Assembly: GCA_026003195.1 (NCBI GenBank)
Contig: BPGU01000001.1
Coordinates: 853,398 to 917,397 of the forward strand
Length of the DNA stretch: 64,000 nt
Origin: Armatimonadota bacterium
GTDB taxonomy: Bacteria > Armatimonadota > HRBIN16
Reading direction: 5' to 3'
Below the pieces are notes generated by a model. It ran no database searches, was not told where the DNA came from, and worked only from the letters and a program-made list of their open reading frames with translations. Shown in pieces: positions 1-64,000 of this stretch. A program made the translations under genes and the position numbers. The first letter of the stretch is position 1. The number at the start of each line of letters is the position of its first letter.

Positions 1-1
1 A

Positions 2-790
2 GACGACCGCGCGGAGTTCTATGCCGCCTTCGCCACCGACATTGTGACTCGCATCAAGCAGGCGCTGGACGAGGGCAGGCAATTTGTGGGAATCTTCCCC
101 GTCGGTCCCATGCCTCAGTATCCTATCGCGGCGGAGATGATTAACCGTCTGCGTATCCCCATGCACCACGTGCATACCTTCAACATGGACGAATACGCCG
201 ACCAGGACGGCAACACCGCTCCGCGCGATTGGGAAGGCTCCTTCCAGCGGGCGATGTGGGAGAGCTTCTTCCTGCGCATTGACCCCGAGCTGCGCCCACC
301 CGAGAAGCAGATTCACTTCCCCACCACCGATGTCATCAAGGACTACAGCAAGATGATTGCAGATATGGGTGGGGCGGATGTGTGCTATGGCGGCATCGGC
401 TGGTGTGGGCATATTGCCTTCTGGGAGGCGCACCTCGGCGATGAGTTCGGCGATGACCTGGAGGCGTACCAGCAGGCGGGTGCACGGCTGGTGGAACTGC
501 ATCCGATGACCATCATGCAGAACGCACTGCATTCCTTCGGCGGCGACTGGTCGTGGGTTCCGCCCAAAGCCAATACCATCGGTCCTGCGGATATTTTGGG
601 GGCGAAGCATCGCTCCTTCTGGCTGGACGGTGACCTTGGCGGCGGAGTGTCGTGGCAGAGGTTCATCGCGCGGCTGGTGGCGCACGGTCCCGTCAACACC
701 TACGTGCCCGGCAGTATCCTGCAGCTTGCCCGCACCGACTACACCCTGCTGGGCGGCGTGGCGGACAATGTGGAAATCCACATGAGCTGA
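2..790 (+). CDS. NagB-like glucosamine-6-phosphate isomerase/deaminase family protein (5' end missing)
   Basis: The reading frame is already open at the window edge, so the N-terminus lies outside; the GTG at 44 is an internal valine codon. The visible part carries the NagB-type block FNMDEYAD (catalytic Asp region) and a version of the second motif, GGIGWCGHIAFWEA, where classical enzymes have GIGxDGHIAFNEP. The Gly-His-Ile-Ala-Phe core is kept, but the Asp and Asn positions are Cys and Trp. Family members interconvert amino-sugar and keto-sugar phosphates in the cytoplasm; the altered motif means the exact substrate cannot be assigned. The oxidoreductase that follows starts 13 bases downstream with its Shine-Dalgarno sequence overlapping this stop codon, so the two are almost certainly one sugar-catabolic operon. 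Confidence 0.8.
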   Translation, partial: DDRAEFYAAFATDIVTRIKQALDEGRQFVGIFPVGPMPQYPIAAEMINRLRIPMHHVHTFNMDEYADQDGNTAPRDWEGSFQRAMWESFFLRIDPELRPPEKQIHFPTTDVIKDYSKMIADMGGADVCYGGIGWCGHIAFWEAHLGDEFGDDLEAYQQAGARLVELHPMTIMQNALHSFGGDWSWVPPKANTIGPADILGAKHRSFWLDGDLGGGVSWQRFIARLVAHGPVNTYVPGSILQLARTDYTLLGGVADNVEIHMS

Positions 791-803
791 GGAGGCGCAC
801 ACG

Positions 804-1835
804 ATGGCAGAGTACGGCGTGCTGGTTCACGGCGCGGGCTGGGTATCTACCGAGCATGTGCGCGCCTATCAACGCAACCCTTACACGGAAGTGGTCGCCA
901 TCTGCAGCCGCACCCGCGAGAGCGCGGAACGCCTGAAAGAGACTACCGGCGCAGTGAACGCGAAGATTTACACCGACTACGAACAGGCGCTGGCAGACCC
1001 GAACGTGCATCTGGTCTCCATCTGCACACCGCCTAACCTCCACCCGCGCGAGACCATTCTTGCCGCGCAGGCAGGCAAACACATCCTGATTGAAAAGGCA
1101 GTCGCCAACAGCCGCGAGGAGCTTATCGAGATGGTAAAGGCGGTGCGTAAAGCGGGCGTGAAGACGGTGGTGAGCTTCGTGTTGCACTGGAACCCGCAGT
1201 TTATGTGCCTCAAACGCCTGCTGGAGCAGAACGCCATCGGGCGCATCTTCTACGCAGAGGTGGACTACTGGCACCACATCGGTCCGCACTACCGCCAGTA
1301 CGAATGGAACGTGAAAAAGAGCGTGGCGGGCAGCTCCTTCCTGAGCGCGGGATGCCACGCGGTAGACGCCATCCGCTACTTCGTGCAGGATGAGATCGAT
1401 GAGGTGATGGCGTACTCCAACAACACCGACCCCAACTACGAATACGATACCAACGTGGTGGCGGCGGTGCGCTTCCAGGGCGGCGCGATCGGCAAATTGT
1501 CTTCTATTCTGGACTGCCGATGTCCGTATGCCTTTAACATCGACCTGCTGGGCGAGCGGGGGACCCTGCGTGACAACCGAATCTGGGCGAAAGACCTGTT
1601 GCCCGGGCAGACCGACTGGGTGACCGTGCCCACCATCCGTCCCGACAGCGGGGATGTAACGCATCACCCCTTCCACGGCGAGATAGACCATTTCGTGGAC
1701 TGTGTACGCAACAACGTAGAAAGCCACGTGAGCCTGTACGACGCAGCGAGGACGCACGAGGTCATCTACGCCATCGACGAATCGGCGGCGACGGGCAAAC
1801 CGGTGAAAGTTCGCTACGAGGCATCGGCGTTGTAG
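804..1835 (+). CDS. Gfo/Idh/MocA family oxidoreductase
   Basis: A 343-residue NAD(P)-dependent sugar dehydrogenase-type protein. An N-terminal Rossmann fold begins with VLVHGAGWVS near residue 6; the usual EKP motif is EKA (around residue 96, ILIEKAVANS); the C-terminal part is the mixed alpha/beta dimerisation domain of the family, with a YWHHIGPHYR segment near residue 155. The ATG at 804 is preceded by GAGGAGG, which overlaps the upstream stop. These enzymes oxidise or epimerise cyclic polyols and sugars, and the NagB-like neighbour suggests an amino-sugar or related substrate. The substrate itself cannot be read from the sequence. Confidence 0.9.
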   Translation: MAEYGVLVHGAGWVSTEHVRAYQRNPYTEVVAICSRTRESAERLKETTGAVNAKIYTDYEQALADPNVHLVSICTPPNLHPRETILAAQAGKHILIEKAVANSREELIEMVKAVRKAGVKTVVSFVLHWNPQFMCLKRLLEQNAIGRIFYAEVDYWHHIGPHYRQYEWNVKKSVAGSSFLSAGCHAVDAIRYFVQDEIDEVMAYSNNTDPNYEYDTNVVAAVRFQGGAIGKLSSILDCRCPYAFNIDLLGERGTLRDNRIWAKDLLPGQTDWVTVPTIRPDSGDVTHHPFHGEIDHFVDCVRNNVESHVSLYDAARTHEVIYAIDESAATGKPVKVRYEASAL

Positions 1836-2351
1836 GTGGTGAGGAGGGTGGAGCAAGAGCGCGTCAATCAGGTTCTGCGCTCGCTGGCGCAACGGTATGC
1901 AGAGGTCGCGCGGCAGGTGCTGGGCGAGAACCTGACCTCCGTCGTGCTGTATGGCTCGGTGGCGCGAGGGGAAGCAACATGCGGCTCCGACATCGACCTG
2001 CTGGTTATCTGCCGCGATTTGCCCAGGGGCATCTTCGCCAGACAGAGCGTGCTGGAGCCCATCCGGGAGCAGCTGCAGCCAGAACTGGATGTTCTCTGGG
2101 CACAGGGGTGCTACTCTGATTTTTCAGAACTGCTGAAAACGGAGCAGGAAGCCCAGTACACCATTCCGCCGTACCTGGACATGACGGAGGACGCGCTCTT
2201 GCTGTATGACCGCGACGGCTTCTTCCACAACATCCTGCAACGCCTGAGAACGCGCCTTGCAGAGCTGGGAGCCCAGCGCAAGAGACTGGGCAAGCTGCGC
2301 TACTGGGACCTCAAGCCCGACTTCCAGCCCGGGGAGGTGATCGAGTTGTGA
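1836..2351 (+). CDS. MNT-type nucleotidyltransferase domain protein (HEPN partner)
   Basis: A 171-residue protein with the minimal nucleotidyltransferase signature GSVARGEATCGSDIDLLV near residue 40: a Gly-Ser motif followed by the metal-binding Asp-x-Asp. Start is uncertain: GTG at 1836 directly abuts the preceding stop, while GTG at 1848 sits immediately behind an AGGAGG run. The gene overlaps the HEPN gene by 4 bases (GTGA), the usual arrangement of MNT/HEPN toxin-antitoxin modules, in which the nucleotidyltransferase neutralises the HEPN protein, in characterised cases by AMPylation. At 171 residues it is longer than minimal antitoxins of about 100; the C-terminal 70 residues have no clear motif. 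Confidence 0.82.
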   Translation: MVRRVEQERVNQVLRSLAQRYAEVARQVLGENLTSVVLYGSVARGEATCGSDIDLLVICRDLPRGIFARQSVLEPIREQLQPELDVLWAQGCYSDFSELLKTEQEAQYTIPPYLDMTEDALLLYDRDGFFHNILQRLRTRLAELGAQRKRLGKLRYWDLKPDFQPGEVIEL

Positions 2352-2770
2352 GCAACCATACCACTGCGCGCGCCAATCTGCAAAGAGCTGGGAAGATACT
2401 GGAAGAAGCGCGTCACCTGTGCGAGCAGAGGGTGTGGAACCTGGTGGTGCGCCGTTGCCAGGAGGTGGTGGAACTGGCTCTGAAGGCAGCGCTGTGGTGG
2501 GCTGGAGTAGAGGTGCCGCGTCTCCATGACGTGGGGGCGATACTGCGACAGTATGCCGCACGATTCCCTGAACACTTTGCAGAACAGATTCCGCGAATGG
2601 CTTCTATTTCGCGTTCGTTAGGGGCGGAACGCGAACGCAGCTTCTATGGGGACGAAGTACTTCGCCTGCCCCCAGAAGAGCTGTACTTTGAGCACGACGC
2701 GCAAGATGCTCTGGAGAAGGCAGAGTTTGTCCTGCAAACCTGCCGCCAGCTTATCGAAGAGACAGAGTAA
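2348..2770 (+). CDS. HEPN domain protein (partner of the preceding nucleotidyltransferase)
   Basis: A 140-residue, mostly helical protein. Residues 5-60 match the HEPN pattern: a paired-helix start, an Arg-Arg-Cys-Gln-Glu-Val-Val stretch, a Leu-Lys-Ala-Ala-Leu helix and the LHDVG motif at about residue 58, typical of PF05168-type HEPN proteins. I do not see a clean RX4-6H ribonuclease motif of the toxic HEPN class, so nuclease activity is not supported. Co-translation with the nucleotidyltransferase by a 4-base overlap supports a two-protein module. It may be a toxin-antitoxin, or a nucleotide-modifying pair of unknown role. Confidence 0.8.
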   Translation: MSNHTTARANLQRAGKILEEARHLCEQRVWNLVVRRCQEVVELALKAALWWAGVEVPRLHDVGAILRQYAARFPEHFAEQIPRMASISRSLGAERERSFYGDEVLRLPPEELYFEHDAQDALEKAEFVLQTCRQLIEETE

Positions 2771-2966
2771 CATGAGGGAGGTCTTTTCCATGCGTGTTTT
2801 AGCGGTAGGTGCACATCCAGACGATATCGAGATTCTGTGCGCGGGCAAGCTGCTGCGCTACCGGCAGCAGGGGCATTTCGCGCTGTGCTGTTTGGGGCGT
2901 TACTTGAAAAGCCTTTCAGTTTATGCTATGGTACGCCTGAATGGAGATAGCGTGGCAATAGGGTGA
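2770..2966 (+). pseudogene. 5' fragment of a duplicated PIG-L deacetylase gene, internally deleted
   Basis: From about 2774 to 2873 this repeats the ribosome-binding region and first codons of the intact PIG-L gene at 3776 with about five mismatches in one hundred bases. The ATG is at 2790, and the family motif AHPDDIEILCAG is intact. The copy then jumps from the first to the second of two direct repeats (AGCAGGGGCA, at 3852 and 3894 in the intact gene), so 42 bases are missing in frame. Similarity ends about 12 bases later. The frame continues without family similarity to the stop at 2964. It cannot encode the enzyme. Confidence 0.85.
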
Positions 2967-2971
2967 GGCGT

Positions 2972-3208
2972 ATGCACAAGCAGTGGATTGTTTCCGACCC
3001 AAAGATAATGATGGGCAAACCGGTCATCGCTGGCACGCGGATTACGGTGGAACTCATTCTGGAGAAGCTGGCGGAGGGTGAAAGTGTAGAACAAATCCTG
3101 GAGGCGCATCCCCAACTGACTCGTGAAGCGGTTCTCGCGGCGATAGCGTATGCTCGTGACGTGCTGCGTGCCGATGTGGTTTATCCTCTTACAGAGACCG
3201 TTGCATGA
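2972..3208 (+). CDS. DUF433-type antitoxin
   Basis: A 78-residue protein with the DUF433 hallmarks: DPKIMMGKPVIAGTRITVE near residues 8-26, then the AEGESVEQILEAHPQL helix-turn-helix-like segment. ATG at 2972 is preferred over GTG at 2963 because GGTGAGG lies just upstream at suitable spacing. It overlaps the next gene by 4 bases (ATGA). DUF433 proteins are the usual antitoxin-side partners of DUF5615 PIN-like proteins and bind DNA or their toxin. The module sits between a broken and an intact copy of the PIG-L gene, which suggests mobility or a local duplication. Confidence 0.88.
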   Translation: MHKQWIVSDPKIMMGKPVIAGTRITVELILEKLAEGESVEQILEAHPQLTREAVLAAIAYARDVLRADVVYPLTETVA

Positions 3209-3558
3209 ACTTACTGGCTGATGAAAGTGTAGACCGCCCTATCGTGGAGCGTCTGAGGGAAGACGGACATCATGTCGTATCCGTCGCAGAGGTAGCACCT
3301 GGCGTGGATGACCATACTGTGCTCCATATGGCGAACCGGGAACCTGCTTTGCTGCTGACAGCTGATAAGGACTTTGGGGAGTTGGTCTACCGCTTGCGAC
3401 TGCATACGTATGGTGTGGTGCTGGTGCGTCTCTCAGGAGTGCCACTAGCGCGAAAAGCAGAGATTGTCTCAGAAGCTATGAGAAAGCACCAGGCGGAGAT
3501 GGTTCGTGCCTTTACCGTAATCACTGCCAGTATGGTTCGCATACGACGTGGGGATTGA
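3205..3558 (+). CDS. DUF5615 PIN-like domain protein (putative toxin)
   Basis: A 117-residue protein typical of DUF5615: it opens MNLLADESVDRPIVERL with the first conserved acidic residue, then has the LLLTADKDFGELVYR motif near residues 48-62, where PIN-fold nucleases hold their metal-binding Asp cluster. A late conserved Leu-Val-Arg-Leu strand follows. By family it is a probable RNA-cleaving toxin paired with the upstream DUF433 protein; the coding regions overlap by ATGA. Activity is inferred from family membership only. Confidence 0.87.
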   Translation: MNLLADESVDRPIVERLREDGHHVVSVAEVAPGVDDHTVLHMANREPALLLTADKDFGELVYRLRLHTYGVVLVRLSGVPLARKAEIVSEAMRKHQAEMVRAFTVITASMVRIRRGD

Positions 3559-3647
3559 GGGGGAGGATCGTGTGGATCTTGGTGGGCATATCAGGTCAGA
3601 TTCTTTCCCTCGCTTGGGGGGGTGAGGCTCTTGCTACTAAACTCTTC

Positions 3648-3734
3648 GTGTCCTTTGGAGGGCGTGCCAGCACCCGAAGTCATCCCCTTGCTGATGTGTG
3701 TCATTGCGAGCAACGCAGGAGCAAAGCAATCTCC
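3648..3734 (+). repeat. Dispersed palindromic repeat, degenerate copy
   Basis: The stretch contains GCCAGCACCCGAAG at about 3666 and GTCATTGCGAG at 3700-3710 followed by a GCAAAGCAATCTCC tail. The same blocks appear, in other order and orientation, in the repeat at 33055-33136. The copy here is imperfect and lies in the 217-base non-coding gap between the PIN-like gene and PIG-L. It resembles REP/MITE-like elements starting GTCATTGCGAG that occur in many bacterial genomes. Confidence 0.6.
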
Positions 3735-3775
3735 AACTGCGTCACTCTTGACATAACTCAAGGGAGGTCTTTTCT

Positions 3776-4477
3776 ATGCGTGTTTTAGCGGTAGGCGCAC
3801 ATCCAGACGACATCGAGATTCTGTGCGCGGGCACGCTGCTGCGCTACCGGCAGCAGGGGCACGAGGTGGTCCTCTGCGTCGCCACCAACGGCGAGCAGGG
3901 GCATTTCGTGCTGAAACCGGAAGAGCTGCGTCAAATCCGCCATCAGGAGGCGAAAGCGTCCGCCGACCTGTGCGGGGCGGAGCTCATCTGGATGGACATC
4001 CCCGACGAGTTCATCTATCACGACCACGCCACGCGCATGGCATTTATCGAGATGGTGCGCCAGGCGCGCCCTGATGTGGTCATCACGCACAACCCGGACG
4101 ACTATCACATGGACCATCGCGTGGTATCGGAACTGGTGTTCGTGAGCACCTTCATGGCGACGCTGCCCCATGTGGAGACCGAAAGCCCACCTACGCCGCG
4201 TCTGCCCGTTATCTACTACATGGACAGCCTGGCGGGAGCGAGCTTCATCCCCACCGAATACGTGGACATCACATCCGTGATCGAGCAGAAAATCGCCATG
4301 ATGGAATGCCATCAAAGCCAGGTGAAGTGGCTGAAGGAGCACGATAACATCGACATTACCGACTTCATCCGCGTGATGGGACGCTTTCGTGGGCTGAGCG
4401 CGGGCGTGATGTACGCTGAAGGTTTCCGCAGGCTGGAGGCATGGGGCAGGGGCACCGTGACGCGGCTGCTACCGTGA
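3776..4477 (+). CDS. PIG-L/LmbE-family N-acetyl-sugar deacetylase
   Basis: A 233-residue zinc hydrolase of the PIG-L family. It has AHPDDIEILCAGT at residues 8-20 (His and Asp-Asp metal/catalytic motif) and HNPDDYHMDHRVV near residues 103-115 (the second metal-binding His). AGGGAGG lies 8 bases before the ATG. Relatives deacetylate GlcNAc-linked substrates, for example in bacillithiol or mycothiol synthesis, or in polysaccharide and antibiotic tailoring; no thiol-biosynthesis partner is adjacent, so the substrate is open. A broken 5' copy lies at 2770-2966. Confidence 0.9.
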   Translation: MRVLAVGAHPDDIEILCAGTLLRYRQQGHEVVLCVATNGEQGHFVLKPEELRQIRHQEAKASADLCGAELIWMDIPDEFIYHDHATRMAFIEMVRQARPDVVITHNPDDYHMDHRVVSELVFVSTFMATLPHVETESPPTPRLPVIYYMDSLAGASFIPTEYVDITSVIEQKIAMMECHQSQVKWLKEHDNIDITDFIRVMGRFRGLSAGVMYAEGFRRLEAWGRGTVTRLLP

Positions 4478-4520
4478 GCCGATGGACAACAATGTCGACA
4501 GACGTGGCTTGCGATCCCTT

Positions 4521-4595
4521 ATTGTCGCGATAGCGTATGTCCGTGATGTTCTACGCACCGATGTAGTGTACCGCATTGTGGTTTGTCCATCGTGA
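4521..4595 (+). pseudogene. Remnant of a second DUF433 antitoxin gene (C-terminal end)
   Basis: A 24-codon open stretch ends in TGA at 4593-4595. It translates to AIAYVRDVLRTDVVY in its core, which matches AIAYARDVLRADVVY at the C-terminus of the intact DUF433 protein in 13 of 15 residues. At DNA level the two are only about 78 per cent identical over 46 bases, with most differences silent, so this copy diverged while under selection and then lost its 5' part. No start codon or antitoxin core remains. No PIN-like partner remains downstream. Confidence 0.7.
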
Positions 4596-4664
4596 TGCTT
4601 ACCATCCCTTTGGAGAGGCTCCTGCCGAGCCATCGGTATCATTGCTCTATCTACCTAACCCCCT

Positions 4665-4723
4665 GTCCCCCTTCCCTGTGAGGGAAGGGGGACAACAGCA
4701 CCCCTCTCCTCGTAGGAGAGGGG
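4665..4723. terminator. Two tandem perfect hairpins (terminator or dispersed repeat)
   Basis: Positions 4665-4677 pair perfectly with 4681-4693 (13-bp stem, 3-base loop), and 4701-4710 pair with 4714-4723 (10-bp stem, 3-base loop). No T-run follows on either strand, so classical intrinsic termination is uncertain. The pyrimidine-rich CCCCTCTCCT/AGGAGAGGGG composition resembles dispersed intergenic repeats. They lie between the PIG-L gene and an opposing PEP-CTERM remnant. Confidence 0.55.
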
Positions 4724-4736
4724 CTGGGGGAGAGGT

Positions 4737-5039
4737 CTAACCCCTCTTGCGCCGTACCAGCCCGCCGACTGCTGCCAGCCCTAAGCCGAACAGCGCCATC
4801 GTCGCAGGCTCGGGGACGACTTCGAAGTTGGTAGTAACCAGCGGCCCCTGTCGAATTGATAGGAAATGTTGTCTACCGCTTTGCAGAAGGACCCGCAAAA
4901 TAATTCGGTTGCGAGCGGTGAAAGGGGCGGTGCTTGTTTTCCATTTGCTTTTTCTGCGTGAAACGGGCAAGCAGGAAACGCTACCTCCTGTGCCGAAATC
5001 ACCGGCGGGCTGATGTGCGAAAAAGGGAAACCCCTTCAC
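4737..5039 (-). pseudogene. PEP-CTERM sorting-signal remnant
   Basis: The last 27 residues on the minus strand form a complete PEP-CTERM tripartite tail: VVPEPATMALFGLGL, a short hydrophobic segment, then Val-Arg-Arg-Lys-Arg-Gly and a TAG stop at 4737. The preceding 70 residues have no signal peptide and no recognisable secreted domain, and a neighbouring frame is also open. This looks like the tail of a once-larger exported protein whose body has been deleted or scrambled. The intact example at 56001 carries nearly the same motif (VVPEPATMSLF). Confidence 0.65.
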
Positions 5040-5097
5040 ACACGCCTCAGGTTATGTTATCATAAGGTAAAGCCAAACGCCGGAGAAGGTGACGAAC

Positions 5098-8000
5098 ATG
5101 AAGGTGCGTTTCATGCGGGCGTGGATGCCCCTGCTGTGGTGGGCAATACTCGCTGCGGCGGCATGGAGCCAGCCCTCGGTGGCCCCGGAAGTCGCAGATG
5201 CCTATAAGCGTCTGGCAGGAGCGGTCTCTTCCGAAAGAATCCGCCAGACGGTATATCAGCTCTCTTCCTATCCTTCTCGTGTCGCTGGCTATCCGGGCTC
5301 GGAAGAGGCGGCGAAGTGGATCGAGGAGCAGTTCCGCCAGATCGGACTGCAGCGGGTGAGTACGGAGGAATTCACGGTCACCGTTCCCGTGGACAAAGGG
5401 GCGAAACTGCGCGTGGGCAACCGCGAGTTCCCGCTCTACGCGATGTGGCCCAACCTGGTGCGCACCTCGCAACTGCCACCGGAGGGCATCACGGGTCCCA
5501 TCATCTACGCACGCGACGGCAAACTGCCCAACTTCAGCGGGAAGAACGTGGAAGGCAGTATCGTGCTGGTGGACTTCAACTGTGGCACCGACTGGCTAAA
5601 CGCACCGCGCCTGGGCGCCAAGGCGGTTATCTTCATCGAACCGAACGCCACCATGCGCGGCGAAGCGGAGTCCAAGTTTATCGGCATTCCGGTCACCGTG
5701 CCACGATTTTATATCCGCAAGAGCGACGCTGCGCCACTGCTTGCGCTTACCGCCGAACAGCGCGAGGTAAAAGGCACTCTGTTCTGTAACATGCCCTGGG
5801 AGCGGCGTACCACGCGCAATATTATAGGCTGGCTGGAAGGCACGGACCCCAAGTTCAAGAACCAGATTATCGTCATCTCCGCATACTACGACGCCATGTC
5901 CGTCGTGCCTGCGCTCGCGCCGGGCGCGGAGAGCGCATGTGGTCTTGCCGGGCTGCTGGAGGTCGCTCGCGCCTACAAAGCCAATCCGCCCAAACGCACC
6001 ATCCTGTTCATCGCCACCAGCGCGCACTTCCTCTCCCTGCAGGGGGTGCGCGAGTGGATGGACCGGCACATGTTCGAACTGGAGCGACCGAACGTCGGTC
6101 AGCGTCTGGTGAACTCGCTGATAGGGGCGGTCGGTATCAAACCGAAGCAGAAGAAACTGCTGGACATCTACCTCTTCCTGTCGCTGGACCTTTCCAGCAA
6201 GTCGCGGCAGGTTGGGCTGTTCTATAAAGGCTATTTCTACGACATGCGCGAGGACGTGCAGAACCGCTTCTCGGACACCGCGCGCATCTGCCGTGAGAAC
6301 GCCGAGAAGGTGGGTTATATCCTTGGCTTTGACCACAAGAAGGCGTTCGCCGATGGCGTGAACCCGGTGGAGGGCAAGAACTGGCGCAACTACCTGCCGG
6401 GCAAGTTCGCCTTCGACGCGGAGGTGGTCACGCTGTCGGGCGCGAACGGCATGACCTTCTGCACTACCGACGACTCGCGCGCGCTGGTGGACACGCCTTT
6501 CGACACGCCGGAGAAGGTGAACGTGGCGAACGTGGCTCGCCAGACGAAGCTGATTGCCTGTTTGCTGTACCACATCTTGAACGATACCAACGCGCCGGGC
6601 GAACTGAATGTACCCCGCTTCCCCATCTCCGAACCGGGCAACTTCCAGACGATGGGCTTGCAGGGCGGTTTCGGCACGCTGGACGGACAGGTGGTGTTGT
6701 TCGACCCGCGCAAGAGCTTCATCCCCAACCAGCCAGTGCCCGGTTCGCTGGCGGTAGTACGCCATGCGACCAAGACCTTCATGGGCGTGCGCGGCAACAT
6801 GATTCAGATGGTCGGCGAGGACGCCTACTTCCGTTTCCCCGGCATCCCGCCCATCACCGCCTACGGCTGGAACAGGATGACCAACATTGCCGCCTACCGT
6901 CTGAACGAGCAAACGGGTGAGATCGAGTTCGCCCCCGACCTGGGCGTGACGGGAGCATCCGAATACGCCATCGACTTCACTATGTCCACTGGACGCAAGA
7001 CCACTCGTATCGTGGTTTTCCGGTGCGTACCTACTTCTATTTATGACCTGGTAGACCAGCAGGCGCTGCGTGCGCTGACCACGATGGATGTGCTGGACGG
7101 GGAGACCAACGGTCAGCCGCGCATGTACGGTTACACGCTGGCGACGGTGCAGGACTACTCGTTGACCTCCTACGTGGAGGACGTGGCGGTGGTGTTTGCG
7201 CAGCCGGGCTCGCGCATCAAGATAATGATGGGCGTGGGACCAGGTGCCACACGCTTCCTGCTGATTAACTCCACCAAGCAAAAACCGGAAGGCGAGGGCT
7301 ATCTGGTCGCAGGTAGCGCAGAAGAGGCGCAGGGCTTTGTGGTACGCACCTTCTCCGAGCGCGAGCTGACCGAGCGCGACCTGATTGCGCGTGGAGGAAC
7401 CATCGCCAACACCGCCCTGCGCGTAGCAGAAGACATGTGGAACCTGGACGAGTGGCGGATGAGCCGTCTGCGCCAGTTCCGCATCATCAACGAAGGTCTG
7501 GAGCAACTACATGGGCTCGCGAAGGAACACCTGGACAAGGCGCGCGCTGCGCTGGAGCGCAGGGACTACGCCACCTTCGACTCCTACGCCCGCGCGGCAT
7601 GGGGCTACGAAGCGCGCGCCTATCCCGACGTGCAAGCGACCGCCAACGACGTGGTGCGCGGCGTCATTTTCTATATGTTCCTGCTGATGCCTTTTGCCTA
7701 CTTCATGGAGCGGTTGCTGTTCGGCTTCAGCGACCTCAAGCGCCAGCTGTTGACGGCGTTTATCATCTTCCTGCTGATATTCTTCGCCTTCAGCCAGATA
7801 CACCCGGCATTCCAGCTGGTGAGTAACTTGTTTGTGGTGCTGCTGGCGTTCATCATGCTCGCGCTTTCGTTGCTGGTGACCTTCATGGTGGCGGGCAAGT
7901 TCGAGGAGCAACTCAAGCAGCTGAACCGCCAGATTAGCGGCGTCCACCGTGCGGACATCGGGCGGGTGAGCGTGGCGTTTGCTGCGTTCAACCTGGGCGT

Positions 8001-9724
8001 GTCCAACATGCGCCGGCGCAAGGCGCGTACGCTGCTGACCAGCATCACGCTCATCCTGCTTACCTTTATCGTGCTGTCGTTCACCTCTATCGTGAACGTG
8101 TTGCGCTTTAACAAAGTTCCCGCGCCGGGCACTCCGCTGTACAACGGCATCATGATTCGCACCGCACTGTGGGAGCCTCTGCAAGAACCGGCTTACCGCC
8201 TGCTGCACGATGAGTTCCGCGACAGGGCGGTGGCGCCTCGTTCGTGGTTCTTCGGTGCGGCGTTCGGTGAGCAATCGTTCCTCACCCTGCGACGCGGCGA
8301 CCGCCAGTACGATGCCAAAGCGGCGGTAGGCTTGTCTCCCGCAGAAGCAGACGTCACCCAGCCGCAGAAGGCGCTGTTGGCAGGACGGTGGTTCCGCGAG
8401 GGCGACCGCTATGTGGCGATCGTGCCCACGGCTATCGCGCAGCAACTGCGCATCGAGCCTGAGGATGTGGGCAAGGCGAAGGTGAACTTTAGTGGTGTGG
8501 ACTACACGGTCATTGGTATTCTGGATAGCCAGAGGTTCAAGCAGATTACTGACCTGGACCGTGAACCGCTGACACCGGTGGACTTTATCCTGATGCAGAA
8601 GATGCAGCGGCAAGGAGCAGGTGCTGGTGAGGCAGGTTTCCGTGAATACGTGCACCTCGAACCGGATGCCTGTTTCTATATCCCCTACAAGACGCTGATG
8701 AACATCGGTGGAGAGATTCGGAGCATCGCCATCTCCTTCGCCACGCCCGATGAGGTGCGCGTGGTGCTGGACAAGCTGATGCCTCGCCTGGGCTTGAACA
8801 TCTACGCAGGACAGGGCGACAGAACATGGCGCTACTCCACGCTGGCAGCCACCTCAGGACGGGGTATCGAGTTCATCGTGATCCCGGTGCTGATTGCTGC
8901 GTTGATTGTGTTGCAGACGATGCTCAGCAGCGTGTACGAGCGCGTGAAGGAGATACATATCTTCTCCTCGCTGGGCTTGTCGCCGACGCACATCGGTTTG
9001 CTGTTCCTGGCAGAGGCGATGGTGTACGCCATCATCGGCTCGGTGACGGGGGTACTTCCTGGGGCAGCTGAGTGCGAAGGTGATTGTCTGGCTGAACGTG
9101 CCGGGGTTGTATCTGAACTTCTCGTCGATGGCGGCGGTAGTCTCCACACTCATTGTGGTGGCGACGGTGCTGGGGTCTACCATCTATCCCGCACGCAAAG
9201 CATCGGAGGTGGCGACGCCCGCTCTAGAACGCACCTGGCGCGTGCCGGAACCCGAAGGCGATGTGTGGCGTATCCCGATGCCCTTCTCGGTAACGCGCGT
9301 GCAGGCAGCGGGCTTGAACTCGTTCCTCAGCGAATGGCTGCAGGCATACGAGGAGTACTCCATTGGCGACTTCGTGACGCAGGGGGTGAAAGCGGAGGAG
9401 TACCAGCACGACGGCGGTACGGCATACCGCATTACCTGCACCGCATGGGTGGCACCGTTTGACCTGGGTGTGAGCCAGAACGTGGAGATAGAAGCCACCC
9501 CGACGGATATGCCCGATGTGTACGATCTGCACCTGACGCTGACACGCCTCAGCGGTGACATCGCCAACTGGAAGCGCGTGAATCGTCGCTTCCTGAACAC
9601 CCTGCGCAAGCAATTCCTGATCTGGCGGACGCTGCGCCAGGAGGAGCGCGAGCGCTACCTGCAAAAGACCGACGGACGACAGGCTGCGGGCGTGCCCAGT
9701 ACGCAACCGGCGACGGGAGCGTAG
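5098..9724 (+). CDS. Giant membrane protein: M28-peptidase-like domain fused to FtsX-type permease; one-base frameshift at 9048-9052
   Basis: ATG 5098 is chosen over GTG 5089 because GGAGAAGG lies 8 bases upstream. A signal peptide (about residues 1-25) is followed by an M28-like fold with a protease-associated insert (about 100-190). The metal-site region near residue 260 reads ISAYYDAMSVV and PGAESACGLAGLLEVAR, where active enzymes have HxD and GxxDNxSG; the later Glu-Glu motif is Ala-His, so zinc hydrolysis looks lost. Four helices lie near 850-950, an FtsX core starts at about 976 (RRKARTLLTSITL), then an extracytoplasmic domain and the last three helices from about 1258. A run of five G at 9048-9052 breaks the frame; removing one G joins GSVTG to YFLGQLSAK and extends the protein to the TAG before 9725, about 1541 residues. 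No ATPase gene is adjacent. Confidence 0.8.
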
Positions 9725-9760
9725 GCTGTAAGGAGGACATGCGCTCCGGGAGGAGATGAG

Positions 9761-10243
9761 ATGGGCTACTATGTGATTGCACAGGATGGCAACCGCTACG
9801 GTCCAGCGGACATCGCTACCCTGCAGCAGTGGGTCAGGGAAGGGCGTATTGCGCCCAACACGACGCTGGAGGACGAGTACACCGGCACGCAGATCCGGGC
9901 GAGTCTGCTGCCGGAGCTGAGCCATCTGTTTCCGAGCCAGGCGGTGCCGCCCGGCGATGCTTACCGGCAACCTCCTGCGATGACTGGCGGAGGACCAAGC
10001 AGCAGAGCCACTACTGCGCTGGTGCTGGGGATAGTGGGGTTGCTGTGCTGTGGGTTGCTGGGTATTCCGGCGATTATTCTCGGAAAGCAAGAGATGAACC
10101 TCATCGATCAGGGTTTGGCTCCGGTAGAGGGGCGCGGTTTGGCACAGGCGGGGTTTATTCTGGGCATTGTGTCGCTGGTGCTCTGGGTGTTAGGTATGCT
10201 GGCGTGGTTTGCAGCCTTCAGATCGATGTGGCGGTTGCAGTGA
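9761..10243 (+). CDS. GYF_2 and DUF4190 domain membrane protein
   Basis: A 160-residue protein. Residues 1-55 form a GYF_2-like domain (YYVIAQDGNRYGPADIATL), residues 65-85 are a Gly/Pro/Ser linker, and residues 85-157 contain two membrane helices in the DUF4190 pattern (ALVLGIVGLLCCGLLGIPAI and GFILGIVSLVLWVLGM). A GGGAGGAG ribosome-binding site precedes ATG 9761. It starts 36 bases after the M28/FtsX gene in the same direction and precedes a DUF2752 gene, so the three probably form one membrane-protein operon. GYF-type modules bind proline-rich peptides; no partner is known here. Confidence 0.85.
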   Translation: MGYYVIAQDGNRYGPADIATLQQWVREGRIAPNTTLEDEYTGTQIRASLLPELSHLFPSQAVPPGDAYRQPPAMTGGGPSSRATTALVLGIVGLLCCGLLGIPAIILGKQEMNLIDQGLAPVEGRGLAQAGFILGIVSLVLWVLGMLAWFAAFRSMWRLQ

Positions 10244-10261
10244 GGTGGGCTGAGGCCAGGG

Positions 10262-10627
10262 ATGTGGCGGGCATTGCTCCTGGTGGCGATGTTGGGAATG
10301 ATGGGAGCAGCGGCATATTTGCTGCAACCGTATGTGGAACATGCGCCGGTCTTGTGTACCTTTCGAGTGCTCACGGGTAAACCGTGTCCGACATGCGGCA
10401 TGACGCGGGCGACCTGTGCGCTGGTGCATGGCGAGTGGGCGAAAGCAATAAGCTACCATCCGCTGGTCCTACCGTTCTGGGTAGCTCTGATAGCGATGTT
10501 GTGGGCGCACTTTGTGCTGCCGTTGTCTCCACGCACGGGACGCTGGCGTAGGCTGAGCCTGTGGATGTTTCTGGGTGTGGTGGCAGCTGGTTTGCTGTTA
10601 CGGGTGACCGAATGGGTGAGAGGGTAA
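10262..10627 (+). CDS. DUF2752 membrane protein
   Basis: A 121-residue protein with the DUF2752 signature TGKPCPTCGMTRATCALVHG near residues 40-60 and the following HPLVLPFW helix start. There are three predicted membrane helices (about 4-20, 65-87 and 98-115). The paired cysteines of the CPTCGMTR motif are conserved. DUF2752 proteins very often follow GYF_2/DUF4190 proteins, as here (18-base gap). The function is unknown. Confidence 0.88.
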   Translation: MWRALLLVAMLGMMGAAAYLLQPYVEHAPVLCTFRVLTGKPCPTCGMTRATCALVHGEWAKAISYHPLVLPFWVALIAMLWAHFVLPLSPRTGRWRRLSLWMFLGVVAAGLLLRVTEWVRG

Positions 10628-10693
10628 ACTTGTCCTGTTCAACAAGCGATACGCTGAGTGCGGCACACAAAACTCGAAGGAGGGTTCAAACCG

Positions 10694-12694
10694 TTGGCAA
10701 TCCGGGATGAAATCGCCTTAGCGCGTGAAACGGCGGAAACACAATCTATAGAAGCGGGGCAACGTTTTGAAGAAGGGTTTACCGTCCGCACGGCGATTGG
10801 TACCCTGTTTATCGCCTTCATCATGTTGCCCGGCGCGCTGTACCTCGGGCTGGTTGCCGGACAGGGTCTGGGTCCCGCGGCACAGTGGGTCACCATCGTG
10901 CTGTTCGCCGAGGTCGCTCGCCGTTCGTTCGCGCCTCTGAAAAAGCAGGAGATTTACATCCTGTTCTACGTGGCGTCTTCGCTAACGGTGCTGATGTCCG
11001 GTGGAATCGGTCTGTCGGGCGGTCCGTTTGGCTGGCTGATATGGAACCAGTATTTCATCCAGTCGCCTCCCGCGACGCCGATAGCCGACCAGATACCGAA
11101 GTGGGCGGTGCCTCGCCCGGATAGCCTGGCGATTCTGCATCGCACCTTTTTCCATCGTGACTGGCTCATCCCGATTGTGCTGCTGATTACCAACGAAATC
11201 TTCGGGCGCATGATGTGGATGGGGCTGGGCTATACGCTCTTCCGCATTACCAATGATGTGGAGCGTCTCCCCTTCCCGATGGCGCCGGTTGCCGCTTCGG
11301 GCGCGACCGCTCTGGCGGAAGCAGGACGCAAAGAGGAGTCCTGGCGCTGGCGTGTGTTCTCCACCGGCGCGGTCATCGGGCTGGTATACGGCTTCTTCTA
11401 CCTGGCGATACCCATCTTCACCAGCGTGCTGTTCGGCAAGGCGTTCATGCTCATCCCGATCCCCTTCTTCGACCTGGTGCCCAACACCGAACATATTCTG
11501 CCAGCCGCACTCACCGGCTTGTCGGGCGACCTGGGGCTGGTGCTCACGGGCTTTGTCATCCCCGCGCCGATTGTTATTGGTAGCGCAACCGCCAGCATCC
11601 TGTGCCAGGTGTTCACCAACCCGATTCTGCAGCGGATGGGGCTGCTTCCCGACTGGTATCCGGGCATGAGCACCATCCAGACCTCGCTCACGGTGAACAT
11701 GAACTTCTGGCTGAGCGTGGGTATCGGCGTGCAGCTGGCGGTGGCGTTCATCGGTATCGTCGCCGTTGTGCGCGTGCTCATTTTGCGCAAGCAGCTGATA
11801 GCCAATCGGGGCAGCTTCTCGCAGATTCCCGTCGGACGCGGCGACAAAGCGAGCACGGTGTACATCGCCATCGGCGCGTGGCTGATTGCGACGATTGGCG
11901 TGATTACCATCGCCCATCAGCTGGTACCGGGCTTCCCGCTGTGGATATTTATCTTCTTCGGGCTGGTGTGGACGCCGATTAACTCCTACATTTCGGCGCG
12001 TATGATCGCTCTCACCGGTCAGGGCGTCAGCTTCCCCTACCTGCGCGAAGCCACCATCCTGAAGACCGGTTACGATAAGGTGGACATCTGGTATGCCCCC
12101 ATGCCTCTGGCGGACCATGGCTGGGCGGCACAGCGCTTCCGCGAGGTAGAACTGACAGGCACCCGCTTCACTAGCATCCTGTACGCCGAAGCGTTCATGC
12201 TGCCGGTGGTGCTGCTGGCGAGTTTCCTGTTCTGGGCGTTCTTCTGGCATACCAGCCAGATACCTTCCGCGCAGTATCCGTACGCGCAGAAGTTCTGGCC
12301 TCTGCATGCGCAGATGAACGCGCTCTGGCAGCAGATTAACCTGAAGGACAGCAGCACCGGACAGTGGTTGCTACGGGCATTGCGCACAGACTACATCATC
12401 GGTGGGTTCACAGGCGGACTGGCGCTGTTCGCCATCTTCTCCGCGCTGAAGCTGCCCTTGCTCTTCTACTACGGTTTCGTGGGCGGTATCGGCGCGCTAC
12501 CTCACAATACGATACCGATGCTCATTGGCACCATTTTAGGGCATCGTTACTTTGCACGGCGCTTCGGTAGCGAGCAGTGGCGGATGTGGGCGCCTGTGCT
12601 GCTGGCGGGCTTCTCCTGCGGCATGGGGCTTATCGGCATGGCGGCAATCGCCCTCGCCATCATCGGCAAATCGGTGTCGTATTTACCCTACTGA
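10694..12694 (+). CDS. Large polytopic membrane protein, oligopeptide-transporter (OPT)-like
   Basis: About 666 residues with some 14-16 hydrophobic segments, starting with VRTAIGTLFIAFIMLPGALY and ending with the helix MGLIGMAAIALAIIGKSV. A TTG start at 10694 is preferred because AAGGAGGG lies 9 bases before it; the longer frame from GTG 10658 has no ribosome-binding site. Length, helix number and segments such as RLPFPMAPVAASGATALAE suggest the OPT superfamily of proton-driven peptide or metal-chelate uptake. I cannot name a substrate. It is preceded by the GYF/DUF2752 genes but may be separately transcribed. Confidence 0.72.
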   Translation: MAIRDEIALARETAETQSIEAGQRFEEGFTVRTAIGTLFIAFIMLPGALYLGLVAGQGLGPAAQWVTIVLFAEVARRSFAPLKKQEIYILFYVASSLTVLMSGGIGLSGGPFGWLIWNQYFIQSPPATPIADQIPKWAVPRPDSLAILHRTFFHRDWLIPIVLLITNEIFGRMMWMGLGYTLFRITNDVERLPFPMAPVAASGATALAEAGRKEESWRWRVFSTGAVIGLVYGFFYLAIPIFTSVLFGKAFMLIPIPFFDLVPNTEHILPAALTGLSGDLGLVLTGFVIPAPIVIGSATASILCQVFTNPILQRMGLLPDWYPGMSTIQTSLTVNMNFWLSVGIGVQLAVAFIGIVAVVRVLILRKQLIANRGSFSQIPVGRGDKASTVYIAIGAWLIATIGVITIAHQLVPGFPLWIFIFFGLVWTPINSYISARMIALTGQGVSFPYLREATILKTGYDKVDIWYAPMPLADHGWAAQRFREVELTGTRFTSILYAEAFMLPVVLLASFLFWAFFWHTSQIPSAQYPYAQKFWPLHAQMNALWQQINLKDSSTGQWLLRALRTDYIIGGFTGGLALFAIFSALKLPLLFYYGFVGGIGALPHNTIPMLIGTILGHRYFARRFGSEQWRMWAPVLLAGFSCGMGLIGMAAIALAIIGKSVSYLPY

Positions 12695-12742
12695 TTGTGA
12701 TAGAATAGAGGTGGGGCACAGAAGTGCTGTGGAGGAGTTTCG

Positions 12743-12961
12743 ATGAGTGAGGTAATCCAGATGTATTTCGGCTGGCAGGAAGCGTTACCGATTATCGTCA
12801 TCATCGTCGTGCTGTTCGGAGCACGCCGACTGCCGGAGCTGGCACGCTCGGTAGGCGAGAGCCTGCGCGAGTTCAAAAAAGCCACCTCCGAGGTGCTGGA
12901 TGACGAACCGGCGCATCCCGCACCGGCAAAAACCGAGAAGAGCACCGAGCAGCAGTCGTAG
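12743..12961 (+). CDS. tatA: Twin-arginine translocase subunit TatA/TatE
   Basis: A 72-residue protein with the family architecture: one N-terminal membrane helix (ALPIIVIIVVLFGARRLPEL), the FGARRLPELARSVG hinge, an amphipathic helix (GESLREFKKATSEV) and an acidic/proline tail. TatA oligomers form the pore for folded proteins with twin-arginine signal peptides. A client is visible in this window: the oxidoreductase ending at 35222 carries a Tat signal. GGAGG lies 8 bases before the ATG. No tatC is adjacent. Confidence 0.92.
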   Translation: MSEVIQMYFGWQEALPIIVIIVVLFGARRLPELARSVGESLREFKKATSEVLDDEPAHPAPAKTEKSTEQQS

Positions 12962-12982
12962 GCGACGAGGACTGAGCATAGC

Positions 12983-13885
12983 GTGAAATACGGGCTGGCA
13001 CCGGAGCAGATAGTGGGATGGCAGGGAGTCAGCCTGCGGGTACCTCCCGATTGGAGCGTAACCGGATTTCAGGGCGATGCGAAGGAGGGGTATTTGCGCA
13101 TCGATTCGCCGGGCAGTCTGGTCGCTGAAGTGCGCTGGGCGCAGGCGAGGAAGAAAGTAGACGTTCGGAAGCGACTGGATAACTACCTGAATCTGGTGGA
13201 ACGCCAGGCGAAGAAGCGCAAAGTGCCTTTTACCGGACGCATCAAGCCATCGGAAGACTGGAAAGACGCGCTGGAGTTCAACTACCGCGCCGACCGCAAG
13301 GTGCGCGGATTCATCCGACAATGTCCGCAGTGCCGTCGAGTGGTCATTGCGCAGGTGAGCGGTGACAGGGACGATGCAGTGGTGAACGTCGCCAACCAGC
13401 TGCTGGACACCCTGCAGGACCACTCCGAAGACGGTTGGTGGACGTGGGCGCTGTTGGGACTGGTAGTCCGACTGCCGGAGCGGTTCGCTCTGGTGAAGTC
13501 GCAGGTGATGTCGGGTTACCTGATGCTGCAGTTCCGCCACCGCTATACGGAGGTGTGTGTGGAGCGGTGGGGACTGGCGGATGTGACCTTGAAACGCTGG
13601 ACGCTGGAAGAGTGGGCGCTGCAGGCAACGGAGTGGAAGCGCTTCAGGGCGCAGCATACGCTGAGCGAAGTGGACGGGCATCCCGCTGTGCAGCTGAAGG
13701 GGTTTCGCCGCGCGCCAACGGTGTGGTTGCGCCGAAAGGTCGAGCGATGGGTTCTGCGCCGACCGGAGGGGATAGTGGGTGTGGTATGGCACTGTGAGCC
13801 AGGCAACCGCATCTACTCGGTGCGCGTGGAGCGGGGGACAGAGGAGCTGCTACAGCAGGTTGTGCAGTCTGTGCAGTGCCATTGA
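12983..13885 (+). CDS. Two-repeat DcrB/PsbP-like protein of unknown function
   Basis: A 300-residue protein (GTG start at 12983) without a signal peptide. It consists of two similar halves: residues 16-50 (GVSLRVPPDWSVTG then GYLRID and EVRWAQA) align with residues 157-195 (GLVVRLPERFALVK then GYLMLQ and CVERWGLA), and each half ends in a long amphipathic helix. The pattern resembles DcrB/PsbP-like folds, but I do not recognise the family. A CPQC motif occurs near residue 114 in the first half only. It begins 21 bases after tatA and ends 19 bases before the PqqD-like gene, in the same direction as the permease and ATPase genes, so a role with that transporter is likely. Confidence 0.7.
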   Translation: MKYGLAPEQIVGWQGVSLRVPPDWSVTGFQGDAKEGYLRIDSPGSLVAEVRWAQARKKVDVRKRLDNYLNLVERQAKKRKVPFTGRIKPSEDWKDALEFNYRADRKVRGFIRQCPQCRRVVIAQVSGDRDDAVVNVANQLLDTLQDHSEDGWWTWALLGLVVRLPERFALVKSQVMSGYLMLQFRHRYTEVCVERWGLADVTLKRWTLEEWALQATEWKRFRAQHTLSEVDGHPAVQLKGFRRAPTVWLRRKVERWVLRRPEGIVGVVWHCEPGNRIYSVRVERGTEELLQQVVQSVQCH

Positions 13886-13904
13886 AACCGTGCTGTAGAA
13901 AAGA

Positions 13905-14321
13905 ATGGGCGTTCGAGAGTTTGTTGGCAAATTCATCCCGGCGGTAAAGCCGAAGCCGGTATTATCCCGGCAGGAGGCGCTAACCGCCATTCCGATACGC
14001 AACCCGCTGCTGGAGTGGGAGCGTACCGGGGACGGGGAGTTGTTGCTCAAAGTGCCGGTCGAGCAGCGTAGCCTGCTCATACGGTGGGCGATACTGGCAT
14101 TTCGTCTACCGCCGGTGCGCCACATTCAGCTGGATGAGATAGGAGCGGCTGTGTGGGAACTGTGCGACGGCGAGCATACCGTGGAGTCCATTGTGCAACA
14201 GATGTGTAAGCGCACGCGCATGAGCCGTCGCGAGGTGGAAGCATCGGTGAGCATGTTTTTGAAGATGTTAGCAGACCGCAGACTGGTGGCGTTCAAACGG
14301 GGAGGAAAGAAGAAGGCATGA
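13905..14321 (+). CDS. PqqD-family peptide-binding-like protein
   Basis: A 138-residue protein. Residues 70-130 match the PqqD winged-helix pattern: IQLDEIGAAVWELCDGEHTV, a second helix ESIVQQMCKRTRMSRREVEA and a last strand ADRRLVAFKRG. PqqD-like proteins normally present a precursor peptide to a radical-SAM enzyme, but no radical-SAM or precursor gene is present. Instead this gene overlaps an FtsX permease gene by 4 bases (ATGA), and an ABC ATPase gene follows. A role as cytoplasmic adaptor for export is a guess. Confidence 0.8.
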   Translation: MGVREFVGKFIPAVKPKPVLSRQEALTAIPIRNPLLEWERTGDGELLLKVPVEQRSLLIRWAILAFRLPPVRHIQLDEIGAAVWELCDGEHTVESIVQQMCKRTRMSRREVEASVSMFLKMLADRRLVAFKRGGKKKA

Positions 14322-14926
14322 GGAAAGAGGGACGTCAGGTAGAACGCTTGCAACTACCGTTTCGGGTGGCTTTCCACATCAGTATGCAAAGCGTCCGTAT
14401 CCGCTTCTGGCGCTCAGTGATTACCGCAGCGGGCACTGTGTTGGGTATTGCATTCCTCGTCTCCGTGTTGACGGCGATGATGATTCAACGCAACTCGGGG
14501 GCGATTACCGACCCCTCCGAAAAGTACCGCATGACGTGGCTGGTGATTATGAGCCTGCTGGTCTGTCTGGTGGGTATCACGAACGCGATGTTGATGTCCG
14601 TCACCGAGCGATACAAGGAGATCGGCACGATGAAGTGTCTGGGCGCGTATGACATCTTCATCGTGGAGCTGTTCTTTATCGAGTCGGCTCTGGTAGGCCT
14701 TATTGCCTCGGTTATCGGATGGTTTCTGGGGGTCTTTGCGGTGGTGCTCATCAAGCTGTTCAGCGAAGGCTTCAAGGTGTTCAGCTGGATTTCTCCGGGG
14801 GAGGTGTTTCTGTATCTCCTCCTCTCTATAGTCATCGGCACACTGCTTTCAGTGATTGCCACCATTATCCCTGCACAGGTGGCGGCGCGGATGCCCGCAG
14901 CTGCCGCACTGCGCGTGGAAGTCTAA
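14318..14926 (+). CDS. Minimal FtsX-family ABC permease
   Basis: A 202-residue permease with four membrane helices: about 31-53 (AGTVLGIAFLVSVLTAMMI), 70-90, 112-145 and 160-185. The FtsX signature is present after helix 2 (SVTERYKEIGTMKCLGAYD), along with the C-terminal AARMPAAAALRVEV tail. The segment between helices 1 and 2 is only about 20 residues, so the large periplasmic domain of MacB/LolC-type permeases is missing. With the ATPase gene 15 bases downstream it forms a complete ABC pair; FtsX-type systems move lipoproteins or peptides or act mechanically on periplasmic partners. Confidence 0.88.
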   Translation: MRKEGRQVERLQLPFRVAFHISMQSVRIRFWRSVITAAGTVLGIAFLVSVLTAMMIQRNSGAITDPSEKYRMTWLVIMSLLVCLVGITNAMLMSVTERYKEIGTMKCLGAYDIFIVELFFIESALVGLIASVIGWFLGVFAVVLIKLFSEGFKVFSWISPGEVFLYLLLSIVIGTLLSVIATIIPAQVAARMPAAAALRVEV

Positions 14927-14941
14927 CAAGGGGGTGCATCG

Positions 14942-15715
14942 ATGGCGGTTCAGCCACAGACCAATCAAACTGCTGCTACCGGCACCGAGTATATCGTGCG
15001 GTGCAAAGACGTGGTGAAAGAGTACATGATGGGCACGCAGGTGGTGCGTGCGCTCAACGGCGTTACGCTGGATATTGTGCGCGGAGAGTACCTCTCTATC
15101 ATGGGACCCTCCGGCTCTGGCAAGTCCACGCTGTTTAACATGATTGGTGGACTGGACAAACCCACCAGCGGTTCGGTGTTCATTAACGACGTGGACATGG
15201 CGCAGCTGGATGCCCAGGAGCTGGCGTTCTTGCGCTGCCGCACCATCGGCTATATCTTCCAGACGTTCAACCTGATCCCGGTGATGACCGCGCTGGAGAA
15301 CGTGATGCTGCCGATGATTTTCGGTGGCTTGTCTACCGATGAAGCCATTGATCGGGGCATCGAACTGCTGAAGCTGGTGGGGTTGGGCGAGCGACTGCAC
15401 CACAAACCCAACGAGCTGTCCGGTGGTCAGCAGCAGCGTGTGGCGATTGCACGTGCCCTGGCGAACAATCCGCAAATCATTCTGGCGGACGAGCCAACGG
15501 GCAACCTGGACCTGCGCACGGGTAAAGAGATTATCGAACTGCTGCGCCAGCTGAACAAAGAGCAGGGCGTGACCATTATTTCCGCCACGCACGACCTCAA
15601 GATGGTGGACGTCTCCGACCGCATCGTGTGGATCCGCGACGGACGCATCGACCGCGTAGAAGAGCGCGCCGCCGTCGAGGTGCGTGTCGGCGACGTGGAA
15701 GGCACCCCCGGATAG
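14942..15715 (+). CDS. ABC transporter ATPase, LolD/MacB type
   Basis: A 257-residue ATPase: Walker A GPSGSGKST near residue 57, Q-loop FQTFNLIPVMTALENV, signature LSGGQQQRVAIARAL near 160, Walker B IILADEPTGNLD near 180 and the switch His in SATHDLKMV. The set matches the LolD/MacB/FtsE subfamily that energises FtsX-fold permeases. The ATG at 14942 follows the permease stop by 15 bases, with a weak AAGGGGG site. It is presumably the motor for the minimal permease and the upstream PqqD-like and two-repeat proteins. Confidence 0.92.
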   Translation: MAVQPQTNQTAATGTEYIVRCKDVVKEYMMGTQVVRALNGVTLDIVRGEYLSIMGPSGSGKSTLFNMIGGLDKPTSGSVFINDVDMAQLDAQELAFLRCRTIGYIFQTFNLIPVMTALENVMLPMIFGGLSTDEAIDRGIELLKLVGLGERLHHKPNELSGGQQQRVAIARALANNPQIILADEPTGNLDLRTGKEIIELLRQLNKEQGVTIISATHDLKMVDVSDRIVWIRDGRIDRVEERAAVEVRVGDVEGTPG

Positions 15716-15805
15716 CCACGACGGCACGATTCACGGGCAGGAGGGGCAGGGCACTGCCGGTGCGGTGTCCTGCCTGTGTTTGCCTCTGTGGTCAGGAGAG
15801 AGAGG

Positions 15806-16900
15806 ATGAGTACGACTGTGATACGCCCGAACGTTCTGGAACTGGAGCCTTACAGCCCCGGCAAACCGATTGAGGAGGTGAAGCGCGAGCTGGGGTTGAC
15901 GGATGTGGTCAAGCTGGCATCCAACGAGAACCCGCTTGGTCCCTCGCCGCGCGCCATCGAGGCGGCGATGCGGGCGATGCAATCGGTCAACCTGTATCCC
16001 GATGGTAGCTGCTTCGAACTGCGGCAGGCGGTGGCGAAGCACGTGCAGGTGCCGCCGGAGTGCCTGCTCTTCGGCAACGGCTCGGATGAACTGATACACT
16101 ACATTGGTTTGACCTTCCTGATGCCCGGCGACGAGGTGATTACGGGACACCCCTCCTTTGTGCGCTACGAGGCGGCAGCGAAATTGAACAACGCACCGTT
16201 GCATCTCGTGCCCCTGCGGGAGCATCGTTTCGACCTGCCAGCCATTCTGCAGCGCGTAAACCAGCGCACCAAGCTCATCTTCATTGCCAACCCGAACAAC
16301 CCGACAGGCACTATCGTGACCGCCGACGAGGTGGAAGCGTTCATGAACGCCCTGCCGCAACATGTGGTGGTGGTGTGGGACCAGGCATATCAGGAGTACG
16401 TTTCGCGCCCGGACTACCCCGACACGCTGCGTTATGTGCGCGAGGGGCGTCCCGTCATCATCTTGCGTACCTTCTCGAAGGCGTACGCGCTGGCAGGGCT
16501 TCGGGTGGGCTACGCCATCGCCCGGGCAGACATCATCGACGCGATGAACCGCGTGCGTGAGCCGTTCAATGTAAACAGCGTCGCACAGGCTGCGGCTCTG
16601 GCGGCTCTACAGGATCAAGAGCACCTGCGTCAGGCGGTGGAGCTGAACCGACAGGGGCTGGAATATTTCTACCGGCACTTCGAGCGGATGGGCTTGACCT
16701 ACGTGCGCAGCGAGGCGAACTGCGTGATGGTAGACCTGGGACGTGATAGCCAGCCCGTGTTTCAGGCGTTATTGCGCAAAGGCGTGATTGTGCGTACGGG
16801 GCACATCTTCGGCTTGCCCACCTACCTGCGCATCACTACCGGTAAGCCCGAGGAAAACGAAAGGTTCATCTGTGCGTTAGAGGAGGTTCTGCAGGCATGA
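15806..16900 (+). CDS. hisC: Histidinol-phosphate / aromatic aminotransferase
   Basis: A 364-residue class I/II PLP-dependent aminotransferase: [13 protein letters not shown] near residue 30, FGNGSDELI near 83, [10 protein letters not shown] near 155, and the PLP lysine in [16 protein letters not shown] near 220. Start ATG 15806 has AGAGAGAGG upstream. HisC converts imidazole-acetol phosphate to histidinol phosphate, and many HisC enzymes also serve tyrosine and phenylalanine synthesis. The DAHP synthase gene that overlaps by 4 bases makes an aromatic-pathway role plausible. Confidence 0.9.
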
Positions 16901-17922
16901 TTATCGTTCTGGACAAAAGCGCCACCCCGGAACAGATAGAAATCATCACCTCCAAGCTGGAAAGCGGAGGCTATCAGGCGCATCCTATCTACGGCGTGGA
17001 GAAGATAGTGATTGGGGCGGTCGGCGTGCCCGAAGAGGAGAAGCCGAACCTGGTAGAACAGTTCCAGGCTCTGCCGTTTGTGGAGCAGGTCATTACCATC
17101 CTTGCCCCGTACAAGCTGGCGGCGAAAGCGTACCGACCGGAAGGCACGGTGGTAAAGGTTGCTGATAAGGTGCCTGTTGGCGGAGGACAGGTATGCATCA
17201 TGGCGGGTCCGTGCACGGTGGAGACGCCGGAGCAGACGCTCTCCACCGCCCACGCGGTGAAGCAGGCGGGGGCACACATGTTGCGCGGCGGTGCGTACAA
17301 GCCCAGCACCTCGCCCTACTCGTTCCAAGGGCTAGGTGTGGAAGGGCTGAAAATACTGGCGGAAGCGCGCAAGCAGACGGGCTTACCGGTGGTCACCGAA
17401 GTGATGGACCCGCGCAACGTGGAGCTGGTATGTCAGTATGCGGATATGCTGCAAATCGGCACGCGCAACATGCAGAACTACGACCTGCTGCGCGAGGTAG
17501 GCAAGACGCGCCACCCCGTGCTGCTGAAGCGAGGCATGTGGGCGCGAATCGAGGAATGGCTGATGGCGGCGGAATACATCATGAAGGGCGGAAACGAGAA
17601 CGTGGTGCTGTGCGAGCGCGGCATCCGCACCTTCGAAACCGCCACACGCAACACGTTAGACCTGTCCGCAGTGGCTGTGGTCAAGCAAGAATCGCATCTG
17701 CCGGTGATTGTAGACCCCAGCCAGGGCACAGGCAAATGGACTCTGGTGACCGCCATGAGCCGTGCTGCCATCGCCGCCGGAGCAGATGGGCTGATTATCG
17801 AGGTGCATCCACATCCTGAGCAGGCATTGAAAGACGGTGCGCAATCGCTCACCTTCGACAATTTCCAGCAGCTGATGGTGGAGGTACGCGCCATCGCGCA
17901 GGCGATGGGCAGGGGGATGTAG
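16897..17922 (+). CDS. aroF: 3-deoxy-7-phosphoheptulonate synthase (DAHP synthase), type I beta with N-terminal ferredoxin-like domain
   Basis: A 341-residue enzyme for the first step of the shikimate pathway (phosphoenolpyruvate plus erythrose 4-phosphate). An N-terminal ferredoxin-like regulatory domain (about residues 1-70) precedes the TIM barrel, with [59 protein letters not shown] and [17 protein letters not shown]. The N-terminal domain is the type seen in the Thermotoga enzyme, where it mediates feedback inhibition by Tyr or Phe. The start overlaps the aminotransferase stop (ATGA). Confidence 0.95.
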
Positions 17923-17967
17923 CTGCGCTACGTCCCCTCTTTGTTCCTATACTCCAACTTCCCAGCA

Positions 17968-18101
17968 TTACTGTGCCCATGCCCGAATAGTCACCAGCCG
18001 TCTGGTGCGGTCGTAGCGCACCTGTGCTTCCAGTGCCTGTTTGGCGATGTCCAAACCACACCACGCCTGCAGGATATCACGCCTCGTCCTGCCGAGAAGA
18101 A
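17968..18101 (-). pseudogene. Possible C-terminal coding remnant
   Basis: A minus-strand frame directly downstream of the 18102-19241 gene reads through about 44 codons (core DILQAWCGLDIAKQALEAQV) to a TAA at 17968-17970. It has no start and no family I recognise, but its composition is protein-like. It is in a different frame from the upstream gene. It may be the broken tail of a lost gene or a chance open stretch. Confidence 0.25.
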
Positions 18102-19241
18102 TCAGCGAGTGCTTTGGGGCACGGGAGCCATCATCACCTTCACGCCCTCCTTCCCCGGCGACAACCAGTAAACGTTACCGTCCCTGTCTACAGAGACATT
18201 CCATGCGCTGAACGCCTCGCAAATAGCACGGAGCCCGACGAACCGCCCTTCCCGGTCATACTCTACTACTCCAACGTAGCGCTGGTACTCCTGCTTGGAC
18301 ACCGGAACATCGTACACCACACGGGGGAACAGAGTCAGGTAAAAATGCCCTCTGCCATCCACCAATAACGTGGCGTGGAAAGGTAACAGTTTCTCTACCT
18401 CACTCAGTTCCCCACTCGGCAGTAACAGTTGGCGCTGTAGCCTCCCCTTGTCGTCATACACCGTAATCCTGTAGCGTGTGCCCTCGTTCCAGTCCACTTC
18501 GCTGTAATGTACCTCGCCCGTCGTGTAGACGTACCACTTCTTGCCGGGCACGCCGGGGTCGGCTATGCCAACCTCGTACAGATATCCCCGGTGCAGGTTG
18601 ATCAGCGGTACCTTGCTCTGTTCAGGAACCTTGTCTACGGCGCCTGTAGTGAGGTCTACACGATACCCGTCTCCCACAATGACACGACCGTCGGGCAGGC
18701 ATTTCAGCCCAGAACCCAATCTAAAAACATCTAGAGTGCGGTCTGCTCTTAAAGTCAGCGCCTGCTGTATCGCCTGCTGCAGCAGCGCATCTGCCTTCTT
18801 GAGCCGTTTCCCGTCTCGCCCATATATCTGCAGGGCTTCCCTGCCAAGTCCGTAGAGGTACACCACTATCCTGCTTTGGGGGTCAACCACTAAAAAACTC
18901 CCCTGCCAGGTCTCTATTGCATTCGCGGGGTCTTGTTGCAGGGTTACCCTCCTGATTAGCTTGCCCTGCCGGTCAAACTGCCTGAGACCGATATAGATGC
19001 TACCGTCGGAAGCTATGTGCGGGCGGAGGGTTCCATACCAGTCTCCCGGCTCAAGGGGTTCCGGGAGTTCGCCTTTGCCTGTTCCCCACCGGAGGGTAAA
19101 CAGCACGCGCGGTTCGGTGAGCAGGTAGGGACGCAAGTCTGGTTGTTCTGGAACGGGCTCCTTCTGTGCTTCGGCGTGCAGGGGCATCAAGCACAGCAGC
19201 CCGAGGCAGCCCGCCCATGTCCAAAGTGTCGTGCATCTCAT
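18102..19241 (-). CDS. Secreted protein, probable beta-propeller-like, function unknown
   Basis: A 379-residue protein with an N-terminal signal peptide (hydrophobic core about residues 8-22, cleavage likely after HAEA). ATG at 19241 is preferred because AAGGAGGTG lies 6-14 bases upstream. The mature part has recurring short blocks of the form DGSIYIGLRQFDRQGKLI, DGRVIVGDGYRVDL, DGRGHFYLTLF and DREGRFVGL / DRDGNVYWLSPGK, the Asp-Gly-hairpin pattern of propeller repeats. No catalytic motif is evident. Flanking genes point elsewhere, so it stands alone. Confidence 0.75.
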   Translation of the reverse strand: MRCTTLWTWAGCLGLLCLMPLHAEAQKEPVPEQPDLRPYLLTEPRVLFTLRWGTGKGELPEPLEPGDWYGTLRPHIASDGSIYIGLRQFDRQGKLIRRVTLQQDPANAIETWQGSFLVVDPQSRIVVYLYGLGREALQIYGRDGKRLKKADALLQQAIQQALTLRADRTLDVFRLGSGLKCLPDGRVIVGDGYRVDLTTGAVDKVPEQSKVPLINLHRGYLYEVGIADPGVPGKKWYVYTTGEVHYSEVDWNEGTRYRITVYDDKGRLQRQLLLPSGELSEVEKLLPFHATLLVDGRGHFYLTLFPRVVYDVPVSKQEYQRYVGVVEYDREGRFVGLRAICEAFSAWNVSVDRDGNVYWLSPGKEGVKVMMAPVPQSTR

Positions 19242-19543
19242 TGTCAGCACCTCCTTCTATTCCGGGTAATACCTCAGCCTATACGGGAGGAATCCTCTCG
19301 TTTTCCGGTATCCGGCGTCTTCAGGGCAGATGTGCACCTTGTGGTACCCACTTTGAGGCTTACCTTGTTTGCTCCTTTCGCTCACGAGGGATGTATGGTT
19401 AGTTATACATTAGCACCCTTTGCGCAAAATGTCCAGTCAAAGCGAGACTGTTCGAGAAATACCCTACCAGATGGCGTGCCACTTCGTCTCCTGTCTCGCC
19501 GAGGTGGTGCGAAGGCATGCCGAAATCGAACACCCCCCGCACT
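19242..19543. other. Intergenic region without a gene
   Basis: A 302-base divergent region between the secreted-protein gene (minus) and the carB promoter. I find no tRNA, no convincing reading frame and no strong hairpin. It probably holds the promoter of the minus-strand gene, but no clear -35/-10 pair is visible there. Confidence 0.5.
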
Positions 19544-19573
19544 TTGACAACCGCGCTGTTCATCGGCTATAAT
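19544..19573 (+). promoter_or_regulatory. Sigma-70-type promoter of the carB half gene
   Basis: A perfect TTGACA at 19544-19549 and a perfect TATAAT at 19568-19573 are separated by 18 bases. Transcription should start near 19580, leaving a leader of about 20 bases before ATG 19600 with a GGAGGAGG ribosome-binding site. There is no room for a pyrimidine attenuator. The promoter shows that this half gene is not simply downstream of the other half. Confidence 0.85.
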
Positions 19574-19599
19574 ACAGTGAGCATACACGGAGGAGGCGC

Positions 19600-21192
19600 A
19601 TGAACCACAACACCAGAGGCACGGTTGTCGTCATCGGGTCGGGACCGATTCGGATAGGACAGGGTATCGAGTTCGATTACTGCACGGTGCACTGCGTGTG
19701 GGCGTTACAGGAAACAGGCTACCGTGCAGTTGTTGTGAACAATAACCCCGAAACGGTGTCCACTGACTTTGATACCTCGGACTGCCTGTACTTTGAACCC
19801 CTCACCCTGGAAGATGTGCTCAATGTACTGGAGCGGGAGAACGCAGATGGAGTCATTGTGCAGTTCGGCGGGCAAACCGCCATCAACCTGGCGTTGCCGC
19901 TCCATCGCGCGGGAGTAAAGATATTCGGTACGTCGGCGGAGTCCATCGATATCGCCGAAGACCGCGATAAGTTCGAGCGTATCCTGCGCGAGCTGGGCAT
20001 TCCCAAGCCGCCCGGGCGAGCGGTGGTATCGGTGGAGCAGGCGATACAGGTGGCGGACGAAATCGGTTATCCCGTGCTGGTGCGTCCTTCCTTCGTGCTG
20101 GGCGGGCGCGCGATGGAGATTGTGTACAGCGAAGCGGAGCTGCGCGACTATATGCGCTACGCGGTAGATGTATCGCCTAAAGCGCCTATTCTGGTGGACA
20201 AGTATATCGTGGGCAAAGAGGCGGAGGTGGATGTCATCGCCGACGGGGTGGATTGCCTCGTGCCCGGAATCATGGAGCACATCGAACGAGCGGGCGTGCA
20301 CTCCGGAGATAGTATGGCGGTATACCCGCCGCAGACCCTCTCGCGCCATGTGCAGCAGCAGATTGTGGATACCGCCATTGCCCTCGCGCGTGCCCTGGAT
20401 GTGCATGGCATCATGAACATCCAGTTTGTGGTGGAGAACGAGACCGCCTACGTGCTGGAGGCGAACCCACGCGCCAGCCGTACCGTGCCCTACCTGTCCA
20501 AAATCACCAATATCCCGATGGTGCAGCTGGCGACGCGCACCGCGATGGGCGAGGCTCTGCGCGAGCTGGGCTACGGGTCGGGTTTAGCAGAGCCGACGCC
20601 GCTCATTGCGGTCAAAGCGCCGGTGTTCTCCTTCCTGAAACTGACTCAGGTAGACCCCATCCTGGGACCGGAGATGAAATCCACCGGCGAGGTGATGGGC
20701 GTGGATACCGACTACTCACGCGCGCTCTATAAAGCGATGGTCGCAGCGGGCATCCAGTGCCCGGCAAGAGGTAACCTGCTGGTTACTATCGCTGACCCCG
20801 ACAAGCACGAGGCGTTGCCTATCGTGGAGGAGTTTATCGCACTGGGATTTCAGGTGTACGCCACACGTGGCACCGCACGTTTCTTGCAGGAGCACGGGCT
20901 GGAAGCGACGCCGGTGTACAAAATCAGCGAAGGCGGCTCGCCCAACCTGTTAGACCTGATTCGCGGACGCAAGGTAGACCTGTTGATCAACACCCTGACC
21001 CGCGACCGCCAGATTGAGCGCGAGGGGTTGATTATCCGCCGTGCCAGTGTGGAACAGGGCATCCCCTGCCTCACCTCGCTGGATACCGCGCGCGCTCTGC
21101 TCAAAGCGCTGGAGGCGCTGCGCCGCGGGGACGACTTCGCCGTGCGCACGGTGGACGAATACGCCTACGGCATGGAGTTAACGCCGGCTTAG
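19600..21192 (+). CDS. carB: Carbamoyl-phosphate synthase large chain, C-terminal half only (split carB)
   Basis: A 530-residue protein equal to the second half of the roughly 1070-residue CarB. It begins [20 protein letters not shown], the nucleotide-binding start of the carbamate-phosphorylating (second) synthetase domain, and continues with [37 protein letters not shown] and [16 protein letters not shown]. The C-terminal 130 residues form the MGS-like allosteric domain, where UMP and ornithine act in other bacteria. Split CarB is known from some thermophiles such as Aquifex and methanogens. The amino-terminal half must be encoded elsewhere; it is not in this window. Confidence 0.92.
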
Positions 21193-21242
21193 GAAGACGA
21201 ACACAGGCAGGGGTCAAACCGCGTCGAAAGGGGTAGTGCATC

Positions 21243-22913
21243 GTGGCAAAGGAACGAGTGGTTGCGCTGATAGAACAGGCTTTGCAACGGGCGAAAGAAG
21301 CGGGCGATCTGCCGATCACCCGGTTGCCCGAAGTCTCGGTGGAACCGCCTCGCGTGAAGGAGTTCGGCGACTTCGCCACCAACGTGGCGATGTTGCTCAC
21401 CCGCGAGCTCAAGCGTCCGCCCCGTGAGATTGCAGAAACCCTCGTCAAGCACCTGCCCGAGGACCGCCTGGTATACAGGGTAGAGGTAGCGGGCAACGGT
21501 TTCATCAACTTCACGCTGCATCCCCAGTGGCTCCATGAGGTGATACGCGAGATTCAGCGGCTGGGCGACGCCTATGGCAGGTGGAACGTGGGGCAGGGCA
21601 AGCGGGTAAACGTGGAGTTCGTGAGCGCAAATCCCAACGGACCGATTACCGTGGCGCACGGACGCGGGGGCGCAATCGGCGACGTGCTGGCGAACCTGCT
21701 CGATGCGGTGGGCTATCGGGTGACCCGCGAGTTCTACGTGAACGACGCCACCAACTCCCTGCAGATGCAGCATTTTGCCCGATCGCTGGTGGTGCGCTAC
21801 CGGCAGCTGCTCGGCGAGGATATCGAACTGCCTGAAGACGGCTATGCGGGCGAGTACCTGGTGGACATTGCTCGCGAACTGCTGGAGAAGGAAGGAGCGC
21901 ATCTGGCGGAGGGGGACGAAGAGACGGTGCTGGAGCGGTTCCGCGCCTATGCGGAAGAGGCGATGAAACGCCAGCAACAGCAGGATTTAGCCGATTTCGG
22001 TGTGGTGTTTGATGTCTGGTTTAGCGAGAACAGCCTGCACACCAGCGGGCAAGTAGAAGCTGCCATCCGCGAGCTGAAAGAGCGTGGCTACGCCTACGAA
22101 CACGACGGCGCAATCTGGCTGCGCTCTACCGCTTTTGGCGACGACAAAGACCGCGTGCTGGTGCGCAACAATGGACAGCCCACCTACATCGCCGCCGATG
22201 CCGCCTACCACAAGAACAAGTTCGACCGGGGCTTTGATTACCTGATAGACATCTGGGGTCCTGACCATCATGGCTACATTGCCCGCACGAAAGCGGCGGT
22301 AGCGGCGCTGGGATATCCGGTCGAGAACTTCGAGGTGCTCATCTATCAGATTGTGCGCCTGTTCAAGGGCGGCGACCTGGTGCGCATGTCCAAGCGTGCG
22401 GGCAACGTGGTGACGCTGCGCGACGTGCTGGACGAGGTGGGCAGGGACGCGGCGCGGTTCTTTTTCCTGATGCGCTCGCACGACAGCCCTCTGGACTTCG
22501 ACCTGGAGCTGGCGAAAAAGGAGAGCAGTGAGAACCCCGTGTACTACGTACAGTACGCGCACGCTCGTATCTGCAGTATGTTGCGCGTCGCCGCCGAGCA
22601 GGGGTGGACGGTTCCTTCGGCAGCAGAGACAGACCTCTCGCCCCTGCAGCACGAAAACGAAATCGCGCTGATGAAGAAGCTGGATGAGTTTCCCGAAGAG
22701 GTGCTGGAAGCAGCCACCGGGCGTGCACCCCATCGGCTCACGCGCTACAGCATGGAGGTCGCCGACGCCTTCCACAAGTTCTACGATACTTGCCGTGTGG
22801 TCGGGGAAGAGGAGCAGGTCACCCGCGCCCGTCTGGTGCTGGTAGATGCCACGCGCATTGTGTTAAGGAACGTGCTGGGATTGCTGGGAGTGTCTGCACC
22901 GGAGAGAATGTAA
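21243..22913 (+). CDS. argS: Arginyl-tRNA synthetase
   Basis: A 556-residue class I synthetase. The HIGH-type motif is SANPNGPITVAHGRG near residue 130 and the KMSKS-type motif is RMSKRAGNVV near residue 382. The N-terminal ArgRS additional domain with GDFATNVAM is present, as is the C-terminal helical anticodon-binding DALR domain ending YDTCRVVGEE and a helix to residue 556. Start GTG 21243 has GAAAGGGG upstream. It attaches arginine to tRNA-Arg. The 50-base gap after carB suggests co-transcription. Confidence 0.96.
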   Translation: MAKERVVALIEQALQRAKEAGDLPITRLPEVSVEPPRVKEFGDFATNVAMLLTRELKRPPREIAETLVKHLPEDRLVYRVEVAGNGFINFTLHPQWLHEVIREIQRLGDAYGRWNVGQGKRVNVEFVSANPNGPITVAHGRGGAIGDVLANLLDAVGYRVTREFYVNDATNSLQMQHFARSLVVRYRQLLGEDIELPEDGYAGEYLVDIARELLEKEGAHLAEGDEETVLERFRAYAEEAMKRQQQQDLADFGVVFDVWFSENSLHTSGQVEAAIRELKERGYAYEHDGAIWLRSTAFGDDKDRVLVRNNGQPTYIAADAAYHKNKFDRGFDYLIDIWGPDHHGYIARTKAAVAALGYPVENFEVLIYQIVRLFKGGDLVRMSKRAGNVVTLRDVLDEVGRDAARFFFLMRSHDSPLDFDLELAKKESSENPVYYVQYAHARICSMLRVAAEQGWTVPSAAETDLSPLQHENEIALMKKLDEFPEEVLEAATGRAPHRLTRYSMEVADAFHKFYDTCRVVGEEEQVTRARLVLVDATRIVLRNVLGLLGVSAPERM

Positions 22914-22914
22914 A

Positions 22915-23659
<745 letters not shown>

Positions 23660-23744
23660 TCACCTCGCCCAGGCGGATGCACACCCTGACACAGGTTCGG
23701 TGCCTGTAGACTATTCTCATTATACCACTCTGGCTCACCTCAAG

Positions 23745-24407
23745 CTACAGAAACACATCCACGTACACAAACCCATCCCTTTCTACCACTTCGCCGGTAC
23801 GCACAGGGACGGGTTGAGCAAACATCGGGCCATCGTAACAGAAGGTGTGGTATTCGCCGTTCTCGCCACAGGAGTCGGCGGAGGGAGGGAGCTTTGTCAG
23901 GAATGCTTCGTCAAACTCGTGCCCGATGAAGGAGGCTGGTATCTGTCTGGGGTCTACGCAGGTCAATATCGCGCGTAAGCCAGAAGCAATCATATCGTGC
24001 GCCAGTTCGGTGGTGTTGATGCCCCACAGGGGAAATACAGGGGTGATGCCCGTGCCTGCCAGCTGGCGTTCGCGGTAGTCGCGTACATCTTGCAAAAAGA
24101 GGTCGCCGAAGGCGAAGTGGGTCACTCCTGCCTCTTTTGCTCGCAGAATCAGCTCTCTCATGGCAGACTCGTACACCTCGTTCGGGCAGGGGTAGGGGAT
24201 AGGTACTTTCCACAGGGGTATCCCCGCCGCTTGAGCCTGCTGTTCCAGCAACTCTTCGCGCACGCCATGCATAGAAACCCTGCCGAAAGCGGTGTTCACG
24301 GTGGTGACCAACCCTGCAATGTGCCACTCCCCGCTCTGGCGCAGCACATGCAGCGTCCACGCACTGTCCTTGCCGGTGGACCACGAAAGCAGAACCTTCG
24401 CTTTCAC
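23745..24407 (-). CDS. PP-loop ATP pyrophosphatase, Dph6 (diphthine-ammonia ligase)-like
   Basis: A 220-residue protein starting at GTG 24407, where GTGA overlaps the upstream stop by 4 bases. The PP-loop is VLLSWSTGKDSAWTLHVLR at residues 4-22. Later family motifs are FGDLFLQDVRDYRERQLAG and CGENGEYHTFCYDGPMF, which define the Dph6/MJ0570 family. Archaea and eukaryotes use it for diphthamide, which bacteria lack, so the bacterial substrate is unknown. It closes the sugar-nucleotide operon. A longer upstream reading has no family similarity. Confidence 0.82.
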   Translation of the reverse strand: MKAKVLLSWSTGKDSAWTLHVLRQSGEWHIAGLVTTVNTAFGRVSMHGVREELLEQQAQAAGIPLWKVPIPYPCPNEVYESAMRELILRAKEAGVTHFAFGDLFLQDVRDYRERQLAGTGITPVFPLWGINTTELAHDMIASGLRAILTCVDPRQIPASFIGHEFDEAFLTKLPPSADSCGENGEYHTFCYDGPMFAQPVPVRTGEVVERDGFVYVDVFL

Positions 24408-25348
24408 TCGCCACAGCCTCCGCGCTCGCGCATCCATCGGCGCAGGGCGTCGCCATATGTACCCGCCAGTCCCAGCGCTACTTGTGCTTCCAGATAACCC
24501 TGGGGGATGCCGATGTCCAGCGCCTCGCCCTGTATCTCGCAGGCGTAGTAGCTGCCTCGCTCCACCAGCATCTGCTGTGCGGTGGTGAGCTGGAACTCCC
24601 CTTTCATGGTGTGCCCTTCGGTGATGGTGTGCTCCAGGCACTCGAAGATTTCCGGGGTGAAAAGGTTAATCCCAAAGAAGCAGTAGTATATCCCTTCGGG
24701 CAGTGTGCACATTCGCAGGGAGGCACGTGCCTGCTCGATAGAGGGCTTCTCGATCATAGCGGTCACGTGCAGGGCGTGCGCTACATCAGGCAGAGGCTCT
24801 CCTGCCAGTGTGCCGTACAGAGGCACACGTTCCTCCGGGGTGCGACGTACGGCAGAGAGGGTACCACCCGTCTGTGCATAAATCTCCAGCACCTGCTGGG
24901 TGCAGTTTTTCTCCGTGTGGGAGAGCAATACATGGTCGCCCAGGTACATCACGAAAGGTTCCTCGCCCACGAACTCTCTGGCGAGGTAAACAGCGTGCCC
25001 CAGTCCCAGAGGCTCCCGTTGCACGATAGTCACGATGCGCTCGCCCAGCGACTGCAGATGCTCCGCCTGCTCAAAAAGCAACTGCTTGTCGTTGCCCCAG
25101 CTGGCTTCTTCTTCGGTGAGCGCACCGAAGTAAGCGCGGATGCCTGCTTCCGATTCGGGATTGACCACGATACCCACCTGTTCGATGCCTGCGTGCACCG
25201 CCTCCTCCACCAGCAGCTGCAAGGCGGGTTTGGTGATGCCGTCGCGGTCTACCAGCGGGAGCATCTCCTTCTGCAGAGTGCGCGTCGCCGGAAACTGGCG
25301 GGTTCCCCGTCCTGCGGCGGTAATCACTGCTTTGCGAATGGTGCTCAT
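24404..25348 (-). CDS. galU: UTP-glucose-1-phosphate uridylyltransferase-like nucleotidyltransferase
   Basis: A 314-residue GalU-type enzyme: KAVITAAGRGTRQFPATRTL near the N-terminus, KEMLPLVDRDGITKPALQ following, FVMYLGDHVLLS near residue 133, and KGEFQLTTAQQMLVERG near 250 with IGIPQGYLEAQ at the end. It makes UDP-glucose or a related NDP-sugar from UTP and the sugar 1-phosphate. It overlaps the IMPase-like gene upstream and the PP-loop gene downstream by 4 bases each, so translation is coupled. The symbol reflects the closest family; the true sugar may differ. Confidence 0.85.
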   Translation of the reverse strand: MSTIRKAVITAAGRGTRQFPATRTLQKEMLPLVDRDGITKPALQLLVEEAVHAGIEQVGIVVNPESEAGIRAYFGALTEEEASWGNDKQLLFEQAEHLQSLGERIVTIVQREPLGLGHAVYLAREFVGEEPFVMYLGDHVLLSHTEKNCTQQVLEIYAQTGGTLSAVRRTPEERVPLYGTLAGEPLPDVAHALHVTAMIEKPSIEQARASLRMCTLPEGIYYCFFGINLFTPEIFECLEHTITEGHTMKGEFQLTTAQQMLVERGSYYACEIQGEALDIGIPQGYLEAQVALGLAGTYGDALRRWMRERGGCGE

Positions 25349-26355
25349 CGTTCAGACTCTCCATGCAACAGTTTGAGCAAAACGGGTTCTATCCGGTCGC
25401 GCAGAGCAGGGTTGGCGTAACCGACCCACGCCACAGGCTCGCGAATGTCCAAAGGGGTTTGCAGCGGGTGTCCATACTCGTCGGTGATAATGGCACCGGC
25501 TTCACAGGCAATCAGTGCGGTGCAGATGTCGTAAGGATGGGCGCATAGCGGAAAGGCAGTGTATCCCATCTGACGGAAAGCGACTGGACGCAGGTCGGCG
25601 ATGAATCGGTCGTGCCCGACGCTCAGTTCGTAAATCTGCCCACCTGTGCTGAGGTACTGGTCGGCGAACACCAGCGGGTTGCCGCGAACATCCACACTAC
25701 CCAGCTCGCGGTAGAGCCGTTCTTCCAGAGCCGCCAGCCACGCCTTACCATCGGGAAAGAAGTTGGCGATGTTCGCGAAGCCGTAGCGCAGGTCGGTGGC
25801 AGAGGACGGTTGAGGGCGGAAAGGCGTCGTGCTTCCGTCCAGCAGGTTCTGCCGTTCGCCAAAAGCACCTTGTCCACGCACTGCCCACAGCGTATCCGCC
25901 AGATGCTGGCGTGTGGTGGGCAACTCGGTCTGCACCGCGATTTGGATGTCGGCAAGCGTGGTGTGCCGTCCGCGATTGGGAGCGACACCTGTTAAGCACC
26001 ACGCGCTGCGCTTATCGTACATCATCATGCGCGTGCCGTCGATAGGGTCTAAAATCAGGATGAACTGCGCGTCGCTTTCGTTTGTTCCCTCCGGCAGCAC
26101 CATCCAGCCATCGTCCGCGAGCCCCTCTGCCACCAGTATCAAAGGGGTTTCCTGCGCCCAATGCTGGCAAAACTGCAGCAGCAAATGCTCTACCTGCACG
26201 TCGATGCGGAACTGGGTGTCGCCGTCCGAGCTTTCGGTGGCTTGTGCCAGCCATTCGGCAGAATGCTGCAGCAGCTGAGCGCGCACCTCTGAGCGAATCT
26301 GCTCATGCAAGGCACGTACCTTGCGAATAAAGTTGTCAGCAGAGTAGGGAAGCAC
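25345..26355 (-). CDS. Inositol-monophosphatase-family phosphatase
   Basis: A 336-residue member of the FIG/IMPase superfamily with the metal-binding motif ILILDPIDGTRMMMYDKRSA near residue 105 and a late HPYDICTALIACEAGAIITD block where the second Asp site lies. It is longer than typical IMPases of about 265 residues, with extra helical sequence at the N-terminus. The start is GTG at 26355, directly after the bacterioferritin stop. In this cluster a sugar-phosphate or sugar-bisphosphate phosphatase role is plausible. Confidence 0.83.
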   Translation of the reverse strand: MLPYSADNFIRKVRALHEQIRSEVRAQLLQHSAEWLAQATESSDGDTQFRIDVQVEHLLLQFCQHWAQETPLILVAEGLADDGWMVLPEGTNESDAQFILILDPIDGTRMMMYDKRSAWCLTGVAPNRGRHTTLADIQIAVQTELPTTRQHLADTLWAVRGQGAFGERQNLLDGSTTPFRPQPSSATDLRYGFANIANFFPDGKAWLAALEERLYRELGSVDVRGNPLVFADQYLSTGGQIYELSVGHDRFIADLRPVAFRQMGYTAFPLCAHPYDICTALIACEAGAIITDEYGHPLQTPLDIREPVAWVGYANPALRDRIEPVLLKLLHGESER

Positions 26356-26832
26356 TTACTCCGCTGCACCCTCCGTTTGCACGCTCAAATAGTTGGCGAT
26401 GCCCATGTGCTCTATCTGGTCGCGTTGTGCTTCCGCCCAGTCGATGTGCCCCTCTTCCATCGTGAGGATTTTGAGGAGCAGTTCTACGGTGCCCTGGTCT
26501 GCTACCTGATGCGCCAGCGAGATGGCTTTATTGTACGCCTCTACTGCTTCGGCTTCGGCGGTGATCACACCGTTGATCATATCGGACACCGTCATGCCGA
26601 TGTCCAGCTCACCCAGCTTGATAACAGGTCGCCCTTCAAGGAAGAGAATACGCTGGATAAGCCACTCGGCATGATGCATTTCGTCGATGGCGATTTTCTG
26701 GAAGGCAGTATGCAGCTTATCGTAGCCCCAGTTCTCGCACATCTCCGCTTCCACCATGTACTGATGGATAGCGGTGAGCTCATCGGAGAGCAGTTCGTTG
26801 AGCACTTTCAGTATCTCGGTGTTGCCTTTCAT
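26356..26832 (-). CDS. bfr: Bacterioferritin
   Basis: A 158-residue four-helix ferritin: the ferroxidase ligands are visible as Glu in DELTAIHQYMVEAEM, the ExxH of IAIDEMHHAEW and the EEGHIDWAEAQ near residue 127. The Met of DEMHHAE sits at the haem-ligand position. Start ATG 26832 is chosen because CGGAGGAGA lies just upstream; a longer reading is not needed. It stores iron as ferric mineral. Its first 53 bases overlap the end of the nucleotidyltransferase gene, which is unusual, and it interrupts an otherwise sugar-related operon. Confidence 0.93.
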   Translation of the reverse strand: MKGNTEILKVLNELLSDELTAIHQYMVEAEMCENWGYDKLHTAFQKIAIDEMHHAEWLIQRILFLEGRPVIKLGELDIGMTVSDMINGVITAEAEAVEAYNKAISLAHQVADQGTVELLLKILTMEEGHIDWAEAQRDQIEHMGIANYLSVQTEGAAE

Positions 26833-27628
26833 GGTTCTCCTCCGTTTGTGCATGCAAGCGGTTTATCTCAACTCCACATTCGTCCTTGTGCAGCAGCAGT
26901 CCTTCCAGATAGCGTTCCGCCTGTCGGAGGCGTTCGGGCGTGCCGACATCGTTCCAGTAGCCTTCAAAGCGGACTGCCCGCACAGCGCCGGGATATTGCT
27001 GCAGGAGGATCTGGATGGCGTCGGTGAGTTCGTACTCCCCGCGCGCGGACGCAGGGAGCCTCTGCAACACCGGCAGGATGACCGGCGAGAAGAGGTGCAC
27101 GCCTGCGAGGTTCCAGTTCGTATCGGGATGGCGCGGCTTTTCCTCCAGTCGGAGTATCCTGTCACCATCCAGCCACACGCCGCCTCCCTCGGAGACATCG
27201 GGCAACCAGTTCACGCCGATGAGAGCAACGATGTCAGGATGGTATGCTTGGAACAGGCGGCGGTAGTTCGTCGGGTCGGTCAGGATGTCGCCGAAGCTCA
27301 TCAGCACCGGCTCGTTGGGGAATGCTTCCAGAGCGGCTCGCAACGCGCCGCCTGTGCCGGGCTGTTCCTCCGGCTGGCGCACGTAGCGGATGTTCACGCC
27401 GAAGGCTTCGCCATCTGCAAAATGCTCTACGATGCTTTCGGCACGGTATTGCACCACGATAGTCAAATCGCGGATGGGGGTTGCCTCGCGGATGCGCAGC
27501 AGGATATGCTCCAGCAGAGGACGCCCGGCAAGGGGAACCATCGGCTTGGGGATGTTGCGGGTCATCTCGCCCAGCCGGGTTCCCCTGCCCGCTGCTAACA
27601 GTACGCATCGGCGCGGAAGGTTGCTCAT
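26780..27628 (-). CDS. Sugar-1-phosphate nucleotidyltransferase (RmlA/ManC/HddC-like)
   Basis: A 282-residue NTP transferase: CVLLAAGRGTRLGEMT at residues 8-23, NIPKPMVPLAGRPLLEH following, GTGGALRAAL near 90, VLMSFGDILTD near 108, and GYWNDVGTPERLRQAERYL near 223. The last 20 residues are polar and come from the stretch that overlaps the bfr start, so the natural enzyme probably ended earlier. It activates a sugar phosphate made by the adjacent GHMP kinase, with which it overlaps by 4 bases. The heptose HddA/HddC pathway is one candidate; the nucleotide and sugar are not certain. Confidence 0.88.
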   Translation of the reverse strand: MSNLPRRCVLLAAGRGTRLGEMTRNIPKPMVPLAGRPLLEHILLRIREATPIRDLTIVVQYRAESIVEHFADGEAFGVNIRYVRQPEEQPGTGGALRAALEAFPNEPVLMSFGDILTDPTNYRRLFQAYHPDIVALIGVNWLPDVSEGGGVWLDGDRILRLEEKPRHPDTNWNLAGVHLFSPVILPVLQRLPASARGEYELTDAIQILLQQYPGAVRAVRFEGYWNDVGTPERLRQAERYLEGLLLHKDECGVEINRLHAQTEENHERQHRDTESAQRTALR

Positions 27629-28704
27629 TCCACCCTTGCTCCCGTGTCCACTCGCACGTGCCAGGCGTTCCCGCCTGCGCTCTTGAACGCTTCTACCACA
27701 TCCTCCTCACGACCGGGCGCGTACGCAAACAGACAGCCGCCGCCACCGGAGCCGTTCACCTTGCCACCCAGCGCACCTGCCCGCAACGCCGCTTCCAGCA
27801 TCTTTTCGATTTTGGGCGTGGATACTTCCAGACCGTCGCGCAGCTGCGCGTGGTGTGCCAGCAACAGGTCGCCCAGTGCCTGAGGTTTCCAGTTGTCGCT
27901 TTGCAACAGCTGCAGGGCACGGCGGGTGAGGTCGCGATTGATGAGATTGGCGCGCACGCGGCGGGCATTGCGCTCGGGAAGGTGTTTCAGAGCCTCTTCC
28001 GCCTCCTCTAAGGGAGTGGTGTAGAGGTCAAAATGGGGCATCTTCTCCTTGAGCATCTGGATGCCCTCCGTGACATCGCGCCGGCGAGAGGCAAGAACCT
28101 CCACGGTGGCTTTCGGTTGCAGGGAGTCTGCCAGAACCAGCCCGTTCAGCTGGATAGGGAGCCGCTCCGCACGATAAGGCGGTGTGGTGTCGATGTACAG
28201 CACCCCTCCTAGCGCGGCGCAGAAGTGGTCCATCATACCGCCCGGTTCGTGGAACTCCAGCACCTCCGTCCGATGTCCCCATCGCGCCAGCGTTTCGGTA
28301 TCCGGCTGAAGAGGCGGCTCCGCTATCTGGCACAGCAGGCGTAGCCACATGATGACCAGCGCGGAGGAGCTGGACACGCCCGCCTGCATCGGGATATTGC
28401 TGGTGATACGGATGTTCGCGCCTCTGGTAAGGCACGCCCCCTCACGGCGCAGCACGTTCACCCCCGCTCGCAGATAGTCGCGAGAGTGCGCATAGCGCTG
28501 CTCTTGCGTGGGGTCGATCTCCATCTGCTCGCCGATGTCGGGCATATCCAGTTTCAACAGGTTGCCGTCCGGTGAGAGATACACTTGCGCCTGGATACGC
28601 CGATTGATGGCGGCGGCGATGACGGGCAGTCCCAGATAGTCCTGATGTTCTCCGAAAAGGCAAATCCGCCCGGGGGCGGATACCGTGAACGCTGTGTTAC
28701 TCAT
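27625..28704 (-). CDS. GHMP-family sugar kinase
   Basis: A 359-residue kinase: SAPGRICLFGEHQDYLGLPV near residue 8, the ATP loop MQAGVSSSSALVI near 104, and GGKVNGSGGGGCLFAY near 325. The order and spacing are GHMP. Relatives phosphorylate heptose 7-phosphate, fucose, galactose or mevalonate; the nucleotidyltransferase partner favours a sugar. ATG 28704 is preferred because the promoter just upstream places transcription start on this codon; the 12 residues upstream in frame are part of that promoter. Confidence 0.88.
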   Translation of the reverse strand: MSNTAFTVSAPGRICLFGEHQDYLGLPVIAAAINRRIQAQVYLSPDGNLLKLDMPDIGEQMEIDPTQEQRYAHSRDYLRAGVNVLRREGACLTRGANIRITSNIPMQAGVSSSSALVIMWLRLLCQIAEPPLQPDTETLARWGHRTEVLEFHEPGGMMDHFCAALGGVLYIDTTPPYRAERLPIQLNGLVLADSLQPKATVEVLASRRRDVTEGIQMLKEKMPHFDLYTTPLEEAEEALKHLPERNARRVRANLINRDLTRRALQLLQSDNWKPQALGDLLLAHHAQLRDGLEVSTPKIEKMLEAALRAGALGGKVNGSGGGGCLFAYAPGREEDVVEAFKSAGGNAWHVRVDTGARVE

Positions 28705-28710
28705 GCCTTT

Positions 28711-28740
28711 AGTATAGGCAAGGGAGGGGTGATAAGTCAA
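28711..28740 (-). promoter_or_regulatory. Promoter giving a leaderless GHMP-kinase transcript
   Basis: On the minus strand TTGACT (28740-28735) and TATACT (28716-28711) are separated by 18 bases. Six bases then separate the -10 box from ATG 28704, so the expected +1 is the A of the start codon. No Shine-Dalgarno sequence could fit. The -35 box overlaps the stop region of the UroD-like gene, giving the sugar cluster its own internal promoter. Confidence 0.75.
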
Positions 28741-29792
28741 GACGATAGCCTGCCGTACTCCTCCACCGCCTCAAAGAACGCCAGAATGTTTTCCCACGGT
28801 ACATCGGGTTCTATCACATGCGTCGGCGCGAGCACCAGCCCGGGGGCGAAACGGTCAATCATCTCTTTGACCGCTCGTTTGACGTCTTCGGGTTTGCCAA
28901 AGGGCATTACCGTTTGCGTGCCGATAGTGCCCCAGAAAGCCAGCCGGTCGCCGAACTGCCGCTTTACCCAATCCATGTCCAGACACTCCGGTTGCACGGG
29001 GTTCAGCACGGTGACGCCCACCTCGATGAGGTCTTCGATGATGTCGGCGATGTTACCGTCGCTGTGGTACCATACGGGGATGTCCGGGCGCACTGCACGC
29101 GCAGCGGCGATCTCGCGGGCAAGACGGGGTTTCAGGAAACGTCGCCACACCTCCGGGCGCATCATCAGCCTGTCCTGCATCCCTACGTCATCGCCGAATT
29201 GCACCATGTCCACCCCAGCTTCCGCCAAACGGCGTGCTTTGAAGCAGTTGTCCAGCGTAATCTTCTCCAGCACCCACTCCACGAATTCGGGGTTCTCGAT
29301 GAAATCTTGGAAGATGCGCTCGAAGCCGATAATCTGCCATGCGGTTTCGAAGATGTGCCCGGCGAAGCCGGCGACAAAGTAGCCCTTGTCGTGCCACGCT
29401 TGCACCTCCGCCTCCAGATGCTCGTGGCGGTAAGAGGGGGTGAAGTCAGGCCAGGGATACTCTTCCAGCTCGCGGATGGTGGTGGCGTGCTCCAGCGGGA
29501 ACACGTAGCGAGAGAAGTGGTAGAACGTGCCGGGGATGTGTGCAGTGCCGTACTCGCTGCTGATGCAGCTGCCGGGTGGCAGTTTCCGCAGGTACGGTGT
29601 GAAGTCCGGCAGCTCGCGCGGCGGGCGAAAGCCCACATAGCGAATCTCCATGCTGAAGTATTCGGCGGGGTCGGTATGACCGGTCTCCTTCACGAACCGG
29701 TCGTATGCCGCTGGAGTAAAGCCCATCTCTTTGGGCACTTTATCCGGCACCTCACGACGGACGGCACGCAGAACACGTTCTCTGGGAGTCAT
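28737..29792 (-). CDS. Uroporphyrinogen-decarboxylase-family methyltransferase-like protein (1)
   Basis: A 351-residue TIM-barrel protein of the UroD/MtaA/CmuA superfamily: N-terminal TPRERVLRAVRREVPDKVP, the WQIIGFERIFQDFIENPEFV block, GVDMVQFGDDVGMQ near residue 205, IPVWYHSDGNI near 250 and LAFWGTIGTQTVMPFG near 300. The active-site Arg/Asp set of true haem-pathway UroD is not evident. With a corrinoid protein in the same operon it most likely transfers methyl groups between a corrinoid and another acceptor. Substrate unknown. Confidence 0.84.
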   Translation of the reverse strand: MTPRERVLRAVRREVPDKVPKEMGFTPAAYDRFVKETGHTDPAEYFSMEIRYVGFRPPRELPDFTPYLRKLPPGSCISSEYGTAHIPGTFYHFSRYVFPLEHATTIRELEEYPWPDFTPSYRHEHLEAEVQAWHDKGYFVAGFAGHIFETAWQIIGFERIFQDFIENPEFVEWVLEKITLDNCFKARRLAEAGVDMVQFGDDVGMQDRLMMRPEVWRRFLKPRLAREIAAARAVRPDIPVWYHSDGNIADIIEDLIEVGVTVLNPVQPECLDMDWVKRQFGDRLAFWGTIGTQTVMPFGKPEDVKRAVKEMIDRFAPGLVLAPTHVIEPDVPWENILAFFEAVEEYGRLSS

Positions 29793-29804
29793 CCTGTCCT
29801 CCGG

Positions 29805-30920
29805 TTACATCTGGCTTCTCACGTATCTTGCTAATGCGATCAAGTTTCGGGCGGCGTTTTCGCCGTAGGTTCCCGATGCGGTTCCGCTGAGCACGAAGCC
29901 GTCGGGACCTGCCTCTTCGATAAGCCGCTTGCCCATAGCGAGTATCTCTTCGGTACTGCGCTGATTCAGAACTTCCATATCGTCGAGGTTGCCCACGATG
30001 CATACCCGTCCCTTCAGGATACTCTTCGCCTTCGGCATATCGCAGTCACCCCAGGGTGGCGCCTCCAGAGGGTCCAGAGCATCTACTCCGATATCCACAA
30101 TCGCCTCCAGGTAGCGCATGATGGGACCGTGATTGTGGAAATAAGCCACTGCACCGTAGTCGTGTATGAGCGCAACCAGTTGCTTGTCATAGCGGCGCAC
30201 CAGCCTGTCGTAGGCGACCGGACCCAGCTGCGTGGAAGCGTACTCGCCGCCCACGATACGGAACGCATCCACGCCTGCTTGCAACACTCGCTCTACAAAC
30301 GCCAGCAGTCGCTCGTTGCCGATACGAACCATCTCTTCCATGACTTCGGGAGCATCTGCCCACAGCAGGCAGAAATCTTCTGGCGAAAGCCATTCCGCCG
30401 GGAAGCAGATGGCATCTGGCAGTTCGAAGAGCACAACCCCTTCATCGCCCAGCCAATCCTTCCTCTGGAAGAAGAGGCGCAATGCGTCCTGTACCATCTC
30501 TTCTGTGGGCGGCTCGTAGGGCGCGGCAAGCAGCTTCAGCACATCCTCGGCGTTCTTGCAGGGAAACTCGGTGCAGGCAGCGGTTATCGATGTGCGCGTA
30601 ACCACACGGGTCAGGTCGCCCTGAGGGGTGTGATAGACAGTACGGGTGATGTTGCCGATGGTTGCCGTTTCTCGTGGCAAAGCGGAGCCGATGAAACAGT
30701 CACACGCCCATCCTGCATACAGCACGATATCGGTCTCACGTACCAGCTGAGCAGCGAGTTCGCTATCTGGCGGGATACGCCCGAAATGCTGGGGAGATAC
30801 AGGGATGCGATCGGGGGTGCCCCGATGGAATGCACACAGCACGCGCTCTCTGGACGTCACCGCTGTCGCCGCCTTTTCTCTGGAGGGCGATCTGCCATGA
30901 TCGCCCTCCAGCTTGGACAT
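29805..30920 (-). CDS. Uroporphyrinogen-decarboxylase-family methyltransferase-like protein (2)
   Basis: A 371-residue paralogue of the neighbour, starting at ATG 30920. N-terminal TSRERVLCAFHRGTPDRIPV; DAFRIVGGEYASTQLGP near residue 235; AYFHNHGPIMRYLEAIVDIG near 280 with the His typical of the methyltransferase branch; VCIVGNLDDMEVL near 320. A 4-base gap to the corrinoid gene and a 12-base gap to the next UroD-like gene show one operon. Likely acts on methyl-corrinoid; the methyl donor cannot be named. Confidence 0.85.
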   Translation of the reverse strand: MSKLEGDHGRSPSREKAATAVTSRERVLCAFHRGTPDRIPVSPQHFGRIPPDSELAAQLVRETDIVLYAGWACDCFIGSALPRETATIGNITRTVYHTPQGDLTRVVTRTSITAACTEFPCKNAEDVLKLLAAPYEPPTEEMVQDALRLFFQRKDWLGDEGVVLFELPDAICFPAEWLSPEDFCLLWADAPEVMEEMVRIGNERLLAFVERVLQAGVDAFRIVGGEYASTQLGPVAYDRLVRRYDKQLVALIHDYGAVAYFHNHGPIMRYLEAIVDIGVDALDPLEAPPWGDCDMPKAKSILKGRVCIVGNLDDMEVLNQRSTEEILAMGKRLIEEAGPDGFVLSGTASGTYGENAARNLIALARYVRSQM

Positions 30921-30924
30921 TATG

Positions 30925-31566
30925 CTACGCCGCTCCCAGCAGCTCTTTGCACTTGTCGACGGCGGTGGCGGCGTCGGGAGCGTAAGCGTCGGCGCCAATC
31001 TGGTTCGCCCACTCCTGAGTGACCGGTGCACCACCCACAATCAGCTTTACCTTCGGGCGCAGTCCTTCCGCGTCGAAGGCTTTAATCACTTCGGGAATAT
31101 AGGTCATGGTGGTGGTCAAGAGAGCGGACATGCCCACAATCTGCGCGTTGTGTTCCTTGGCAGCTTCAATGAATTTCTCGGCGGTCACGTCCACACCCAG
31201 ATCCACGACCTTGAACCCCGCGCCTTCCATCATCATGGCAACCAGGTTCTTACCGATGTCGTGCAGGTCGCCGCGCACGGTTCCGATAACCATCGTGCCT
31301 ATCGGCTGCACATCGGTGGCTACCAGTAGTGGGCGCAGTAGCTCCATGGACGCCTTCATCGCGCGAGCTGCCACCAGAATCTCCGGCACGAAATACTCAC
31401 CGTTCTTGAACTTTTCACCCGCAACGGACATCCCAGCGATGAGCCCCTCGTCCAGTATCTGTTTGGGGGTCACGCCTGCGTCGATCAACTTCTGGGTAAG
31501 CTCCACCGCATCGTTGCGTTTGCCTTCCAGAATCGCCTCGGCAAGTGCCTTGAGTTCCTCCTGCAT
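30925..31566 (-). CDS. Corrinoid (cobalamin-binding) methyltransferase protein, MtbC/MtaC type
   Basis: A 213-residue protein with a helical cap domain (about 1-90; EYFVPEILVAARAMKASMEL) and a Rossmann-like B12 domain containing the DxHxxG motif (VRGDLHDIGKNLVAMMM near residue 100), whose His is the lower cobalt ligand. A Ser-Ala-Leu-Leu-Thr-Thr-Thr-Met motif and a C-terminal GGAPVTQEWANQIGADAY follow. A second ATG at 31566 sits 6 bases after AGGAGG and is preferred. It is the first gene of the operon with two UroD-like genes. Confidence 0.93.
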   Translation of the reverse strand: MQEELKALAEAILEGKRNDAVELTQKLIDAGVTPKQILDEGLIAGMSVAGEKFKNGEYFVPEILVAARAMKASMELLRPLLVATDVQPIGTMVIGTVRGDLHDIGKNLVAMMMEGAGFKVVDLGVDVTAEKFIEAAKEHNAQIVGMSALLTTTMTYIPEVIKAFDAEGLRPKVKLIVGGAPVTQEWANQIGADAYAPDAATAVDKCKELLGAA

Positions 31567-31646
31567 CATGGTCCTCCTGTGTGCGTTGATGGCGCAGTGT
31601 TGTTCTTCGTGTCGTCAGCCATTGAGCCAACGGTTTATCTTCAGTG

Positions 31647-31675
31647 ATTGTATAGGACAGATTCCGCTCTGTCAA
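31647..31675 (-). promoter_or_regulatory. Promoter of the corrinoid/UroD-like operon
   Basis: On the minus strand TTGACA (31675-31670) and TACAAT (31652-31647) are separated by 17 bases. Start should be near 31640, giving a leader of about 70 bases. That is too short for a cobalamin riboswitch, and none is visible. Confidence 0.8.
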
Positions 31676-31922
31676 GGCGAATCTCCTGCTTCTGCGGGAA
31701 TGTATGTGAAAAATACTGGAAAAACTGTGAGTGCACAGAGGTCATTGGGTGATTTGCTATCCATGCTGCCAGGTGTGGTCTACCAAGCCGATGGCAATCT
31801 CGCCCTCCCCTTGGGGTCGGACCTGGCGGTCTCAGGATGCAGTCTAAGGCTGGGTGCCGGGCAAGGTTTTGGCGGCGCGATGCCGAATGGAAAAGAGAAT
31901 CGTACAGAATGGAGGTGAAGTG
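31676..31922. other. Divergent intergenic region without a gene
   Basis: This stretch separates the minus-strand corrinoid operon from the M29 aminopeptidase gene. There is no tRNA or supported reading frame. The ribosome-binding site GGAGGTGA of the aminopeptidase lies at its right edge. No clear + strand promoter pair is visible. Confidence 0.5.
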
Positions 31923-33038
31923 ATGAGAGACCCTCGTTGGGAACAGTTAGCGCAGGTACTGGTTGGGCATAGCACGCGCGTACAGCCGGGCGAAAAGGTG
32001 CTGGTGGAAGCGACCGACGTGCCTGAGGAGTTCCTGTGCGTGCTGATAGAGCAAATCGTGAAGGCGGGCGGTGTCCCTCTGGTGGATACCAAGCACTCGA
32101 AGGTGATGCGCACGTTACAGATGCACGCTACCGAGGAGCAACTGCAGACTATCGCTGATGTAGAGAAGTACCGCATGGAGAAGATGCAGTGCTATATCGG
32201 CGTGCGCGGTACTCTGAATAGTGCGCAGCTGTCGGATGTGCCGATGGAGAAGGTGGAGATGGTTCAGCGGCTGTGGTGGAAGCCGGTTCACAGTGAGGTG
32301 CGCGTGCCCAACACCCGCTGGGTGGTGCTGCGCTGGCCCAACGACAGCATGGCGCAACTGGCGAGTATGAGCACCGAGGCGTTTGAAGACTACTACTTCC
32401 GCGTGTGTACGCTGGACTATAGCCGGATGGAAAAAGCGGTGCAGCCGCTGGTAGAGCTGATGAGCCAGACCGACCGCGTGCGACTGGCAGGACCGGGTAC
32501 CGACCTGACCTTTTCCATCAAAGATATCCCGGTGATCCCCTGCTACGGGTTGCGCAACATTCCCGACGGTGAATGCTTCACCGCCCCTGTGCGCGATTCG
32601 GTGGAGGGTGAAATCACCTTCAATGTGCCTTCGCTGTATCACGGTAAAACCTTCGAGAACATCCGCCTGGTCTTCAAGGCGGGCAAGATTGTCGAAGCCA
32701 CCAGCAATCTCACCGAGGAGCTGAACACGATACTGGACTTTGACGAGGGAGCGCGATATGTGGGGGAGTTCTCGCTGGGGTTCAACCCGCACATCCTGCA
32801 TCCGATGAGGGACGCGCTGTTCGATGAGAAGATTGCAGGCTCGTTGCACTTTACACCTGGCAACGCCTATACCACAGCGGACAACGGCAACCGCTCGCAG
32901 ATACACTGGGACCTGGTGCTGATTCAACGCCCGGAGTACGGCGGAGGGGAGGTGTACTTCGACGACCGTCTGATACGCAAGGACGGGAGGTTCGTCGTGC
33001 CGGAGCTGGAGGCACTGAACCCGGAGAAGCTGGCGTAG
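31923..33038 (+). CDS. M29-family aminopeptidase
   Basis: A 371-residue metallo-aminopeptidase of the thermophilic type (AmpS/aminopeptidase T). It has the N-terminal region VGHSTRVQPGEKVLVEATDV and the metal-site half with LAGPGTDLTFSIKD, the GECFTAPVRDSVEGEITFN block near residue 225 (conserved Glu), GARYVGEFSLGFNP near 282 (Glu) and GSLHFTPGNAYTTADNGNRS near 315 (His). These enzymes release N-terminal residues with broad specificity. ATG 31923 has GGAGGTGA at the right distance. Transcribed alone. Confidence 0.92.
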   Translation: MRDPRWEQLAQVLVGHSTRVQPGEKVLVEATDVPEEFLCVLIEQIVKAGGVPLVDTKHSKVMRTLQMHATEEQLQTIADVEKYRMEKMQCYIGVRGTLNSAQLSDVPMEKVEMVQRLWWKPVHSEVRVPNTRWVVLRWPNDSMAQLASMSTEAFEDYYFRVCTLDYSRMEKAVQPLVELMSQTDRVRLAGPGTDLTFSIKDIPVIPCYGLRNIPDGECFTAPVRDSVEGEITFNVPSLYHGKTFENIRLVFKAGKIVEATSNLTEELNTILDFDEGARYVGEFSLGFNPHILHPMRDALFDEKIAGSLHFTPGNAYTTADNGNRSQIHWDLVLIQRPEYGGGEVYFDDRLIRKDGRFVVPELEALNPEKLA

Positions 33039-33054
33039 AGCTTGTAGAAACCGT

Positions 33055-33136
33055 GTCATTGCGAGCCGACATGCGGCGAGCAATCTCCTGCAATAAAGAA
33101 GGATTGCTTCGGGTGCTGGTGCACCCTCGCAATGAC
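33055..33136. repeat. Palindromic dispersed repeat (GTCATTGCGAG type)
   Basis: GTCATTGCGAG at 33055-33065 is perfectly complementary to CTCGCAATGAC at 33126-33136. Internal GCAATCTCC and GGATTGC also pair, giving a long hairpin. The element shares several blocks with 3648-3734. It lies 16 bases after the aminopeptidase stop and may act as a transcript end. The type resembles REP-like palindromes common in many phyla. Confidence 0.7.
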
Positions 33137-33199
33137 CCGTGAGTGGCTCTGGTACTCTATCAAGGCTAAATATTGTTATAGACACCCGGCGAATAGAAG

Positions 33200-33275
33200 T
33201 CGCGGGCAACTACTGCAACCCCCCTTCGGGGGTGGATAACCTGCGTGAGCAGGTTTTGTTGCCTGTTGCCCGCGA
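33200..33275. repeat. Structured inverted repeat with two internal hairpins
   Basis: TCGCGGGCAAC at 33200-33210 pairs perfectly with GTTGCCCGCGA at 33265-33275. Inside are a CCCCC-TTCG-GGGG hairpin (about 33219) and AACCTGC-GTGA-GCAGGTT at 33238-33255. The whole folds as a three-way junction on paper. The flank GGCGAATAGAAGTCGCGG resembles a dispersed repeat seen in Chloroflexi and cyanobacteria as I remember it. No gene is within it. Confidence 0.7.
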
Positions 33276-33336
33276 TTTTCCATCGCTGGGACAACACCAA
33301 CATCTTGACAAAAAGGTCTGACAAAGCACGAGCATC

Positions 33337-35205
33337 TTACCGCTGCTGCAGACGGAGTGGCTTCCCCTCAGGAGTGGTGATGCGCAGGGTCAGCTGCCAG
33401 CCGTCGCTGCCGTTCAGCACCTTGCACAGGATGCGGTTCCAGCCCTGCTGCAGGGTAGCGGTAGCGGTGTCCTGGTCTATCGTTAGCCCCCTGTCGCCGA
33501 TGAACTCGTGCACTTTCTGCCCGTTCACCCAGCAGGTCACATCGTCGTCACTGCCGATTTTCAGGGTGGCCGTCTGAGCGGTATCGCTGTACACTTCGGC
33601 GTAGGCGTAGCCGCCTGTGTTCTCGCGCGCACCGGCAACCATCCACAAGTCCAGCACGCCCTGCGGGTCTTCCAGTTCGATGCGTCGCCAGCGCACGCCG
33701 TTCACCTCCGCCTGCAGGTCTACTGGTGTGCTGGGGTCTATCAGTTCACGTTCGCGCAGCAGGTTGCGCTCCGCGACAGGAGCCAGCACCCACCAGTTCA
33801 CCACCATACCCTGCTGCATGGCAATGTCTTTGACGCTAATCTCTGTTCCCAGCGAACGCAGCACACCCACCAGGCGGATAACGCTTTCGCGGTCTCGTGC
33901 TTTCTCCAGCGCGGTGCGAGCGAGTACCGTCGCCAGGTCGGTCTTGCCCTGCTTCTGCAGGGCGAACGCCACTCCGGGCACTGCCTCTATCGCCGCCTGG
34001 CGCACCTCTTCGTTCTCCTGACCCAGTGCAACCATCAGCGCAGAGGCGGTGTCTGGATGGCGCAATCTCCCCATTGCCCGAAGGGCTACTACCTTGACCC
34101 CAACATCGTTCTCGTTGAACGCCTTCAGGAGCGAAGGCAATACCGTGCCGGGCGAGCCGGACTGATACCCCAGCAGGTCTATCAAGCGCAAACGTTGCTC
34201 GCCCCGCGCATTCTGCAGCTGTACCACCAGTGCCTCTGCCAGCCCGGGTATCTTTGCCTCTTGCAGCAGCGAGTACGCCGTGCTGACAAGTGCAGGATTG
34301 GGATGGTTGAGTGCCTTCACCAGCAAGCTCGCGGTGTCGGCGTTGCTGGTGTGTGCCAGACCGGTTAACCCCGCACTGCGCAGGGCAGGTGTACTGCCGT
34401 TGGCGTAGAGCCACTGATAAAGGGCGGCGGCTTGTCCTGCCGCCGCGGAGCGGCGGAGCCGCTCCGCGATACGTGCCAGCGAGTGCTGAGCCGCCTCTTT
34501 CTCTCTCATGCTACCCTTCTGGGCAATCTGTTGCAACGCCTTCCGGATTTCAGGGGTGGGGAACTCCCCGGCGACCGTGATCGCCGTCATGCGCACCTCC
34601 GGCTGAGAGCTTTTCAACGCACCCAGCACCACTTTCGCCGAGCCGGGCTGTTTGCGTGCGCCGATTGCCAGCAGAAGTGCGCTTTTCCACTGCGGTTCGG
34701 ACGCCTGAGCGAAGGCGCGCTCCAGCGCGGCAGTAGCCTCTTTGCCGGGAATCTGCTGCAACGCCATCCGCGCCGGCTCGCGAAGGGTTTTGTCTGCCAG
34801 CAGCTTCTGCAGCGTGGGCACCGACTGGGAGGTGCCTACCACCGTAATCAGGCGCAACAGGAGTCGTTGCAGGGGTTCCGGCGCAGGTTTCTGCAGTCGG
34901 GCAAGCAGTGCCTTTTCGGCAGCGCTGCGTTCGGATGCGGCGCCCGGGCGTGTAGACTGGTAGACTACCCGCTCCAGTGCCATCGTCGCTGCCATCAACG
35001 CACCGGGTTCCGTATTGGGGTTCTCAATCATCGTCAGCAAGGTGGGAATAGCCTTGACCCCAAACGGCGCGATTTCGTCAATCGCCTGGCGTCGTGCGTT
35101 GTCGTCGGGGGAACGCAGCTTCTGCACGGTTTGCTCCATATTCTGGCATGCGCTGGGCAGAGCCAGCACTACCAGTGCGAGAACGATGAGCCCTGTTCGC
35201 TTCAT
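33337..35205 (-). CDS. Secreted HEAT-repeat protein with C-terminal PA14-like domain
   Basis: A 622-residue protein with an N-terminal signal (hydrophobic 5-17, ending LPSACQN; the Cys might be a lipid anchor but the -3 residue is Pro). Residues 22-450 are tandem HEAT/armadillo-type helix pairs (for example DDNARRQAIDEIAPFGVKA and QAAIEAVPGV). The last 130 residues are beta-rich (GSDDDVTCWVNGQKVHEF, GWNRILCKV), like the PA14 or sugar-binding parts of secreted proteins. Its start follows the oxidoreductase stop by 16 bases with AGGAGGTG, so the two are co-transcribed. Likely a periplasmic scaffold; the target is unknown. Confidence 0.82.
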   Translation of the reverse strand: MKRTGLIVLALVVLALPSACQNMEQTVQKLRSPDDNARRQAIDEIAPFGVKAIPTLLTMIENPNTEPGALMAATMALERVVYQSTRPGAASERSAAEKALLARLQKPAPEPLQRLLLRLITVVGTSQSVPTLQKLLADKTLREPARMALQQIPGKEATAALERAFAQASEPQWKSALLLAIGARKQPGSAKVVLGALKSSQPEVRMTAITVAGEFPTPEIRKALQQIAQKGSMREKEAAQHSLARIAERLRRSAAAGQAAALYQWLYANGSTPALRSAGLTGLAHTSNADTASLLVKALNHPNPALVSTAYSLLQEAKIPGLAEALVVQLQNARGEQRLRLIDLLGYQSGSPGTVLPSLLKAFNENDVGVKVVALRAMGRLRHPDTASALMVALGQENEEVRQAAIEAVPGVAFALQKQGKTDLATVLARTALEKARDRESVIRLVGVLRSLGTEISVKDIAMQQGMVVNWWVLAPVAERNLLRERELIDPSTPVDLQAEVNGVRWRRIELEDPQGVLDLWMVAGARENTGGYAYAEVYSDTAQTATLKIGSDDDVTCWVNGQKVHEFIGDRGLTIDQDTATATLQQGWNRILCKVLNGSDGWQLTLRITTPEGKPLRLQQR

Positions 35206-35221
35206 CTTTTGTCTGCACCTC

Positions 35222-36511
35222 CTACCTCAAGTACCACGGCGCGCGGTAAGGACGACTGAGCCAGCGGTTCGCCTCGGGGTCTCCGACGAACTGCTCTTGG
35301 ACCGGATCCCAGCGCAGCTTCCTGCCCAGACGCATAGCGATATTGCCGATGTGCGCCACGGTCACGGAGCGGTGCCCAATCTCCACGTCGCAGATGGGCT
35401 TCTTGCGCGTGCGGATGCAATCCAGCCAGTTCTGATGGTGGCTGAGGCTGCGATACAGCTGGACGTCGTTCGGTCCCCAAGTCACCTGCTGCAGCTCTTT
35501 CGGACTGGTGTCGATTCCGCCTCGCCACACATGCACGTAGCCATCCGTGCCCTCGAAGCGCACGCCCCGCTCCGGGGTGGTGGCAATCATGTGCACCCCG
35601 TTGGCATATTCGTAGTGCACCTCGAAGTTCACGTAGGTTTCACACAACCCCTTCACCGGCGGCACCCCTTTGCCCTCCACGCTCACGGGCCCGCTGAGAT
35701 CCGTACCCAGCCCCCATTGCGCGATATCGAAGTGGTGGTGTCCCCAGTCGGTCATCTCGCCGCCGGAGTAGTCCCAGAACCATCGGAAGTTCCACAGGAA
35801 GCGTGCATAGTTAAAGGGCACCCAGGGCGCGGGACCCAGGTAAAGGTTCCAGTCCAGGTCGGGCGGCGGTTCCACGTCAGGCTGGGGGTCCATGTCGGGA
35901 CCGTGCGGCAGATTCACGCGCACGGTATGCACTTTACCGATCTTGCCGTTGCGCACCAGCATACAGGCAAGCCAGAAGTAGTAATCCGAGCGCTGCTGGC
36001 TTCCCACCTGAAACACGCGGTTGTAACGGCGCACCGCGCGAACCAGAGCCTTGCCCTCGTCTACGAAGAGGGTCAACGGCTTTTCGCAATACACGTCCTT
36101 GCCCGACTCGCACGCCATGATGCTGATGAGCGTGTGCCAGTGGTCGGGCGTGGAGATGACCACCGCGTCGATGTCCTTGCGGTCTAGCAGGTGGCGGAAA
36201 TCGGTGTAGGCAGCACAGTCCTGATTGCCATAGCGATTGTCCACCGCCTTTTTGGAGCGGTCACGGTGGGGGGCATACACGTCGCATACCGCCAGCACCT
36301 GCACCTGCCCATTGCCCAGAAAGGCGTTGAGGTGCCCGGTGCCCATACCGCCCAGCCCGATGAAGCCCAGCGTGATGCGGTCACTGGGTGCGCTTCGCTG
36401 TGCCGAGCCGAATACCGAAGCGGGCACCACCGCAGGCATGGCAACGGCAGCTGCGCCGACAGCAGCCCCCTTCAGAAACTGCCTTCGTGTGATCTGTTTG
36501 CCTGTACTCAT
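35222..36511 (-). CDS. Tat-exported Gfo/Idh/MocA oxidoreductase
   Basis: A 429-residue protein from ATG 36511 (GAAAGGA 8 bases upstream). The N-terminus is a twin-arginine signal: ITRRQFLKGAAVGAAAVAMP near residues 7-26. The Rossmann domain follows (ITLGFIGLGGMGTGHLNAFL), then VISTPDHWHTLISI and DVYCEKPLTLF (EKP motif) near 155, and the C-terminal domain with the DWGHHHFDIAQWGLG block. Exported members of this family act on glycans or inositols with a carried NAD(P). It is a visible client for the TatA encoded at 12743. Confidence 0.92.
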   Translation of the reverse strand: MSTGKQITRRQFLKGAAVGAAAVAMPAVVPASVFGSAQRSAPSDRITLGFIGLGGMGTGHLNAFLGNGQVQVLAVCDVYAPHRDRSKKAVDNRYGNQDCAAYTDFRHLLDRKDIDAVVISTPDHWHTLISIMACESGKDVYCEKPLTLFVDEGKALVRAVRRYNRVFQVGSQQRSDYYFWLACMLVRNGKIGKVHTVRVNLPHGPDMDPQPDVEPPPDLDWNLYLGPAPWVPFNYARFLWNFRWFWDYSGGEMTDWGHHHFDIAQWGLGTDLSGPVSVEGKGVPPVKGLCETYVNFEVHYEYANGVHMIATTPERGVRFEGTDGYVHVWRGGIDTSPKELQQVTWGPNDVQLYRSLSHHQNWLDCIRTRKKPICDVEIGHRSVTVAHIGNIAMRLGRKLRWDPVQEQFVGDPEANRWLSRPYRAPWYLR

Positions 36512-36691
36512 ACCGACCATCCTTTCCATGAGCGAGTTCCAAACGGTGTGATGGTTCCGATAGTGAACTTCAGGGGTTCCCTGAGGGATTCCTGCAGACC
36601 GGGGGGACAGCCTCTTCTCATAGCTCAATCCCTTGTTCCACAGTCCGCGTAGACACTTTGAACCCCGTTGGGTCATAGACCTTACCGGATT

Positions 36692-36823
36692 CACCGCAGA
36701 GGGCGCTGAGGGGCTAAGAGATACCATAAATTCTCAGCGATCTGCGCGTTCTCCGCTTCAGGGGGCGGCATATGAATCCAGCGGCTTCCCAGGTACCATA
36801 AATTCTCAGCGTTCTCTGCGGTG
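36692..36823. repeat. Inverted and direct repeats in a gene-free gap
   Basis: CACCGCAGAG (36692-36701) is inverted as CTCTGCGGTG (36814-36823), and the 18-base block TACCATAAATTCTCAGCG occurs twice, at 36722-36739 and 36794-36811. The whole 36512-37111 gap has no supported gene. The element looks like a dispersed intergenic repeat, possibly with one unit duplicated. Confidence 0.6.
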
Positions 36824-37111
36824 CCGTGGCAAGGGGCGAAGTGACCTGCCAATACCGAATTGGACTGCGGGCGAAAGCAGGAATACCTTGTGCATGGTTA
36901 GCAGCAGGTTCGACGGAACGCGGAGGTAATCCATTCGGTCGCTTTGACCCGCTCGGTGACCCTCTCGATGAGAAAGCAGCACTGGACGGAGTAGACTGTG
37001 CGACTACGTTCAAAGCGGCATCGTTATTGAAGGCAAGCGTATACGTCGTGTAGGGACAGGAAACGATTGGTTGGACTGCCAGAAGTGCTGTCATGACAAG
37101 GGGTACCGCCG

Positions 37112-37750
37112 ATGGAAATGAAGGGAAGAAAGGTGCAATATGTGTTTGTTCTTTGTATGCTCTGCTTGCTAATGTACTTCTTTATTGGGTGGATAGGGTC
37201 GAACCCTTACCATAGACTGCTGGAAGAGGATTTGTTGCATCACCGCCCCACGTATCAGGCGTGGTTGACAGCGCGCAGTATCAAAGAGATTTCGGGGGAG
37301 AAAGTGGTTTTTGAGGTGGACGGTCAAGCCACAGACCCTGCATGTGCACGCGGATGCTCTGTGGATAGCATCCAAGTTTATCGCAGTGAAGTTGACGAGT
37401 GGGTAGTGATGAGATGGTTGCACGGTAACAAATTACGCAGGGTGCCTGTGGCGTCGCGTTCCTCAGAGGGACGACGCAGCACTTGGTTGTTTTTGGAGCG
37501 GAACAAAGGTCTACTGGGTGTGCAGGTTCCTGTTGAGGGTCGTGTTGCTCTGTATGATATAGGTTACTGGCTTAGAAATGGAAAGTTACGCAGCGGTACA
37601 TGTTTATCGGGCTCTCTCGCCACCAGGAGTGTGGTGTTACAGTCCAGTATTATAGGCGAGGGAACAGGGGGTGTGCCTGCGCCTTTTGGGTGCTACTGGG
37701 AGATTGGCGAAGACGGGCAGGTATTGGCACGAGGGTTGTATGGCTCGTAG
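37112..37750 (+). CDS. Uncharacterised single-pass membrane protein
   Basis: A 212-residue protein with an uncleaved N-terminal membrane helix (YVFVLCMLCLLMYFFIGWIG, about residues 10-29) and an extracytoplasmic domain of about 180 residues with several Cys (DPACARGCSVD near 76). No family is recognised. The base composition is visibly lower in GC than the neighbours, which hints at transfer. ATG 37112 or 37118 are both possible starts, and the ribosome-binding site is weak. An RHS-core remnant follows immediately, so it could be an RHS-associated accessory or immunity gene; this is speculative. Confidence 0.55.
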   Translation: MEMKGRKVQYVFVLCMLCLLMYFFIGWIGSNPYHRLLEEDLLHHRPTYQAWLTARSIKEISGEKVVFEVDGQATDPACARGCSVDSIQVYRSEVDEWVVMRWLHGNKLRRVPVASRSSEGRRSTWLFLERNKGLLGVQVPVEGRVALYDIGYWLRNGKLRSGTCLSGSLATRSVVLQSSIIGEGTGGVPAPFGCYWEIGEDGQVLARGLYGS

Positions 37751-37771
37751 GGAACTGCATGGAGGCAGATT

Positions 37772-37936
37772 CTCACCCCTACCCCCTACGGCTACAAGGG
37801 TCAATGGGGCTACCACACCGACGTGGAAACAGGTATACTCTTCCTGACGCATCGCTACCTGCACCCCGCGATGGGGAGGTTTCTGATGGAAAGCCAGCGA
37901 CAAGCCTCATCCCCCTCGCCGGAAAACCACCGATAG
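37772..37936 (+). pseudogene. RHS-repeat-associated core remnant
   Basis: This frame encodes TPYGYKGQWGYHTDVETGIL, then LTHRYLHPAMGRFL, the hallmark end of the RHS/YD-repeat core (normally GxxxDxETGLxYxxxRYYDPxxGRF), with a TAG at 37934. No RHS body lies upstream: the region before it is another gene. The fragment has 54 codons and overlaps the end of the opposing permease gene. It is the stump of an RHS polymorphic-toxin-type gene; any toxin tip has been lost. Confidence 0.75.
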
Positions 37937-38707
37937 CATAAACACCACCGCTGCCGTGAGCACTATGGCTGCGCCGGACGCGGTGCCGAACCAGTAGGAG
38001 GCATATAGCCCCAGCACGCTGCTGATACCCCCGATCACGCAGGCAACGATCGCCATCCCACGAAAGCTGCGCGTGAGGTTGCGCGCTGCGGCGGCTGGTA
38101 ATAACAGCATCGCCGTTACCAGCACAATGCCAATCAGCTTGAGCGACAGCGTGACCATCACCGCCAGCAACACCAGGAAAAGCGTGTCTACCCGGGCGGC
38201 GGAAGTGCCCATCGCCATCGCCATCTCGCGGTGCACGGATACCCGCAACAGCGCGTTCCACATCGCCAGTATCGCCAACACGCCTCCTGCGCACATCACC
38301 GCCACCAGCCACACGTCCTCCCATGCCAGTGCAAGAATGTCGCCAAACAGAAACTGAAAAAGCCCCGGCTGATAGCCCTGCAGGATGCCCAGCAGCAGGA
38401 TGCCCGCCCCTGCACAGAGGGCAAGATACACCCCGATCACGGTGTCCGTCGGTATCTCCGTGCGATGCAGGGTGACGACGATGGCGAGCGTCACCAGCAC
38501 CGCGAAGGCGATGACCGTCGGCATGGCAGGAGTCATCAGCAGGGCAGACAGCGCTAGCCCGGTGAACGCCGAGTGAGCTACCGCTTCGCTGAAAAAAGAA
38601 AGTCGCCTGGTCACCACAAACACACCGATGAGCGGCAGGCTGAACCCCAACAGCACGGAGGCTATCAGCGCGCGCTGGAAGAAGGGATACTGCAAAATCT
38701 CCATCAT
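37907..38707 (-). CDS. Zinc/manganese ABC transporter permease (ZnuB/MntB family)
   Basis: A 266-residue permease of the ABC-3 family with seven to nine helices, from ATG 38707, which overlaps the ATPase stop (ATGA). It contains the EAVAHSAFTGLALSALL segment near residue 38 and the cytoplasmic FGDILALAWEDVWLV and MAMAMGTSAARVDTL blocks. It imports Zn2+ or Mn2+ together with the ATPase and the lipoprotein genes in this operon. The 3' end overlaps an RHS remnant on the other strand by about 30 bases. Confidence 0.92.
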   Translation of the reverse strand: MMEILQYPFFQRALIASVLLGFSLPLIGVFVVTRRLSFFSEAVAHSAFTGLALSALLMTPAMPTVIAFAVLVTLAIVVTLHRTEIPTDTVIGVYLALCAGAGILLLGILQGYQPGLFQFLFGDILALAWEDVWLVAVMCAGGVLAILAMWNALLRVSVHREMAMAMGTSAARVDTLFLVLLAVMVTLSLKLIGIVLVTAMLLLPAAAARNLTRSFRGMAIVACVIGGISSVLGLYASYWFGTASGAAIVLTAAVVFMLSVVFRRGG

Positions 38708-39432
38708 GGCTGGTGCTCCCGGTGGGTATAGAGTGTCATCTCGTGTCCATAGACGAGGCGAATCATCTCGGCGTTCAGCGCCTGAGCGGGTGGTCCAAAA
38801 CAGAGTAATCTCCGGTTCAGACACAGCACCTGCGACGCATAGCGTGTCACCACGCTGAGGTCATGCGAGACCAGCACTACCGTCAGATGGTGCTCCTTGC
38901 GCAACTGCTCGATAATGTCGTAGAAGCGGCTTTCGCCCTCTATATCGACGCCTGTCGCGGGTTCGTCCAGAAAAAGCACCTCCGGCTCGCGCAGAAGGTT
39001 GAGTGCAATCACCACACGCTGCAGCTGCCCGCCGGAGAGTTTGCCAATCGGATGGTGTAGCATCCGGTGAACACCGACCTCCTGCAGGGCGGATTCAAGA
39101 CTCGCCAGAGAAGCGTGCGGTGCGTAAGCACGCAGCATCTCCTTCACCGTGAGCGGAAGGTAGCGGTCATACTCCAGTCGCTGCGGCACATACCCTATCT
39201 TCTTGCGCAGGTCGCCCAGCTCGGAAATGGGCACTCCGAACAGAGTGATGCTGCCGGAAGCCAGAGGCACCAGACCCAGCGACGCGCGTAGCAGGGTGGT
39301 CTTGCCCGCGCCGTTGGGACCGATGATGGCGACCGTGCTGCCACGCTCTACCTGCAGGGTGATGTTCTCGATGAGCCGTGTGCCGCCTATCTCCACGCTG
39401 ACGTCGTGCACATCCAGAATGATGTCTGCCAT
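38704..39432 (-). CDS. Zinc/manganese ABC transporter ATPase (ZnuC/MntA family)
   Basis: A 242-residue ATPase: Walker A IIGPNGAGKTTLL near residue 36, signature KLSGGQLQRVVIALNLL near 134, Walker B VLFLDEPATGVD near 155, switch VLVSHDLSVV near 190. The sequence class is the metal-ion ABC group. The gene lies between the zinc-ribbon methyltransferase and the permease, all in one direction; its start is 1 base after the previous stop, so co-transcription is clear. Confidence 0.92.
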   Translation of the reverse strand: MADIILDVHDVSVEIGGTRLIENITLQVERGSTVAIIGPNGAGKTTLLRASLGLVPLASGSITLFGVPISELGDLRKKIGYVPQRLEYDRYLPLTVKEMLRAYAPHASLASLESALQEVGVHRMLHHPIGKLSGGQLQRVVIALNLLREPEVLFLDEPATGVDIEGESRFYDIIEQLRKEHHLTVVLVSHDLSVVTRYASQVLCLNRRLLCFGPPAQALNAEMIRLVYGHEMTLYTHREHQP

Positions 39433-40239
39433 TTACGCCTCCTTACTTCCCGAAGCGAGCCATACGTAACCCAGCACGCTCCGCAGGGATTCCACCGGCA
39501 AATGCGCGCTCACCAGTTCGTAAAACTCCTTGCGCGTGAAACGATAGTAGTAGATGCCGCCCGGATGCATCCCCTGTTTGGCTCCGCTCCATCGGGTCAG
39601 CCAGGACCAGTGATAACCGGATATCGCATATCGCCCGCCTGGCTGGAGCACTCGTGCCATCTCCGCCAGCACCTGCAGGCGCAATCGGGCGCTGGGAAGG
39701 TGCTCCACCAGCTGGCAACTGGCAGTTGCGTCCAGCACCTCATCCGCAAGAGGCAGGAAACAGGCATCCGCGTGTATCAGCAGCGTCTTCTCCCACACAC
39801 CCGCTGCCTGCATCCGCTGGCGACACAACCGCAAGCTCTGCTGCGAAAAATCCACGCCGACCACGCAATCGGCAAGCCCGGCAAAGTGCTGCAGCATCCG
39901 TCCGGTGCCACAGCCGATCTCTGCCAGCGCAGTGAACCGCTGCGATTTGCCGCGCAGCGCACGGAGCGTCAGGTGGGTCTCCACCGGCGATAGGAGCCAC
40001 AGCCCCAGCAGGTGGTCATATTGTGAAGCCTGTGCATCTCGCGCCTGCATCTCGGACTGCTTGCGCAGCCACTCTTCGCGCTCATGCGCTGTGGCAAGGT
40101 CAGGTAACACGAAGCTGGGAATGCCGTCCACAACGGGAAACCTTCGCCGACATTCCGCACACTCTATTTCTTCCTCTCCCGCGTGCAGTGGCGCGCGGTC
40201 AAAGGGGCACCTCAACATCTGCATCTGCCACTGGTGCAT
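39433..40239 (-). CDS. SAM-dependent methyltransferase with N-terminal Trm112-like zinc ribbon
   Basis: A 268-residue protein. Residues 10-45 (LRCPFDRAPL, IECAECRRRFPVVDGIPSF) are a Trm112-like ribbon, with Cys-x-x-Asp in place of the first Cys pair. A class I methyltransferase follows: ALAEIGCGTGRMLQHFAG near 110 (SAM site), CVVGVDFSQQSL near 129, and DATASCQLVEHLPSARLR near 177. Its place inside a zinc uptake operon, between the binding-protein and ATPase genes, is unusual. Its substrate is unknown. Confidence 0.85.
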   Translation of the reverse strand: MHQWQMQMLRCPFDRAPLHAGEEEIECAECRRRFPVVDGIPSFVLPDLATAHEREEWLRKQSEMQARDAQASQYDHLLGLWLLSPVETHLTLRALRGKSQRFTALAEIGCGTGRMLQHFAGLADCVVGVDFSQQSLRLCRQRMQAAGVWEKTLLIHADACFLPLADEVLDATASCQLVEHLPSARLRLQVLAEMARVLQPGGRYAISGYHWSWLTRWSGAKQGMHPGGIYYYRFTRKEFYELVSAHLPVESLRSVLGYVWLASGSKEA

Positions 40240-40261
40240 CCTCCACTCCTTACCAAAAGCA

Positions 40262-41248
40262 CTAACGCATTGCCTTATCCAGTGTTTCGATGTTGCGCAT
40301 CATACGCTGCTGATAGCTTTCGCCCGACGGTTTCCAGGTTCTCTCCAGCGGGTCCAGCAGAAATACCGGCACGCCGAGGTCGGCGGCCACCGCTTCCACC
40401 AGCCGTGAGGAGGCTGGGGGCGCGGCGAAAATCACTTTTACCCCTTCGCGACGCGCGGTACGCATCAGGTCGCGCAGCCATCGAGCGGACGGCTCGACAC
40501 CGGGCAGCGGTTCAAACACAGCAACCTGCTCGATGCCTGCCTCTTTCGCAAGGTAGCGGTACGCTCCATGTGCTGCGATAAACTTCTTGTGCCTCCACCC
40601 CTTCGCCCTGTCTCTCAGTCGCTGTTGCAGCAGCTGCATCTCTGTAATCAGCCGGCTCGCATTGCGCTGGTAATGCTCGGCGTGCGCCGGGTCCAGAGCC
40701 ACCAGTGCCTCTACGGCGTTCTGCGCCATGCGCATCGCATTGCTCAGCGACAACCAGACATGAGGGTCCACCGCTTCCTGATGCTCGTGTTCCTCGCGTT
40801 CTCCGGTGAGGTGAGCGTGATGCTCGTGCTCTGCCGCAGCAGGCAACGTCCAGCACCCTTCTGCTAATTCTACCACGCGCGGGCGTTTGCGTCCAAGCCC
40901 CCGAAGCATGGTGTCCAGAAAAGGCTCCGCTTCCAACCCCAGCGCAAACACCACCTCCGCCTGCTGAAGCAGTTTCATCTGCCGAGCGGTTGGTGCGAAG
41001 GCGTGTAGTTCTCCTTCGGGAGGCAACAGGGTTTGCACGGAGACGTGTGGTGCGCCAACCTGCTGAACGATGTCGGCTACGGGGAAGAAAGTGGCCACGA
41101 CGTGCAACGGTTTCTTCTCGCTGGTGACAGAACGGTTTGCATCGTGTGAGGTGCAACTGACGAGAGCAAGAAGCCAAATTCCCAGCAAGATAGACTGCTT
41201 CGACCTCAGGTATTCATGGATTTTTTGTAATTTTTCAACTTTTCCCAT
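40262..41248 (-). CDS. znuA: Zinc ABC transporter solute-binding lipoprotein (ZnuA family)
   Basis: A 328-residue protein with a signal peptide ending LLALVSC, a good lipobox. The cluster-9 fold is shown by VVATFFPVADIVQQVGAPHV near residue 50, GLEAEPFLDTML, the His-rich acidic loop EHEHHAHLTGEREEHEHQ near 140-158 and DPHVWLSLSNAMRMA. Metal ligands His in GELHAFAPTARQ and HGAYRYLAKE are present. The His-rich loop favours zinc over manganese. First gene of the operon that continues with the methyltransferase, ATPase and permease. Confidence 0.93.
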   Translation of the reverse strand: MGKVEKLQKIHEYLRSKQSILLGIWLLALVSCTSHDANRSVTSEKKPLHVVATFFPVADIVQQVGAPHVSVQTLLPPEGELHAFAPTARQMKLLQQAEVVFALGLEAEPFLDTMLRGLGRKRPRVVELAEGCWTLPAAAEHEHHAHLTGEREEHEHQEAVDPHVWLSLSNAMRMAQNAVEALVALDPAHAEHYQRNASRLITEMQLLQQRLRDRAKGWRHKKFIAAHGAYRYLAKEAGIEQVAVFEPLPGVEPSARWLRDLMRTARREGVKVIFAAPPASSRLVEAVAADLGVPVFLLDPLERTWKPSGESYQQRMMRNIETLDKAMR

Positions 41249-41289
41249 ACTTTTGCCTGATTTCCTCCTATGTTATCCACCTAACCGTA

Positions 41290-41318
41290 ATTATACGGAA
41301 GATTCTTTATGGTTGCAC
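41290..41318 (-). promoter_or_regulatory. Candidate promoter of the zinc uptake operon
   Basis: On the minus strand GTGCAA (41318-41313) and a perfect TATAAT (41295-41290) are 17 bases apart, with transcription start expected about 35 bases before the znuA ATG. The -35 box is weak. No unambiguous Zur palindrome is visible. Confidence 0.5.
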
Positions 41319-41470
41319 TACCGATAAGAGGGTAGGAACCTGGAAGCTGGAAACGTACGTTGGGATATCAACCCTTCCTTCGCCAGCGCCGTCTTCCACC
41401 CACGTGCGTTTCGTTCCGAAGTGAGCAGGAGGCTCGAGATTACGACAACTCAAGGAGGAAACGGTAGACG

Positions 41471-42949
41471 ATGAGTCTTCGCATTAACACCAACATCACC
41501 GCGATGAACGCGATGCGCGCGCTGACTGGTACCAGTGAAGCCTTCGCGCGCTCGATCGAGCGGTTGTCGTCTGGTATGCGCATCAATCGTGGCGCAGATG
41601 ACCCCGCAGGGCTGATCATTTCCGAGAACCTGCGCGCGCAGATGGTGGGTATGTCGCAGGCGGTATCCAACGCGCAGGATGCGGCGAACCTTCTGAAGAC
41701 CGCTGAGGGCGGTCTGGATGAAATCCATAACCTGCTGCGCACTATGCGACAACTCGCAGTGCACGCAGCGAACACAGGTGTCAACGACCTCACTGCTCTG
41801 CAGGCGGACCAGACACAAATCCGTTCCGCTCTGGAAAGTCTCAACCGCATCGCTGAACAAACCCAGTTCGGTACCAAGAAACTGCTGGACGGAACCGCAG
41901 GCATCTCCGCCCAGGTCACCGACACCGCCCGACTGGCGGGTATCTTTATCGGCAACACCTTCAACGGTGTTATCGTGCAAAGTGGCGACGTCACCATCAC
42001 CGTCAACACTGCTGCCACCCGCGCTCAGGTGCTGGGCACTGCCACCTACGCCAGCGTCAACGCCTCCATCTCCACCGTCGGCGGCGGAACCAACGGCGCA
42101 GGAGGCACGGTGGTCATCAACGGACAATCCATCACCGTCTCGGGCAACGACACGGTGCAGACGCTGATTGACCGCATCAACGCACTGACCAGCGTGACCG
42201 GTGTGAGCGCGATGTTCAATTCCGGCAACGGCAGTGGTGTGGTGGTGTTGACGCAGGTGAACTACGGAGCGAACTTCAGCGTGCAGGCGAACCAGAGTGC
42301 GACACTGTTGTTTGCGTCGGGCACTTCCAGTTCGAGCACGGGTGTCGATGCGGTGGTGACGGTTTCGGTGACCACTTCAGCGGGAGTGACCTCGGCGTTG
42401 TTCACAGGAGGTCGTGCTTCTGGCGACAGTGGCTTAAAGGTGAAGGACGCCTACGGCAACACGTTGTTGTTGACGGAGGCAGGCAACAGCACGGCGATTA
42501 GCAACGCGCGGGTAGCGGTGGTCTCGGCGCAAAGTCTGGTGTTCCAGATTGGAGCGAACTCCGGGCAGACCGCTCGCGTCGCGCTGTCGGACGTGCGCGC
42601 CAGTCAGCTGGGCACGACTGCCGTGGCGGGGAGGTCGCTGAGCTCCATCGACGTCACCACGCTGCAGGGTGCGCAGGACGCGATCAAAATTATTGACGAA
42701 GCGATCTCGCAGGTGAGCCAGCTGCGCGGTAGCATCGGTGCGTTCCAGAAGAACGTTCTGGAGAGCACGATGCGGTCGCTGAATGTTTCCCGCGAGAACC
42801 TGGCGGCTTCGGAGAGCGCGATTCGCGACACCAACGTTGCCGAGGAAGTGATGAGCTACACGAAGTTGCAGATTCTGCAGCAGGCGGGTATGGCAGTGCT
42901 GGCGCAAGCCAACGCTGCACCGCAGATGGTGCTATCGCTTCTCCGCTAA
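41471..42949 (+). CDS. fliC: Flagellin
   Basis: A 492-residue flagellin. The conserved N-terminal D0/D1 region runs to about residue 150 (LRINTNITAMNAMRALTGT, SSGMRINRGADDPAGLIIS), and the C-terminal D1/D0 region starts at about 380 (IDVTTLQGAQDAIKIIDEAI, ending NAAPQMVLSLLR). The middle 230 residues are Thr/Ser/Gly/Val-rich beta sequence with a flagellin hook-IN-like stretch (VNYGANFSVQANQS) and few charged residues. AAGGAGG precedes the ATG. No other flagellar gene is in the window. A perfect terminator follows. Confidence 0.96.
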   Translation: MSLRINTNITAMNAMRALTGTSEAFARSIERLSSGMRINRGADDPAGLIISENLRAQMVGMSQAVSNAQDAANLLKTAEGGLDEIHNLLRTMRQLAVHAANTGVNDLTALQADQTQIRSALESLNRIAEQTQFGTKKLLDGTAGISAQVTDTARLAGIFIGNTFNGVIVQSGDVTITVNTAATRAQVLGTATYASVNASISTVGGGTNGAGGTVVINGQSITVSGNDTVQTLIDRINALTSVTGVSAMFNSGNGSGVVVLTQVNYGANFSVQANQSATLLFASGTSSSSTGVDAVVTVSVTTSAGVTSALFTGGRASGDSGLKVKDAYGNTLLLTEAGNSTAISNARVAVVSAQSLVFQIGANSGQTARVALSDVRASQLGTTAVAGRSLSSIDVTTLQGAQDAIKIIDEAISQVSQLRGSIGAFQKNVLESTMRSLNVSRENLAASESAIRDTNVAEEVMSYTKLQILQQAGMAVLAQANAAPQMVLSLLR

Positions 42950-42968
42950 AACGAAAGGTGAGCAGTGA

Positions 42969-43003
42969 GCGAGGGCGGGGTTACCCCGCCCTCGCGTTCT
43001 TTT
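42969..43003 (+). terminator. Intrinsic terminator of the flagellin gene
   Basis: GCGAGGGCGGGG (42969-42980) pairs with CCCCGCCCTCGC (42984-42995) around a 3-base loop, a perfect 12-bp GC stem, followed by GTTCTTTT. It overlaps the stop codon of the opposing dehydrogenase gene by two bases. Confidence 0.92.
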
Positions 43004-44012
43004 AGACTGCCGTCCAGTCGAACACCACGCCCATCGCCGCCGAGCGGTCGTGGCGCAGCATATGATACGCCTGCGGCGCCTGGTGCGGCGTGAACCGGTG
43101 TGTAATCAGGTCGTTCACACGCATATCGCCACGGGCGACATAGGTGAAGAAGAGTTTGTACATCTCCGCCTGCGTCCAGGGGGCGTGGTCGGTGCTGACC
43201 GCTGGCGGGTTGCTGGCGTGCGTGCCGATGATGCGTAGCCCCTTGGTGATCACGTCGCCGGTCAGGAACTGCTGCGACGGCTCGCCCGTGTCGCCGAGCA
43301 GGATCAACTTGCCGAACTTGCGGAGCAGGGTGAGCGCGGGAGCAAACACCGCGGCGATACCGGTAATGTCATATACGACCTCTGCGCCCTTGCCATCTGT
43401 GAGATCCAGAATCTGCTCACGTGCTTCCTGCACCCTTTGGGCGATGACGGTCGTGGCGCCATGCTCCTTCGCCATTTTCAGGCGCGCCTCGGCAGGGTCC
43501 ACCACGATAATCTGCCGTGCGCCTTGTAAACGCAGATACTGCACCGTCAGCTGCCCCAGCAGCCCCGCGCCGATAATGACCACGTTATCGCCCAGCTGAT
43601 GCTCGGCAGCGCGCACCGCGTTCTGCGAAATCATCGCCAGCGCAAACCACGAGGCATCCTCGTCGCTCACCCCGTCCGGCACCTTGACCGGCAGATCCGC
43701 GTCCACCACATGCCATTGCCGATGCGAGCGCTGAAACACCACCCTGTCTCCGGGTTTCAGATTCGTCACCCCTTCGCCAACCTGCTCCACCACGCCCACC
43801 ATGCTGTAGCCGGGTGGGAAGGGGTATTTCACCCAGCGGTCCCAGTGCGTGCCTTCCTCAAACAGCCTGCCCAGGCAGATGCATTCTGTGCCGGTGCTGA
43901 TGAGGCTTTTGCGTGCACGCACCAGAACCTGCCCCGGTCCCATCGGCGGGACGCTTTCCTGAACAAGCTCTACCTGATCCTTGCCTGTGAAGTAGATACA
44001 CAGCGATTCCAT
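43002..44012 (-). CDS. Zinc-type medium-chain alcohol/polyol dehydrogenase
   Basis: A 336-residue MDR-family enzyme. The catalytic domain includes LISTGTECICLGRLFEE near residue 37 and YPFPPGYSMVGVVEQVGEG near 63; the cofactor domain has VVIIGAGLLGQLTVQYL near 143, with the GxGxxG pattern and an Asp (IVVDPAEAR) that prefers NAD(H). The usual GHE metal-ligand site is GYS, so catalytic zinc binding is doubtful. Start ATG 44012. It is 15 bases downstream of galactokinase, so both likely serve sugar use. Confidence 0.88.
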   Translation of the reverse strand: MESLCIYFTGKDQVELVQESVPPMGPGQVLVRARKSLISTGTECICLGRLFEEGTHWDRWVKYPFPPGYSMVGVVEQVGEGVTNLKPGDRVVFQRSHRQWHVVDADLPVKVPDGVSDEDASWFALAMISQNAVRAAEHQLGDNVVIIGAGLLGQLTVQYLRLQGARQIIVVDPAEARLKMAKEHGATTVIAQRVQEAREQILDLTDGKGAEVVYDITGIAAVFAPALTLLRKFGKLILLGDTGEPSQQFLTGDVITKGLRIIGTHASNPPAVSTDHAPWTQAEMYKLFFTYVARGDMRVNDLITHRFTPHQAPQAYHMLRHDRSAAMGVVFDWTAV

Positions 44013-44027
44013 CTGCTCCTGTCCTCC

Positions 44028-45221
44028 TTATTCACGAAATGCTTGTGCTCCCTGTGAGATGCGGCATCGGTGTACGCCGGGTCGTATTCCCGTCTGGAGG
44101 GTATATTGCTCGCAGACCCGCTGGGCGAACTCTTCCATCTGGTGTTCGTGGACCAGGTTGATGGTGGCTCCTCCCCAGCCTGCTCCGGTGAGGCGTGCTC
44201 CGATGGCTCCATGTTTTCGCGCCAGCTCCACCAGCAGGTCCAGCTCTGGGGTGGAGTTCTCGTAGTTCACCCGGCTGCTTTCGTGGGATTCATACATCCT
44301 CTCGCCCAGCGCGCAGACGTCGCCGCGGTGTAGTGCTTCGCGCCCCTCCAGCACCCGCCTGTTCTCGCTAATCACATGGCGCGCACGTCTGCGCAAAGGC
44401 TCGGGCATCTGCGCCTCCCACCGCAGGAACTCTTCCCAACTGACATCGCGCAGTAGCTGCACGTGCTCTCCCAACCGTTCGCGGAACCACGCTGCCGCTT
44501 CCATACACTCGCGGTATCGGGTGGCATAGTCCCCGCTGACCAGGGTATGTTGCGCCATCGAGTGGATGAGGATCAGTCCGAACGAATCGCCCGGCAATGC
44601 CATCGCTTCATGCTCTTCGGTGCGGGTGTCCAGAAAAAGGATGCTGTTCTCTTCCCCGAAGACGGAGGAGAACTGGTCCAAAATGCCGCACGGCATCCCC
44701 ACGAACTCGTTCTCCGCTCGACGACACAGTTTGGCTATCTCCCAGCGAGGCAGAAGGACGTTGTGTAGTTCCAGAAGCGCCATCGTGGTAGCGACCTCCA
44801 GAGAGGCACTGCTGCTGACACCGGCGCCGATGGGCACGTTTCCCGTGACGACTGCTTCAAACGGCTCGACAGCGATACCTGCCTTCTGCAGCTCCACCAC
44901 GACCCCCTTCACGTAATCTGCCCAGCGGTCTTGTGGCTCCGGAGTAATGGTATCCAGTGAAAAGGTTGCTGCTGCACCTTTTTGCTGGGCAAAGACCCGG
45001 CATAGCGTTGTGCTTGCTCTGTCTACCGCAACGACGGTGACGCGGTCAATGGCTGCGCTCATCACGTAACCGCCGTTGTAATCGGTGTGGTTGCCCAGCA
45101 CCTCCACTCTGCCGGGCGCAACCCCGTACGCGGCAGGAAGTCTTCCATATCGCTCTTGAAAGGTTTTTCGTGCCTGTTCTACTACCTCTAACATTCTCCT
45201 TCCACTCCACAAGTTGTTCAT
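44028..45221 (-). CDS. galK: Galactokinase
   Basis: A 397-residue GHMP kinase: PGRVEVLGNHTDYNGGYVMS near residue 36 (the galactokinase signature, but with Asn where most have Glu), VPIGAGVSSSASLEVATTMAL near 128, and GARLTGAGWGGATINLVHEH near 345. It phosphorylates galactose at C1 in the Leloir pathway, though the Glu-to-Asn change may alter sugar specificity. ATG 45221 or ATG 45194 are possible starts. galT and galE are absent from the window. Confidence 0.9.
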   Translation of the reverse strand: MNNLWSGRRMLEVVEQARKTFQERYGRLPAAYGVAPGRVEVLGNHTDYNGGYVMSAAIDRVTVVAVDRASTTLCRVFAQQKGAAATFSLDTITPEPQDRWADYVKGVVVELQKAGIAVEPFEAVVTGNVPIGAGVSSSASLEVATTMALLELHNVLLPRWEIAKLCRRAENEFVGMPCGILDQFSSVFGEENSILFLDTRTEEHEAMALPGDSFGLILIHSMAQHTLVSGDYATRYRECMEAAAWFRERLGEHVQLLRDVSWEEFLRWEAQMPEPLRRRARHVISENRRVLEGREALHRGDVCALGERMYESHESSRVNYENSTPELDLLVELARKHGAIGARLTGAGWGGATINLVHEHQMEEFAQRVCEQYTLQTGIRPGVHRCRISQGAQAFRE

Positions 45222-45335
45222 CCCTCGGAACGATTTCGCGAAGGGTTGGCTTTCTCCTGCCGATAATGGAGAAGGTGACTACCCTGTAATTCTATAAACT
45301 AAACCCGTGAGAACAATGGGATTCGGAGGATGCAG

Positions 45336-47294
45336 ATGCCACGACCCGTGGTGCTAGGAAACGGTGAGATACTGGTTTGTGAAGACGGCGCGCTCAACAT
45401 CCGTGATTTCTACTTCCCCTACGTCGGGTTGTTCAATCACCTCAGCGGACACAAAATCCGCATGGGCGTGTGGTGTGATGGGCGGTTTTCCTGGCTGGAT
45501 AGCGGTGAATGGGTGATCACTATCGGTTACCAGGCGGATACGCTGGTGACCGAGTGTACTGCGGTACACCCGGAAATGAATCTGAGCCTGAATGTGAACG
45601 ATTGTGTCTCCCATCGTGAGAACATCTTTTTAAGGCGTGTGCTTATCCGCAATCTCAGCGACTTTCCTCGTGAAGTAAGGGTCTTCTTTTCACATAACTT
45701 CCATATCGCGGAAACCGATATCGGCGACACCGCGTTCTACAACCCCTTTTTGCAAGCGGTGATACACTACAAGCGTGATAACTGGTTCCTTGCCACGGGC
45801 ACCACTCGGTACAACGGCATCTACCAGTATGCGTGCGGGGTGAAAGGTTTTGGGGGAGCAGAAGGCACCTGGCGCGATTGCGAAGACGGCGAGCTCAGCG
45901 GACGCCCCATCGAACAGGGTTCGGTGGACAGCTCCATCAGTTTTCGGTTACTGCTGGCGCCCGGTGAGGAGGAGGAACTTCGCTACTGGATTACCGCAGG
46001 GCATGATTATCAGCAGGTGCGTGCGCTCCATAGCCACGTGGTGGAGAGGGGATTCGACGAGATCCTGCGTGACACGGCAAACTACTGGTCGCGCTGGTCG
46101 GAGAAGGGGGCGGAACTGGTTCAAACCCTGCCGGAACCAGTCGCTCAGCTGTTCCGGCGCAGTCTGCTCGTGATGCGCACGCAGATAGACAACCGTGGAG
46201 CGGTCATTGCCGCCAACGATACCGACATCATGAGCACCGCCCGCGCACACTACAGCTACATGTGGCCCCGCGATGGGGCTATCGTTGCCTACGCACTGGA
46301 TACCATCGGATACCCGGACACCACGCGCCGCTTTTTCGAGTTCTGCGCCCGGGTACTTCCCAAAGATCGTCCTGCGCTGATGCACAAGTATTCCGCCGAT
46401 GGCTCGGTAGGATCGTCATGGCATCCCTGGGTGATTGGGGAGCAGCACGAAATCCCGTTTCAAGAAGACAGCACCGCTTCCGTATTGTGGGCTTTATGGC
46501 ATCATTACCGTCGCTACCATGACCTGGAGTTCATCGCTTCGCTCTACGAAAGCCTCATCCTGCCGGCAGCGTATTTCATGGCCACTTATCGCGACCCGCA
46601 GACACGCTTGCCTCTGCCCAGTTATGACCTCTGGGAAGAGCGCAGGGGCATCCATACTTATACCAGTGCCTCCGTGTATGCAGCCCTGCGGGCAGCGGCG
46701 CGATTTGCCCATCTGTTTGGGGATGAAGAGGAAAGGCTCCTTTTCCGTAATGCCGCCGAGGAGATACGCACTGCTATCCTGCGCGAACTATACGACGAGA
46801 GCAGTGGCTGTTTCGTCAGGATGATCGTGCCCCAACCAGACGGCAGCTACAGCAGGGACGCCACGGCGGATAGCAGTATATTGGGTGTTCTCCGCTACGG
46901 TGTGCTGGATGCGGATGCGCCCCAGATGCAGTGCTGTGCACAGCGCCTGCGGGAAAGACTATGGGTGCATACCGACATTGGCGGAATGGCACGGTACGAA
47001 AACGATTACTACCACCGGAAGAGCCACGATTTACCGGGCAATCCGTGGATTATCTGTACTCTGTGGTTGGCAGAGTATGAGATTGCCCGCGCGAACAGTC
47101 CAGGTGATCTGCGTCCGGCTCTGGAATGGATAGAGTGGGCAACGCAACGGGCTATGCCCACAGGAGTGCTGCCCGAACAGGTAGATCCGTTTACCGGCGA
47201 AGCGTTATCCGTGGCACCGCTCACATGGAGCCATGCCGAATACGTGTACGTGGTGATGGCGTACCTGAATCGCTTGCGTGAGATGATGGAGTAG
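45336..47294 (+). CDS. Glycoside hydrolase family 15 (glucoamylase-like)
   Basis: A 652-residue protein without a signal peptide. An N-terminal beta-sandwich (about 1-270, MPRPVVLGNGEILVCEDGAL) precedes an (alpha/alpha)6 barrel with HYSYMWPRDGAIVAYALDTI near residue 310 and LPSYDLWEERRGIHTYTSAS near 430 (catalytic Glu region). The last block, EALSVAPLTWSHAEYVYVVM, holds the second Glu/His area. ATG 45336 is chosen because GGAGG lies 6 bases before it. It should release glucose from alpha-1,4/1,6-glucans or trehalose-like sugars in the cytoplasm. Divergent from galK; stops 2 bases before the convergent ychF gene. Confidence 0.92.
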   Translation: MPRPVVLGNGEILVCEDGALNIRDFYFPYVGLFNHLSGHKIRMGVWCDGRFSWLDSGEWVITIGYQADTLVTECTAVHPEMNLSLNVNDCVSHRENIFLRRVLIRNLSDFPREVRVFFSHNFHIAETDIGDTAFYNPFLQAVIHYKRDNWFLATGTTRYNGIYQYACGVKGFGGAEGTWRDCEDGELSGRPIEQGSVDSSISFRLLLAPGEEEELRYWITAGHDYQQVRALHSHVVERGFDEILRDTANYWSRWSEKGAELVQTLPEPVAQLFRRSLLVMRTQIDNRGAVIAANDTDIMSTARAHYSYMWPRDGAIVAYALDTIGYPDTTRRFFEFCARVLPKDRPALMHKYSADGSVGSSWHPWVIGEQHEIPFQEDSTASVLWALWHHYRRYHDLEFIASLYESLILPAAYFMATYRDPQTRLPLPSYDLWEERRGIHTYTSASVYAALRAAARFAHLFGDEEERLLFRNAAEEIRTAILRELYDESSGCFVRMIVPQPDGSYSRDATADSSILGVLRYGVLDADAPQMQCCAQRLRERLWVHTDIGGMARYENDYYHRKSHDLPGNPWIICTLWLAEYEIARANSPGDLRPALEWIEWATQRAMPTGVLPEQVDPFTGEALSVAPLTWSHAEYVYVVMAYLNRLREMME

Positions 47295-47296
47295 CT

Positions 47297-48358
47297 TCAA
47301 ACCTTAAACCGGATGTACAGGATGTCTCCATCCTGCACCACGTAGTCCTTATGCTCCAGGCGAATGGCGCCCGCGTGTTTGGCGTTTTCCCAGGAGCCGT
47401 GCTCTTCCATCTGCCTCCAGGAGAGTACTTCGGCACGGATAAAACCACGTGCCATGTCGGAATGGATACGTCCCGCCGCTTCCAGTGCCGTCGCACCCCG
47501 CGGTAACGTCCAGGCGCGAACTTCGTTTTCGTTGAAGGTGAAGAAAGTGATCAAGCCCAGTGCGTCATACACCTCGCGCACCAGGCGCAGGCGCGCAGGT
47601 TGCTCGATTCCCATGGCTTGCAAGAACTCCGGCTCCTCTTCGGGGGATAACTGCGTGATTTCCCACTCGATCTCCGCACACATCTGCAGGAAACGTTCGC
47701 CACGTTCACGGCAATACGTTTCCAGTTCCACAACGGGTTCACCCGACTGCAGGCGCGTTTCATCCACGTTGGCGACCACAACGATCGGCTTGAGAGTCAT
47801 GAAGTTGAAGCTGCGCAGAAGCTTCTCCTGGTCCGGAGTGAACGGAGCAAGTCGTAAAGGGGTCTCGTTGTCCAGCAGGGTTTTGGCGTGAGTGAGCGCT
47901 TCATGCTCCGCGCGTTCGGGCATCGCGTCCTTTCGGACGCGCAGTGTTTTCTCCAGACGTTCCAGTCGTCCTTCCACCATCATCAGGTCTGCCAGGAGCA
48001 GCTCTTCGTCGACGCGCCGTGCCGCCTGCAGAGGGTCTAAGGTGCCGCTAAAAGCGTCGATCACATGCACCAACGCATCCACCTGCCGGACACCCTGGAA
48101 GAAGTCGGTGCCGAAGGCAGGCTTGTGGCGTTCCGCGCTGATGTGCGCTGCACCGTCAATGAACTCTATTGTCACAGGTGTCGCCTTTTTGGGGTGATAC
48201 AGGTTCACCAGGTAATCGAAGCGTGGGTCGGGAACGTTGATGGTGCCGTGGTGGGCTCCGGCGACACCGGGTATCGCTCCCTCGTGTGCTCCGTGCAGCA
48301 GTGCGCGGAACAACGTGGTTTTGCCTGACTGTGGCAAGCCGATAATGCCCACTTTCAT
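47297..48358 (-). CDS. ychF: YchF/OLA1-family GTPase/ATPase
   Basis: A 353-residue P-loop protein starting KVGIIGLPQSGKTTLFRALL. YchF normally has GLPNVGKST; here it is PQSGKTT, still a valid Walker A. The NVDE motif (VVVANVDETRLQSG near 197) replaces NKxD, as expected for the ATP-preferring YchF group. The C-terminal TGS-like domain ends HKDYVVQDGDILYIRFKV. YchF binds ribosomes and takes part in stress responses. It overlaps the next upstream gene (small membrane protein) by ATGA. Confidence 0.9.
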   Translation of the reverse strand: MKVGIIGLPQSGKTTLFRALLHGAHEGAIPGVAGAHHGTINVPDPRFDYLVNLYHPKKATPVTIEFIDGAAHISAERHKPAFGTDFFQGVRQVDALVHVIDAFSGTLDPLQAARRVDEELLLADLMMVEGRLERLEKTLRVRKDAMPERAEHEALTHAKTLLDNETPLRLAPFTPDQEKLLRSFNFMTLKPIVVVANVDETRLQSGEPVVELETYCRERGERFLQMCAEIEWEITQLSPEEEPEFLQAMGIEQPARLRLVREVYDALGLITFFTFNENEVRAWTLPRGATALEAAGRIHSDMARGFIRAEVLSWRQMEEHGSWENAKHAGAIRLEHKDYVVQDGDILYIRFKV

Positions 48359-48570
48359 GGCTGAACCCTCCCTGTCTTGGCGTTCTGGAAATGGAATTGC
48401 ACCTCAGGGGGTGGCTGATGGCGGTACCGTCCCCACGCGAGATACCATACGGCAACTATCGCCAGCATCAGCAGAGCGACCTGCCCGATGTCGCGCCAGG
48501 GGAGACGGACGGATGTCCCCCTGCGTCGTGAATTGGGTCGCCGACGTGTTATCATGATGGTTTCTCTCAT
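48355..48570 (-). CDS. Small single-helix membrane protein
   Basis: A 71-residue protein from ATG 48570, which overlaps the araD stop (ATGA); its own stop overlaps the ychF start (ATGA). An Arg-rich N-terminus (TRRRPNSRRRG) precedes one helix (VALLMLAIVAVWYLAWG) and a short polar tail, so it should be inserted with the tail outside. No family is recognised. The double 4-base overlap is the strongest evidence that it is expressed. Confidence 0.6.
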   Translation of the reverse strand: MRETIMITRRRPNSRRRGTSVRLPWRDIGQVALLMLAIVAVWYLAWGRYRHQPPPEVQFHFQNAKTGRVQP

Positions 48571-49280
48571 CTCTGCCCGTAGTACGCCCCTTCGCCGTGC
48601 TTGCGCCAGAAGTGCTTGTCCAGCAACGACTGGGGTACGGGCGATAGTTTCTGCCATGCCTCCTGCGCCACCAGGGTCCACAACGCCATCGCCGCAACCT
48701 CTTCCAGCGTCACCGCGTTCTCCACCGCCTTCGCTGCGTCTTTTCCCCAGGTGAAGGGCGCATGTTGCGCCACCAGCACTGCTGGCACATGCAGGGGATC
48801 AATGCTCAGATTCTGAAAAGTCTCCACGATAACCAGTCCGGTATTGCGCTCGTAATCCCCGGCAATCTCCTCGTCGGTCAGTGGGCGTGTGCAGGGTACT
48901 GCGCCGTAAAAGGCGTCCGCATGTGTGGTGCCGAAGCAGGGCAGGGGACGCATCGCCTGCGCCCAGGCGGTGGCATACCGGGAGTGTGTGTGCACAATGC
49001 CACCCATCTGCTCAAACCTCTGATATAGCACCAGGTGGGTGGGCGTATCGGAAGAAGGGCGCAGGTCACCGTCCACCACTTTGCCTTCCAGGTCTACCAG
49101 CACGATGTGTTCAGGACGCAGTTGCTCGTAGGGTACACCGCTGGGTTTAATGCCGAAGATACCCTGTGTGCGGTCTATCTCGCTGGCGTTGCCCCAAGTG
49201 AGAATGACCAATCCGTGTTTCACCAGAGCGATATTGGCGGCGTAGACACGTTCCTGCAGGTCGCGCAAGGCGTTTTTCAT
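48567..49280 (-). CDS. araD: L-ribulose-5-phosphate 4-epimerase (class II aldolase family)
   Basis: A 237-residue enzyme: [20 protein letters not shown] near residue 24, [11 protein letters not shown] near 44, [18 protein letters not shown] near 68, the metal-binding [13 protein letters not shown] (two His) near 96, and a third His in [11 protein letters not shown] near 170. It interconverts L-ribulose 5-phosphate and D-xylulose 5-phosphate in arabinose/pentose use. ATG 49280; the ychF and small-membrane genes follow in the same transcript. Confidence 0.94.
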
Positions 49281-49340
49281 GTCACGTGCTCCTGCGACGG
49301 GAGATTGTTGCTGATAGAAATCAGATTCACCTCGCGAACC

Positions 49341-49369
49341 TTGACTCCTGCGTCCAAAGAGGGTATACT
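49341..49369 (+). promoter_or_regulatory. Promoter of glnA
   Basis: TTGACT at 49341-49346 and TATACT at 49364-49369, with 17 bases between. The start is expected near 49376, which leaves a leader of about 136 bases before the glnA ATG. That leader holds the hairpin at 49413-49459. Confidence 0.82.
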
Positions 49370-49412
49370 ATACCAGAAGTTCAAAGGCGAGGTAGCCTCA
49401 GAGTTTGTGAGA

Positions 49413-49459
49413 GGGACGCTCCTCCAGACGCAGAATGATTCTGCGGGGGCGTCCCTTTT
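49413..49459 (+). terminator. Terminator-like hairpin in the glnA leader (possible attenuator)
   Basis: GGGACGC (49413-49419) pairs with GCGTCCC (49449-49455), with an inner CGCAGAAT/ATTCTGCG stem at 49429-49444 and TTTT directly after at 49456-49459. It lies between the glnA promoter and its start codon. Known glutamine-riboswitch motifs were looked for and not recognised. Confidence 0.72.
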
Positions 49460-49511
49460 GGCTTGTCTGGGGCAAGTCGCCACGCTCATCACACAAGGAG
49501 GGAATGTGCAC

Positions 49512-50927
49512 ATGACACCCAGAGAGGCGATCGATTTCGCCCGCGAGAAAGAAGCTCAAATCGTAGACCTGCGGTTTACCGACCTGCCAGGCACCTGGCA
49601 ACACTTTTCGATGCCAGTAGACGCTCTGGAGGAGAGCCTGTTTGAGGAGGGTATTGGGTTCGACGGCTCCTCCATCCGCGGCTTTCAGGTCATCAATGAG
49701 TCCGACATGCTGCTTATACCCGATCCAAGTTCGGCGTTCATGGACCCGTTCACCGAACATCCCACCGTTGTCTTTATCTGCGACGTGGTAGACCCGCTCA
49801 CACGTGAGCGCTACACCCGGGATCCGCGCTACGTGGCGCAAAAAGCGGAGCAGTATCTGCGCTCCACAGGCATTGCGGATGTGGCATACTTCGGACCGGA
49901 GGCGGAGTTCTACATCCTGAACGATGTGCGCTTTGACCAGGATCAGCACTCGGGTTACTACTTCATCGATTCCGATGAAGGTGCGTGGAACATGGGGCGC
50001 GATGAGAAGCCGAACCTGGGCTACAAGGTACGTTATAAGGAAGGCTATTTCCCTGTGCCTCCTGCAGACAGCCTCCAGGACCTGCGCACGGAGATGATGT
50101 TGAATCTGAAGGCGGTCGGCGTGGAACCCGAAGTGCACCACCACGAGGTGGCCACAGCAGGACAGGCGGAGATCGATATCCGCTTCGCGCCTCTGGTGCA
50201 GATGGGCGACAGCCTGATGAAGTACAAGTATGTGATCAAGCAGACGGCGTATCAGAACGGTTACACGGTGACCTTTATGCCCAAGCCCATCTTCATGGAC
50301 AACGGTTCCGGAATGCATGTGCACCAGAGCCTGTGGAAGAACGGTGTGAACATCTTCTTTGACGAGCGTGGATACGCGGGACTGTCGGAGACCGCCATCT
50401 ACTACATCGGCGGTATTCTGAAGCATGCTGCCAGCGTACTCGCTTTTGCCGCACCCACGACCAACTCTTACCGTCGACTGGTACCCGGCTACGAGGCACC
50501 CATCAACCTGATTTACAGCCAGCGGAACCGCTCGGCGTGCATCCGCATCCCGATGTACTCCTCGTCACCGAAGGCGAAGCGCATCGAGTTCCGTGCACCC
50601 GACCCCTCGTGCAACCCGTACCTTGCCTTCGCGGCGATGCTGCTGGCAGGATTGGACGGTATCCAGAACAAAATCGCGCCGCCCGACCCGATTGATAAAG
50701 ACCTGTATGAACTGCCTGCTGAGGAACGCAAAGGCATTCAACACACCCCCGCGAGCCTGGCGGAATCCCTGCAGGCGTTGCGCGAGGACCACGAGTACCT
50801 GTTGCGTGGTGGGGTGTTCACCGAAGACCTGATAGAGACCTACATCGATTACAAGCAGAAGCGCGAAGTGGAAGGCGTGGCATTGCGTCCGCATCCCTAC
50901 GAGTTCGTGCTGTACTACGACGTGTAG
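49512..50927 (+). CDS. glnA: Glutamine synthetase, type I
   Basis: A 471-residue [23 protein letters not shown] near residue 50, the metal-site [17 protein letters not shown] near 205, [15 protein letters not shown] near 262, the [13 protein letters not shown] segment near 337 and [17 protein letters not shown] near 355. Tyr in [10 protein letters not shown] near 397 is at the adenylylation position, so GlnE control is possible. It makes glutamine from glutamate, ammonia and ATP. ATG 49512 follows AAGGAGGG by 9 bases. Transcribed from its own promoter through a hairpin-bearing leader. Confidence 0.96.
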
Positions 50928-50944
50928 AAGGTTTGCCAGGTCTC

Positions 50945-51019
50945 ACCGGGGGACGAGGCACCTGGGGAGTGACGAGGCGAGAGTTCGCAACGGCTCCACA
51001 GGAGAGTTTGTCCCCCGGT
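50945..51019. repeat. Long-range inverted repeat between glnA and the DinB-like gene
   Basis: ACCGGGGGAC (50945-50954) and GTCCCCCGGT (51010-51019) are perfect complements over 10 bases and 55 bases apart. There is no T-run. It lies in the 109-base gap between convergent genes and may end transcription from either side. Confidence 0.5.
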
Positions 51020-51036
51020 TGCATCCCGCTGGGGTG

Positions 51037-51504
51037 CTACTCGCTTCGCTGGATGACGTCGCACAGGTGCAGCAGGTCGTGTGCCACACAGAGCTGTACC
51101 TGCTGAAAGATGCTCCACTCACCGAACTCGGGATGCACTCCCGTGCGGTCGCGCGCCTCGGCAGGCAGGTTGCGCAAGTACTGCAATGAACGGCTGCGTA
51201 CCTCCTGGAATCGTGCTATCCCCTCCTGCACACTGCCTTCGGCAAACCGTCCCTCCGACAGCGCATCGTGAGCATCATAGATGGTGATCTGCGGGTGCTC
51301 CTGCTCCGCGATCAGGCGGTAACGCTGATAGAAAGCCTCTTCGACCTCTACCAGATGGTAAAGCAGCTCTCTGGGAGAATAGCGGTCGGGCGAGGGACGT
51401 TGTTCCCACCGCTCAGCAGGAATCAGAGCGGCAAGCCTTTGCAAGGCATGAGCCGTCTTTTCCAGTGCTTCCAGACACTCTTCCCACACGTAGGGATGAT
51501 GCAT
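51037..51504 (-). CDS. DinB/YfiT-family protein (putative metal-dependent hydrolase)
   Basis: A 155-residue four-helix bundle of the DinB superfamily, from ATG 51504 (GGAGGTGAAGGG just upstream). The typical His triad is visible: His in SPRELLYHLVEVEEAFYQRY near residue 50, and the C-terminal pair in VQLCVAHDLLHLCDVIQRSE near 140. DinB-family proteins act as thiol transferases or hydrolases, for example bacillithiol transferases. The adjacent genes give no clue. Confidence 0.82.
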   Translation of the reverse strand: MHHPYVWEECLEALEKTAHALQRLAALIPAERWEQRPSPDRYSPRELLYHLVEVEEAFYQRYRLIAEQEHPQITIYDAHDALSEGRFAEGSVQEGIARFQEVRSRSLQYLRNLPAEARDRTGVHPEFGEWSIFQQVQLCVAHDLLHLCDVIQRSE

Positions 51505-51554
51505 CCCTTCACCTCCTGGCATGCAGAGTGAACGTCGGATGTTGTCATATACAG

Positions 51555-51581
51555 CGAGGGCAGGACGAAATCCTGCCCTCG
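51555..51581. repeat. Perfect 11-bp hairpin upstream of the DinB-like gene
   Basis: CGAGGGCAGGA (51555-51565) pairs with TCCTGCCCTCG (51571-51581) around CGAAA. It lies about 50 bases upstream of the DinB-like start codon (minus strand), outside any supported gene. There is no T-run on either strand. Confidence 0.5.
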
Positions 51582-51790
51582 TCATGGTGAATCGCCTCAA
51601 CCTGACACTCTACGCGAACGCCTGAAGAACGTGCCGACGCCAACGTTAGCACAAGAGACAACCGGAAGAATGCTGTTTTGGACACATTTCCCACCCCACC
51701 AATCGAAGGCATTGCTTGGTTAGATAGTTGGGAAAGCTCAATTGTTCCGTGCGTGCGGGTGCTCCCATCGCTAGGCAAAAAGGAACCTGC

Positions 51791-53230
51791 ATGATGCAGA
51801 GAGAACGCAGAAAGAAATGTGTCAGGAGGGCAGGTGAGATGTTGGCATTGTGTCTGCTGCTGGCGGTAGGTACAGCAGAGCTGCAGAATGAGTGGGTTAC
51901 TGTGCGTCCCCCGGATACCGGTGAGGCTCTGGTGAACCCCGGCATGGGCTGGGTTTTGCACTATTACGACAACATCCCTGAACACTACGGCTCCCGACTG
52001 GAGCCTTCGGATACGGTGGATGATTTCCCCGGTCTCTCGGTGGTGTATCTACGCATTCCGTGGTCATATATCGAGCCGGAGGAAGGGCGTTTCAACTGGT
52101 CGGTGCTGGACACTCCTGCGCAACGCTGGATAGCCAGAGGCAAGCAAATCGCCCTGCGCATCAGCTGCAGCGAGTCGTGGACGCGCTGGGCGACGCCGGA
52201 ATGGGTGCATCGCGCTGGAGCGAAGGGGTATGACTTCGAACCGGGCGTGGGCGTCAAGGAGGGCGGACCTTACTGGGAACCGGACTACGACGACCCCGTC
52301 TTCCTGCAGAAGCTGGAAAACTTTCTGGCAGCACTGGCAAAGCGGTACGATGGCAATCCCGAGGTGGCGTTTATCGACGTGGGTTCGCTGGGCGTGTGGG
52401 GTGAGGGACACACTTTCGCCAGCACCCGGCGCAAGATTTCGCCCGAGACGGTGAAGAGGCATATCGACCTGCACCTGAAGTACTTCAAGCGCACGCTTCT
52501 GGCGGCGAATGATGATTTCTCCTTTCACGGGGAGGAGACGATAGACTACGCACGAGAGAAGGGCTTGACCCTTCGCGACGATAGTATTCTGGTGCAGGGT
52601 GGCGAGAACGCCTACTTCCACGCGGGCATGGCGCAGGCTTTCTGGCGCGAACGACCGGTGATTCTGGAATGCGAACACTACGGACCTTCCAAAGAGCGAG
52701 GCTACTGGCAGGACGGGAGCAAGTACCTTCAGGCAGTGGAAGAGTATCATGCCAGCTACGCCTCTATCCACTGGTGGCCCCGCGAGTTCCTTCAGGAGAA
52801 CCGCGAGCTGATAGACAAAATCCATCGGCGTCTGGGCTACCGCCTGCGGCTGGTGGAAGCTTCATGGCAGAGGCAGGTGAAGGTCGGCGACAGGTGGGAG
52901 CTGCGATGGCAATGGAGCAACGTTGGCGTGGCGCCATGCTATCGGGGTGGTTACCCGGCGATCACATGGAAGGACGAAAAGGGCGGTATCGTGGCGGTGC
53001 TGGTGGATGAGGGGCTGAATGTGAGAAATCTGCCTGTTGCACTGCCGGATAAAGCGGAGGCTATCGGGAGCCGGGCGAGCTTCGCGCTGCCTTTTCAGCT
53101 GAAGCCGGGCGTCTACTCGGTGTATGTTTCGGTGGGCACCCTGACGGGTACACCGGAAATCGCCCTTCCTCTGCCGGGCAACGACGGTCAGAAGCGTTAC
53201 CTGTTAGGGCAGGTGGAGGTAGTGCCTTAG
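51791..53230 (+). CDS. Secreted DUF4832-type glycoside-hydrolase-like protein
   Basis: A 479-residue protein. A signal peptide (MLALCLLLAVGTAELQ at about residues 17-32) precedes a TIM-barrel-like region: NPGMGWVLHYYDN near 54, YLRIPWSYIEPEEGRFNWSV near 92 (pattern of GH42/GH5-like barrels), PEVAFIDVGSLGVWGEGH near 195, and VILECEHYGPSKERGYW near 295. The C-terminal 120 residues are a beta-sandwich (DRWELRWQWSNVGVAPCYRG). ATG 51791 is preceded by AAGGA. It probably acts on polysaccharide outside the cytoplasm; specificity is unknown. Confidence 0.8.
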   Translation: MMQRERRKKCVRRAGEMLALCLLLAVGTAELQNEWVTVRPPDTGEALVNPGMGWVLHYYDNIPEHYGSRLEPSDTVDDFPGLSVVYLRIPWSYIEPEEGRFNWSVLDTPAQRWIARGKQIALRISCSESWTRWATPEWVHRAGAKGYDFEPGVGVKEGGPYWEPDYDDPVFLQKLENFLAALAKRYDGNPEVAFIDVGSLGVWGEGHTFASTRRKISPETVKRHIDLHLKYFKRTLLAANDDFSFHGEETIDYAREKGLTLRDDSILVQGGENAYFHAGMAQAFWRERPVILECEHYGPSKERGYWQDGSKYLQAVEEYHASYASIHWWPREFLQENRELIDKIHRRLGYRLRLVEASWQRQVKVGDRWELRWQWSNVGVAPCYRGGYPAITWKDEKGGIVAVLVDEGLNVRNLPVALPDKAEAIGSRASFALPFQLKPGVYSVYVSVGTLTGTPEIALPLPGNDGQKRYLLGQVEVVP

Positions 53231-53233
53231 CAT

Positions 53234-53262
53234 TTGCCTGTTTGCTCGTTTTTGCCTATAAT
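53234..53262 (+). promoter_or_regulatory. Promoter of the DnaA-N-like gene and kinase operon
   Basis: TTGCCT at 53234-53239 and a perfect TATAAT at 53257-53262, with a 17-base spacer. The start is expected near 53269, giving a leader of about 30 bases with AAGGAG before ATG 53299. Confidence 0.8.
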
Positions 53263-53298
53263 GTACCTGTCAGCGTTAGCAGGTAAGGAGAACAGAGA

Positions 53299-53925
53299 AT
53301 GGCTTTGTCTGCACGGGAGATATGGGCACAGGGTGTAGACCGCATGAAGGATAAGATTGTGCTGCCCAGTATGTGGGAAGCACTTGACCATGCGGTGCCG
53401 ATTACCATAGAGAATGGCGAGTTTGTGGTGGGTTTGCCTTCACAACGATACAGCCTGTCGGGACATCTGCGTAACCCCGGCTATCGCCGCACGATCGAGA
53501 TTATCCTCTCGGAGTTGGCGGGCGAAGAGGTGCAGTTGCGCATTATCGAGGGCACCACGCTTGCCGATTGGGAGCGTACCAAACAGCGCGAAGCGCTTGC
53601 TGCTGTCAGCAGGGAGCAGGAGTACGCCCAGCGACGCAAGCAAGAAGAAGTGGAGCAGTCGTGGGATGCCCTGTACGACCGTATCGTGCGCGCCTACTCG
53701 GAACAGCCATATCGCCAGCTCCCACAGGGAAAGGCGGCTTACCTGCAGAAGGCTTTGCAGATGGTGAGCGAGGCGATGGATGATCTGTATCCACAGGGCA
53801 GTGATGTGGACGACCTCACGGAACGCAATCTCGCCCGAGTGATTGACCGCATCGCCAACAACATCGGTGCACCGCCTGCACTGGTGGCGTACGAGCTGTT
53901 TCGGCTACGTGGTTCCGGGAGCTGA
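53299..53925 (+). CDS. Protein with a DnaA N-terminal-domain-like fold
   Basis: A 208-residue protein. Residues 5-95 follow the DnaA domain-I pattern: AREIWAQGVDRMKDKIVLPS, then a loop, PITIENGEFVVGLPSQR, an RRTIEIILSELAGEEVQLRI helix-strand and a closing strand. Residues 95-140 are charged coiled helix (TKQREALAAVSREQEYAQRR); the remaining 70 are helical without a known domain. There is no AAA+ ATPase or DNA-binding domain, so it is not an initiator. Domain I of DnaA binds partners such as DnaB; a regulatory or adaptor role is possible. It is first in an operon with a PfkB kinase. Confidence 0.68.
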   Translation: MALSAREIWAQGVDRMKDKIVLPSMWEALDHAVPITIENGEFVVGLPSQRYSLSGHLRNPGYRRTIEIILSELAGEEVQLRIIEGTTLADWERTKQREALAAVSREQEYAQRRKQEEVEQSWDALYDRIVRAYSEQPYRQLPQGKAAYLQKALQMVSEAMDDLYPQGSDVDDLTERNLARVIDRIANNIGAPPALVAYELFRLRGSGS

Positions 53926-53927
53926 CG

Positions 53928-54845
53928 TTGTCTGACATGCGCTATGACGTTTGCGTATACGGTACCGTCTGTGTAGACCGCATCCGTCGTGTGCAGAGTC
54001 TGCCGCCTCCCGGAGGGTATGTGGAAGTGCTGGAGGAGCGGTGGATGCCTGGTGGCGAGGCACTGAACACCGCCGTTGCACTGGCCACGTGGAACGTGCT
54101 GGTCGCCCTCGTCCCTAACGCGCTGGGGGAAGATGAACTGGCAGAGCATTTGTGGAACATGCTGACAGCGTATCCCTCGTTAGATTTGCGCTTCCTGCGC
54201 CGGCGTCGGGATGTGCGGACGCCCACCTGTGATGTGTATGTCACTCCTGACGGACATCGCACCATGTTCGGCATGGGGTTCGCGCACATGTCCACCGATA
54301 TCGTTCCCGACCCCGCCTTGCAGGGCGTGAAGGCTTTTACCGCCGACGCCAACCCGGGTGAGGCGTCGGTACGTGCTTGCGAGCAGGCAGCTGATGCTGG
54401 AGTGCCGGTTGTCGCGATGGATTTACACGATTCAGAGCGGGCGGGAAGAGTGGCGGACATCTTGCTGACCTCTTACGAGTGGGTAGGTCATGATGATGAT
54501 GTGGATGTGCTGAAGCGTATCGCGTCGCAATATCGCGAGCGATATGGTTGTACGGTCATCCTGACTGCGGGGGCGAAAGGATGTGTGCTGGCGGAGCGCG
54601 AACGTCAAGGGGTGGAGCATATCCCGGCATACCGTGCACCGGCTATCGTGGACACCACCGGGTCGGGAGATGTGTTTCGGGCCGGGTTGATTTACGGGCG
54701 TTACGTGCTGGAGCGTGAAATAACGTGGGCGATACGCTTTGGTTCGGCAGCGGCGGCACTGAACGCCGGAGCGATGGGAGCGTGTGCGGGGGTGCGTCCA
54801 GTAGGGGAGATAGAGCAGTTCATGAACACGCAGCACTCAGTGTGA
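53928..54845 (+). CDS. PfkB/ribokinase-family sugar kinase
   Basis: A 305-residue kinase: GGYVEVLEERWMPGGEALNT near residue 28 (first PfkB signature, Gly-Gly) and APAIVDTTGSGDVFRAGLIY near 240 (second signature, with the catalytic Asp in GSGD). A mid-protein VILTAGAKGCVL holds the ATP-site strand. TTG 53928 starts two bases after the upstream stop; ATG 53937 is the alternative start. It phosphorylates a sugar or nucleoside; with the isomerase gene 12 bases downstream a sugar pathway is likely. Confidence 0.88.
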   Translation: MSDMRYDVCVYGTVCVDRIRRVQSLPPPGGYVEVLEERWMPGGEALNTAVALATWNVLVALVPNALGEDELAEHLWNMLTAYPSLDLRFLRRRRDVRTPTCDVYVTPDGHRTMFGMGFAHMSTDIVPDPALQGVKAFTADANPGEASVRACEQAADAGVPVVAMDLHDSERAGRVADILLTSYEWVGHDDDVDVLKRIASQYRERYGCTVILTAGAKGCVLAERERQGVEHIPAYRAPAIVDTTGSGDVFRAGLIYGRYVLEREITWAIRFGSAAAALNAGAMGACAGVRPVGEIEQFMNTQHSV

Positions 54846-54857
54846 AGGAGGTGTACG

Positions 54858-55697
54858 GTGAAACTCTGTCTGAACCCAACCATAGGTGGTTACGGCAACA
54901 TCCATGAGTTCGTGGCACGGGCGAAACGTCATGGCTATCAGGCGGTGGAGTTCAATGTAGAAGAAATCGCAGGCATTATCCAGCAGCAGGGCGTGAACGC
55001 AGCGCGGGCGATATTCGAGGAATCGGGCATCGAGCCCGTTTGCTTCGGCTTGCCGGTGGAATGGCGCAAAGACCACGAGACGCTGAAAGAGGGGTTACGC
55101 GAACTACCGCGGCTGGCGCGTGCAGCGCAGGCAATCGGTTGTACCCGAACGGCGACCTGGCTACCTCCAAGTATCGACGAGTTTCCTGCGGCGTACTCCG
55201 TGCGTATGGCGGAACGCTTCCGCGAAATCGCGCGCGTGCTGGCAGATTTTAATGTGCGCCTGGGGTTGGAGTGGGTCGGACCAGCGACCGCTCGCACCCG
55301 CAAATATGACTGGATACACACCATGCATCAGCTGCTGGACTTTGAAGCGGAAATTGGCGCCCCCAATCTGGGATTGCTGGTGGACAGCTTTCACTGGTTC
55401 TGCATGGAAGGCACGGTGGAAGACCTGGAAAGATTAACGAACCAGCAGATGGTGCATGTGCATCTCAACGATGCGCCCAACAAGCCGCCGAAAGAGCAGA
55501 TAGACTTCCAGCGTCTGTTGCCGGGTGAGGGAGTGATTGACCTCGCGGGATTCCTGCGCGCACTGAAGAAGGTCGGCTATGATGGAGGCATTGCCATTGA
55601 GGTGTTCAACGAGGAACTCCAGGCGATGGCTCCCGACGACGCAGTGGCGAAGGCGAAGCAGGCATATGATAATGTATGGCGTCAGGCATTTGGTTGA
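54858..55697 (+). CDS. Sugar phosphate isomerase/epimerase (xylose-isomerase-like TIM barrel)
   Basis: A 279-residue TIM-barrel protein of the AP-endonuclease-2/xylose isomerase superfamily: KLCLNPTIGGYGNIHEFVAR at the start, ATWLPPSIDE near 105, VRLGLEWVGP (metal Glu) near 135, NLGLLVDSFHWFCME (Asp, His) near 175, MVHVHLNDAPNKPP (His, Asp) near 204 and GGIAIEVFNEELQ (final Glu) near 251. GTG 54858 has AAGGAGGTG upstream. With the kinase upstream it probably channels one sugar. Confidence 0.9.
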   Translation: MKLCLNPTIGGYGNIHEFVARAKRHGYQAVEFNVEEIAGIIQQQGVNAARAIFEESGIEPVCFGLPVEWRKDHETLKEGLRELPRLARAAQAIGCTRTATWLPPSIDEFPAAYSVRMAERFREIARVLADFNVRLGLEWVGPATARTRKYDWIHTMHQLLDFEAEIGAPNLGLLVDSFHWFCMEGTVEDLERLTNQQMVHVHLNDAPNKPPKEQIDFQRLLPGEGVIDLAGFLRALKKVGYDGGIAIEVFNEELQAMAPDDAVAKAKQAYDNVWRQAFG

Positions 55698-55699
55698 TC

Positions 55700-55774
55700 T
55701 GGTGGGCCCGGCAGGACTCGAACCTGCAACCAACCAGTTATGAGCCGGCCGCTCTGCCTTTGAGCTACGGGCCC
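55700..55774 (-). tRNA. tRNA with anticodon CAT (elongator Met or Ile2)
   Basis: A complete minus-strand cloverleaf of 72 nt plus an encoded CCA (55700-55702). The acceptor GGGCCCG pairs with CGGGCCC (7 bp), the D-stem GCTC/GAGC has a 7-base loop containing GG, the anticodon stem GCCGG/CTGGT encloses CTCATAA with anticodon CAT, the variable loop is TGGTT, and T-arm GCAGG/CCTGC encloses TTCGAGT. The discriminator is A. The paired G1-C72 and the absence of three GC pairs in the anticodon stem argue against the initiator. Met or lysidine-modified Ile cannot be decided from sequence alone. Confidence 0.95.
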
Positions 55775-56000
55775 CCTTGTGCGCACATATAGTTTACCAG
55801 AGATGCCCGGTGCGTGCAAGGGGGCGATCCCCCACCCCTGAAGCATCACTATCTTCTAAGAACGGACAGATCGGACCATCCCCGAAAAAGAACCGGTTTT
55901 CCTCCTCTGTGGGCATAATCCCCGTATTTTGCGAAGTGCATCTGCGCCCTGTCTTGCTATTTAATAGGGGTGACTATATTTCTGAGGAGGTAGTATACCT

Positions 56001-56741
56001 ATGCAGAAGCGCGTTCCTCGATGGCTCGTGCTGATGGTGGCTGGAGTGGTGGCATTCACCATCTCCGCCAGCGCAACCACCAACGTCATCGGCTCAGCGG
56101 GTGCGGGCTGGCAGGCGTGGTCTGCGCCCGATCAAGACGGCAATCCCTACTGGGATAACGTGTCGCAGGACGGCAACAAGAAGAATATCGGTTACTTCCT
56201 GAGCAAGACCGGTGGCTTCAGCAGCCATCCTGCCAGCCCGAACATCACGCCGCCCTGGTGGGGCTATGGCGACGGCAGCGCGGACCTGAACTTCCATTTC
56301 AACAGCAGCCTGTCGCAGGCGGTGAAACTGGTTATCGAAGTGGCGGGTCTGGCGAACGTCAACGAGCTGGGCTGGTACGACGTGAGCAATCCATCCGTCG
56401 GTGGGGTGATCTTCCCGGGTCCGGCAGGAGCAGGCTCCACTACCGTCTTTACCCCGACGCCCAACTTCGGTCTATACATCAAGACCTCGGGCGGGGTGAA
56501 GTATTACACGCAGTCCAGCCTGAATCCGCTCGCTGAGCAAAATCACCAGCATTTCGCGCTCTTCAAAGAGGCGCCCGGTGTCTACTGGGTAGGCATCGAA
56601 GACAAGCCCAAGAACACCGGTGAGGGCTTCGGCGGCGACTACAACGATATGGTGATTCGCATGGCGGTCGTACCCGAGCCTGCTACGATGAGCCTGTTTG
56701 CACTCGGTTTGCTTCCCTTGCTGCGGCGGCGCAAGGCGTAG
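56001..56741 (+). CDS. PEP-CTERM exported protein
   Basis: A 246-residue protein with a signal peptide (residues 9-27, LVLMVAGVVAFTISASA) and a C-terminal sorting tail: AVVPEPATMSLFALGLLPLL then Arg-Arg-Arg-Lys-Ala. The mature body of about 190 residues has DUF4114-like elements (QHFALFKEAPGVYWVGIEDK and GFGGDYNDMVIRM) typical of PEP-CTERM surface proteins. The tail is the target of an exosortase, not encoded in this window. GAGGAGG lies 13-19 bases before the ATG. A terminator follows. Confidence 0.9.
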   Translation: MQKRVPRWLVLMVAGVVAFTISASATTNVIGSAGAGWQAWSAPDQDGNPYWDNVSQDGNKKNIGYFLSKTGGFSSHPASPNITPPWWGYGDGSADLNFHFNSSLSQAVKLVIEVAGLANVNELGWYDVSNPSVGGVIFPGPAGAGSTTVFTPTPNFGLYIKTSGGVKYYTQSSLNPLAEQNHQHFALFKEAPGVYWVGIEDKPKNTGEGFGGDYNDMVIRMAVVPEPATMSLFALGLLPLLRRRKA

Positions 56742-56769
56742 AACCACTACAGAAGTGGAAAAGAGACGA

Positions 56770-56798
56770 AGGGCGCAGGGTCCCCTGCGCTCTTTCGT
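56770..56798 (+). terminator. Intrinsic terminator after the PEP-CTERM gene
   Basis: AGGGCGCAGGG (56770-56780) pairs with CCCTGCGCTCT (56783-56793), including one G-T pair. A T-rich tail follows (TTCGTTCGTT). It lies 29 bases after the stop codon of the PEP-CTERM gene. Confidence 0.8.
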
Positions 56799-56957
56799 TC
56801 GTTGTAATGGGGGTACAATTCGTTTAGACGACTGTTCGGAGGTCGGAGAATGGCGGAGAGTGCGTTGCGCCAACCCGTGGTAGACACCCATATCTGTTTG
56901 CTTGAACGTTTTCCGGTATAATAGAATTGCTATTCCTGGGATAGAGAGGCGAGAGAG

Positions 56958-57848
56958 ATGACCGAGGCAGAGAAGGCGACGTGGCGCACCAAGGTTGGTC
57001 TGGCGGAGATGCTGAAGGGTGGCGTGATTATGGATGTCACCTCGCCCGAGCAGGCGGAAATCGCCGAGGAGGCAGGTGCAGTGGCAGTGATGGCACTGGA
57101 GCGCGTACCTGCGGACATCCGCGCGCAGGGTGGTGTCGCCCGCATGACCGACCCCAAAATCATCAAAGCCATCATGAGGGCGGTGAGCATCCCTGTGATG
57201 GCCAAGTGCCGGATCGGGCACTTCGTGGAGGCTCAGATACTGGAGGCACTGGGGGTGGATTTTATCGATGAGAGCGAGGTACTCACCCCTGCCGATGAAC
57301 AACACCACATCAACAAGCACGCTTTCAAGGTTCCCTTTGTCTGCGGCTGTCGCGATTTGGGTGAGGCGCTGCGACGCATCGGTGAAGGCGCAGCGATGAT
57401 ACGCACCAAAGGCGAAGCGGGAACAGGTAACGTGGTAGAAGCGGTGCGACACATGCGCGCGGTGATGAGTGGCATCCGCTGGCTGCAGAGCCTGCGTGAA
57501 GATGAACTGATGGCGGCATCCAAGCAGCTGCAGGCTCCGTATGAGCTGGTTGTGGAAGTGCACCGCACCGGTAAGTTGCCCGTGCCGAACTTCTCGGCAG
57601 GCGGTATCGCCACGCCAGCGGACGCTGCGCTGATGATGCAGCTGGGCGCGGAGGCGGTATTCGTCGGCTCCGGTATCTTCAAGTCCGGCGACCCGAAACG
57701 CCGTGCCAAAGCCATTGTGGATGCGGTGACCTACTACAACGACCCCAAGATTCTGGCGGAGATTTCGGAAGACCTCGGCGAGCCGATGGTAGGCATCGAC
57801 ATCCGCCAGCTGGAGGAAAAAGAGCTTCTGGCTCCGCGCGGGTGGTAG
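56958..57848 (+). CDS. pdxS: Pyridoxal 5'-phosphate synthase subunit PdxS
   Basis: A 296-residue PdxS/SNZ barrel: [18 protein letters not shown] near residue 24, [20 protein letters not shown] near 45, the Lys of [14 protein letters not shown] near 81 (most have AKARIGH, so a Cys replaces Ala), and the second Lys region [16 protein letters not shown] near 148. It makes PLP from ribose 5-phosphate, glyceraldehyde 3-phosphate and ammonia from PdxT. No pdxT is nearby. A TATAAT at 56917-56922 with only a weak -35 (CTGTTT) is the likely promoter. Confidence 0.96.
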
Positions 57849-57865
57849 ATTCGCTCCCACTCTTG

Positions 57866-57895
57866 CCCCCTCTCCCATCGCAGTGGGAGAGGGGG
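57866..57895. terminator. Hairpin between convergent pdxS and M16 genes
   Basis: CCCCCTCTCCCA (57866-57877) pairs perfectly with TGGGAGAGGGGG (57884-57895) around a 6-base loop. There is no T-run, but its place in a 62-base convergent gap suggests bidirectional transcript end. Confidence 0.65.
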
Positions 57896-57910
57896 AATGT
57901 CTGTTGCTCC

Positions 57911-59263
57911 TTACATCGCCGGGCGTACTTCCACTTCGCCGAACGGCTCTAGCAGGGGTTGGACACGCTCTGCTTCCCCGACAGCGACAATCGCCATCCG
58001 ATCGGGGAGGAGATGGCGCTGTACCACGTCGCGAACTGCTTCCAGCGTGATGGACTGCACGCGCTCGCGGTAGGTCTCCATACTGTCTTTAGGCAGCTCC
58101 AGCATCTCTATCGCCACGATCTCCCCCGCGATACCACCCTGCGTGCTGAGATGGATCGAGAAGGTGCCGTTGAGATAGTTTTTGGTGCTCTGCAGCTCCT
58201 TTTCGGTGATGCCGTCGCGCCTCAATACCTCCACCTCACGGAGCATCTCCTCCACCGCCTCGCCCGCTACCTCCGGGCGTACCTGCGCAGACATGGAGAA
58301 GGTGCTTGCCTCACGGTGCTGCGACAGGTGCGAGCTCACATCATACGCGAACCCCTTCTGCTCGCGCACGTTCATGAAAAGGCGCGAACCGGCGCGCCCG
58401 CCCAGCGCGGTGTTGGTCAACTCCATAGCGAGGAAATCGGGGTCGTTGGGACGCGGAGCAAGATGCCCTATCAGCAGGTTCACCTGCACCGAGCCGGGGC
58501 GGTTTACGAGATGCACCGTACGCTGCTCTCGTGGCGGTGGCGGCTCGTGGGTGGGATGCACCACGCCGCGCGGCTGCCACCCTGCAAACGTTTTATCCAG
58601 AGCCTTTCGCAGCTGCGGTGCATCTACTGCCCCGACGACCACCAGCAGGCTATTGTCGGGGGTGTAATGGCTGGCGTGGAACTCGCGCAGGGTATCGGAC
58701 GTCATCGCGTTCACTGAATCTTCGGTCGGGGCGATGCGCGAGTAGGGATGATTACCAAACAGTACCTGCGCGAAACGCTCCCGGGCGAGAAACGCGGGTT
58801 GCGTGCGTTGATAACGCAAAGTCTGAATGGTATTCTCCTTTGCCAGCTCCACCTCTTTGGGGTCAAATGCAGGTTTGAGAACCGTCTCTGCCATGAGTTT
58901 GAGCAGAGGTGTCAGGTTTTCCGCCAGTACGCTCGCGGAGACGGTGCTGTAGTCCCGATTGGCGTGCGCTTCCAGGGTAGCACCCAACTCCTCCACCGCT
59001 CGCGCAAACCGAAAGCTGCTGCGCTTTTGCGTGCCCTGGGTCAGACAATGTGCGGTTAGTGCTGCCAGACCGGGCAGGTCGGTGGGGTCGTGTGCACTGC
59101 CAGCACGCACCACCAGGCGTAAGGTCACAAAAGGAACCCTTCTATCTTCCACCAGAATCACACGCAAGCCGTCGGCAGCGGTAAACTCCTCGCGTTTAGG
59201 CAGCACCAGCGGGCGCAACGCCGACGGTGGTGGGGGAGTAGTGATAACACTTGCTTTGCTCAC
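57911..59263 (-). CDS. M16-family peptidase homologue, inactive partner type
   Basis: A 450-residue protein with both M16 halves (about 30-220 and 240-430). The HxxEH zinc motif is absent: the corresponding stretch reads LAALTAHCLTQGTQKRSSF near residue 68. The second-half substrate-binding region (GRAGSRLFMNVREQKGFAYDV near 285, with Arg-Tyr) is present. This is the usual inactive partner of an active M16 subunit, encoded 11 bases upstream. Together they form a heterodimeric or heterotetrameric peptidase. There is no signal peptide. Confidence 0.9.
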   Translation of the reverse strand: MSKASVITTPPPPSALRPLVLPKREEFTAADGLRVILVEDRRVPFVTLRLVVRAGSAHDPTDLPGLAALTAHCLTQGTQKRSSFRFARAVEELGATLEAHANRDYSTVSASVLAENLTPLLKLMAETVLKPAFDPKEVELAKENTIQTLRYQRTQPAFLARERFAQVLFGNHPYSRIAPTEDSVNAMTSDTLREFHASHYTPDNSLLVVVGAVDAPQLRKALDKTFAGWQPRGVVHPTHEPPPPREQRTVHLVNRPGSVQVNLLIGHLAPRPNDPDFLAMELTNTALGGRAGSRLFMNVREQKGFAYDVSSHLSQHREASTFSMSAQVRPEVAGEAVEEMLREVEVLRRDGITEKELQSTKNYLNGTFSIHLSTQGGIAGEIVAIEMLELPKDSMETYRERVQSITLEAVRDVVQRHLLPDRMAIVAVGEAERVQPLLEPFGEVEVRPAM

Positions 59264-59274
59264 CCTGTCCTCCT

Positions 59275-60588
59275 CTATCCCTCTGCTCCGGTCGCGCCGG
59301 GCAGGATGTGCAATACAGTAGCCGTACCGGGTTGGAGAAAACGTTGGGCGACCTGCTGTATCTCTTCAGCGGTGACGTCCATGTAACGCTGCAGTTCGGT
59401 GTTAATCAGCGCGGGGTCACCGTCAAAGAGCGTATGGTACGCCAGTTCCATCGCCCGTCCCAAAGGCGTTTGCAAGCCGTACAGTCCGCCCCATACGCCC
59501 CGGTAGCGCTCCGCTCGCAGCTGATTCTTCGCACGTTGTAATTCGCGCTCCGTAACGCCTGCCTCTTGAATGCGCGTTATCTCCGCCACGATGCTCTCTT
59601 CGATGCGATCGAACCGCTGGTCCGGCTTGAAGACGACAAAAGCGGTAAACAAGCCCGGTCCGCGACGGTCTTCCAGCCCACCGGAGACCCCCAGCGCGCT
59701 CTTCTGGCGTTTGACCAGACGCTGATGCAGACGTGCGCTCTCCCCGGCGAACAGGATGCGGTCGAGCAGGGCAAGGGCATATCTTTCAGGCGAGTGACGG
59801 GGTGGGACCTTCCACGCCATTGCTATAGCGGGCAGGTTTGCCAGCTTGTCGGTGTAGGTAAAGCGTTTTTGCTCTGCACGCTCAGGTTCGCTCACGTCCA
59901 CCGGCTGAGGAGGCTCCTGTGGGGGGATGTTGCCGAAATGTTTGCGCACCCACTGCAACGCCTGTTCGCTCTCGAAGTCACCGGCAATTGCCAGCACCGC
60001 GTTATTGGGGGCGTAGTAGGTGCGGAAGAAGCGCTGCACGTCCTCTAGCGTTGCCGCATCGAGGTCCTCCATCGAGCCGATGACCGAGTGTGCGTTGGCG
60101 AAGTTATCGTACGCCAGCTCGTACAACAGAATGCCCCGCGCATAGGAGAAGGGCTGGTTGTCCACGCGCAGACGCTTCTCCTCCTTGACCACCTCGCGCT
60201 GGTTGTCTAGGTTCTCCTGGTTGACTTGCAGCGAGCGCATCCGGTCCGCTTCCAGCCACAGGGCGAGCTCCAGCTGGTTGCTGGGCATGACCTCAAAATA
60301 GATGGTGAAATCGTTGCTGGTCATGCCGTTGAGCACGCCACCGTTGTCTTCCACATACGTGTAGAACTCGCCTTTCTGGACGTTCGCGGAACCCTGAAAC
60401 ATCATGTGCTCGAACAGGTGGGCAAACCCTGTGCGCCCGGGCGGCTCGTTGCGTGCACCCACGTCATAAAGCACCACCACCGCCACCACCGGCACGCTGT
60501 GGTCCTCCGAAAGCACCACGCGCATGCCGTTTTCGATGGTGTGCAGAGAATATGGAACGGTAAAGGGCATTATCGTCTTCGCTGCCAT
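59275..60588 (-). CDS. M16-family zinc peptidase, catalytic subunit
   Basis: A 437-residue peptidase, from ATG 60588 (GAGGTGG upstream). The zinc motif HLFEH lies in RTGFAHLFEHMMFQGSANV near residue 50, and the distal Glu is in LDNQREVVKEEKRLR near 125. The second half lacks the Arg-Tyr substrate motif of the partner, so catalysis and substrate binding are divided between two genes. It probably degrades peptides in the cytoplasm or periplasm; no export signal is visible. Confidence 0.93.
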   Translation of the reverse strand: MAAKTIMPFTVPYSLHTIENGMRVVLSEDHSVPVVAVVVLYDVGARNEPPGRTGFAHLFEHMMFQGSANVQKGEFYTYVEDNGGVLNGMTSNDFTIYFEVMPSNQLELALWLEADRMRSLQVNQENLDNQREVVKEEKRLRVDNQPFSYARGILLYELAYDNFANAHSVIGSMEDLDAATLEDVQRFFRTYYAPNNAVLAIAGDFESEQALQWVRKHFGNIPPQEPPQPVDVSEPERAEQKRFTYTDKLANLPAIAMAWKVPPRHSPERYALALLDRILFAGESARLHQRLVKRQKSALGVSGGLEDRRGPGLFTAFVVFKPDQRFDRIEESIVAEITRIQEAGVTERELQRAKNQLRAERYRGVWGGLYGLQTPLGRAMELAYHTLFDGDPALINTELQRYMDVTAEEIQQVAQRFLQPGTATVLHILPGATGAEG

Positions 60589-60722
60589 AAACCCACCTCG
60601 TTGGATATCTCCGGTGAAAGTATAGCCGTTTTGCTGTCCGTATTTCAAGCGGACGGTATTTGCATCCGCCCCAAAATTAGGATACAATGTAAACGATTAA
60701 GTGACCCAAAAGGAGTGAGCGA

Positions 60723-62714
60723 TTGGGGCGGATGAAGATTGTGGGGTTGGTCGTTGCTTTCGTACTGTGGGTCTGTGTGCACACCACTCTTTGGGCAGGG
60801 CAGTACTCCTCGCGAACCATTCCTGCCGTCAAGACGGCGACCCCTCCGACCATCGACGGGCGACTGGATGACGAGGCATGGCGCAACGCGCCGGTAGCGA
60901 AGGAGTTCGTAGATCCATATACTGGCAAGCCTGCCGCCGATCAAACCGAGGCATACATCCTGTACGACAACACAGCCATCTACGTCGCTTTTTATTGCCA
61001 CGATAGCCAGCCGGAGGCGATTGTGGCGCGGGAGATTCGCCCCGGTTCGGATTTTCCGGGCGAGGATACCGTCACCTTCCAGATAGACCCCTATTTCTCG
61101 CGCAACTGGGTGAACATCTCCGCCTTTATCGTGAACGCGCTGGGCACACAAAACGAGCGCATCGCAGGGGGACGTGCTGCCAAGCGGGAATGGCGCGGCA
61201 TCTGGCAGGCAGCGGTGCAGCGCGTCCCTGACGGCTGGACGGTGGAAATGCGCATCCCCTGGCAAGTGCTCAACTACCCCAGCGCGAACGGTGCAGTGAA
61301 CATGAGCATTAACTTCAAGCGCGACCATGCCCGCACGCGCATCGATTACTTCTGGAGCGATGTCACTCCCATGCGCCGCCCCGAACTGATGGGCATCTGG
61401 CAGGGTGTGGAGCCACCCCGAGCTTCCAACCGCAAAGATCTGCAACTGCTGAGCTATCTTACTCCCGAATGGCAGGATGGCGGGGGTCAAGAGATACGTG
61501 CAGGGCTGGATGTACGGTATACGCCTACGCCGCAGCTGACCGGCGTGTTGAGCCTGTTGCCGGATTTCCGCAATATTGAGGGAGCAGTGGAAGGCATCGA
61601 GTTCAGCCGCAGCGAGCGGTTTGTGGAGGAGACTCGTCCCTTCTTCATGGAAGGCATTCGTTATTTTGACCTCACAGAGCCGTATGGCATCGGTCGCTTG
61701 TTCTACAGTCAGCGCATCGAGGAGTTCGATGCCGGCTTAAAGGTCTTCGGCAACCTCAACTCCGCGCTGTCGCTGGGGGTGCTGAGCACGTTCCGGGGCG
61801 AGCGTGACCGGGCATCGGTGGCGCATCTGCGCTACTCGATGGGTGAACGGGGCGGATGGAGTGTGTATGGACTGCTTCGCCGCGGCAGAGATTATCCCCA
61901 TCACGACGCCTACGGTGTCAGCGGCAACGTGCGCTCTGGCAACTTCCGCGTGGGGGGCAAGTGGATCTATGCCCGCGAGGCGGACACCGGCGGTGTAGCA
62001 ACCGACGTGACCCTCAATTACGAAGTGCCCCGCTGGTTCAGTGGGTTGCGCTGGATGCGCATTGACCCCGACTTCCGCGCCTCACTGGGGCTTATCTATT
62101 TCACCGACCGGCAGGGGCTATCGTGGTACACCCGCTACAACAACGAAATACGACGGGGACCCATCCGCGAGGTGGAGACAGAAGTCTTCCTGCGCGACTA
62201 TACCCACTGTGACGGCACTCCGTTTGAGAAGGGTATCCGTGCTTCCTGCGACGTGACCCTGCGTAGCGATTACCAGATTGGCATCGGGCACGAGGTAGCA
62301 ACCTTCGAGGGCACGCACGACCGGGTTTACGAGGTCAGGCTGCGGGGAAACGTGAGCAACCGCTTCCGGCAGTGGGACCTCAGCTACGAGTTCGGTCAAC
62401 GCTCGGATAAAAACATCCGCTTCATCGGGTTCGGCATCACGCGCCGGCTGTTCGGTAAGCTCGATGTGGGGTTGAACGGTTCCATCTTGCGCTTCGATGA
62501 GAACCGCGACCAGTACATTTTGACTGTCGGCTGGGAGTTCGACGAACTGCGTGCGCTCAGCGCGCGCCTGGTGCATCAGGATGGCAACGTGAACTGGTAC
62601 CTCGCGTATCGCAGTGCGGGCGGTGTAGGACAGGACCTGTACATCATTATCGGCGACCCCAACGCGGAGCGATTCACCGAACGCATTGCGCTCAAGTGGG
62701 TATGGGCGATGTGA
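60723..62714 (+). CDS. DUF5916-type outer-membrane barrel protein with CBM9-like N-terminal domain
   Basis: A 663-residue protein from TTG 60723 (AAAGGAG 8 bases upstream; ATG 60732 is the alternative). A signal peptide (VVAFVLWVCVHTTLWA) is followed by a CBM9-like domain (TATPPTIDGRLDDEAWRNAP near 42, FQIDPYFSRNWVNISAF near 120), then a beta-rich C-terminal part from about residue 260 that ends in alternating strands closing with an aromatic residue (IALKWVWAM), as in outer-membrane barrels. This supports a Gram-negative envelope. The role may be carbohydrate-related or unknown. Confidence 0.85.
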   Translation: MGRMKIVGLVVAFVLWVCVHTTLWAGQYSSRTIPAVKTATPPTIDGRLDDEAWRNAPVAKEFVDPYTGKPAADQTEAYILYDNTAIYVAFYCHDSQPEAIVAREIRPGSDFPGEDTVTFQIDPYFSRNWVNISAFIVNALGTQNERIAGGRAAKREWRGIWQAAVQRVPDGWTVEMRIPWQVLNYPSANGAVNMSINFKRDHARTRIDYFWSDVTPMRRPELMGIWQGVEPPRASNRKDLQLLSYLTPEWQDGGGQEIRAGLDVRYTPTPQLTGVLSLLPDFRNIEGAVEGIEFSRSERFVEETRPFFMEGIRYFDLTEPYGIGRLFYSQRIEEFDAGLKVFGNLNSALSLGVLSTFRGERDRASVAHLRYSMGERGGWSVYGLLRRGRDYPHHDAYGVSGNVRSGNFRVGGKWIYAREADTGGVATDVTLNYEVPRWFSGLRWMRIDPDFRASLGLIYFTDRQGLSWYTRYNNEIRRGPIREVETEVFLRDYTHCDGTPFEKGIRASCDVTLRSDYQIGIGHEVATFEGTHDRVYEVRLRGNVSNRFRQWDLSYEFGQRSDKNIRFIGFGITRRLFGKLDVGLNGSILRFDENRDQYILTVGWEFDELRALSARLVHQDGNVNWYLAYRSAGGVGQDLYIIIGDPNAERFTERIALKWVWAM

Positions 62715-62851
62715 GGCGGAGGGCGAGGCTCCTCGATCTGGTACCTCTATTGGCATCCCGAACGGTACGACTGGTCGACAGAGCTGGTTGAGGCAGGCGC
62801 TGGCGAATGTGTCCATGTGCTGGTGAGCAACTTCGGCGCGATTGAGGATGA

Positions 62852-63832
62852 TTAGCCTGCGCTTGCGTCCTTGCCCTCAACAGCGTGGGGGAGCGTTAAC
62901 AGGCTGCCGTTTCGCAACCTCGCACCTCTTGCCCAGTCGCTTGCGTTCATGCGGGGACGGCTTTCGGGTTGCACCTCCAGAAGCTGTAGCACCGTGCTCT
63001 CGCCACACGCCACAACGAGGGATTGCCTCTCGACGCGCAGCACCGTACCGGGGGGCTGGCTGGTGTGTTCTTCTGTGGGCAGGCACCTCCACACCTTCAC
63101 CCACTTGCCATTCCAGAAGAAGCCGGCGCCCGGTTTGGGAGACATCGCCCGCACGCGACACCACGTGCGCTGGGCGGTATCGTCCCAGTGGATGAAGCCG
63201 TCTTCGCGAGTGATGGGTGGGGCGTAGGTGGCAAGGGAGTGGTTTTGTGGTCGGGGAGACACCGTCCCCTGCTCCAGGGCACGCAGGGTTTCTATCAGCA
63301 GTTCTGCGCCCAGCTCTGCCAGCTTGACCTCTAAGGTCCCTGCGTCGTCTTCGGGCAGGATGGGGCAGGCTCGCTGGGAGAGGATGGGTCCCGTATCCAG
63401 TGTGGGTTCCATCTGCATGATGGTGACCCCCGTTTCGGTCTCGCCGTTCAGCAGTGCGTGCTGGATAGGAGCGGCGCCGCGATATTTGGGCAACAGCGAA
63501 GCGTGTACGTTGATTGCCCATCCGCTGGAGGGCATTTCCAGTAACGCTTTGGGCAGAATCTGCCCGAACGCCGCCACGACGAGCACATGGGGAGCAAGGG
63601 CGCGCGCCTGTTCGACGAACTCCGCACGACGTACCTTTTCCGGCGTCCAGACGGTAAGCCCCCGCTGCTCGGCGACACGACGTACCGGGGTAGGTTGCAG
63701 ACGTAGATGCCTGCCGGCAGGTCGGTCGGGCTGGGTGACCACGACCGGCAGTTCATACCCTGCCCGAAGCAGGGCAAGCAAAGAGGGCACGGCGAACTCG
63801 CTCGTGCCGAAAAAGAGCACTCGTCGCATCAT
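62852..63832 (-). CDS. fmt: Methionyl-tRNA formyltransferase
   Basis: A 326-residue enzyme: [19 protein letters not shown] at the start, [19 protein letters not shown] near 108 (catalytic His and the LLPxYRG motif), [17 protein letters not shown] near 135, and a C-terminal OB-like domain ([15 protein letters not shown] near 235). It formylates Met-tRNA for initiation. The ATG at 63832 overlaps the def stop by 4 bases, the common def-fmt operon. Confidence 0.96.
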
Positions 63833-64000
63833 TTGCCTACGGCAACCGCTTCCCGCTCTTCCTTTTCCTCCTCTGTTACCCAGCGGAGCGTGGCGGGGTC
63901 GGCACGGTCGATGAACAGAATGCCGTCCAGATGGTCTACCTCGTGCTGGATGACCCGCGCAGTCAGACCTTCCGCTTTGAACTTGATGGTCTTGCCCTGC
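63829..64000 (-). CDS. def: Peptide deformylase, 3' end only
   Basis: The visible C-terminal 56 residues contain the zinc motif [16 protein letters not shown], with both His and the catalytic Glu. It is followed by an acidic tail ([15 protein letters not shown]) and TGA at 63829. The N-terminal two thirds lie beyond the window. It removes formyl groups from new proteins and is encoded just upstream of fmt. Confidence 0.95.

Follow-up and report, generated by a model that had tools for sequence, protein, structure and literature searches.

The work that type VII ABC transporters perform in the periplasm is mechanical, and its purpose is defined by their partner proteins. In E. coli, the type VII transporter YbbAP is proposed to present hydrophobic compounds to the hydrolase TesA (PMC12646458). 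We offer YbbAP-TesA as the nearest working analogy for a locus found in a 64,000-nucleotide stretch of DNA (the window) from an Armatimonadota bacterium (GCA_026003195.1, BPGU01000001.1:853398-917397), in which an M28-like ectodomain is fused to an FtsX-type permease. In both systems an FtsX-class permease and a LolD-like ATPase are joined to a periplasmic partner with a hydrolase fold, and in both a large periplasmic domain precedes the second FtsX half. However, TesA is a separate, active esterase of another fold, while the M28-like ectodomain is part of the same chain as the permease. YbbP has ten transmembrane (TM) helices and two MacB-like periplasmic domains, whereas the fusion has seven TM helices plus a signal peptide and a single MacB-like domain. 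OPT-like, PqqD and second FtsX partners, all three of which are present in the locus, are not reported for YbbAP-TesA. LolCDE and MacAB also share an FtsX core with a MacB-like periplasmic domain and a LolD-like ATPase with the locus, and LolCDE resembles it further in being built from two different FtsX subunits. In contrast to these systems, the fusion adds the M28-like ectodomain, three TM helices and a C-terminal domain, and the second FtsX permease of the locus has no periplasmic domain in the window.

Nicastrin and GPAA1 have the M28 fold with an altered metal site and are found on membrane machinery. Together with nicalin of the ER translocon and transferrin receptor 1 (TfR1), they resemble the fusion in combining these features, but they are eukaryotic, they are not ABC permeases, and we know of none that is joined to an FtsX domain. 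Nicalin serves a membrane machine, the ER translocon (PMC7505659), and nicastrin and GPAA1 are, like nicalin and TfR1, pseudo- or atypical enzymes on membrane proteins (PMC7522609). M28-fold proteins that serve membrane machines, such as nicalin, are the nearest analogues of the ectodomain; nicalin and TfR1 were both recovered by sequence. The closest relatives by sequence are the secreted M28 aminopeptidases (profile E-value 2e-19 to 2ek8). These enzymes (BSAP/YwaD, those of Aneurinibacillus and Aeromonas, and L087 from the same genome as the fusion) have the same fold, and the BSAP-type members have the PA insert as well. They keep the HxD, DN, EE, D and H motifs. Of these, the fusion family has retained no more than the Asp of HxD and the third Asp ligand, together with an acidic residue in the DN loop.

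Fusion gene and domain anatomy

The features of the fusion gene are as follows.

5035..5063, + strand: sigma-70-like promoter match, TTCACA-17-TATCAT (10/12), just 5' of the first gene
5098..9724, + strand: M28-like/FtsX fusion gene, frame broken by a 1-nt frameshift (Pfam and congeners)
5098..5172, + strand: candidate signal peptide, residues 1-25 (basic n-region, hydrophobic core, A-x-S cleavage-like site)
5170..6627, + strand: predicted M28-fold ectodomain, residues 25-510 (Pfam, predicted structure, superposition on 1amp)
about residues 100-235 of the ectodomain, + strand: PA insert (PF02225 in a homologue)
7651..7884, + strand: three TM helices before the FtsX core, residues 852-870, 884-902 and 911-929 (hydropathy on the homologue L009)
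8044..9184, + strand: FtsX core, with TM helix 983-1001, MacB-like periplasmic domain 1002-1247 and TM helices 1259-1277, 1299-1317 and 1344-1362
9048..9052, + strand: GGGGG run with one extra G compared to congeners, a frameshift private to this assembly
9257..9634, + strand: conserved C-terminal domain of about 125 residues, residues about 1387-1512 (conservation and model)

The initial annotation described a single fused protein. The M28, MacB_PCD and FtsX matches do share a frame, but the frame is not continuous through the gene: frame 1, which starts at 5098, meets a stop at 9462, by which point the sequence is out of frame; the actual C-terminal end is encoded in frame 2, with its stop at 9724. 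The last FtsX TM helix (1344-1362) already lies in frame 2 in the window. The break is caused by the extra G at 9048-9052, where the window reads GTGACGGGGGTACTTC and the congeners read GTGACAGGCTACTTC (codons GTG ACA GGC TAC). In a whole-genome search the frame was open past the break in all nine congeners checked; eight of these have frames of 1550-1553 codons, and the remaining one (G004) ends at a contig edge. Because the congeners are open in frame at this position, the frameshift is, by sequence comparison, a private mutation or an assembly error in the G run, and a programmed frameshift is ruled out. As the window frame is broken, we studied the protein anatomy on a stand-in, the 1541-residue congener protein L009 (HRbin16), which is 97% identical. 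The promoter match has its position as its sole support, since three promoter-like sites were found where 4.8 are expected by chance.

Three Pfam families are matched: Peptidase_M28 (PF04389; residues 241-323, E-value 2e-8, above cut-off), MacB_PCD (residues 978-1170, E-value 7.7e-8, 33.3 bits against a cut-off of 27) and FtsX (residues 1259-1323, E-value 2.6e-10, 40.8 bits against a cut-off of 25.5). The FtsX score is 55.4 bits in an intact congener. The PA insert that had been proposed within the M28-like part is confirmed in the homologue L017 (PF02225, E-value 6e-5). Hydropathy gives three helices before the FtsX core and not the four first described.

The predicted structure of residues 25-1000 has a mean pLDDT of 69.6, and most of the M28 core scores 75-96. 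The M28 portion of this model superposes on the Aeromonas aminopeptidase (1amp; Z-score 26.9, rmsd 2.6 over 264 residues), and BSAP, GCPII, glutaminyl cyclase and TfR1 are further structural matches; the M28 fold predicted for the ectodomain is thus well supported. Neither nicastrin nor nicalin is among the fold matches listed, which is not evidence against kinship. The model of the FtsX core superposes on the structures of HrtB, MacB and LolE (Z-scores 14-15), but it is weak (pLDDT 58.9, pTM 0.38), and the FtsX assignment is therefore carried by the Pfam matches. Residues 1281-1293 hold the coupling-loop pattern ER..EI......G, which does not vary among 26 homologues and aligns with YtrF. Scored on the frame-shifted window frame, the fusion falls below the cut-offs of the NCBIfam equivalogs LolCE (23.9 bits against 362.45) and MacB (14.2 bits against 966).

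The C-terminal domain, which is absent from the initial annotation, is probably cytosolic. Its model weakly suggests a START/Bet v1-like domain, with a borderline match (Z-score 8.8, rmsd 3.1 over 119 residues) at fair local model confidence. A decayed first FtsX half might be seen in the three extra TM helices, with the signal helix and the M28 domain occupying the positions of TM1 and the first periplasmic domain of YbbP; this stays speculation because the model of the FtsX half is poor. If the signal peptide were an uncleaved helix, the fusion alone could form an eight-TM pseudo-dimer in the manner of YbbP, and the small FtsX of the locus might not be needed.

Metal site of the ectodomain

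We tallied the metal-site residues over 67 fusion sequences, including divergent second and third copies, and give them in Aeromonas numbering. The register was set by profile-profile alignment (probability 100) to L087, the intact M28 enzyme of the same genome, whose motifs are AHMDH, GADDNASG, SGEEIG, NMDMIG and YHTPADK. The corresponding positions of the fusion are listed here.

5884..5886, + strand: Tyr263, in place of the zinc-binding His of HxD (His97), from the homologue tally
5929..5931, + strand: Glu278, in place of the bridging Asp, from the tally, register uncertain by one
6025..6030, + strand: His310-Phe311, in place of the catalytic Glu and the ligand Glu, from the tally and the profile-profile alignment
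6187..6189, + strand: Asp364, equivalent of the ligand Asp179 of the Aeromonas aminopeptidase, from the homologue tally
6490..6492, + strand: Asp465, in place of the second zinc-binding His (His256), from the homologue tally

The Tyr noted at first sight in the HxD motif holds across the family: the position of His97 is Tyr in 53 sequences, Phe in six, Ser in two, Asn in two and Trp in one, and His in none of the 64. Asp99 is kept in 64/64 and the third Asp ligand (Asp179) in 66/66. At the position of Asp117 in the DN loop we find Glu in 60 sequences, Asp in four and Ser in one (n = 65), in a loop that is one residue shorter, so that the column is uncertain by one. The catalytic Glu151 is replaced by His in all 65 sequences, and the ligand Glu152 by Phe in 46 of the 65 (the rest are His in six, Cys in six, and others). 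The Glu-Glu pair had initially been read as Ala-His, which is one residue out of register; SAHF pairs with SGEE, and the pair is therefore His-Phe. His256 has become Asp in 65 and Asn in two of the 67 sequences.

The canonical M28 catalytic set is found in 0/67 fusion homologues, and an intact HxD/DN/EE set is absent from all 18 extra regions examined, copies down to 34% identity among them. The site had been called eroded. Since the replacements are almost fixed across the homologues, however, the sequences indicate a site that is rewritten and held and is not freely drifting. A site held in this way may serve either a ligand pocket, another metal, or the structure; the side chains that remain as potential metal ligands are Glu278, His310, Asp364 and Asp465. 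With an M28 fold in which the M28 peptidase residues are missing from every homologue, the non-peptidase, binding role first proposed for the ectodomain is the best reading.

Gene row and its inheritance

All genes assigned from 5098 to 17922 run in the same direction. Those downstream of the fusion are as follows.

9761..10243, + strand: GYF_2/DUF4190 membrane protein (Pfam)
10262..10627, + strand: DUF2752 membrane protein (Pfam)
10658..12694, + strand: multi-pass membrane protein of 678 residues, distantly OPT-like; no other neighbour of the fusion is as constant
12983..13885, + strand: 300-residue soluble protein, conserved in the gene row
13905..14321, + strand: PqqD-like protein (PF05402, E-value 3.9e-14)
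14318..14926, + strand: small FtsX permease, 202 amino acids, without periplasmic domain (domain match, synteny)
14942..15715, + strand: LolD-type ABC ATPase (Walker A, signature and Walker B motifs all intact)

The GYF_2/DUF4190 and DUF2752 genes follow in the same direction, as the initial annotation stated, but they stand between the fusion and the 678-residue gene in the window's genus only; the conserved neighbour is the OPT-like protein. The OPT family (PF03169) is matched in the homologue L016 (E-value 1.6e-5; 24.3 bits, below the cut-off of 25.8), and the window protein itself has no match. The 300-residue protein has no family match. The small FtsX gene overlaps the 3' end of the PqqD gene by 4 nt, and its homologues L035-L037 have about 200-400 extra residues where the window protein has no periplasmic domain. 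The earlier remark that no ATPase is adjacent is correct for the next gene, but an intact LolD-type ATPase (Walker A GPSGSGKST, signature LSGGQQQR, Walker B ILADEPTG) lies 5.2 kb 3' of the fusion in the same co-directional run, behind the small FtsX.

In most loci that are long enough, the order is fusion, OPT-like protein, 300-residue protein, PqqD, small FtsX, ATPase. In two genomes from two other families (G017 and G031), the ATPase is directly 5' of the fusion, 386 and 253 nt from its aligned part. The fusion and the ATPase share a contig in 29/51 genomes, 0.25-6.7 kb apart; they are on different contigs in the other 22/51, some of which are contig ends and others real separation. Several genomes have two or three copies of the fusion and one ATPase.

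Among 61 Armatimonadota genomes, the fusion is present in 53, the OPT-like protein, the small FtsX and PqqD in 52 each, the ATPase in 51 and the 300-residue protein in 49. The small FtsX count is of orthologues and leaves out G011, where the single hit (6.6e-13) is a distant FtsX. All six genes are missing from the same eight genomes (G011, G020, G027, G033, G038, G040, G046 and G060). Isolated misses occur in G008 (80% complete) and G055 (61% complete), and the fast-evolving 300-residue protein is further missed in G032 and G056. The association between fusion and ATPase presence has a Fisher p-value of 1.5e-8, a statistic that ignores phylogeny. Because G020 and G056 belong to the same genus and differ in the gene set, and G060 is in the same family as G013 and G051, the set has probably been lost or gained more than once. 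A scan of 84,980 species, which detects close relatives only, returned 30 loci, all titled Armatimonadetes/Chthonomonads or unnamed bacteria. On plasmids, the only relatives found were plain M28 peptidases.

The proposed machine and its alternatives

We think, on genetic evidence, that the locus probably encodes a heteromeric type VII ABC complex, of the mechanotransmission class of MacB, LolCDE, FtsEX and YbbAP, with a pseudopeptidase ectodomain and an OPT-like partner. One FtsX half, carrying a MacB-like periplasmic domain, comes from the fusion, as does the M28-fold ectodomain that is free of M28 catalytic residues; another FtsX half, a minimal one, and an intact LolD-type ATPase are encoded in the same gene run. 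In the complex, these two FtsX proteins would be the permease halves and the LolD-type protein the motor, with two ATPase copies binding the coupling loops of both halves. Movement of the helix bundle, driven by ATP, would be transmitted to the periplasmic domains, and the M28-like cleft would hold a ligand and let it go uncut, possibly around a metal other than zinc at Glu278, His310, Asp364 and Asp465. This ligand would most likely be a peptide or a polypeptide end, as three features hint when taken together: the M28 fold, the OPT-like partner and the presence of a PqqD-like protein. The OPT-like membrane protein would receive or supply the ligand, and the net result might be extraction from the membrane, export, import or signalling. 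The M28-like ectodomain would thereby fill the place held elsewhere by separate periplasmic partners. It is rather doubtful that a fuller picture also holds, namely a six-part, phylum-wide envelope machine in which a type VII ABC motor drives the M28 pseudopeptidase as a claw. In that picture, the claw would bind peptides at the rewritten metal site and pass them to or from the OPT-like protein, while the PqqD-like protein would handle the peptide on the cytosolic side. The peptide hint is weakened by an OPT match under the curated cut-off, and the separate contigs, the genomes with more copies of the fusion than of the ATPase and the possible eight-TM pseudo-dimer all count against the heteromeric complex.

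Could the ectodomain be an enzyme after all? Glu278, His310, Asp364 and Asp465 might form a re-patterned metal centre with the His as general base, and the ABC part would then extract or present the substrate, as YbbAP does for TesA. These four residues are nearly invariant in 65-67 sequences, among them copies with as little as 34% identity, and a plain binding domain does not seem to require such constancy. Moreover, an aminopeptidase E151H mutant is termed functional in the title of PDB entry 2anp, and YbbAP-TesA is a precedent for a type VII ABC transporter serving a periplasmic hydrolase (PMC12646458). Yet Glu152 is Phe in most sequences and otherwise variable, His97 is never His and His256 has become Asp, so that both zinc sites lose ligands. 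We consider an enzyme unlikely.

The initial suggestion was that the fusion is a mechanical sensor standing alone, or else a permease powered by an unlinked, non-cognate ATPase. It would fit the immediate neighbours, which are not ATPases, and the 22/51 genomes with fusion and ATPase on separate contigs. We now find it very improbable: the window has an ATPase that looks cognate, and another FtsX permease, within the same run; most loci conserve the gene order; two other families have the ATPase immediately 5' of the fusion; and over 61 genomes the genes occur or are missing together. Slightly less improbable is an operon with two machines, where the small FtsX, ATPase and PqqD make up one ABC system and the fusion and OPT-like protein the other. 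The fusion and the OPT-like gene do remain neighbours in genomes where the PqqD-FtsX-ATPase trio has another location (e.g., G012, G026, G035, G044 and G050). On the other hand, all the genes are missing from the same eight genomes and are together in most loci, and a minimal FtsX that lacks a periplasmic domain depends on a partner for any action on the periplasm.

A literature search found no paper describing an M28/FtsX fusion or the six-gene set, and a review of metallopeptidase pseudoenzymes (PMC11266112) does not mention M28. The component families are known; their union and phylum-wide co-occurrence appear to be new. Here the permease itself incorporates the M28-fold pseudopeptidase, whose fixed and rewritten metal site makes it a good case for asking when a "dead" enzyme has truly changed its ligand. 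The ATPase and the four further partners are encoded in one row with the fusion and are retained or lost as a group throughout the phylum, which points to an energy-driven device, so far undescribed, on the outer side of the inner membrane. Since the set is present or absent as a whole over most of a poorly studied phylum, it probably has an important envelope function, one that can be tested in the few cultured Armatimonadota.

Small FtsX permease and copy numbers

The small FtsX permease of the window (202 amino acids) has almost no extra residues between transmembrane helices 1 and 2, whereas in one lineage of its homologues this position is occupied by an insert of about 200–400 residues. 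The enlarged permease is found at three loci:

L035, 8085-9968
L036, 17542-19410
L037, 16924-18252

Several Armatimonadota genomes (G031, G036, G044, G017, G058 and G059) have two or three diverged copies of the M28-like/FtsX fusion gene, and the OPT-like membrane protein is likewise present in several copies. The LolD-type ATPase has only one orthologue in these genomes.

Genes flanking the studied row

Downstream of the ATPase, the same run continues:

15776-17922 (+), class I aminotransferase and DAHP synthase
17912, terminator-like hairpin following these genes

Ahead of the fusion gene lie the following:

1836-3558 (+), MntA-like nucleotidyltransferase, HEPN protein and DUF5615/PIN-like protein, in this order
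2646-2963 (+), short ORF with a partial PIG-L match
3776-4477 (+), full PIG-L deacetylase
4737-5039 (-), ORF of 100 residues ending in a PEP-CTERM sorting signal, VVPEPATMALFGLGLAAVGGLVRRKRG

The last ORF matches the TIGR02595 profile at 28.3 bits (cut-off 16); a convincing body is absent ahead of the signal, and it looks like the leftover tail of an exosortase-dependent surface protein. The match of the short ORF upstream of the full deacetylase is confined to positions 1–27 of the PIG-L profile (E-value 3.6e-5), as if this ORF were a surviving end of a second copy. The HEPN gene directly follows the nucleotidyltransferase gene and precedes the PIN-like gene; this arrangement looks like a HEPN-MNT toxin-antitoxin pair adjoining a PIN-type gene.

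Follow-up and report, generated by a model that had tools for sequence, protein, structure and literature searches.

Most of what is known about the replication factors of bacteria comes from a small number of model phyla. Domain I of DnaA and domain V of DnaX, which belong to one KH-like superfamily, have both been described as partners of DnaB, and the C-terminus of DciA has been described as disordered (PMC9912922). For the DnaA of Escherichia coli, individual residues have been assigned to individual contacts: Trp6 to dimerisation, Glu21 and Phe46 to DnaB, and Trp25 and Trp50, among others, to DiaA (PMC5448010). In the Bacillus subtilis primase DnaG, the C-terminal subdomain of the polymerase domain (RPD) spans residues 368–435, and helicase binding is assigned to a separate domain (PMC5429622), so that the label “DnaB-binding”, which Pfam gives to the family of this subdomain (PF10410), is not evidence of such a function.

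The window analysed here is a stretch of 64,000 nucleotides from the genome of an Armatimonadota bacterium (contig BPGU01000001.1 of assembly GCA_026003195.1), which encodes a protein, P0001, that we compare with these systems (Table 1). The first-pass annotation of this DNA had read its first ~95 residues as the N-terminal domain of DnaA, with neither an ATPase nor a DNA-binding domain behind them. Both parts of that description have held up: about 86 residues are predicted to fold in this manner, their best match in the PDB is a DnaA domain I, and a profile of the family recovers its counterparts beyond chance; no ATPase or helix-turn-helix (HTH) model of Pfam matches P0001, and neither Pfam nor NCBIfam has any model that scores above its cut-off on this protein. 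The protein ends instead in a helical domain, without the AAA+ ATPase and the C-terminal HTH typical of DnaA. Because the characterised bacterial branches of this fold (DnaA domain I, tau domain V and DciA) have their roles at initiation or at the replication fork, we propose that the P0001 family may be an accessory replication protein of Armatimonadota, that is, an adaptor of either the replisome or the initiator. We give this reading a probability of about one half, and regard it as plausible but unproven. As for the expression of the gene, chance alone should produce about 0.9 promoter sites as good as the one listed in Table 1 in the region scanned, yet the block CCTATAATGTAC of its −10 region is kept in 6 of 6 aligned loci of the genus, which supports the earlier claim of an own promoter upstream of P0001.

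Table 1. Features of the P0001 locus (positions refer to the window, except in the last two lines, which refer to other loci)
Feature	Position	Strand	Basis
P0001, two-domain protein of 208 aa, ATG start	53299..53925	+	ORF call
Sigma-70-like promoter, TTGCCT-17-TATAAT	53234..53262	+	Scan, 10/12 positions
Ribosome-binding site, AAGGAG	53285..53290	+	Read from the sequence; AGGAG in 6/6 rows of the genus alignment
P0001 residues 1–86, KH-like domain of the type found in DnaA (domain I) and DnaX (domain V)	53299..53556	+	AlphaFold2 model, PDB matches, HMM, profile comparison
Family motif GTTxxDWExxKxR, residues 85–97, after strand 3	53551..53589	+	Conservation in 116 members; helix 88–97 in the model
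Variable charged linker, residues 98–118	53590..53652	+	Alignments
Conserved helical domain, residues 119–205, resembling the C-terminal subdomain of the DnaG polymerase core	53653..53913	+	Conservation, model, structural match, profile and shuffle tests
PfkB-family sugar kinase (neighbour, outside the conserved system)	53928..54845	+	PF00294, E=1.6e-28
Xylose-isomerase-like TIM barrel protein (neighbour)	54858..55697	+	PF01261, E=2.6e-35
J-domain member of the family, locus L057	7762-8697	-	Locus coordinates
J-domain member of the family, locus L063	6484-7578	+	Locus coordinates

Nearly all of the Armatimonadota genomes sampled carry the gene. A match is present in 233 of 251 genomes of the phylum, one of them (in G014) being probably a DnaA, and in 173 of the 179 good ones (completeness of at least 90%, contamination of at most 5%). 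Exactly one match is listed for 211 of the 233 positive genomes, and a second one for the other 22. In a smaller set of 41 genomes relatives occur in 36, and the 37th match is the DnaA of G014, which P0001 picks up as a query with E=1.6e-4. When genome contigs were scanned with the single protein, five close relatives with 85–94% identity were obtained, from HRbin16, a Chthonomonadia bacterium (taxonomy places Chthonomonadia in Armatimonadota) and three other MAGs. The six good genomes without the family gave no full-length match in a lax repeat search, where the hits of two of them (G124 and G060) were their DnaA proteins. Two genomes of 1.5 Mb from a single genus (G180 and G184), 97% complete, had no hit even in that search, and their lack of the family weighs against the adaptor reading. 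Searches with P0001 as the single query gave no relative from phages, plasmids (tblastn, E≤1) or viral contigs, on which ground a phage or plasmid origin was rejected. A defence role was rejected too: five members had no PADLOC match, and matches to PHROGs fell only on the J domain that one of those five carries. Among the papers that searches of one open-licence library listed, no title or abstract opening revealed such a protein. With this occurrence among good genomes, a sequence that no model of Pfam or NCBIfam recognises above its cut-off and a first domain of the DnaA-I/tau-V type, the family represents a concrete candidate for an as yet unknown replication factor.

In the structure model of full-length P0001, obtained with only six close sequences in the alignment, the N-terminal half lies mostly near or below a pLDDT of 50, and Foldseek gave no match to this model at E≤0.001; an AlphaFold2 model of residues 1–98 was used instead, for which the best pLDDT was 85.3 and the second 80.0, the other three predictions being poor (~38–42). 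It contains helices at residues 5–19 and 23–31, strands at 33–38 and 41–46, helices at 48–58 and 60–74, and a strand at 79–84, so that the first ~86 residues follow the helix-helix-strand-strand-helix-strand order of DnaA domain I. The first nine Foldseek rows against the PDB are all chains of DnaA domain I, DnaX/tau domain V or DciA (E from 7.9e-4 to 0.069), including 7ykm and 8a3v for DciA, and 5fku_E and 2aya for tau; we take chain E of 5fku/5fkv to be the tau subunit of E. coli Pol III, and 2aya is named tau in its own title. A structural alignment with VIA-align gave a Z of 10.4 to domain I of B. subtilis DnaA (4tps_B, 82 residues, 2.6 Å), followed by values of 8.2 for DciA (8a3v_C), 7.9 for Helicobacter pylori DnaA and 6.3 for 2aya, the best row outside the superfamily being RbfA with a Z of 7.6. 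The structure prediction that the first-pass annotation had named as decisive between the KH-like domain I and some other fold has thus come out as the domain I type, and we consider this predicted fold well supported.

The homology of the N-terminal domain is also well supported at the level of sequence profiles. We built an HMM on 29 members and searched with it a set of 30 DnaA N-termini, 29 DnaX C-termini and 735 decoys (338 neighbouring proteins and 397 reversed sequences). Most of the DnaA and DnaX sequences (50 of 59) rank above the first decoy, which has E=0.18; at E<0.001 there are 34 of the 59, the best with 5.8e-12, and none of the 735 decoys. In profile comparisons, hhalign gave 98.2% for DnaA domain I and 97.8% for the DnaX C-terminal domain, with at most 4.6% for windows of DnaG. 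Single members match the NCBIfam models of DnaX (best E 8.7e-10), and at E≤0.1 the DnaX_C model PF20964 recognises 9 of 113 members (best 1.5e-5) and the DnaA_N model PF11638 five of 113 (best 0.0039), with no PF11638 row for P0001 itself at E≤10. Weaker matches were seen to the DnaA_N-like domain of STICHEL (PF23007, one of 113 members, E=0.01) and to the NII domain of PolC (PF11490, two of 113, best E=0.021). The relation to DciA (PF05258) lies in the KH-like fold: PF05258 gives no row for P0001 at E≤10 and none among 29 members at E≤1, and hhalign gives 2.9% with DciA, in a weak test with just three DciA rows where DnaA and DnaX score no better against it (~0.5%).

The N-terminal domain of the P0001 family is a separate branch of the KH-like superfamily that holds DnaA domain I and DnaX domain V, since a tree of 89 domains, made from 30 DnaA, 29 DnaX and 30 family members picked for spread among the 116, shows each of the three groups as monophyletic. 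Support is 0.99 for the family, with all 30 of its members together, 0.94 for DnaA and 0.81 for DnaX; this three-group tree gives no order of sisterhood among them. With DnaA domain I the family shares the fold, the order of secondary structure and an invariant tryptophan of the Trp6 type, and differs in the motif that follows strand 3, in its C-terminal domain and in several contact positions discussed below. With domain V of tau it shares the fold and the profile similarity, and differs in being a stand-alone reading frame with no clamp-loader ATPase attached. The idea of a stand-alone domain I, as put forward in the initial annotation, is therefore right about the fold and needs correction in the rest, as this is a two-domain family, about equally near to the C-terminal domain of DnaX and distinct from both in the tree. 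This type of domain thus exists free of ATPase partners as a lineage of its own.

The genome of P0001 also carries a full DnaA, a separate DnaX, with a C-terminus that scores under the cut-off of PF20964, and a separate DciA. A decayed or truncated DnaA is ruled out by the presence of that full DnaA, by the monophyly of the family among the domains in the tree and by its phylum-wide occurrence. A missing helicase loader, another candidate, was rejected, since 36 of the 41 genomes of the smaller set have a DciA that exceeds the cut-off; DnaA_N is present in 35 of them and DnaX_C in 23. These counts also weigh against an adaptor role, as no known role is plainly vacant.

The residues that mediate the contacts of DnaA bear on the possible partners. 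The equivalent of Trp6 is a tryptophan in all 30 family members, in all 29 DnaX and in 29 of 30 DnaA, the remaining one having a gap. The Phe46 position, which is phenylalanine in 27 of 30 DnaA and 25 of 29 DnaX, is not conserved among the 30 family members (His in eight, Pro in five, Tyr in four, Glu in three, and others). The Trp50 position is occupied by His in 19 of the 30 members and the Trp25 position by Ala in 28. At the position of Glu21, the 30 DnaA proteins of Armatimonadota themselves mostly have Ser (13), Thr (7) or Ala (5), with no Glu listed there either. The face that makes the contacts of DnaA is thus conserved within the family yet unlike that of DnaA and, because the contact residues differ, the comparison predicts a partner or a binding mode other than those of DnaA.

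One reading of the invariant tryptophan, Trp9 in P0001, is that its face pairs with domain I of DnaA, much as Trp6 does in DnaA dimers, and that the protein would tune the assembly of the orisome as a regulator of DnaA. Its invariance in the family and the dimerisation role described for Trp6 (PMC5448010) agree with this idea, which we nevertheless hold to be quite improbable, as the same residue is equally invariant in DnaX and may simply belong to the core of the domain, and as the P0001 gene and dnaA lie on different contigs of the same assembly. In the adaptor reading that we prefer, the N-terminal domain would dock on a replication protein, perhaps through the face of helices 2 and 3.

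The second domain is also conserved. Residues W122, R139, Q143, A146, R176, R180, R184 and A197 are kept in 81–96% of the 116 members, with R131 and the pair P142-Q143 as further conserved positions, and the arginines at i, i+4 and i+8 (R176, R180 and R184) suggest a functional face. Across residues 119–205 the full-length model has block pLDDT values of 72–91. The best structural match of the domain (residues 123–204 of this model) is to residues 368–435 of B. subtilis DnaG (5guj), with a Z of 8.9 and 2.0 Å over 68 residues; two more DnaG chains (Z 6.3 and 5.9) are found among the 50 rows listed, together with several NuoE chains and bundles of the TetR type. According to the notes of the aligner, Z values of this size arise by chance for helical bundles, and the match to DnaG is below the level called secure.

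Profile comparison points in the same direction: hhalign between the helical domain and windows of the DnaG C-terminal subdomain gave 12–27% over 19–25 columns, against at most 3.4% for other windows of DnaG, DnaX and DnaA. None of 300 column shuffles, half of them preserving heptads, reached the score of 20.68, the best heptad-preserving one being 19.95. The alignment places a helix of the domain on the DnaG subdomain at [P/T]xG[K/R], and the register P-Q-G-K / V-E-G-R recurs in two non-significant matches of PF10410 to members (E 1.78 and 2.17), one of these alignments being ungapped and the other having two gap positions placed by hand. If the structural alignment has no gap there, sequence register and structural range would agree within about one residue. 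PF10410 gave no row over 29 members at E≤1, and an HMM of the domain had no match in the set of DnaA, DnaX and neighbouring proteins, the best row being a reversed decoy with E 0.013. A common origin with the C-terminal subdomain of the primase core is thus suggested, not proven; P0001 differs from DnaG in having no zinc, TOPRIM or primase core.

Could both domains have left replication altogether? A fold of the KH-like or DnaA_N-like kind does not guarantee a role in replication, since STICHEL, a plant protein with a DnaA_N-like domain, acts in cell shape, outside that process. A repurposed protein, in which the KH-like and the arginine-rich helical domains now serve another task such as the binding or processing of RNA, is a serious rival, possible if on the whole unlikely. 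It would account for the changed contact residues and for the conserved arginines, and other KH-like proteins, namely RbfA, Era and ribosomal proteins, also score a Z of 6–7.6 against the N-terminal domain. A ribonuclease E/G gene (PF10150) lies directly upstream of the family gene at two loci from two families (L061 and L064), and in three further regions (L053, L054 and L193) its cluster is no more than ~7.5 kb away; direct adjacency is, however, limited to 2 of 50 regions. The GxxG loop is the motif of KH domains that bind RNA, and it is not conserved here, as even the position bin where it is most frequent has it in just 13 of 116 members. Moreover, the profiles tie the N-terminal domain by sequence to DnaA and DnaX, proteins of replication.

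Under the reading as a replication adaptor, the arginine face of the C-terminal domain would serve to bind either nucleic acid or a further partner. A more specific version sees the family as an undescribed core adaptor of the replisome, which would combine a docking domain of the DnaA-I/tau-V type with a helical domain derived from primase, and which in one clade would recruit DnaK through a J domain. We offer this version as a tentative one, and somewhat doubtful; if true, helicase or primase would have, besides DciA, DnaC/I and tau, another type of accessory factor, one that has become fixed in an entire phylum.

An N-terminal J domain with the HPD motif, as in the DnaJ co-chaperones, is present in 9 of the 116 members, from two GTDB families (f19 and f8); it was seen in two members in one comparison and in seven of 20 loci with a long frame in another. 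PF00226 matches the two members that were scanned with E=9.6e-23 and 1.4e-21. P0001 itself is among the 105 members that lack it, and two lie too near the end of their stretch to be judged. As all nine J-fused members form one clade in the tree of the 116 (support 0.989), the fusion most likely arose once. This single clade, better explained by one gain than by repeated loss, and the 105 members without the domain make it very improbable that the family descends from a J-domain co-chaperone that lost its J domain in most lineages, and whose other two domains select clients for DnaK, a reading for which the J-fused proteins themselves would speak. If the family is an adaptor of replication, the J domain gained by this clade would recruit DnaK to the complex in which the adaptor works.

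The first-pass annotation had placed the gene at the head of an operon, with a PfkB kinase two bases downstream followed by an isomerase, and had linked replication to sugar metabolism on these grounds. Both reading frames are indeed there, the kinase with a TTG start two bases past the stop of P0001 and an in-frame ATG nine bases further. Among the ten genomes of the genus searched, eight have the P0001 gene, and the isomerase adjoins it in all eight, which together with the tight spacing at this locus is what the proposed link has in its favour. The kinase adjoins it in five (its own genome, G001, G002, G004 and G005) and not in G003, G008 and G009; beyond the genus, PfkB is found in none of 45 regions from other families and the isomerase in two of 45. 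Synteny thus contradicts the metabolic link, which we find hardly credible, and the sugar-kinase neighbourhood is incidental. A conserved operon was likewise rejected: when all reading frames of at least 80 aa were clustered in 50 regions from 31 GTDB families, several of which end early at contig ends, no neighbour cluster was present in more than eight families. The clusters shared by at least three families include no recurrent replication gene, which speaks against the adaptor reading.

The commonest neighbour in these regions is a gene of the prepilin type (the single copy scanned, at L185, matches PF07963 and PF07596). In six regions from four families (L051, L185, L186, L191, L192 and L194) it is the next gene downstream of the family gene; as members of its cluster are found at other places in the regions too, this adjacency may be due to chance. 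In the window itself, the gene upstream of P0001 (51794-53227, plus strand) encodes a protein with DUF4832 and a domain that resembles beta-galactosidase. The isomerase gene is followed immediately by a convergent tRNA-Met gene (cat; 55700-55774, minus strand), and the reading frame at 56001-56741 (plus strand) ends in a PEP-CTERM sorting motif (PF07589, 22.3 bits with a cut-off of 20.7).
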